Virus record (IMG/VR): IMGVR_UViG_3300027733_000188
Coordinates: 1 to 25,347 of that record
DNA length: 25,347 nt
Source of the DNA: a virus
Reading direction: 5' to 3' (one strand)
Part shown: positions 1-25,347 of the stretch, one piece after another
Position numbering within the stretch: the stretch's first letter is position 1
How the letters are laid out: each line of letters begins with the position of its first letter
Translations under genes and position numbers: made by a program
Notes under the pieces: model-generated
Databases searched by the model: none
What the model was told of the DNA's origin: nothing
What the model saw: the letters and a program-made list of their open reading frames with translations, nothing else

Positions 1-57
1 TGTGTTCTCGGCGATCACCTGTGCGATGGCCTCGAAGTGCTTACGTGTGAATGACAT
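1..57 (-). CDS. Small actinophage-type hypothetical protein, N-terminal fragment
   Basis: The complement of positions 57 to 1 begins with an ATG and reads open to the window edge, giving 19 residues that start MSFTRKHFEAIAQVIAENT. The start is set by a strong ribosome site, AGGAGG, seven bases upstream, lying inside the last codons of the preceding leftward gene. The pattern MxFTxxHFxAIAxxIAxN resembles a short, function-unknown protein family frequent in phages of Actinobacteria; that resemblance is from memory of the family. The rest of the gene lies outside the window. Its function is unknown and I do not assign one. Confidence 0.7.
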   Translation of the reverse strand, partial: MSFTRKHFEAIAQVIAENT

Positions 58-73
58 TGCTATGCCTCCTCGT
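55..73 (-). promoter_or_regulatory. Shared stop/ribosome-site/start cassette, copy 3
   Basis: This copy joins the gene ending at 60 to the partial gene starting at 57. It is identical over 19 bases to the other two copies, and the codon before it (CAC, His) also matches copy 2. Confidence 0.85.
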
Positions 74-311
74 GATAGTTGCGAACCCATGCCTCTGCTA
101 CGCGCTCAAAGTCGGCGAGGTCGCCATGTACCTGCGTATCCTCCGTGAACATGGCGTCGTCGTCGCATGTGATGAGCACGAACGGGCTTCCGACCTGTCG
201 CTCTAGCGTGTAGTCAACCCGCCCCCCAACCCTCCCCCCGTACTGATCGTTGCGAACGGAAACGATCACGCGCTCCAGCGTGTTGGTGTTCGTGAGGTAC
301 GTGAACGCCAT
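60..311 (-). CDS. Hypothetical protein, 83 residues
   Basis: This leftward gene encodes 83 residues starting MAFTYLTNTNTLERVIV and ending HEEA. The start is supported by AGGAGG seven bases upstream, provided by the last codons of the gene before it. Its stop lies two bases before the start of the next gene, so the pair is probably translationally coupled. The protein is acidic towards its C-terminus and shows no membrane segment or motif I recognise. Its MAFT start echoes the MSFT start of the next gene, which may only reflect the shared junction. It belongs to a leftward run of small genes, likely early or accessory. Function unknown. Confidence 0.75.
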   Translation of the reverse strand: MAFTYLTNTNTLERVIVSVRNDQYGGRVGGRVDYTLERQVGSPFVLITCDDDAMFTEDTQVHGDLADFERVAEAWVRNYHEEA

Positions 312-327
312 TGCTATGCCTCCTCGT
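309..327 (-). promoter_or_regulatory. Shared stop/ribosome-site/start cassette, copy 2
   Basis: This copy is identical over all 19 bases to those at 716-734 and 55-73. It joins the gene ending at 314 to the gene starting at 311. AGGAGG lies seven bases from the ATG, which is near-ideal spacing for initiation. Confidence 0.85.
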
Positions 328-718
328 GTGTGAACGGGGTCGGGAACAACTCACGTGCGGCGTCCACCTTTACGTAGAACTCGGTGATGAGCGACGATGG
401 CCACCCGTTACGCGCCGGGGCATCGCCGGAGTAGTGCTTCATCGCGGTCGTGAGAACGCCGAACTCGTAGTCCGTGAACGGGATGGGGTGCTTGTGATCG
501 GACTCATCCTCGTACGTGTCCATCTCGAACGAACGCTCCGTGATGAAGTCCATGACCCTTGCGATACGCTCGTACACGGTGCCAAGCGTGGCGACAGTGC
601 CGGGTGACTCGGACTCGTCAATCGTGGATGCGTAACGCATGACCTCCTGCAACGTGTGGTTCATCTCCCTCCACGTAAGGAACATGTGTGGCATGTGTGG
701 GTACGGGCTGCGTGCCAT
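314..718 (-). CDS. Hypothetical protein, 134 residues
   Basis: This leftward gene encodes 134 residues starting MARSPYPHMPHMFLTWREM and ending HEEA. The frame stays open much further upstream, to 1174, but that extension runs across the preceding gene in another frame and into the repeat island. It is also rich in His, Arg and Ser as expected of a shadow. The start at 718 has AGGAGG seven bases upstream and the same stop-start cassette as its two neighbours. The protein looks soluble and mostly helical, with a central acidic stretch (EMDTYEDESDH) and no recognised domain. Function unknown. Confidence 0.75.
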   Translation of the reverse strand: MARSPYPHMPHMFLTWREMNHTLQEVMRYASTIDESESPGTVATLGTVYERIARVMDFITERSFEMDTYEDESDHKHPIPFTDYEFGVLTTAMKHYSGDAPARNGWPSSLITEFYVKVDAARELFPTPFTHEEA

Positions 719-734
719 TGCTATGCCTCCTCGT
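716..734 (-). promoter_or_regulatory. Shared stop/ribosome-site/start cassette, copy 1
   Basis: On the minus strand this reads ACGAGGAGGCATAGCAATG. It contains the last codons of the upstream gene (Glu-Glu-Ala-stop), the ribosome site AGGAGG, and the ATG of the next gene, which starts two bases after the stop. The same 19 bases occur at 309-327 and 55-73. Confidence 0.85.
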
Positions 735-924
735 TGTTCGTGAGACGGTGCTTGACCGTCCTCGTGTACGGAACGGCGACACGCTCGAACGTGACGCCGG
801 TGGTGCGGTGATCCCTTCGCTTCGCGTTGTCGCGTCGTGCGGCACGGCGAAACTTCTCGGCGACGTCCACGTTCGTGAACGGAGCCTGCTTCATGTACGT
901 GTCGTAATCGGTGAGACTGTCCAT
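721..924 (-). CDS. Hypothetical basic protein, 67 residues
   Basis: This leftward gene encodes 67 residues starting MDSLTDYDTYMKQAPF and ending NNEEA. It is the first gene of the four-gene leftward cluster and is preceded by GGGAGG seven bases before the ATG. The middle is strongly basic (KFRRAARRDNAKRRDHR), which would suit nucleic-acid binding, but no known fold is evident. Its final codons form the ribosome site of the next gene. The gene-free, repeat-rich island begins directly upstream, so any promoter or operator for this cluster should lie at roughly 925-1300. Function unknown. Confidence 0.7.
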   Translation of the reverse strand: MDSLTDYDTYMKQAPFTNVDVAEKFRRAARRDNAKRRDHRTTGVTFERVAVPYTRTVKHRLTNNEEA

Positions 925-1144
925 CGTGTAACCTCCCGTGATCGTGGCGAGGGATCATTCCCTGCCATCTCAACCAGCCTACACTATCGGTAATCCCCTG
1001 CTCAGAGCCACTTTCTGGGGACGCTGGATTGTGTGCGCGGCGCAGGTTCGAGGGGTCGGCAGGCGTGTTGTTCGCGTGACCATGTGTTACCACGTGTGAC
1101 TGGTGTTGTGACTCGTGGGTACGTGATTGAACGTGACTCCAAAC

Positions 1145-1180
1145 GTGTGAATCCACAAGTGTGGAGTCACACATTCACAC
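1145..1180. repeat. Nested inverted repeat
   Basis: The outer arms GTGTGAAT (1145-1152) and ATTCACAC (1173-1180) are perfect complements. Between them lie two alternative smaller dyads: CCACA/TGTGG (1153-1157 and 1160-1164) and GTGTG/CACAC (1159-1163 and 1168-1172). This gives several mutually exclusive folded forms and a symmetrical protein-binding surface. Confidence 0.65.
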
Positions 1181-1242
1181 CTGACCCCGTGTGAGTGCAA
1201 CGCAACCAACGTGTGACCCCGCACACCGCCCGGACGCAACCA

Positions 1243-1267
1243 CGCGGGGGGCTTACGCCACCCCGCG
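1243..1267. repeat. Strong GC hairpin without a T-tract
   Basis: CGCGGGG (1243-1249) pairs with CCCCGCG (1261-1267). Inside, GGC pairs with GCC around a TTAC loop, leaving one bulged A. Neither side is followed by a run of T, so a simple intrinsic terminator is unlikely. It may be part of an origin or a regulatory structure. Confidence 0.6.
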
Positions 1268-1362
1268 ATGGTTACGTGCGGGCGTGTGAACGTGGGGGTC
1301 ACTGGCCCCTGATTCCTCGCGCCCACGTGTACGCATGGCGAGCCTCACGTACCCGCGTTTGG

Positions 1363-1416
1363 GCACAAAGAAAGCCCCCCACGCCCGGACACCTGCTCGT
1401 CCGAACGTGAGGGGCT
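1363..1416 (-). terminator. Leftward intrinsic terminator after the 1444-1893 gene
   Basis: On the minus strand, AGCCCC-CACG type arms at 1373-1383 and 1406-1416 pair over eleven bases with one mismatch. An inner stem, CGGAC/GTCCG (1386-1390 and 1399-1403), is closed by an eight-base loop. The stem is followed by TTTCTTTG. It lies 28 bases past the stop codon at 1444, the expected place for ending leftward transcription from the 1893 and terminase genes. Confidence 0.7.
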
Positions 1417-1443
1417 GATCGCAAACCGACCGCTTTGCGAGCG

Positions 1444-1893
1444 CTACAGCGTGGCGTCAGCCGCCGCGTTCATTGCGACGATCCCACGTGCAACGTCGCG
1501 CACCTTCGGGAGCGTTGGCTTGCCGCCGCCGCCCACGATGATCGCACGGGCGAGGGCCATTGCCTCCTCGGGGATGTCTGCGGGCGTGGGCGTGGCGATC
1601 TCCACGACCTGCGCCGCAGGTGCCGCGACCTCGCCTGCGGGTGCGGCAGGCTTCGCCTGCTCCGTGAGTCGCTTCACCTGCGCGGTGCCGCCTGCGGACC
1701 TCCACGCGGCCATGAACGCCTTCTTGTGCTCGCGTGCCTCCTGCGAGGTGATCCCGAACGCTTCCGCGATGATGTACGGGGCGCCCTTCGTGTCCGGGTA
1801 TGCGAGCGGGTCGCGGCCGTAGCGAACCGTGTCCTCTGCGAGCGCCTTGACCGCGAGCGCCGTGAGTGCGGCGGGTGTGATGGGAGTTGCCAT
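1444..1893 (-). CDS. Hypothetical Ala/Pro-rich protein, 149 residues
   Basis: This leftward gene encodes 149 residues starting MATPITPAALTALAVKA. The frame is open further upstream, but the ATG at 1893 has GGAGGT eight bases before it and the extension has none, so I chose 1893. Residues 1-75 look helical and globular (AEDTVRYGRDPLAYPD, then AFGITSQEAREHKKAFMAAW). Residues 80-110 form an Ala/Pro/Val linker, and the last 40 residues form a second small region with GGGGKP. It lies downstream of the terminase gene on the same strand, with a terminator after it. The helix-rich N-terminus could bind DNA, and a small terminase subunit is one untested option. Function unknown. Confidence 0.75.
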   Translation of the reverse strand: MATPITPAALTALAVKALAEDTVRYGRDPLAYPDTKGAPYIIAEAFGITSQEAREHKKAFMAAWRSAGGTAQVKRLTEQAKPAAPAGEVAAPAAQVVEIATPTPADIPEEAMALARAIIVGGGGKPTLPKVRDVARGIVAMNAAADATL

Positions 1894-1950
1894 GATGCGA
1901 ACCTCCGTGTGTGCGTGCCGGGCTGGTTGCTCGGCGATAACTGAACTATG

Positions 1951-1970
1951 GCAGGCCACAAAGTGCCTGC
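1951..1970. repeat. Inverted repeat upstream of the 1893 start, possible operator
   Basis: GCAGGC (1951-1956) and GCCTGC (1965-1970) are perfect complements separated by eight bases. The dyad lies 58-77 bases upstream of the leftward ATG at 1893, within the likely promoter zone. On the minus strand a loose TTGCAG and a loose TAGTTC flank it about 18 bases apart. The promoter reading is weak; the dyad itself is clear. Confidence 0.35.
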
Positions 1971-2125
1971 AAATCGGCACATTCCGGGACGGTCCACCTG
2001 CGCGCACGGCACGTATGCGTCCGCACGGGGGGGGAGGGGGGGTCCCCCCTCCGCGTGTACGCGTGGGCGCATGTAATGGATGCCCTTAGGCGCATAAACC
2101 CCGCCCCCGTTTCGCGTTTCCCCCG
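1971..2125. other. Gene-poor spacer with extreme G-tract hairpin
   Basis: No supported gene lies here. The centre, 2027-2057, has runs of eight and seven G on the plus strand, followed by T and six C. GGAGGGGGG (2033-2041) is perfectly complementary to CCCCCCTCC (2044-2052). There is no T-tract for intrinsic termination on either side. The G runs could also form a quadruplex. The position, a short way downstream of the terminase gene, makes a packaging or end-forming site worth considering. Confidence 0.45.
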
Positions 2126-2145
2126 AAAAACGGCTGAGAACCGCC
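2126..2145 (-). terminator. Possible weak leftward terminator after terminase
   Basis: About 26 bases past the terminase stop, the minus strand reads GGCGGTTCTCAGCCGTTTTT. A five-pair stem (one G-U) with a three-base loop is followed by five T. The stem is short, so termination may be partial, allowing some read-through into the 1893 gene. Confidence 0.35.
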
Positions 2146-2170
2146 ATAACGCCCCTACGAACCGCCGAAA

Positions 2171-3625
2171 CTAAGCCCTCGCAGCCCGCAGTTCGTTCAC
2201 TCCCGGTGCAATAAGCCCCGAATCGAGGTATTCCCGCCACTTTCCATCGTCAGCGTTCTCTCTGGGGGGTGGCGACACCATAAGTGCGTACTCCAGAGCG
2301 TCGAGACGGTGATCTCCCTTCTTTACGCGCTCGTCAGGGCGGTCACGATCCACCCTTGTACCGGCCCGATAGCGTGCGGAGGTGATCGACTCGACCAAAC
2401 CCGCGCATCTCCGGCAGATAACGAGCGCAGGACCGCGACCGTCCCGCCTTACGAGACGAGACGCAAGCAACTGGGCGAGTCGTTGGTCCCGGACGCCCTG
2501 CCGCTTGCCCTTATCGCACGGTGCAATGTAGATACCCTGCCGTGCGTACTCCTCCATATAGGAACCGGATGCGCCTCTGGCACGCCCAGCGGGGTCACCG
2601 ATCGCCATGACCTCCTTGACCCCGAACCGTCGGCGCATCTCCTTGACGTTCTTCGCGTGTTCGGATGGTTCGAGTTCCGCGACTCCGTAGTCTGCGAACA
2701 CGACGATCGGGTCTTCGCCTTCTTCGTCTACCGCCATCCACACGACCGCCGTCTCAACGGCACGCCCGAAGTCCCACCCCTCAATGATGAGTTTGCCTCG
2801 AAGTGATTCTGCTGGTACGTCGTCGATGATGTGGACGTTCTCATCGAACTCAGTGAATACCTGCCCCTCGAACGCGCCCCAGTCACCGCGTACGTACGCA
2901 GCGTGGCGTGCCCCGCTGAATCGCTTCTTGATTTCTTCGACGTACTCGGGTGGGAGATATGGATTTTCGTCGGTCCTCGCAGCGAACACCTCGAACCCAT
3001 CGGTCCGCTTCCCAGCGCAGCCCGGAGGCACGAAGTTCTTGCGGATGAACGTCGATGGGCCGGGGTTGCACGTTACCCAGATACGTAGCGGGCCGGAGAC
3101 GCGGACATCGACCTCCTTCCCATTGATGATCTGGGTCGATGCCGTCTTCCCCTGCGGGTTCGGCGTGCCACGCAGACGGCCCGCGCCCAGCATCTCGTAC
3201 ACCTCGTCCGAAATCTCCGACCCCTCGTCCAGATATACCCAGTCAGGCTCGACGCCGAGGAAGTTCTGCTCGCTCTTCGCGTTACGGAACATGATCTCCG
3301 ATCCGTTCCAGAACTTGACATGCGGCGGAGCAGACGCAGCCTTTCCTCCCGTTACCTTCGCAAGACCGGCCTCAATGAGTCCCGTCATGTCAAGTTCACG
3401 AAGGAACGTCCTCCACGTGGAGTCCATCAGCGGGCGGTATTCCTTACGTCCGATAATGCCGAGGCTGTTGGGATACTCGATCGCAGTACGGATCGCTTCC
3501 CTTGATCCGGCCTTCGTCTTACCAGCGCCTACTGCGCCAGCGTAGAGACGCCACTTGCTTGTCGAACGATGGAACGCCTCCTGAGCAGGAAGCGGGTGGT
3601 ACCCAGCCCAGACATCAACGTCCAT
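2171..3625 (-). CDS. Terminase large subunit (DNA packaging motor)
   Basis: This 484-residue protein is the ATPase-nuclease that pumps phage DNA into the prohead through the portal and cuts it. The N-terminal ATPase has a Walker A motif, GAVGAGKT (residues 30-37), a Walker B ending LDE (Asp133, Glu134), and the TCNP coupling motif at 185-188. The C-terminal RNase H-like nuclease shows EGWDFG (Asp285), GDPAG (Asp344) and GDHRLDALEY (Asp438, Asp442), the expected acidic metal-binding set. Length and motif order fit the family, so it looks intact. The ATG at 3625 follows GGGGG. The gene runs opposite to the portal and capsid genes, which is unusual. No obvious small subunit is adjacent. Confidence 0.95.
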   Translation of the reverse strand: MDVDVWAGYHPLPAQEAFHRSTSKWRLYAGAVGAGKTKAGSREAIRTAIEYPNSLGIIGRKEYRPLMDSTWRTFLRELDMTGLIEAGLAKVTGGKAASAPPHVKFWNGSEIMFRNAKSEQNFLGVEPDWVYLDEGSEISDEVYEMLGAGRLRGTPNPQGKTASTQIINGKEVDVRVSGPLRIWVTCNPGPSTFIRKNFVPPGCAGKRTDGFEVFAARTDENPYLPPEYVEEIKKRFSGARHAAYVRGDWGAFEGQVFTEFDENVHIIDDVPAESLRGKLIIEGWDFGRAVETAVVWMAVDEEGEDPIVVFADYGVAELEPSEHAKNVKEMRRRFGVKEVMAIGDPAGRARGASGSYMEEYARQGIYIAPCDKGKRQGVRDQRLAQLLASRLVRRDGRGPALVICRRCAGLVESITSARYRAGTRVDRDRPDERVKKGDHRLDALEYALMVSPPPRENADDGKWREYLDSGLIAPGVNELRAARA

Positions 3626-3692
3626 TCATCCCCCAGTTATCCTCGCTGTTGTATTGTATAGCGAACGTAAGCCAACAAGGGGTATATCTCCG
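3626..3692. promoter_or_regulatory. Divergent intergenic region with likely promoters
   Basis: This 67-base gap separates the leftward terminase start from the rightward start at 3693. On the minus strand TACAAT (3658-3653) is a good -10 box at a suitable distance from the terminase ATG, but only a poorly spaced TTGTTG or CTTGTT lies upstream. On the plus strand TATAGC (3657-3662) is a weaker -10 candidate. AAGGGG (3677-3682) is the likely ribosome site for the rightward gene. Since transcription must leave in both directions from here, at least one promoter is expected. Confidence 0.45.
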
Positions 3693-4112
3693 ATGTCAGA
3701 CCGCTGGGTCGAGTCTCCGACGCATCTTCCACGACGATGCCATCGCACCGGTACGTCATCCGAAGAGGCCGGACCGTACTTCGAGCACAACTGGTCGTAC
3801 TACGACGCAGACCCAAACGCAGCAGCCAACATGGAACTGCGGAACAACACGCTGTACCAGAGCCGTGAGTGGATCAAGCACATGCTTTCCCAGCCCGGTT
3901 CCCCCTACGTCCCGGTTACTTCAGACGAATGGGCGGATGCGAACATGAACAAGAAGGAACTGGCCGACCGTGTGGAAGAACTCGAAGCGAAGGTCGTTGA
4001 TCTACAGGAAGACCTCATTGTCGCACTGGCGCGGGAGCCGATCGTCCTGCGTGACGAGGATGTGGAGCGTATCGCGGTGGCGATGAGGCCCAAGCCGAGG
4101 GTGACGAAGTAA
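3693..4112 (+). CDS. Hypothetical coiled-coil protein, 139 residues
   Basis: This is the first rightward gene, encoding 139 residues that start MSDRWVESPTHLPRRCH. The frame is open from 3654, but that would place the start inside the divergent promoter region. The ATG at 3693 follows AAGGGG by ten bases, so I prefer it. The middle is aromatic and Asn-rich (FEHNWSYYDADPN). Residues about 88-115 show heptad spacing (KKELADRVEELEAKVVDLQED), pointing to an oligomerising coiled coil. Small terminase subunits are coiled-coil oligomers encoded next to the large subunit, so this is one candidate, but I see no clear DNA-binding helix-turn-helix. Function otherwise unknown. Confidence 0.75.
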   Translation: MSDRWVESPTHLPRRCHRTGTSSEEAGPYFEHNWSYYDADPNAAANMELRNNTLYQSREWIKHMLSQPGSPYVPVTSDEWADANMNKKELADRVEELEAKVVDLQEDLIVALAREPIVLRDEDVERIAVAMRPKPRVTK

Positions 4113-4115
4113 GCA

Positions 4116-4493
4116 ATGCAGACGGACTGGAGATCAGAGCCGAGTCTTGTCGCACTTCGTAATCGGTATAAGTTCACCGATCCAGAGATGAACAAGGTTC
4201 TGTACCACCGGAACCGAATGGCGACCCCGTACCAAACCAAGAACGGGGAACCCGCCACTATTTACGCGACTGGAGTGAACCTCCCGGACGGGCGAGTTGC
4301 ATCAGTTCCGGGGTACATCGGTCGTGGTGGGAAGGGGCGCATTGTCAGTAACCCGAATGCGCTCTATAAGTACTGGAAGAGTGACATCGCCAAGGGGAGG
4401 TGGCCCGTGTATGCGAACGGGGCACAACTCAACAAGCGTGACGCCTTTATGCACAAGGTCGTAATGGAGCCGGATATGCGGAGCGGGCAGTAG
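4116..4493 (+). CDS. Hypothetical protein, 125 residues
   Basis: This gene encodes 125 residues starting MQTDWRSEPSLVALRNRYKF and begins three bases after the previous stop. No strong ribosome site is visible, so translation probably depends on the upstream gene. The protein is basic and rich in Tyr, Asn and Gly, with a central stretch (GYIGRGGKGRIVSNPNALYKYW) that looks like a compact beta fold. No membrane segment, signal peptide or known motif is seen. It may be a small virion or packaging-associated protein given its place in the late array; that is inference. Function unknown. Confidence 0.75.
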   Translation: MQTDWRSEPSLVALRNRYKFTDPEMNKVLYHRNRMATPYQTKNGEPATIYATGVNLPDGRVASVPGYIGRGGKGRIVSNPNALYKYWKSDIAKGRWPVYANGAQLNKRDAFMHKVVMEPDMRSGQ

Positions 4494-4495
4494 CG

Positions 4496-4555
4496 ATGGA
4501 AAGTTTCTCTACGAATCGAAGCGAACTTATGGCAAACTACCTGTCATGGCCATGA
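4496..4555 (+). CDS. Possible 19-residue leader peptide
   Basis: A short frame reading MESFSTNRSELMANYLSWP starts three bases after the preceding stop. Its own stop overlaps the beginning of the lysine-rich gene at 4546. GGAG lies about 13 bases upstream. If translated, it would bridge the only gap between genes here and couple translation into the next gene, which lacks a ribosome site of its own. There is no independent evidence that it is expressed. Confidence 0.25.
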   Translation: MESFSTNRSELMANYLSWP

Positions 4556-4758
4556 ACCCAGATAACGATAAGGAAGGCGGCGCGAACGAGCGCAAGACCG
4601 ACTCCTCATCCACTAAGAAGGCTGAGTACGGGAATCCGTTCGCAAAGAGCACGTACGTCGGCGGCAAGAAGAAGAAGCCGATGAAGGGAAAGAAGATGTC
4701 TCGCGCAGAGTTCTTGGCGATGGTGCGCGATAAGAAGTTTGCGAAGAAGAAGAAGTAG
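4546..4758 (+). CDS. Small lysine-rich basic protein, 70 residues
   Basis: This gene encodes 70 residues starting MAMNPDNDKEGGANERK. An in-frame ATG at 4552 is an alternative start; neither has a clear ribosome site. The C-terminal half is highly basic, with Lys clusters at GGKKKKPMKGKKM and a KKKK end, and has no hydrophobic core. Such a polycationic tail suits binding to DNA or RNA or neutralising packaged DNA. It sits directly before the 810-residue basic protein, whose start touches this gene's stop, so the two may act together. The opposite-strand frame over this region is Phe/Leu-rich and I treat it as a shadow. Function unknown. Confidence 0.65.
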   Translation: MAMNPDNDKEGGANERKTDSSSTKKAEYGNPFAKSTYVGGKKKKPMKGKKMSRAEFLAMVRDKKFAKKKK

Positions 4759-7191
4759 GTGGCGTTACCGGCGAACATGGGTTACGGCGCTCGCGGTCTT
4801 CCGCGAGGTAAGAGTGGCGGACCAAGCCCCTACGACACGCATCCGGGGTCGAGCGGGAACTTCCAGAACGCTTTCCCGTTTGGGACAACGAAGGCTGGCA
4901 AGGTCGTTGTCGCCGGAGTTGCCGGTGGTGCTGGTGTCGTTACCGCAGGGCTTATCCGCAGGAAGGTACGCGCCAAGGCAGCCATGGCACCCGAAGGCGC
5001 GGCACGCGGCAAGAAGGTCACTGGCGCGGACGTTGTGTTCAACTCCGGGACAAAGGGACCGAAGAGGGTGCTGGCTCCCCCACCCACCTCCTCCAAGGTA
5101 CCGGCTGTCTATAAGCCAGACGCCCCGATCCAGCAAGTCCGGGCTTCGGTAAGTCTTCCTGCCAACGAGCGCCGCGCTATTCGCAATGTAGCGAGTGACT
5201 TGGGCAGGGTCCCAAGGACGATCTTTGATCTGAACTACGACCCGACAGCGCCGAACCCCAAGACGTTCCCCACCGCTCGCGCCAACGTGAGCAAGACGAC
5301 CCCGACCGCGAGCGCCCCCGCACCGCAGTCTGGTGCCCGGTACAAGGTTGGTACTTCTCAGGAGATGACTCCGGCGCAAAAGGGCGCGCTCAGGAGAAAG
5401 ACGAACAAGGCTGCTGCTGCTGCGAAGCCGATCATGCAGCAGGGGTTGCGTTCGAGGTTCGCCGTCCCCACCCCCAAGGAGACTCCCGCACCGAAGGCTG
5501 CGGCAACGCCGAAGGCTCCGACTCCGAAGGCTCCGACAACGCCGAAGGCTCCGACCCCGAAGGCTCCCGCCGCAACGACGGTCGAGATCACCCCGCAGCC
5601 AACCTTTGAGCGTGCGTTCCAGCCCGGCAAACTCGAAGGCGAGACACGCGCTCAGACGAAGGAGCGCCACGTAGCGGAGCACGCTGCGGATAACGCAGCA
5701 AAGCGTGCGGAGAAGAAGAAGGTTGAGCCGAAGAACAAGACGAAGGCACCGACTTCCGCGAAGCCGCCGTCCCCTGCTGCGGTAGAGAAGGTTTCATCGC
5801 CGAAAGCGAACTTTCGTCCTTACGGTGGAACTTCACGCCTTCGCGGAGCGAGACTTACTGGCAGGGCAGACGCCCGTGCTGCTACCGCAGAGACTGCAAC
5901 GAGTGCAGAGAAGAAGATTGCGAAGACGTCGTACAACAAGTACAAGCACGCGGCGTCACGCACGTTCAAGTCTTCGCAGCGCAAGCGTTTCCCCACCGTG
6001 GCGCCGCCCAAAATACTGATGTCTTCAGTTGATCCCTATTCGCCAGCGTGGGGAACAGAAGACCTTCACCCGAGGGTTTCAGTGCCGATGGCCAGCCGCC
6101 CGGTACCGGACGGTATCTTTATGGACCGTGGACAGGCACTCACTGGCGCAGCAAACGCTCGTGCTGCTACCGCAGACGCGGCGACAAGGGCAGAGAAGAA
6201 GATTGCAAAGACGTCGTACAACAAGTACAAGCACAATGCGTCTCGCACGTTCACCGCCTCGCAGCGCAAGCGTTTCGGTACCGGACCCGGTGGAACACCC
6301 GCCACCCCGAGCAAGCCCGCTGGCCCGAAGGCGCCGAGCGGTGGATTCGTAAGCACGTTCGAGCCGCAGGCTCGTACGTTCGATCCGATGGTCGGGCAGA
6401 AGCAGTACGGGTTGAAAAGCAAGGCCCACAACGACAGCCCAGAGGCGCACCGGACACTGGTGAAGAACGGCATGGCGGGGCGAACTGGGAAAGACCAGCG
6501 GCCCACGCACTTGTACGACGCCAATGGAAAGATGCTCCATGACGTCGGCCCGTACTCAGATGTCGGCAGGGCGAAGGCAACAAGTCCCATGTTCCCCGGT
6601 GGAACTCACGACGCTCCTGCATCACTTCAGTCCCACATGACGGGCAAGGGCGCAAAGGTTGTTGGCCAAGATAAGAACTTTAGAATATGGCAGGGGCCAC
6701 GCCGTAGCGAGACTGTCGTTGAGCATCGGACAGGTAGGCAGGTCAGCCTCCCGTACAACCCAAATAAGCAGGGTCCTGTCAACCCTAAGGCAATCTTGAA
6801 GTACGCGAACAAGGGGAATAACGAAAAGGCGTTCCTGAAGGGCGGCTGGTCTGCTGACGGCAAGAACATTGCAGGCAAACTTGGCACAAGGAGCAGAGTC
6901 GCCCGTTTCACCATTGGCGCTGCAAAGGTTGGCGGGATTCTTTCGCTCCCCATCGCCGCCGTCTCGGTGCTCGCAGGCTCCGACCCGCTTGAAGCAGCGG
7001 GCTTTCAGGTTGATCGCGCTGGCGAGGGCAACAACTGGTACGCGAAGGCCCACCCAAAGAAGTTCTCGGCAGACGTAAGGGCTGCAACTAAGGACCGTGC
7101 CGTGTATCAAGGACGACGCGCAGGCTCGCAGTTCAAGGGCGCAGCGAGTTGGGCTGACATCTCCCGGAAATACGTAGCGGGGAAGAAGTAA
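4759..7191 (+). CDS. Large basic protein with H1-like Pro-Lys-Ala tract, putative virion DNA-associated
   Basis: This 810-residue protein starts with GTG directly after the previous stop; the ATG at 4777 is an alternative. It is strongly basic throughout. A hydrophobic Gly/Ala/Val stretch lies at residues 49-66. Residues about 243-275 form a PKA(P/T) tract resembling the tails of histone H1 and bacterial H1-like proteins. Two copies of a 45-residue basic unit (367-411 and 462-506) share KIAKTSYNKYKH and SQRKRF. A second hydrophobic segment lies near 715-740. No enzyme motif is visible. Location in the late array and its charge suggest an internal virion protein that contacts packaged or ejected DNA. 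This is inference; the family is unknown to me. Confidence 0.8.
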   Translation: MALPANMGYGARGLPRGKSGGPSPYDTHPGSSGNFQNAFPFGTTKAGKVVVAGVAGGAGVVTAGLIRRKVRAKAAMAPEGAARGKKVTGADVVFNSGTKGPKRVLAPPPTSSKVPAVYKPDAPIQQVRASVSLPANERRAIRNVASDLGRVPRTIFDLNYDPTAPNPKTFPTARANVSKTTPTASAPAPQSGARYKVGTSQEMTPAQKGALRRKTNKAAAAAKPIMQQGLRSRFAVPTPKETPAPKAAATPKAPTPKAPTTPKAPTPKAPAATTVEITPQPTFERAFQPGKLEGETRAQTKERHVAEHAADNAAKRAEKKKVEPKNKTKAPTSAKPPSPAAVEKVSSPKANFRPYGGTSRLRGARLTGRADARAATAETATSAEKKIAKTSYNKYKHAASRTFKSSQRKRFPTVAPPKILMSSVDPYSPAWGTEDLHPRVSVPMASRPVPDGIFMDRGQALTGAANARAATADAATRAEKKIAKTSYNKYKHNASRTFTASQRKRFGTGPGGTPATPSKPAGPKAPSGGFVSTFEPQARTFDPMVGQKQYGLKSKAHNDSPEAHRTLVKNGMAGRTGKDQRPTHLYDANGKMLHDVGPYSDVGRAKATSPMFPGGTHDAPASLQSHMTGKGAKVVGQDKNFRIWQGPRRSETVVEHRTGRQVSLPYNPNKQGPVNPKAILKYANKGNNEKAFLKGGWSADGKNIAGKLGTRSRVARFTIGAAKVGGILSLPIAAVSVLAGSDPLEAAGFQVDRAGEGNNWYAKAHPKKFSADVRAATKDRAVYQGRRAGSQFKGAASWADISRKYVAGKK
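5488..5579 (+). repeat. Tandem Pro-Lys-Ala codon repeat
   Basis: Short tandem units of CCGAAGGCT, interrupted by ACG or ACT codons, encode a low-complexity Pro-Lys-Ala/Thr tract inside the 810-residue protein. Such repeats can change length by slippage or recombination. Confidence 0.75.
5857..6275 (+). repeat. Internal duplication in the large basic protein gene
   Basis: Two 134-base copies, 5857-5990 and 6142-6275, are 285 bases apart and in frame. They share long identical stretches such as GTACAACAAGTACAAGCAC. They encode two copies of a 45-residue basic unit with an intervening segment of about 50 residues, which indicates an in-frame segmental duplication followed by limited divergence. 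Confidence 0.85.
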
Positions 7192-7646
7192 TGAATATCA
7201 ACGATATGGTCCGCGCAGCAGTGAATGACATTCGCGGTGGACTCTCTCGCGGTGGACTCTCGCCCTCTAACCCCCGGCCAACGAACGCAAGCCAGCAGCG
7301 CGGATACGCCGGTCCCCTGACCGTCCCCACGCAGCAGCCGTCTCAGCGTCCCGCCCCAGTGGGAAGGAACGTGCGGAACGTACGAGGGCCACAGACTCCT
7401 GACGCGCTTGGGAGAATCCCCGCCCCGAAGAAGGCCGGGAAGTTCCTGCAAAACGCGTACGCCTCATACAACGCAGCGCCAGACAAGAAGCCCCCGCCTG
7501 CTGACGTTGCGTACGCGACGAAGGCGTTCAAGGAGTCGCACAAGTGGGCGCGTGAAAGCAACCCATCGCAGAACCGCGATCTAGAGTTCGCCGTTCGCTA
7601 CCTCCTGCTGAAGCCGAAGGTGAGCAAGAAGTACTACAACCCATGA
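7191..7646 (+). CDS. Hypothetical protein, 151 residues
   Basis: This gene encodes 151 residues starting MNINDMVRAAVNDIRGGL. Its ATG shares one base with the preceding stop (TAATG), and GGGGAAG upstream can serve as the ribosome site. Residues 15-75 are rich in Pro, Arg, Asn and Gln and look disordered, including an SRGGLS repeat. Residues 85-151 look helical and basic (KKAGKFLQNAYASYN, AVRYLLLKPKVSKKYYNP). No domain is recognised. It lies between the large basic protein and a small membrane protein, and its disordered, basic nature fits a virion-associated or DNA-associated accessory protein. Function unknown. Confidence 0.75.
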   Translation: MNINDMVRAAVNDIRGGLSRGGLSPSNPRPTNASQQRGYAGPLTVPTQQPSQRPAPVGRNVRNVRGPQTPDALGRIPAPKKAGKFLQNAYASYNAAPDKKPPPADVAYATKAFKESHKWARESNPSQNRDLEFAVRYLLLKPKVSKKYYNP

Positions 7647-7897
7647 TCGTCGCCGTCATCATCCTTGGGATCGTGTGCGTGGTCAACGCTGGCGTCGCCT
7701 GCTTTGTGTTCTACATGGGGCAGAAGGAGCGCGATCTTCTCCTTACGCGGATTCAGGCTCCAGACGCTGCGCGTATGCGTGCGGTATCGGAAACGTTCGA
7801 TAACATGCCCGCTGGAACTTCCGATGAAGATGTTCCGCTACCTGCACTTCCGTGGGACGAAGACCTTCAGATGATCTTGTCCGAGGAGGACAACTAG
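7643..7897 (+). CDS. Small single-span membrane protein, 84 residues
   Basis: This gene encodes 84 residues and overlaps the previous gene by four bases (ATGA). Residues 1-24 (MIVAVIILGIVCVVNAGVACFV) form one clear transmembrane helix with an external or very short N-terminus. The remaining 60 residues are hydrophilic and acidic, ending SEEDN. One-span proteins of this size in phages include holins, antiholins and spanin components, but no lysin gene is visible nearby and the long acidic tail is not typical of a holin. It could equally help anchor virion components at the membrane during entry. Role undecided. Confidence 0.7.
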   Translation: MIVAVIILGIVCVVNAGVACFVFYMGQKERDLLLTRIQAPDAARMRAVSETFDNMPAGTSDEDVPLPALPWDEDLQMILSEEDN

Positions 7898-8179
7898 ATG
7901 TCGTTCACTTCATCGTCAGTTTCGGTCGGAACAACCGCTGTTGAGGTTCTTCCTTCCGATCCCCGACGCCGCCGCTTTCACCTGCACAACGCAACTGGAA
8001 CCGGGATTACGTACATCGGTGGCCCTGACGTCACTACGGCGAACGGCTTCAACATCGCGGCTGGCGAACGCCTTGACGTTGCCGAGGCGCACCCCGGCGA
8101 CTGCTCGCTTCGTGGGGCAATCTGGGCAGTCAACTCTGCGGGGACAAACACACTGCGAACTCTCTCGGGGACTGACTGA
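7898..8179 (+). CDS. Putative small virion beta-structure protein, 93 residues
   Basis: This gene encodes 93 residues starting MSFTSSSVSVGTTAVEVLP, immediately after the previous stop. The pattern of short beta strands (RRRFHLHNATGTGITYIGG, GFNIAAGERLDV) resembles small beta-sandwich proteins found beside tail fibre and collar genes of many phages. The theme of IGG followed by a constant gap and GERLDV also appears in the 150-residue protein at 8634 (FIGGSGVTTTTGI and VTLTEA), so the two may be distant paralogues. A surface or fibre-associated role is likely; no catalytic motif is seen. Confidence 0.65.
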   Translation: MSFTSSSVSVGTTAVEVLPSDPRRRRFHLHNATGTGITYIGGPDVTTANGFNIAAGERLDVAEAHPGDCSLRGAIWAVNSAGTNTLRTLSGTD

Positions 8180-8631
8180 TGGCGATCACCGCTTTCTGGT
8201 ACGGCCCGGCCCTTACTGGGCAATACTCAGCAACCGCTGCACGCCGTATCGACTGGGCAACTGACACGATCAAGTGCGCCCTGTGCACTTCGACGTACGC
8301 GCCCAATCAAGACACGAACACGTACTACACCGACATCACCAACGAGGTGGCGTCTGGCGGTGGGTACACCACTGGCGGTGCAACCCTCGGCTCCAAGACG
8401 ACGAACTACGACTCTGCGACCAACACGCTTTCGCTCCGCGCTGGGGCGACGAGTTGGACGACAGCGACGTTTACTTCGCGTTTCGCCGTGCTGTACAAGG
8501 ACACCGGAACTGGCTCAACGTCTCCCCTTCTCGGGTACGTCAACTTTGGCGGCGATGAGACGGTGACTAGCGGTACGTTCACTATCACGTGGGACACCAC
8601 TGACGGTGCCCTGAAGATCGTCGCGGCGTAG
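8179..8631 (+). CDS. Putative virion structural protein, 150 residues
   Basis: This gene encodes 150 residues starting MAITAFWYGPALTGQYS and shares one base with the previous stop (TGATG). It is rich in Thr, Ser, Gly and Tyr and looks almost entirely beta-stranded (TDITNEVASGGGYTTGG, then GTFTITWDTTDGALKIVAA). The motif of a short peptide describing an interval, followed by SGGGYTTGGATL, is common in uncharacterised phage proteins encoded near fibres and capsid decoration genes. It probably forms part of the virion surface. No transmembrane segment is present. Exact position in the particle is unknown. Confidence 0.65.
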   Translation: MAITAFWYGPALTGQYSATAARRIDWATDTIKCALCTSTYAPNQDTNTYYTDITNEVASGGGYTTGGATLGSKTTNYDSATNTLSLRAGATSWTTATFTSRFAVLYKDTGTGSTSPLLGYVNFGGDETVTSGTFTITWDTTDGALKIVAA

Positions 8632-8633
8632 CA

Positions 8634-9086
8634 ATGGCAGATAACGTCACGCTCAACGCGATGACCGGTGGCAGCACTGTCGCCGCAGATGAGGTCGTCG
8701 ATGCGTCTCTTGGCACCGTCAAGGTTCAGTACGTCAAGATCATGGACGGGACGCTTGACGGAACCGCGAAAGCAAACGTTGACGCAAACGGACTTCGCAT
8801 TGTCCAGCGCAGCGGCACAACGATTGGTCAGGGTTCTGCTGCTCCGAACGCATCCGCAGTCCAGATTGCCGCAGTCGTCAGCGCAAGTCCGTGGCGGCGA
8901 TCCGTCACGATCAGCAATACCGGGGCGGTGAACGTATTCATCGGCGGGTCCGGCGTCACTACGACGACTGGAATCCTCCTTGTTCCCGGTGCGTCTGTGA
9001 CGCTTACTGAGGCGGCAAACGCGGCGGTGTACGGGATCGCTGCAAGCGGTACGGGTGCAGTCACGTACATGACCGAGAGCGACTAA
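8634..9086 (+). CDS. Putative virion structural protein, 150 residues
   Basis: This gene encodes 150 residues starting MADNVTLNAMTGGSTVAAD, two bases after the previous stop. Residues 1-60 match a widespread phage theme (MADNVTLxxxxxGxxVAADEV, then VKVQYVKIMDG) seen in uncharacterised virion proteins. Residues 80-150 form a second beta region (RRSVTISNTGAVNVFIGGS, LLVPGASVTLTEAANAAVYGI). No enzyme motif is visible. Its neighbours on both sides are fibre-like, and its stop overlaps the start of the collar-domain protein. A surface, fibre-adaptor or baseplate-like role is likely but not specified by sequence. Confidence 0.65.
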   Translation: MADNVTLNAMTGGSTVAADEVVDASLGTVKVQYVKIMDGTLDGTAKANVDANGLRIVQRSGTTIGQGSAAPNASAVQIAAVVSASPWRRSVTISNTGAVNVFIGGSGVTTTTGILLVPGASVTLTEAANAAVYGIAASGTGAVTYMTESD

Positions 9087-9898
9087 TGACAGTCGTCTCC
9101 AACCCGTATGTCCCCTCTGGCGTAATCCACCAGTACGCAGGGCTGACCGCACCCGGTGGTTACCTGTTGTGCGACGGAAGTTCAATCGTTCGTGCTACCT
9201 ACCCGTCGTTGTTTACGGCAGTCACACTGAGGCGTGGAAACCCGACTGTCACCATTGCATCGCCCGGCGTGTTTACTCTGGCTGCACACGGTATGTCCGT
9301 CGGTGACGTCGTATACCTCACAACGACCGGGGCACTCCCCACCGGGCTGGCGGCGAACACCCAGTATTTCGTTGCCGCCACAAGTTTCGCAGCCGGAACG
9401 TTTACCTTGACGGCAACGTATGGCGGCACCGCCATCAACACTTCTGGAACGCAGTCCGGCACGCATACCATCACCGCTTGTCCGTATGGGTTCGCAAGTT
9501 CCACAACGTTCTATGTCCCGGATATGCGTGGTCGCGTCCCGATGGGTGCTGGAACCGGCACAGGTGGTGGAATCTCTGGCGCTGCTGCTCCGACCGGGGG
9601 CGTGGCACTCACCGCTCGCACGCTCGGCGCGTACGACGGTGACCAACGGTTACACGCTCACACCCACGTTGCTACAGAGACCGCGCACTCCCACACCCCC
9701 AACGGTCAGGCGACCTTCCTGACTTGGGACGGGGGGTCGCTCGGCGCTGGTGGCGGAGGTGGCTTGGCAAGCGCCACCGGATCACCAAACACGACAGGTT
9801 CAACCGCAGCGACAGTCACCGTTTCCAACAACACGCAAGGTGGACTACGCGAAAACGTGCAGCCCGTTGTCGTCCTCAACCACATCATCAAGACCTAA
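9086..9898 (+). CDS. Phage tail collar domain protein, putative tail fibre
   Basis: This 270-residue protein begins at a TAATG overlap. Residues 20-50 (GGYLLCDGSSI, then YPSLFTAV) and 140-160 (YVPDMRGRVPMGAG) match the phage tail collar domain. The end, NVQPVVVLNHIIKT, is the usual C-terminus of such fibre proteins. An approximately 85-residue beta domain (GNPTVTIASPGVFTLAAHG onward) is inserted between the two collar motifs. Residues about 185-205 carry HAHTHVATETAHSH, and such HxH clusters often bind metal in fibre tips. Collar-domain proteins sit at host-contact fibres, so this probably helps recognise the host cell. A Gly-rich loop (GAGGGGG) precedes the end. Confidence 0.85.
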   Translation: MTVVSNPYVPSGVIHQYAGLTAPGGYLLCDGSSIVRATYPSLFTAVTLRRGNPTVTIASPGVFTLAAHGMSVGDVVYLTTTGALPTGLAANTQYFVAATSFAAGTFTLTATYGGTAINTSGTQSGTHTITACPYGFASSTTFYVPDMRGRVPMGAGTGTGGGISGAAAPTGGVALTARTLGAYDGDQRLHAHTHVATETAHSHTPNGQATFLTWDGGSLGAGGGGGLASATGSPNTTGSTAATVTVSNNTQGGLRENVQPVVVLNHIIKT

Positions 9899-9904
9899 CC
9901 AGAG

Positions 9905-10807
9905 ATGACTGTAGTTCTTCTACTTCTTCCCGGAGTAGACGCCGTAGTCGTAGCGGTACCTTGCACCGCAAACGCAAGCGCGACACCTCCGACGAGGCGC
10001 ACTGACGCATCGGTAACCCCGCCGTCGGGTTCTGTTTCTGTCTCATCAACTAGCGCAGTGCCTACGGTTGGGGTTCTTGCGCCCGCTGCCGGGTCGTCTG
10101 CGTCATCGGCTCTGCCTGCCGTACTGGTTTCGATCACGGCAGCATCTGCACTAGCAAACGTTTCGTCAACTGCACCGACCCCATCGATCGGCGTCGCGTC
10201 TCAGCCTCCGCTTGCGACATACGACGCAACGTCTCCATCTTTCGGTGACTCCGTACTTGTCCCGGCTGGGTCGTCTACGGCGTCAGCAGTTGCTCCGGTC
10301 CCAGCGATTTCTGTCAGCGCATCAGGCGGAGCATCTGCTTCGTCAACTCCTCCTCTTGTTGCGATATCCGTAACCGCAACTTTCGGCTTGGCAACGGCGT
10401 CTTCTACAGCGCCTCTCGCCGAACCGCAACGGATCGTAAACGCAGTACCTGCTGTCTGTACTCCTTCAGCAAAGTCCCCTGCTATCGCTATCTTCGCTTA
10501 CCCGCTTGCTGCGCTTATCTCTGCTTCCCTAACTCCTCCGAGCCTTTACCTCTGGAGTTCGCACAGATCAGCAAGCGGAACGGCGTCGAGTTCCCCCGGT
10601 AGGGAAACTTCAGGGTCAGCGCAAGCAGGGTCTGGCAGATCGGCAAGTGGAACTGCATCGAGTTCCGCAGGTAGGGAAACTTCAGGATCGGCGCAGGCAG
10701 CAGTTTTTTCAATCGCAGGTTTGCTTCTTGCGCTAACCTGTGCAGAGCCGGAGAGTGGGCGCGCAAAGAGCGGAACAGCATCTCCGTCGTCTGGAAGGAA
10801 TAGTTAG
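9905..10807 (+). CDS. Ser/Ala/Thr-rich repeat protein, putative fibre or surface protein
   Basis: This gene encodes 300 residues starting MTVVLLLLPGVDAVVVAVP. The opening 20 residues are hydrophobic. Residues 20-180 consist of loose units with alternating hydrophobic residues followed by SSTAP or SSTPP, such as AISVSASGGASASSTPP and AISVTATFGLATASSTAP. Residues 220-300 contain about five units of a 12-residue motif, roughly (A/T)SG(S/T)A then GR(E/S), in which two 72-base DNA blocks are nearly identical. The neighbour before it is the collar protein and the one after it is the portal gene. Such low-complexity, beta-prone repeats occur in phage tail and host-adhesion proteins. Its composition means function cannot be read from sequence, and I infer surface display only. 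Confidence 0.65.
   Translation: MTVVLLLLPGVDAVVVAVPCTANASATPPTRRTDASVTPPSGSVSVSSTSAVPTVGVLAPAAGSSASSALPAVLVSITAASALANVSSTAPTPSIGVASQPPLATYDATSPSFGDSVLVPAGSSTASAVAPVPAISVSASGGASASSTPPLVAISVTATFGLATASSTAPLAEPQRIVNAVPAVCTPSAKSPAIAIFAYPLAALISASLTPPSLYLWSSHRSASGTASSSPGRETSGSAQAGSGRSASGTASSSAGRETSGSAQAAVFSIAGLLLALTCAEPESGRAKSGTASPSSGRNS
10566..10709 (+). repeat. Tandem 72-base repeat (two 36-base subunits each)
   Basis: Blocks 10566-10637 and 10638-10709 share long identical stretches such as GGTAGGGAAACTTCAGG. Each block encodes two 12-residue subunits containing SG, A and GR. A degenerate further unit (KSGTASPSSGRN) lies at about 10766-10801. The repeat is in frame, so unit gain or loss would keep the protein intact. 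Confidence 0.8.
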
Positions 10808-13032
10808 TGCCAGCATCTTGGAGTGGTTTCTACACCGGTAAGGGTGACGCGTCCACGAAGATTCAGCGGATGGTCACGCAGGGGAAGAACATCGCCCGAA
10901 CCGAACGAAGCCGCTGGCAGCAGAACAGGATGATCTACCGTGGGGACCAGTGGGTCAGGTCGCGCCCCGGCTCCGGGTTCTCCTCCGGTCGTCTTGAAGT
11001 TCTCTCTGACGGGATGAAGGGACGTAAGCGCGACACGTTCAACCGTTTGCGCCAGATGACAGATGGTCGGGTATCGACGCTTACCATGCAGCGCCCCCCG
11101 TACGAAGTTATCCCGAAGAGTAGAGAGCAGCAGGTAATCGACGCTGCGCGTCAGGCGCAGAAACTGATCGCTGCGAAGTGGGGTGAGCGCGGGTGGGGAG
11201 TTGACGCTGCGCTACGCGAAATGGTACTGACTGGGGAAATCGACGGGGTATCGTTCCTTAGCGTCATCTTCGATCCGCACTGCGGGGAAGAGACGGTTAT
11301 CTACGTCGATCAGGCGGGTCAGCCGATCGCATCGCGTGAGCAGTATGAAGCACTCACTATGCAGGACGAGACTGGCGGGACGCTGTGGAAGGATCAGCGG
11401 GTCAGGATGGGCGAAGTTGTCTGGCGCGTTGTACGTCCCGGCGCGATTGCGACTGACCCATCAGCGATCCACTGGAAGGACGTCAACTGGGTCATTGAGT
11501 CTCGTGTTCTCCCACGCGCAAAGGTTGAGTTGGAGAACAACATCGACATCGACAAGATGCTGCGCGAACAGAACAGTCGTTCCGGTAGCCCCCGCCCGGC
11601 AGACCTATCGATCGGCCCGGTCGTCTCCGAGGACGAGGGGAACATCGGGGACAAGATCGTTCCGGGCAGCGAGGAGTACATCGTCCACGAGATGTTCATG
11701 CGCCCCAGCGCAGAGTGGCCGAAGGGGTGCCATGCGAAGTGGCTTGACAGGGCACCGGGACAGCCGCTTATCGTTGAGGAGTACACGGACTACGACCTCC
11801 CGTACCGGCCATTCAACCCGAAGCCGGACGGTGGCCACTACATGCGCTGCCGTGGCACGGTCGATGAGTTGCGCCCGATCCAAATCCGCTTCAACAGGAT
11901 TCTCTCCCTCCTCTCTGACTGGATGGAGAAGGTCGCCCGTCCCCCGGTGCTTGTCCCGGTCGGTTCGATTCGCGGGCAGGAGTTGTATAACGAGAAAGGC
12001 TACACCGAAGTACACCCAATCGGTGACCCGCACTTCATGCCGACCCCGAGCGAGCCTGTCGCAATCCTCACGAACCACCTTCAGTGGTGCGTTCAGCAGA
12101 TGGCAGAGATCGCAAACCAGAGCGACGCGCTTCGTGGCGTTCAGCCCGGTCAGGTTGACAGTGCCATCGGGATTCAGACGTTGGCCCAGAACTCAGAGAC
12201 GCAGTTGTCTGGCACTGCGTCGCAGGTTGCTTCAACGATTGAGTGGGGGCTTTCCCGCTCGTTGCGTCTCGTACGTCAGTATTACGTCATCCCTCGCCTC
12301 GTCCAGACTGCTGGCGTCGAGGACGGAGAGGAACTGACTGCGTTCGTTGGCGAGATGATAAGAGACGCAGAGGACGTCCGCATTACCGCATCAATCCTTC
12401 CGAAGAGCAGGGCGCTTCAGTTCCAGACGCTGATGCAACTTGCGCCGCTTATCGGAAATGATATTCGTCCGTATGTCGCACGATTCGTCGAGGGTTCTTA
12501 CGACGAGTTCCTTTCGTCAGAGACATCGCAGCGCGATAAGCAGAAGCGTGAGAACCGGCAGATCGGTGCGCTCGGTAAGTTGCAGCAGCGAGATCAAGTC
12601 TGGATGGACTTCACGCAGACTCAGGCCCAGTACACGCAGGCGATCAACATGGCCGCTTCCAGTGGCGGGGACCCGATCGCAACGCTCGGCCAGTCGGGGA
12701 TTAGTCCTCCGTCGCTTACTACGTACCTGAGAGATGCAGGGATTCAGGTCCCTACCGTTGAGGACTTCGACGACCACGCGGGCCACCTCCGTGCGCTCGA
12801 CCTCTGGCGTCTGTCCGACGGGTACGACGCTATCCATCCTCTCGTCAAGCAGGCTGCCCGCGAGCACGCCGCTGACCACAAGAAGATGCTGGCGGGGACG
12901 CTCACTTCAATGGGCGCACAGACTCCACCGGAAATGACTCAGGGTCAGGGTTCTGCACCTGCGCCAAAGGGACAGCCTTCTCCTCCAAAGGATAAGGGAA
13001 TGAGCAGTCAGACGATTGCGGGGACGCTTTGA
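10807..13032 (+). CDS. Portal protein
   Basis: This 741-residue protein would form the dodecameric ring at one capsid vertex through which the terminase pumps DNA and to which the tail attaches. The start is GTG at 10807, overlapping the previous stop, with AAGGA seven bases upstream. The length is close to the P22-type portal (about 725 residues) rather than shorter siphovirus portals. Typical features are the basic N-terminal helices (RTERSRWQQNRMIYRGDQW), the central NRILSLLSDWMEKVARPP region, and the helical QSDALRGVQPGQVDSAIGI to TASQVASTIEWGL segment. The last 40 residues are Gln/Pro-rich. The following acidic protein and scaffold genes support the call. Confidence 0.85.
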   Translation: MPASWSGFYTGKGDASTKIQRMVTQGKNIARTERSRWQQNRMIYRGDQWVRSRPGSGFSSGRLEVLSDGMKGRKRDTFNRLRQMTDGRVSTLTMQRPPYEVIPKSREQQVIDAARQAQKLIAAKWGERGWGVDAALREMVLTGEIDGVSFLSVIFDPHCGEETVIYVDQAGQPIASREQYEALTMQDETGGTLWKDQRVRMGEVVWRVVRPGAIATDPSAIHWKDVNWVIESRVLPRAKVELENNIDIDKMLREQNSRSGSPRPADLSIGPVVSEDEGNIGDKIVPGSEEYIVHEMFMRPSAEWPKGCHAKWLDRAPGQPLIVEEYTDYDLPYRPFNPKPDGGHYMRCRGTVDELRPIQIRFNRILSLLSDWMEKVARPPVLVPVGSIRGQELYNEKGYTEVHPIGDPHFMPTPSEPVAILTNHLQWCVQQMAEIANQSDALRGVQPGQVDSAIGIQTLAQNSETQLSGTASQVASTIEWGLSRSLRLVRQYYVIPRLVQTAGVEDGEELTAFVGEMIRDAEDVRITASILPKSRALQFQTLMQLAPLIGNDIRPYVARFVEGSYDEFLSSETSQRDKQKRENRQIGALGKLQQRDQVWMDFTQTQAQYTQAINMAASSGGDPIATLGQSGISPPSLTTYLRDAGIQVPTVEDFDDHAGHLRALDLWRLSDGYDAIHPLVKQAAREHAADHKKMLAGTLTSMGAQTPPEMTQGQGSAPAPKGQPSPPKDKGMSSQTIAGTL

Positions 13033-13304
13033 GTAGTGACGTAGAGCGGGGCTTTGGCCCCGGATTCGAGAAGGACGTTGCGGCAATCCTTGCAACGGCA
13101 GACCGTGGCCTTATGTACCCACGTGAGGTTCGGGAAAATCTCGCAAAGGCGGGGATGATTATCTACGATCAGGTAGAGATGCCAGAGGTAGAGATGCCCG
13201 TCGTCAGTCCCCCGACACCGTTCGGTGAGATAGAGGACGATATGCAACTCATCAGAGACTTCGATGATGAGAACAACGAAGGCGAGGAGGACGACGGTGA
13301 GTGA
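13029..13304 (+). CDS. Small acidic protein in the head module, 91 residues
   Basis: This gene encodes 91 residues starting at a TTG that overlaps the portal stop (TTGA). A nearby GTG is out of frame, so the TTG is the best start. The N-terminal half is compact (DVERGFGPGFEKDVAAILATADRGLMYP). It is followed by a short repeat, VEMPEVEMP, and a strongly acidic tail (DDENNEGEEDDGE). It overlaps the scaffold gene by eight bases and supplies that gene's ribosome site (AGGAGG) within its acidic codons. Small acidic proteins between portal and scaffold may help prohead assembly or regulate scaffold translation. Function is unknown. Confidence 0.65.
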   Translation: MSSDVERGFGPGFEKDVAAILATADRGLMYPREVRENLAKAGMIIYDQVEMPEVEMPVVSPPTPFGEIEDDMQLIRDFDDENNEGEEDDGE

Positions 13305-14073
13305 TCCCGAAGAGCAGCAGGACGAGCAGGTAAACCCGTGGGACACGTGGCAGCAGGCTGGGTTTGATCCGAATCAGTACGACCCGGCTGACGTACGCAA
13401 CGCTTGGGACGGATGGAACGCACTCGGCGACCGTGACCAGCGTCCGCACCTTATTGAGCGGATGCTTCAGGGGAACGAAATCCCAGACGGGATGAGCCTC
13501 AACGAAGTCACCGAGGCAGCCAACCTGTACTGGCAGGCGAAGAACGACCCGTTCGGGAACGACGACTCGCAGTACCAAGAGCAGTACTCAGAACCGTCGT
13601 ACGTCCCTGAGTATGGGGGCGAAGCGCCTGTCGGTTACGACTCGTCGCCGGGTGTTGACCCCAACTACCTTCGGGGTGTCTGGCAGCAGGACATCGAATC
13701 GGTTATGGACCAGCGTTTCTCCGAGATGGAACAGCAGTATCAGGAGCGCCAGCAGTTCGATGAGTTTCGCGGAGAGATGGACAGACTTCGGAGTGATAAC
13801 AATCTTTCTGATGTTGATCTTCAGTTCATTGCACCGCGTGCTGCTGAGTACTTGCAGGCAAACCAGCCGATTGGAAACGCCGTCAGTCAGGCATACAGCG
13901 ACTTCGACGAATGGCGTCGTAACTCGCTTGCCAACTACGCACAGCAGCAGGGGCGTGCTCCGCAGACTTCCGCACCTAGCGGGTTTGCTGCATCCCCGGA
14001 TCAGCCGCCCCGTAGTCTTGCTGAGGCGCAGAAGATCATGGAGTCCCGTTACAGCAACGGTCCGGGTTTCTAG
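13297..14073 (+). CDS. Capsid scaffold protein candidate
   Basis: The frame is open from 13264, but the GTG at 13297 has AGGAGG seven bases upstream and gives a sensible MSDPEEQQDEQVNPWD start, so I chose it (258 residues). The protein is acidic and rich in Gln, Asp, Tyr and Glu. The middle (about residues 130-175) is a charged coiled-coil stretch (DQRFSEMEQQYQERQQFDEF), and the C-terminus is basic and disordered. Acidic coiled-coil proteins encoded directly before the coat gene are typical scaffolds, which guide coat assembly and then leave. No protease motif is visible, so it would exit intact, as in P22. The assignment rests mostly on position and composition. Confidence 0.65.
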   Translation: MSDPEEQQDEQVNPWDTWQQAGFDPNQYDPADVRNAWDGWNALGDRDQRPHLIERMLQGNEIPDGMSLNEVTEAANLYWQAKNDPFGNDDSQYQEQYSEPSYVPEYGGEAPVGYDSSPGVDPNYLRGVWQQDIESVMDQRFSEMEQQYQERQQFDEFRGEMDRLRSDNNLSDVDLQFIAPRAAEYLQANQPIGNAVSQAYSDFDEWRRNSLANYAQQQGRAPQTSAPSGFAASPDQPPRSLAEAQKIMESRYSNGPGF

Positions 14074-14086
14074 CACACTGAGAGAT

Positions 14087-14120
14087 GCCGTGCTTGTGGT
14101 ATTCTTATCGCAAGCACGGC
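14087..14120. repeat. Perfect 10-base inverted repeat
   Basis: The arms GCCGTGCTTG and CAAGCACGGC are separated by 14 bases. Either a stable RNA stem-loop or an operator overlapping the candidate -10 box would fit. Confidence 0.8.
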
Positions 14121-14131
14121 GTCGGCTCTGG

Positions 14132-14146
14132 CGAAGATAATCTTCG
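14132..14146. repeat. Perfect 7-base palindrome with one central base
   Basis: CGAAGAT and ATCTTCG flank a single A. The near-absent loop makes it better suited to binding a dimeric protein than to folding as an RNA hairpin. Confidence 0.75.
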
Positions 14147-14229
14147 GGAGGACGGTGTGGACATAAGCAAGGCGCACTTCATGTGCCTGCTTCCCATTCC
14201 TTTCTTTACCCATAGGAGATTTCCAAACC

Positions 14230-15534
14230 ATGTCTCTGTATTCAACGTCTTCCGCATTTGCGAAGGATGTCTGGCTTCCGGGCTTGAACTACGAACTTCT
14301 TAGTGAGCCGGGCACTCTGCTCGGTTGGCTTGGTTCGTTCGCAGACAGCCGCGTTACCGTTGACATCGAGGGTCGTCGTTCGTACCTGAAGTTGCGTATC
14401 GGTGATTCTCTCGGTCAGGCAACCATCTCGCAGGGCGGCGATTACCCCGATCCGGGTGATCCCACCTACGACGAGGCTTCTCTGAACCTCGCACATCTCG
14501 CGCACGCCGTGTCCTTCACCATGGAGGAGATGGCACTTCTTGAGTCCACCGAGGCCGCTGCGGTCCCGGTCATGGCCGAGAAGATGAGCGCCGCCAAGGA
14601 GTCGATGTCTTCGGACATTGAGCGTCAGGCTTGGGGCGACGGTACTGGCATCCTTGCCAACGTTGCTTCTTCGTCCGGCAGCACCATCACCCTTGACGCA
14701 ACTACGACGTCCCAGATCGACCGGGACCGTTACCTCTGGGTTGATGACGCTAACCGCGCACGCTACAACGTGGTGCACGGAACGACTGGTGCCGTTCAGG
14801 TCGCAAACTTCACCGTGAGCGACGTCAACGAGTCCACCAACGTGCTGACCTGCTCGGTGTCGATGACCTCCGCTACCTCCGCTGGCGTCGTTGTCCGCGC
14901 CGGTACGTGGGCATCTGCCGGTGCGTTCAACTCGCTGGAGTTCCCCGGCATCAAGTCTGCTGTCTCGGCCACCGGTACCTACATGGGTATCGACCGAGCC
15001 GCTGCTGGTAAGGCGTACTGGCAGGCTGTCACTCTCGGTAACTCGGGGACCCTGCGTCCGCTTACCGAGGAACTGATTCACCAGACGATGAACAAGATTG
15101 CTCGTCGCGCTGGACGTCAGCCCACCGGTGACTACGCTGCCTTTGGTTCGTTCGGTACCTACACCGCGTACCACCAGATCATCACTCCGGGTCTGCGCTA
15201 CACGCTGGAGAGCACCCCCGACATCGGCTTTGGCCGACCGCTGGAGATGCTGGGTGTTCCGCTTTACCGTGGCGCACGTTGCCCGCGTAACTCGGTCTAC
15301 CTGCTGAAGAAGGACTCGCTGAAGTTCGTGCGTCCGAAGCACACGAAGCCGGGCGATCTGCTCAACTTCGTGAACCTCGGCGGTTCGGAGTTCTTCCTGA
15401 AGAACGCTTCGAGCGGTCAGGGTCACAGCGCATCGGTTGTGGCGTACCTCGACGGCTTCCTCGGCATGATGACGACTCGCCCGCGTGACCACGCGGTGCT
15501 TACCGACATCTCCGAAGTCGCTGGTTCGTACTAG
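14230..15534 (+). CDS. Major capsid protein
   Basis: This 434-residue protein follows the scaffold gene and has the strongest individual leader in the array. It starts MSLYSTSSAFAKDVWLPGL. Its size matches P22-type coat proteins (about 430 residues), and the layout fits an HK97 fold: an N-arm, an EALNL-type helical spine (EEMALLESTEAAAVPVMAEKM), then a C-terminal region including AYHQIITPGLRYTLESTPD. Residues about 145-225 are a Ser/Thr/Val-rich beta segment, suggestive of an inserted surface domain as in P22 coat protein. No N-terminal cleavage site is obvious. It would form the icosahedral shell. I infer the fold from length, position and pattern. Confidence 0.85.
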   Translation: MSLYSTSSAFAKDVWLPGLNYELLSEPGTLLGWLGSFADSRVTVDIEGRRSYLKLRIGDSLGQATISQGGDYPDPGDPTYDEASLNLAHLAHAVSFTMEEMALLESTEAAAVPVMAEKMSAAKESMSSDIERQAWGDGTGILANVASSSGSTITLDATTTSQIDRDRYLWVDDANRARYNVVHGTTGAVQVANFTVSDVNESTNVLTCSVSMTSATSAGVVVRAGTWASAGAFNSLEFPGIKSAVSATGTYMGIDRAAAGKAYWQAVTLGNSGTLRPLTEELIHQTMNKIARRAGRQPTGDYAAFGSFGTYTAYHQIITPGLRYTLESTPDIGFGRPLEMLGVPLYRGARCPRNSVYLLKKDSLKFVRPKHTKPGDLLNFVNLGGSEFFLKNASSGQGHSASVVAYLDGFLGMMTTRPRDHAVLTDISEVAGSY

Positions 15535-15536
15535 CC

Positions 15537-15866
15537 ATGGCGCTTACCGTTAGTACGTCGCGCACCGACACCGTTGGTCGTTACACCAAGTTGGTAACGG
15601 GAACCGTTACCTTCGACTCGTCGTACGCAACTGGCGGGGAGGCTCTTGTCGCAACTGACATCGGCCTCTCCGCAAACATTGAGTTCATCAACTGCGCTCC
15701 GGCCAGTGGATATCTCTTCGAGTACGACTACACCAACGGTAAGTTGAAGGCGTTCAACTCAACGAAGGGAGGCACCATTCCTGCTGGCGGTGCCCCCGGA
15801 GTTGAGGTGGCTACAACGACTGATCTCTCAGCCGTTGTCCTCCGCTTCATTGCCTTCGGTAACTAG
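15537..15866 (+). CDS. Small head decoration-type protein, 109 residues
   Basis: This gene encodes 109 residues starting MALTVSTSRTDTVGRYTKL, two bases after the coat gene stop. It is a single beta-rich domain with the pattern GEALVATDIGLSANIEFIN, then LFEYDYTNGKLKAFN, ending in AVVLRFIAFGN. Proteins of this pattern and size are often encoded directly after coat genes in phages of diverse hosts and are usually described as virion or decoration proteins. Its location suggests binding to the capsid exterior for stability. No cysteine cross-links beyond a single Cys are present. The exact role is inferred from position. Confidence 0.65.
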   Translation: MALTVSTSRTDTVGRYTKLVTGTVTFDSSYATGGEALVATDIGLSANIEFINCAPASGYLFEYDYTNGKLKAFNSTKGGTIPAGGAPGVEVATTTDLSAVVLRFIAFGN

Positions 15867-16349
15867 ATGAAACTCGGCGATCCAATCGGCTCAGTCCTTT
15901 ACGAAGACTGGAGATTTGTAGAAGAAGACCTCTACAACATTTCCAACAGGGTGACTGAGTACGACAGCGAGGCTCGGCTTGCCCGGCATAATGATTCCGG
16001 TCAACTGGGCCTCGCTCGCCGGATTGTTGCTCCCTTCGACGGCGGCGGTCACATTTGGGTGATCGCCCGTCGTCTTCGGGATAAGGAAACCAACGACCCA
16101 CTCGACGGCGAGCCTGATGCTCGTGTTCTTGACGAGCAGCAGAGTTCTGACGCGTTCAGGTGTCAGGACTTGGCGCGTTGGCGCAAGGCACAGCAGCGCA
16201 TGTGGATTCTCGAAGAGGAAGCAAAGCAGGCACGCGCTGTCGAGCAGAACATGGCAAACGCAGAAGAGTTCGTTTGGACGTTTCGGAAGAAGGACCTTGG
16301 TCGTAATGACTCAATCCTCGTTCCCGCGTCAGTAGCAAACGATGGCTAG
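15867..16349 (+). CDS. Hypothetical head-module protein, 160 residues
   Basis: This gene encodes 160 residues starting MKLGDPIGSVLYEDWRFVEEDLYNISN, directly after the previous stop. The N-terminal half contains an alternating region (ARHNDSGQLGLARRIVAPFDGGGHIWVIARRLRD). The C-terminal half is helical and charged (WRKAQQRMWILEEEAKQARAVEQNM). It overlaps the adaptor gene by eight bases, so the two are probably coupled. Between coat and adaptor genes in podoviruses lie head-completion or minor capsid proteins, and that is the likeliest role. I recognise no specific family. Confidence 0.7.
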   Translation: MKLGDPIGSVLYEDWRFVEEDLYNISNRVTEYDSEARLARHNDSGQLGLARRIVAPFDGGGHIWVIARRLRDKETNDPLDGEPDARVLDEQQSSDAFRCQDLARWRKAQQRMWILEEEAKQARAVEQNMANAEEFVWTFRKKDLGRNDSILVPASVANDG

Positions 16350-17043
16350 CGGGGACTTCCTAGACCTTTACTCGAAGGCGATCTACGGCTCACGCCGTGA
16401 TCTCACCGACACGTTCGATGTCGCTCGTGCGAAGGAAGCGATCAACGAGGCATACCTTTCGGTATCTGCCTCTGGTGATCCTTGGCAGTGGAAGGAGAAG
16501 GAGGGCCAGTTCATCGTCCAGTCTGGTCAGGACGTCTATTCATACGACACGATCTCGACTGCACTCGGGACATCTGTCGAAGAAATCCACTCATTGACGA
16601 TGGACTCTGGCGCTGGCGGCTGGACGCTTTCATCAATGTCGTGGCCTTCGCTTGAACGTATCTCGTACAGCACACAGGACAACGAGCAGACGGGAGAGCC
16701 GACGATGTTCTCCAAGTGGGATAACCGCATCCGCCTCTTCCCCAGTCCTGACAACGCGTACGTGATCGGAATCTTTTATAGGGCGCAGGCACAGGAGATG
16801 TCGGCAGATACCGACGTTCCGCTGCTACCACTGGCGTGGCGCACGCGTATCCTCGTCCCCTATGCGTGCGCCCGCCTGCTTCGTCAGGAGGGCGGGAGCG
16901 ACGCCGCTGTTGAAGCAGACCGCTACACAAACGAGTACGAGAAGGCGTTCAGGGAGATGCGGACTGCGCTTGCAACCGCGAACACCCCGACGTTCCGTGT
17001 CACTTCTCCGGGGTGGGACAACGCGTCAATCTTGGGAACATAG
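16342..17043 (+). CDS. Head-tail adaptor (P22 gp4 / T7 gp11-like position)
   Basis: This 233-residue protein starts MASGDFLDLYSKAIYGSRRDL. It contains AKEAINEAYLSVSASGDPWQW near residues 28-50, beta strands around SLERISYSTQDNEQTGEPTMFSKW, and RIRLFPSPDN followed by a long C-terminal helix (LLPLAWRTRILVPYACARLL to EYEKAFREMR). This helix, beta sheet, helix layout with an AINEAYL-W motif matches phage adaptor proteins that sit under the portal ring and connect it to the tail. The next gene starts immediately after its stop and looks like a tail hub, which fits. Longer than P22 gp4 (166 residues), so I do not claim strict orthology. Confidence 0.65.
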   Translation: MASGDFLDLYSKAIYGSRRDLTDTFDVARAKEAINEAYLSVSASGDPWQWKEKEGQFIVQSGQDVYSYDTISTALGTSVEEIHSLTMDSGAGGWTLSSMSWPSLERISYSTQDNEQTGEPTMFSKWDNRIRLFPSPDNAYVIGIFYRAQAQEMSADTDVPLLPLAWRTRILVPYACARLLRQEGGSDAAVEADRYTNEYEKAFREMRTALATANTPTFRVTSPGWDNASILGT

Positions 17044-19242
17044 ATGCGACGGGTATCTATCCCGCGTCCGTTCGCTGGCGGCTACCGATCAGATGTCCCT
17101 GACTACGCGCTGGAAGAAAGCGAGACGGCGTTTGCTCAGGACCTTGCGACCCCGGTTGGGATCGCACAGCAGAGACGCGGATGGGAGTTTCGGGGCACTA
17201 ACCCTGTAGTCAGCGGCGGCGTGTCTTTGACCGGTGTTGCGCGGTCGCGGTACCCAGTTACCGAACGCACGCGAACCGTCGTGTGTTCTAGCGATGGGAA
17301 GATATACGTTACTGATGAGGACGGAACTCAGGTTCTCATCTGGAACAACCCGACCGGCGTGGCAACGAACTTCATCCCGAGGTGCATGTACAACGGGGAC
17401 CTGATCCTCTGTGCACAGGATGGGGAAACCCCGTTGCTTCGGTACGGCGGCAGCCTCCTCCCGTACTCGGGTAACGGCGTCACAAACCCGTCGGCTTACG
17501 CCTTCTACCCCGGAGGTCAGACCTTTATCGCAACGTCTTCCGTCACTAGCCCGGCTGGGATTGACAAGGGCTGCTTCTTCACGTTCGACTCTTTCTACGG
17601 AAGCCCGTATTCTGCTCGACCGCAGCAGCCTTCGCTATCCTCACGCGTCGTCGAAATCGTCGGCACCACCACGTTCTCGCTAGAGACGATGAGGAACAAG
17701 ACAGCGTTTGCCGCTGTTACGGGGACCACTGTGTACGCGCTCCCTGTCGGGTTCGCATGGCCAGCAGTCTCCGTCTACGAATCCGGGAAGATGACGGGAG
17801 TCGCTGCTGAGGTCGCATCATTCCAAGGCGCAGACTTCTCTTCTTCCGGGGCGAACATCCACGCTGGCGCACCCTACATTGGGCCGGATGCAGTTCTTGC
17901 GTTGAACCCGGCAAACGCAACAACAGGCGATCCGCACCAGATCGGGAACGCCACAAGCGCAACCGGCACAACGATCGTCGTCAACACCAACGGGTTCAAT
18001 CTCGCTGACGCGGCGTACCGAATCCTGCGTCGCTGCCCGTTCAAGGATGCCACCGTCCACCGTGGCTCGCTCTGGGGTACCGGAGTGCGCCAGTACCCGT
18101 CGCGTGTCTACGTGTTCGGACCGACCGATGACATCAGCATTGCTCCGGGGTCTGCACCGCCAGTCGATCCCACCGCCAACGCTGGGTATGCAAGCACGGC
18201 GGTGACTGGGTTCACTACCGTCAACGACTACGTATGCGGTGCGTACGACGTTCCCGGCCCGTACGACGCGTCACCGAACATCGCCATCCTCTCGTCCCCC
18301 GGCCCGCTTCTCGTCCTGAAGTCTGACTCGGTGTACGGAATCTTCGGAACGTACGACCAGAGCAACCCTGCTGGCGTTGAGATCACGCGGATCGCAAACA
18401 GCGCGGGGTGTATCGACCTTCGGTCTGCCGTGACTGCTGGCTCCATTCCGTACTGGGCAGGTGAAGAGGGGATATTCACTTACCAGAACGGCGCAGTGTC
18501 GAGCATCACGAACGGAAAGATCGGGGCCGAGTGGCAGGTCCTCATGCGTGCGTACGTGAAAGGGACATCTTGGGTTACGACCGCAGCCGCTGGTGGGTAC
18601 CTCGTCGTCTCGTGCGGCGGACTCGACACAACCCGCACAACCGATGCAATCATCGGGACCGACACGACCGCGCCGAGCGCACGAACGTTCGTGTACGACA
18701 CGCGGGCGAACATCTGGCTCGGGAGGATGACGAACTTCAACCCCCAGCATATGTTCGCGTTTGCGTCAGACATCAGCCCAACGGCAATCCACTCAGTTGA
18801 CAGCAACTTTCAGGGCCGCGTGATCGACGTTGCTCCGTCGTTTATCAACGGGGCAAGTGCTGTTGACGCTGGCGGTACTGGGCCACGGATGAAGGCATGG
18901 ACGCGCTCTTCTCTGGCGCAGGCGAACGGCGTCGAAGGCGAGACGCGACTGTGCGATGCGCTCATCCACACGAACCTCTACGACTTGTCAACCGCGACTT
19001 CGCAGATTGATGTGTCGGTTGTTTCGGGGAACGGGCTTGACGATAAGCCCGACGCGACAAAGGTTCTGTCGGCTATCACCGCAGACACAATAGATCGTAT
19101 CGATCGTAACAAGCGGATCGTCAACCGCTCTGGTCGCCTCCACCAGATCAGGGTCGATATGTCCGTAACGGATTCCTCGAACGTACGTTCCGACATCCCA
19201 GAGGTAATGCTTTCTTTCCGTGACTCGCGGAGAGGAACATGA
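17044..19242 (+). CDS. Large tail hub / DNA stabilisation candidate
   Basis: This 732-residue protein starts MRRVSIPRPFAGGYRSDVP, directly after the adaptor stop. It contains repeated Tyr/Thr/Val strands with blade-like elements, for example VVCSSDGKIYVTDEDGTQV, DLILCAQDGETPLLRYGG, LVLKSDSVYGIFGTYD and GRLHQIRVDMSV. This resembles the beta-propeller or tail nozzle proteins (P22 gp10, T7 gp12-like) that follow the adaptor and seal the tail. The region of residues 400-500 (ILSSPGPLLVLKSDSVYGIFG, then PYWAGEEGIFTYQNG) looks like the most conserved core. It would form the tail tube below the adaptor. The propeller claim is a reading of strand patterns, not a search. Confidence 0.6.
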   Translation: MRRVSIPRPFAGGYRSDVPDYALEESETAFAQDLATPVGIAQQRRGWEFRGTNPVVSGGVSLTGVARSRYPVTERTRTVVCSSDGKIYVTDEDGTQVLIWNNPTGVATNFIPRCMYNGDLILCAQDGETPLLRYGGSLLPYSGNGVTNPSAYAFYPGGQTFIATSSVTSPAGIDKGCFFTFDSFYGSPYSARPQQPSLSSRVVEIVGTTTFSLETMRNKTAFAAVTGTTVYALPVGFAWPAVSVYESGKMTGVAAEVASFQGADFSSSGANIHAGAPYIGPDAVLALNPANATTGDPHQIGNATSATGTTIVVNTNGFNLADAAYRILRRCPFKDATVHRGSLWGTGVRQYPSRVYVFGPTDDISIAPGSAPPVDPTANAGYASTAVTGFTTVNDYVCGAYDVPGPYDASPNIAILSSPGPLLVLKSDSVYGIFGTYDQSNPAGVEITRIANSAGCIDLRSAVTAGSIPYWAGEEGIFTYQNGAVSSITNGKIGAEWQVLMRAYVKGTSWVTTAAAGGYLVVSCGGLDTTRTTDAIIGTDTTAPSARTFVYDTRANIWLGRMTNFNPQHMFAFASDISPTAIHSVDSNFQGRVIDVAPSFINGASAVDAGGTGPRMKAWTRSSLAQANGVEGETRLCDALIHTNLYDLSTATSQIDVSVVSGNGLDDKPDATKVLSAITADTIDRIDRNKRIVNRSGRLHQIRVDMSVTDSSNVRSDIPEVMLSFRDSRRGT

Positions 19243-19997
19243 GCAACTTCTTTGCTCCGCAGCAGCAAGGGCAGCAGCAGGCCGGGCAGCAGTATCAGGG
19301 ACCAGACCAAAGTAACTTCATAACGAAGGACGAGTTCTACTCGTACATAAGGAGCGATTCGTTCAGGTCTGTGATGCAGAACCAGAACGCCGACCTCTAT
19401 AAGTTTGGCGAGTGGCAGAAGTGGAGTCCGGTACTGCGCTGTGACGGGGATGACCTACCGTTGCTTGATGTTGGCGCACAACAACTCGGCAGTTACACAA
19501 GGATCGGCAACACGGTCATATGTTCGTTTAGTTTCCACATGACGAACTACAACGCAGCGTCAAGCGGACTCGGTTCCCTGTACGTCAACCTCCCTGTTGA
19601 GTCTGCCGTGGTGTCTCTGCCAAGTAGAACCGCTGGCGTTGCCCCGAATAACTACGTGTACGCGCAGACTTTCCAAGGGACGTTCTTTCTAGAGCAGTGG
19701 AGCAGCCCAACTGTTCCGGGTCGTCTTGCTTGGGGGAATATGGCGATCGCAACAGACGTAGATACTGGTGACGTCATTGCCCCAACGCGTATTGAGTTCT
19801 GGCTGGGGAACCTCGGCTACCTCGGAACAAGCGGCGGTGCATATAACCCGTTCAACGGGGAACCAATTATCGACCAACTTTCATTCGACTACATGAGGAA
19901 GGTCACATTTACTTGGCCTTGGGCGTCGGCAACACCAACGACTTCCAGTGTTATCAGTGGGCAAGTAACATACGAGGCGAAACCTAATGCCATCTAA
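19239..19997 (+). CDS. Tail fibre or needle-type protein, 252 residues
   Basis: This gene encodes 252 residues starting MSNFFAPQQQGQQQAGQQYQG and overlaps the previous gene by four bases, with GAGAGGA upstream. Residues 5-24 form a Gln-rich segment, and residues 25-60 a short helix (KDEFYSYIRSDSFRSVMQ). From about residue 60 a beta domain follows: WQKWSPVLRCDGDD, then YTRIGNTVICSFSFHMTNY, PRTRIEFWLG-type strands and AYNPF. The RIGNTVICSFSF pattern is common in C-terminal domains of phage tail fibres and spikes. In P22 the gene after the hub encodes the tail needle; this one looks more fibre-like. Likely a distal tail protein that touches the cell. Confidence 0.6.
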   Translation: MSNFFAPQQQGQQQAGQQYQGPDQSNFITKDEFYSYIRSDSFRSVMQNQNADLYKFGEWQKWSPVLRCDGDDLPLLDVGAQQLGSYTRIGNTVICSFSFHMTNYNAASSGLGSLYVNLPVESAVVSLPSRTAGVAPNNYVYAQTFQGTFFLEQWSSPTVPGRLAWGNMAIATDVDTGDVIAPTRIEFWLGNLGYLGTSGGAYNPFNGEPIIDQLSFDYMRKVTFTWPWASATPTTSSVISGQVTYEAKPNAI

Positions 19998-20844
19998 CTA
20001 CTTCAACGTACCTACGTACAACCAGCGAAGCACGGTCAACCCGTATGCGGTGACACGTGCCCCGCTCCCGATCCCCGGTCAGGAGCAGATCAACGCGGTT
20101 GATACCCAGTACGGCGCACTCACGGATCAGGCTGGCTACGCACAGCGTAGGCAGATCACTGACCAACTCGGCACCGGTGCCGGGAGTGTCGGTGCCCGCT
20201 ATGACGCGCTTATGCAGGCGAGGCAGAAGAACGCTGCTGCCCAACTTCGTGGGTACGGGGGAATCTCGTTCGGCGCTGACGACCCGAACACCACGGACGT
20301 CAACGAATCTCTTTCCCCGTCATATGAGTCGGGGCAGATGGGGCAGAAGGAGAACTCTGCGTACAAGAGCGCGACCGCCGCAGCCGCAGCGAAGGGAATC
20401 GCCTACTCGACTGGCGGAGAGCAGTTGGTCGGCTCAGCGCTTCAGCGGGTAAGCGAAGAAGCGCGAGCGGTTGTGAACCAGTACTCGCAGGACATCAACG
20501 GACTTGCGACCCAGCAGTTGCAGGAGTCTCAGGCGTTGCTTACCCAGTACACCAGCCTGTACGGGGCGGACTCCACCGCCATGCTTGACACCTTGTCCAA
20601 GATCACACCACCAGAGCCGACGATCCAACGCTTCACGACACAGCCGAACGTTGACCCGAATGAGTTCAACGTTGTCAAGGCTGGCGACGGTTCGTGGCTA
20701 ACGCTGAAGATCAGCGACTACAAGACTCCGGCTGGAACGTACAAGAAACTCCCGAACAGGGCGAACCTCAACCTGAAGCACACGCCCGGATCGTACGTCA
20801 TCGTCAAACTCCCCAACGGTAGTTATGAAGTGAGGACCACGTAG
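19987..20844 (+). CDS. Putative internal virion (ejection) protein, 285 residues
   Basis: This gene encodes 285 residues starting MPSNYFNVPTYNQRSTVNPY, overlapping the fibre-like gene by eleven bases. Residues about 35-90 and 125-210 are Ala/Gln-rich and helical (SAYKSATAAAAAKG, NGLATQQLQESQALLTQY). The last 70 residues look like a small beta domain (WLTLKISDYKTPAGTYKKL, then SYVIVKLPNGSYEVRT). In podoviruses, Ala/Gln-rich helical proteins encoded after the tail hub are often ejected into the host with the DNA. It precedes two larger genes of the same kind. The family is not recognised; the role is inferred from composition and order. Confidence 0.6.
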   Translation: MPSNYFNVPTYNQRSTVNPYAVTRAPLPIPGQEQINAVDTQYGALTDQAGYAQRRQITDQLGTGAGSVGARYDALMQARQKNAAAQLRGYGGISFGADDPNTTDVNESLSPSYESGQMGQKENSAYKSATAAAAAKGIAYSTGGEQLVGSALQRVSEEARAVVNQYSQDINGLATQQLQESQALLTQYTSLYGADSTAMLDTLSKITPPEPTIQRFTTQPNVDPNEFNVVKAGDGSWLTLKISDYKTPAGTYKKLPNRANLNLKHTPGSYVIVKLPNGSYEVRTT

Positions 20845-22463
20845 TGACCACTAACGGAAGATACCAAGGTATCCCTGTTGAGTACTTAGGAACCCCGCCG
20901 CAGCCCTCTGGCGATATGGTTGACCCGTCTGCTCAGCAGCGCAACCAGACGATCTACAACTACCTGAAGAACAACCGCAAGGCGACGCGTAGAACGTCTG
21001 GCCTCGGTACGAAACTGCCGTCCGTCGGCGGGCTTCGCATGAAGCGCGGGATAAAGACGAAGTACGGCATCCGTGACGTCATTACTGACGCAAGCGGGAT
21101 GGTGTACGGGTACGCGAACCCTGCGTCGCAACTTGCGATCGGTCGTGCAGGCAACCCCGGAAGCCAGTATCTTGCCCTCACAAAGAGGGGGGCGAAGCCT
21201 GTCCCACTTCGCGCTGCACCCGCAGCAGGAACCCCCGGAGAACCCGGCTCCGCAACAACCGGTGGCGCGTCAAACATCCCCGCCCCAGATGACTTCGCTG
21301 GGTACGGCGACTACCCAATGATCGCCACATACCTGCGTGGGCTTCAGTCTCAGGAGAAGAACTTCGCAGAGAACTGGAAGACGAACGTTCTTCCGGGCGT
21401 CTCTGGCGGACTTCAGAACATCGCCAACATTGGTGCGAACATCGCCGCGCAGTACGGTGGCTCGGTCGGAACAGGGACAGGCGGCGGATACGTAACGAAC
21501 GCAGCCAACGTCGCCGCTGGCATCGCCCCTGCACAGGTCGCTGGTGGTTTGGGCGGAGCAACGCAGACGTACAACCCCAACGCGCAGGCTGCCGGTAGTG
21601 CACGAGCGTCTTCGATGGGCGCGTCGGCAGCAGCGGACTCCCGTTACAACACGCTGCTCGCTGCGGCAACACCGGTCACCCAGACGCAGGGAATCCTTTC
21701 GGGCCTCTCGTCACAGGCCATGAACATCTCGAAGAACTACGCAGATAAGCGACTGACCGAGCGGCTGAAACTCGATCAGTGGATCGTTGAGCAGAAGTCT
21801 GCGGCAGCAGCGCAGAAGACGAAGGACGACTACAACAAGGCGCTGCTCGAAATGAGCAACATAAAGATCGCTGAGACGGGTCGCAGCAACTTGGTGAACG
21901 AGGACATCGCACAGCAGAACGCCACCACGAGCAAGATCAACGCGCAGAACGCCGGACAGAAGACAGACGCAGAGTTCGCTATCTCGAACTCTGGCTATAG
22001 AAGAGTTCCGCCCGGCGCTGGCCCCAAGAATCAGGCAATAATCAACCAGACCGTCGTCACCTCGAAGGACGGCCACCAGTGGTACCAGCCGAAGAAGCCA
22101 CCGTCCACAAGCGGCTCAACTGATGCTGCAAAGGGTATTGATACCGCAGGTAAGTCTCTGGCAGAGAAGTACTACGGAGACAAGTGGGACCCGGTGACTA
22201 ACTCGATGATTCCGGGGTCGGGTGGTATCAACCGCATCACAAGCCCACAGAAGCAGGGGATAAGGATCGCAACAGTCGTCAAGGGGCTTATCAACTCCGG
22301 GCAACTTCCGAAGAAATGGGCGACAGAGCAGCACATCAGGGACTTCATCCAAAGTTCGCTTGCTAAGCCGCGTACCTACCTGAACGCCGAGGGCGATCAG
22401 GTAGTTATGACCGATGCCGAGTGGGCAGTCGCACTGAAGTGGGCGATGGATGGGCTGAGGTAA
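20844..22463 (+). CDS. Putative internal virion (ejection) protein, 539 residues
   Basis: This gene begins at GTG overlapping the previous stop (TAGTG) and encodes 539 residues starting MTTNGRYQGIPVEYLGTPP. Residues 40-75 are basic. A Gly/Ala-rich mobile region runs from about 175 to 255 (IANIGANIAAQYGG, NVAAGIAPAQVAGGLGG). Residues 270-370 form a long charged helical segment (NYADKRLTERLKLDQWIVEQ, YNKALLEMSNIKIAE). The C-terminal 100 residues look globular and include RITSPQKQGIRIATVVKGL. Composition matches internal proteins that pass through the tail and assemble a channel. No lytic transglycosylase motif is evident. A specific function cannot be stated. Confidence 0.6.
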   Translation: MTTNGRYQGIPVEYLGTPPQPSGDMVDPSAQQRNQTIYNYLKNNRKATRRTSGLGTKLPSVGGLRMKRGIKTKYGIRDVITDASGMVYGYANPASQLAIGRAGNPGSQYLALTKRGAKPVPLRAAPAAGTPGEPGSATTGGASNIPAPDDFAGYGDYPMIATYLRGLQSQEKNFAENWKTNVLPGVSGGLQNIANIGANIAAQYGGSVGTGTGGGYVTNAANVAAGIAPAQVAGGLGGATQTYNPNAQAAGSARASSMGASAAADSRYNTLLAAATPVTQTQGILSGLSSQAMNISKNYADKRLTERLKLDQWIVEQKSAAAAQKTKDDYNKALLEMSNIKIAETGRSNLVNEDIAQQNATTSKINAQNAGQKTDAEFAISNSGYRRVPPGAGPKNQAIINQTVVTSKDGHQWYQPKKPPSTSGSTDAAKGIDTAGKSLAEKYYGDKWDPVTNSMIPGSGGINRITSPQKQGIRIATVVKGLINSGQLPKKWATEQHIRDFIQSSLAKPRTYLNAEGDQVVMTDAEWAVALKWAMDGLR

Positions 22464-25347
22464 TGGCTGGCTATCTATACGGCGCTGTTGCCACTCGCCC
22501 GTCTGCACCAAGGACAGGGACGCCATCGAAAAAGGCGCTCTACCTATCACCATCATCTGCGCCAAAGGTCGTTGTTCCAAGAAGCAACTACCTCCGTGAT
22601 ATTTCCCCAGAGGCAGCACGCGCACTTAGGCTGCGTAAGCGCGTTGACGCTGCAATCGTTCGTGTTGACCGCAGGGTAAACAAGAAGGAGGACGACGGCG
22701 GCATCCTCGGGGCAATCACTGGAGCAATCACCGCTCCGTTCCGTATCGGCGGAGAAGTGCTCGGCAACGCAGCGACTGAAGCGCAGCAGATCATCCCCGG
22801 CATCGCCCGCCTTGGCTATGAGGTGGGGAAGAACGTCGTGCAGGCAGCGACTGGCCCGATCCCCGGTGTGCCATGGAGCGGAGCGCAGGCAGTTGGACGC
22901 CTTGGAAACATCGGGAAGAACGTTGCCGAGTCCCTTGCCAGTGATATTCGTTTCGTCGGTAAGCCGATCGCGCAGGGGAACTTCGGGGAACTTGCGAAGC
23001 GCGTCCACGACCAGCCGCTCAGGGCAGCGACGACAGCGATGCTTGCGGTACCGCTCGCTGGAGAAGCAGTCGCTGGTGGTCTGAGGGTCGGTAGCGCAGC
23101 AGCACGTGCAGCCGGTGATGCGGGAATGGCAGAGCGGCTTGCCGCTGGCGCATCTCGGAGGACTCTCCCCATCGAGGGGAAGCCTGTGCCTCGCCGCCAC
23201 CGTGCGCCAGAGGTAATCCACCAGCCAGCGTTCGACTCCCGTGGTCGTGAGGTTGTTGACCGTGGCGCACCTATCGAACGTCCGCGACGCCCGCGATCTG
23301 CGAACCCGATCACACGTGAGATTCAGCGGGCAGTAAACGATCGCGTTGTCAACGCGGTGCGTCAGGCGGCAGGCAAGGTACCGCTCACTATCCATGGCAA
23401 GAACTTCAACCCGATGTCTCCTGCCAACAGGTACAACAGGATCGTTGCGAAGGACGTACGCGACACCGGTACGCAGTTCATCTCCACCCTAGAGAACGAT
23501 GTCGTCACCGGTACGCAGGTATTCCAGTCGATCGTCAGGAAACTTCCGAAGGTTCTCGGGAGTAAGGCGAACGCAAAGGCCGCTGGGTACACCGCTGCAA
23601 TCCGTGCGATGGGGCTGAACAACCTCAGTTCCGTGAAAAGGTCACGTACGTGGGGCCGGGACAACCTTGTCAAGAAGTACGAAGAGGCTGCGGCAAAGGC
23701 GGATAACCCGCTCCACGCGAGAGACGCGCTGGCGAACGCCAAGGTACTTCGTTCGATACCTGACCACTGGTTTGACCCGGCGAAGGCACCGAAGGTCATC
23801 AACGATCTGACCAATGCGTCGATCGATCTGCTCAAACAGTCAACAGAGATGAAGGTGGGGACGAACCTTCTCGCCCCGCTGTCGGTGATGTCAGCAGGGC
23901 GTAGGAATCAGGCGGTGGCTGCTGGCGTTGGCGACCAGTTCGTCGCCATGCAGAAGGCGATGCACGAGAGCGACGTAGCAGCGAAAGAAATCGTCTCTCT
24001 TCAGGGGAAGCACGCTGGGTTGCAGGCGAAACTCGTGAAGGTCAAAGCGCAGGCAGCGGCACGTGGACCTATGACCGAGGAAACGAAGTTCCACATCCAG
24101 ACGTTGACCGGGGACATCCGCTCGCGTGCGAATGAGATTGTGAAAGCGCAGCGGGCGAGGGCGCACAACGTGTCGGAAGCAACAAGGCTTCAGGCAGAGG
24201 TTGATCTTTCCCTTGGCGCAGAGATGTCCCCCGGAAACTACTTCCCGAACGTCCGTAAGCCAGAGCCGGGGATCGTCAAGCGCAAGCGACTCGGCCAGCC
24301 GATCGGGATGCAGACGCCACGGATGACAGCGCGGCACGAGCACTTGAACAAGGGGATCATCCTTCGTGACGGTACGGCTGCGTTCGGTCCAGACGTAACG
24401 CTGTCTGCGTTCCGCAATGCACTCGACACTGTGGGGCGGCAGCGTGCCGTTGAGTCCATCCTTTCTAAGTACGTCATCAAGGACTCGAACGGCATCCCGA
24501 TCACGAACGACGCGGCGGTGAAACTCGCCAAGGAATCAAGCGACCTGTACGTGTCGCGGTCGAAGATGGAACTTATCCGCACGATGTCGCGGAGAGACAA
24601 GAAGTCCGCCGATGCCGAGGCTCTTTACAAGGCGGCGGTCGGGACAGAGGACACGAAGTACCTCATCCCGAAGTCTGTCGAGACAGGGTGGAGGCAGGCG
24701 CTCGCCCCGAACCGCAACTGGTTTGATGACCTCAACTCGTACTGGAAGGCTGGTGTGCTGGCGCTTTCCCCGCGTTGGTACATTCAGAACATGGTCGGTA
24801 TGTCGAGTCAGTTCCTTCTCGGTGCTGGCCTTGATCTTCAGGCGATCAGGATGGCTGCGTCTCCTAAGTACCGTGATCTCGTCATCGCTGAGATCGAAGG
24901 GCACGGGCTTGCTTCCGACCTCGGTGAGTTCGTCAAGCGGGAGAGCGGGCGCGAAAGCACGGGTGCGATAAAGCGCGTAGTGAACTTTGGCTACAAGTGG
25001 AACTCGAAGTTCGAGTCGATCCCACGACGCGCTATGTACTTCCATGCGCTGAAGACAAAGATGCGTCAAGAGGAGATGGTCAAGTTCGGGGCGTCATCCG
25101 CTCACCTCTCCGACGCATGGCTCGGCGTTATCGAAGGAGCAAAGCGCGGCGAGAAGTGGGCTGACGATCTTATCGGCCAGACGACGCTAGAGACAGAGCG
25201 GTTCATGGGGAACTACGTTCGCTACAACGCGTTCGAGCGTGCCGTGCTTCGTCGAGTGTTCCCGTTCTACGGGTGGATGCGGGCGATCCACCGTCTCGCG
25301 TTCGCGCTCCCCGTCAAGTACCCGAAGCGTGCGGCCCTGCTGTTCTC
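22463..25347 (+). CDS. Very large putative internal virion protein, 3' end missing
   Basis: The frame starts at an ATG sharing one base with the previous stop (TAATG) and stays open to the window edge, giving at least 961 residues. It begins MAGYLYGAVATRPSAPRTG. Hydrophobic Gly/Ala segments lie near residues 80-105 and 195-225. Basic helical stretches occupy about 330-560, and a coiled region (KEIVSLQGKHAGLQAKLVKV) lies near 510. Residues about 759-778 read YWKAGVLALSPRWYIQNMVG, and about 932-950 read FPFYGWMRAIHRLAFALP. The last two recall motifs in large multi-domain phage proteins carried in the head and injected with DNA. I see no protease, transglycosylase or polymerase signature in the visible part. 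Confidence 0.7.
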   Translation, partial: MAGYLYGAVATRPSAPRTGTPSKKALYLSPSSAPKVVVPRSNYLRDISPEAARALRLRKRVDAAIVRVDRRVNKKEDDGGILGAITGAITAPFRIGGEVLGNAATEAQQIIPGIARLGYEVGKNVVQAATGPIPGVPWSGAQAVGRLGNIGKNVAESLASDIRFVGKPIAQGNFGELAKRVHDQPLRAATTAMLAVPLAGEAVAGGLRVGSAAARAAGDAGMAERLAAGASRRTLPIEGKPVPRRHRAPEVIHQPAFDSRGREVVDRGAPIERPRRPRSANPITREIQRAVNDRVVNAVRQAAGKVPLTIHGKNFNPMSPANRYNRIVAKDVRDTGTQFISTLENDVVTGTQVFQSIVRKLPKVLGSKANAKAAGYTAAIRAMGLNNLSSVKRSRTWGRDNLVKKYEEAAAKADNPLHARDALANAKVLRSIPDHWFDPAKAPKVINDLTNASIDLLKQSTEMKVGTNLLAPLSVMSAGRRNQAVAAGVGDQFVAMQKAMHESDVAAKEIVSLQGKHAGLQAKLVKVKAQAAARGPMTEETKFHIQTLTGDIRSRANEIVKAQRARAHNVSEATRLQAEVDLSLGAEMSPGNYFPNVRKPEPGIVKRKRLGQPIGMQTPRMTARHEHLNKGIILRDGTAAFGPDVTLSAFRNALDTVGRQRAVESILSKYVIKDSNGIPITNDAAVKLAKESSDLYVSRSKMELIRTMSRRDKKSADAEALYKAAVGTEDTKYLIPKSVETGWRQALAPNRNWFDDLNSYWKAGVLALSPRWYIQNMVGMSSQFLLGAGLDLQAIRMAASPKYRDLVIAEIEGHGLASDLGEFVKRESGRESTGAIKRVVNFGYKWNSKFESIPRRAMYFHALKTKMRQEEMVKFGASSAHLSDAWLGVIEGAKRGEKWADDLIGQTTLETERFMGNYVRYNAFERAVLRRVFPFYGWMRAIHRLAFALPVKYPKRAALLF

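Follow-up and report, generated by a model that had tools for sequence, protein, structure and literature searches.

Genes and repeated junctions at one end of the window

The window, which is the whole stretch of DNA analysed here and an entire IMG/VR contig of 25,347 bases (G000 in the comparisons), encodes a large terminase, a portal protein and a major head protein, and therefore belongs to a tailed phage. No close DNA relative was found among phage records with the first 8 kb of the window, the terminase matches in phage records have only about 25% identity, and the terminase search of the GTDB genomes revealed no host or prophage. The relatives identified by terminase are eight IMG/VR contigs with 79-97% identity. 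The closest, analysed over its full length, is G001 (IMGVR_UViG_3300017780_004315), with 42,914 bases, a 123-base terminal repeat and a TerL 97% identical to that of the window. An operon of small genes begins close to position 1 of the window, on the minus strand, in the order A-J-B-J-C-J-D, where J is a junction with the sequence ACGAGGAGGCATAGCAATG. The features are as follows.

1416-1373: terminator-like hairpin ending the preceding gene
925..1443, minus strand: leader region upstream of the operon, aligned with G001
721..924, minus strand: gene A, of 67 aa, which opens the small-gene operon and is shared with G001 (94%), G002 and G003 (C-terminal two thirds)
716..734, minus strand: junction copy 1 (A/B), with the last codons of A, TAG, the embedded GAGGAGG and the ATG of B; identical in G001 at 11753-11771
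314..718, minus strand: gene B, 134 aa, only in G000 and G001 (77%)
309..327, minus strand: junction copy 2 (B/C), an exact repeat whose longest exact matches are 21 nt with copy 1 and 20 nt with copy 3
60..311, minus strand: gene C, an orphan of 83 aa, present in G000 and absent in G001
55..73, minus strand: junction copy 3 (C/D), the equivalent of the B/D junction of G001 at 12151-12169
1..57, minus strand: 5' end of gene D, first 19 codons, the remainder lying past the contig end; 70 aa in G001, with 89% identity over 19 residues

A search of the window sequence confirmed that ACGAGGAGGCATAGCAATG occurs unchanged at 55-73, 309-327 and 716-734 of the minus strand, exactly where the first-pass annotation of this DNA had placed it. 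The number of copies expected by chance is 0, shuffled sequences gave 0, and no further copy with up to three mismatches is present in the record. Translation bears out the claimed combination of stop, ribosome site and start in one junction, since each copy is read in frame as GAG GAG GCA TAG (Glu-Glu-Ala-stop), then CA, then ATG, with the next gene starting two bases after the stop as had been described. GAGGAGG lies inside the last codons of the upstream gene and is coding and Shine-Dalgarno sequence simultaneously. The proteins before the junctions end in ...LTNNEEA (A), ...FTHEEA (B) and ...NYHEEA (C), each followed by the stop. The B/C and C/D copies are 93% alike across 28 nt, because genes C and D share the start M-[AS]-F-T. 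No homology was detected among B, C and D, in agreement with the earlier view that the flanking proteins are unrelated. A, B and C are backed as real genes by their codon usage; B and C have no match in Pfam or PHROG, and no homologue of C was found in IMG/VR or in phage records.

The contig ends 54 bases past the third junction (window 1-57), and this end could be an assembly branch point arising from strains with and without the cassette. Elsewhere in the window, at 1980 on the minus strand, a palindrome-like element GTGCCGATTAGCAGGCACTTT is followed by a TGCTACAGTGT-like box; the pair is also found in L009 at 10585 and 13179, with similar sites in G002-G004, and lying upstream of several operons it may be a shared phage promoter or operator. 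At 13267-14370 and 14402-16342 of L009, a CobS-like AAA ATPase adjoins a CobT-like VWA protein, and the nearest phage relatives of this ATPase are cyanophage CobS proteins.

Presence and absence of gene C in the nearest relative

G001 carries ACGAGGAGGCATAGCAATG twice, in the order A-J-B-J-D, and gene C is missing. In the alignment of the two phages, the similarity of A and B extends to the far side of the junction (hereafter also the seam) and that of D begins at the seam; the last seven codons of B before the seam have diverged (11/21 bases). When the C/D junction of the window is compared with the B/D junction of G001, the seam itself agrees at every position (20/20). The 43 bases before it are unrelated (6/43), and 50 of the 54 bases after it match. 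Since the homology blocks meet at the 20/20 seam, the two related phages differ cleanly, by exactly one gene and one seam, and each of the two breakpoints of the gene C difference lies inside 20 identical bases. The first-pass annotation had expected two things of a shuffling role, namely relatives with different genes between the copies and many junctional copies. The former is found in G001, which has the same 19-mer and is without gene C; the latter is contradicted, as there are only three copies in the window and two in G001, and elsewhere in IMG/VR and GTDB the sequence is at chance level. In detail, none was found with up to three mismatches in eight other relatives, and the search of the GTDB genomes returned two isolated hits, both in unrelated bacteria. 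By parsimony, C would have been gained in G000 rather than lost in G001, because the outgroups are without C.

It is very improbable that this arrangement arose artificially during assembly through the short repeat, or that B and C are diverged tandem copies. The sequences are indeed metagenomic contigs, and the window stops only 54 bases past copy 3. However, the separate contig G001 has the same A/B junction as well as a B/D junction, the coding frame of C is intact and has the codon usage of the phage, and B, C and D are without similarity.

With regard to the enzymes that could act on such repeats, G001 encodes a RecB-like exonuclease, a second DNA-repair exonuclease and a serine recombinase of 242 aa, and no annealing recombinase was found in the part of its gene set that was scanned. 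The serine recombinase, encoded about 6 kb downstream of the junctions, raises the idea that cassettes are moved site-specifically at the 19-mer by this enzyme. We give this idea almost no credence, as the 19-mer is asymmetric by inspection, with no dyad-symmetric core, it differs from lineage to lineage, and such enzymes are more simply explained as integrases or resolvases.

Repeated junctions in other lineages

In G002 (terminase 93%), gene A stands directly before D, without B and C. Its downstream order is D-K-x1-K-y-K-E, compared with D-K-E in G001, where K is AAGGAGGACAACGCATGA and x1 and y are the genes extra in G002. The three K junctions of G002 consist of two exact copies of AAGGAGGACAACGCATGA and one with a single change, and the ten bases CAACGCATGA at the 3' end are common to AAGGAGGACAACGCATGA and the single D/E junction of G001. 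Gene y precedes E in G002 and follows it in G004, with 52% identity between the two versions of y. A kinship of gene C with gene y of G002 and G004 was considered and rejected after comparison. Moreover, two successive genes of G007 end in the same GAGGTGCCCGCATGA, giving two junctions. Two more relatives show the pattern of G000 and G001 with seam sequences of their own. From the differences of G002, G004 and G007 it follows that the gene content of the operon downstream of terL differs among members of the family, and the repeats in G002 and G007 mean that several lineages each have their own repeated seam. In none of the relatives did we see a junction at which one gene had taken the place of another; the changes were insertions or deletions and, for gene y, a shift in position. 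The earlier proposal that small genes are swapped at the junctions by homologous recombination is therefore supported in part, for insertion and deletion, with relatives that have other junction sequences behaving alike, and finds no support for strict replacement; homology is the probable route. A ribosome site within the last codons is a habit of the operon junctions in all relatives, with GGAGG over the stop in nearly all.

Other repeats were also observed at the gene borders of two of these contigs. On the minus strand of the record of G007 (= L040/L042), at about 42442, 41971 and 40669, a start-associated repeat AACCCTTCCGAGAAACGAGG is exact before three gene starts, and looser variants are found at other gene starts of G007. 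At two of the three places AACCCTTCCGAGAAACGAGG comes after a mini-hairpin resembling a tRNA, CCCCCGCCGATAGGCGGTTCGCGCGGTTCGATTCCGCGCCGGGGG, of which there are about three intergenic copies and in which ARAGORN found no tRNA. In G006 (L038), there are some fourteen GACACCACCCCGC-type repeats at 9761-13705, some at gene ends or starts, and the hairpin CCGCTACCTGGTAGCGG adjoins some of them.

Chance and shared constraint

As the embedded ribosome site is general in the operon, the layout alone is no evidence for recombination, and it is the letters that provide such evidence. Based on the start-site composition of 37 other junctions, the probability that two independent junctions are identical is about 2e-7. 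Non-homologous junctions were then compared in pairs, with start sites curated by hand and with contigs G005, G006 and G008 left out. At least 17/19 matches were reached by 7/151 pairs within a genome and by 0/660 pairs between lineages, where the value was never above 16/19. The Fisher p for this excess within genomes is about 7e-6, for pairs that are non-independent and with four of the seven being the ACGAGGAGGCATAGCAATG junctions' own. Label permutation gave p=0.018 with G000, G002, G003 and G004 and 0.13 for G002-G004 alone, therefore the within-genome excess is concentrated in the lineages of G000/G001, G002 and G007 and is not uniform.

These numbers bear on the explanation that the identity of the junctions is kept by translation selection only, in which a strong ribosome site that also encodes the end of the upstream protein would be convergent or under purifying selection. 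Such an explanation is unlikely. The frequency of GGAGG across the stop in all relatives does indicate a real, general demand for this layout, but other lineages satisfy the same demand with different letters, as is evident from the 660 comparisons, and the identity extends to letters that are free, including the codon choice GCA, the stop TAG, the spacer CA and the leading ACGA. Given the contrast between the within-genome and between-lineage comparisons, a shared translation optimum fails to explain the identity, while common descent and recombination do.

Quite unlikely, too, is the explanation that a phage or host regulator binds the repeat at translation starts, in the manner proposed for the start-associated sequences (SAS) discussed below, and that this shared regulator keeps the copies alike. 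The identity does exceed the part pairing with 16S rRNA, the repeats stand at the starts of non-structural small genes, and lineage-specific versions could mirror lineage-specific regulators. Nevertheless, there are only three copies in a single operon, the repeat tracks the boundaries of gene insertion, and RNA folding found no conserved structure at the junction copies (z from -1.5 to 0.8); an Rfam search gave no match.

A translational seam as a probable recombination site

Taken together, we consider it likely that the ACGAGGAGGCATAGCAATG seams are identical by descent and that recombination between seams inserts or deletes units of a gene plus a seam in a polycistronic operon; none of the four other explanations covers all the observations as simply. 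The 19/20-mer would end one gene, supply the ribosome site and start the next gene, and so act as a translational seam in the putative polycistronic message that carries the small accessory genes lying downstream of the terminase gene in this tailed phage. Whole units of gene plus seam could be gained or lost via recombination between the seam copies. A crossover anywhere in the seam would keep the last codons and the stop of the upstream gene, and would provide the incoming gene with a ribosome site and a start already in place. The repeats probably serve as homology, in annealing, RecA-type exchange or replication slippage, and the seam presumably couples the translation of the neighbouring genes. 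Against the recombination reading, the exact junction occurs in only two phages, 20 nt is short for general recombination, and gene C is without a homologue that could reveal a donor.

More tentatively, the small-gene operon of this phage family might be a cassette array, in which a lineage-specific, homogenised seam provides the homology for adding, removing and reordering single genes by general recombination. Such an array might perhaps be compared in its outcome with an integron array, the driving force being general recombination.

It is a long-standing question whether the clean exchange of whole genes at phage gene borders results from targeted homologous recombination at boundary sequences or from random joining followed by selection (PMC3233612). 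Here, breakpoints can be narrowed down to 20 identical bases, repeatedly and within one phage family. The anatomy of the seam offers a reason for its being favoured, as any crossover inside it would keep both neighbours expressed, and the seams resemble sites at which whole small genes could be gained or lost without harm to the neighbours. In addition, the seam could be used as a simple bench construct for measuring the recombination rate.

Comparison with known systems

A literature search for the exact arrangement gave nothing beyond four systems: PeSL, SAS, lambdoid boundary sequences and the Island3/Brujita case. The promoter-stem-loop cassettes (PeSLs) of T4-type phages are reportedly mobile, lie at gene borders and mediate the shuffling of small genes. 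PeSLs act at transcription, with a promoter and a terminator. Like them, the seam is a sequence at gene borders tied to small-gene shuffling; unlike them, it is a translational junction inside an operon.

The SAS of cluster K mycobacteriophages are described as 13 bp long, with 11-19 copies, conserved across subclusters and mostly >50 bp from the upstream gene (PMC3203893). The seam resembles them as a recurrent sequence longer than a Shine-Dalgarno sequence at the starts of small non-structural genes. The first-pass annotation had held that the SAS does not double as the end of the preceding gene, which is not strictly true, because according to the legend of Fig. 14 some copies contain the stop codon of the upstream gene (PMC3203893). 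The junction copies read ACGAGGAGGCATAGCAATG and differ from the SAS consensus GGGATAGGAGCCC, and there are three of them with 2 nt between stop and start, the non-structural half being known from G001 alone. These differences in sequence, number and spacing mean that the junction is not an SAS. Furthermore, the passages on SAS consulted in PMC3203893 note no link to gene insertion.

In lambdoid phages, short boundary sequences have been proposed as targets of homologous recombination by which whole genes are exchanged (Susskind and Botstein 1978; Clark et al. 2001, for HK620; as cited in PMC3029335 and PMC3233612). The likeness is in the short sequences at gene boundaries and the proposed exchange of whole genes. 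In the present family also, the same short sequence stands at several gene boundaries, and the difference in gene content lies exactly between the copies (gene C, and x1 plus y at the other junction in G002). Unlike the lambdoid boundaries, as far as the citing papers describe them, the sequence is repeated here in tandem within a single operon and is itself made up of last codons, stop, ribosome site and start. In the cluster I mycobacteriophages Island3 (gene 68) and Brujita, one orphan gene lies between direct repeats of about 50 bp coding for the end of the upstream protein (PMC3029335). There, as here, a single small orphan is present or absent between direct repeats encoding the end of the upstream gene. 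The repeats of Island3/Brujita are a single pair of about 50 bp encoding 18 C-terminal residues, whereas the present ones are 20 bp long, encode four residues, include the ribosome site and the start, and occur three times. The kind of element is known already from the conserved gene-boundary sequences of the lambdoid phages and from the Island3/Brujita case; what is less usual is that the boundary itself is made of last codons, ribosome site and start, in tandem, and is different in each lineage.
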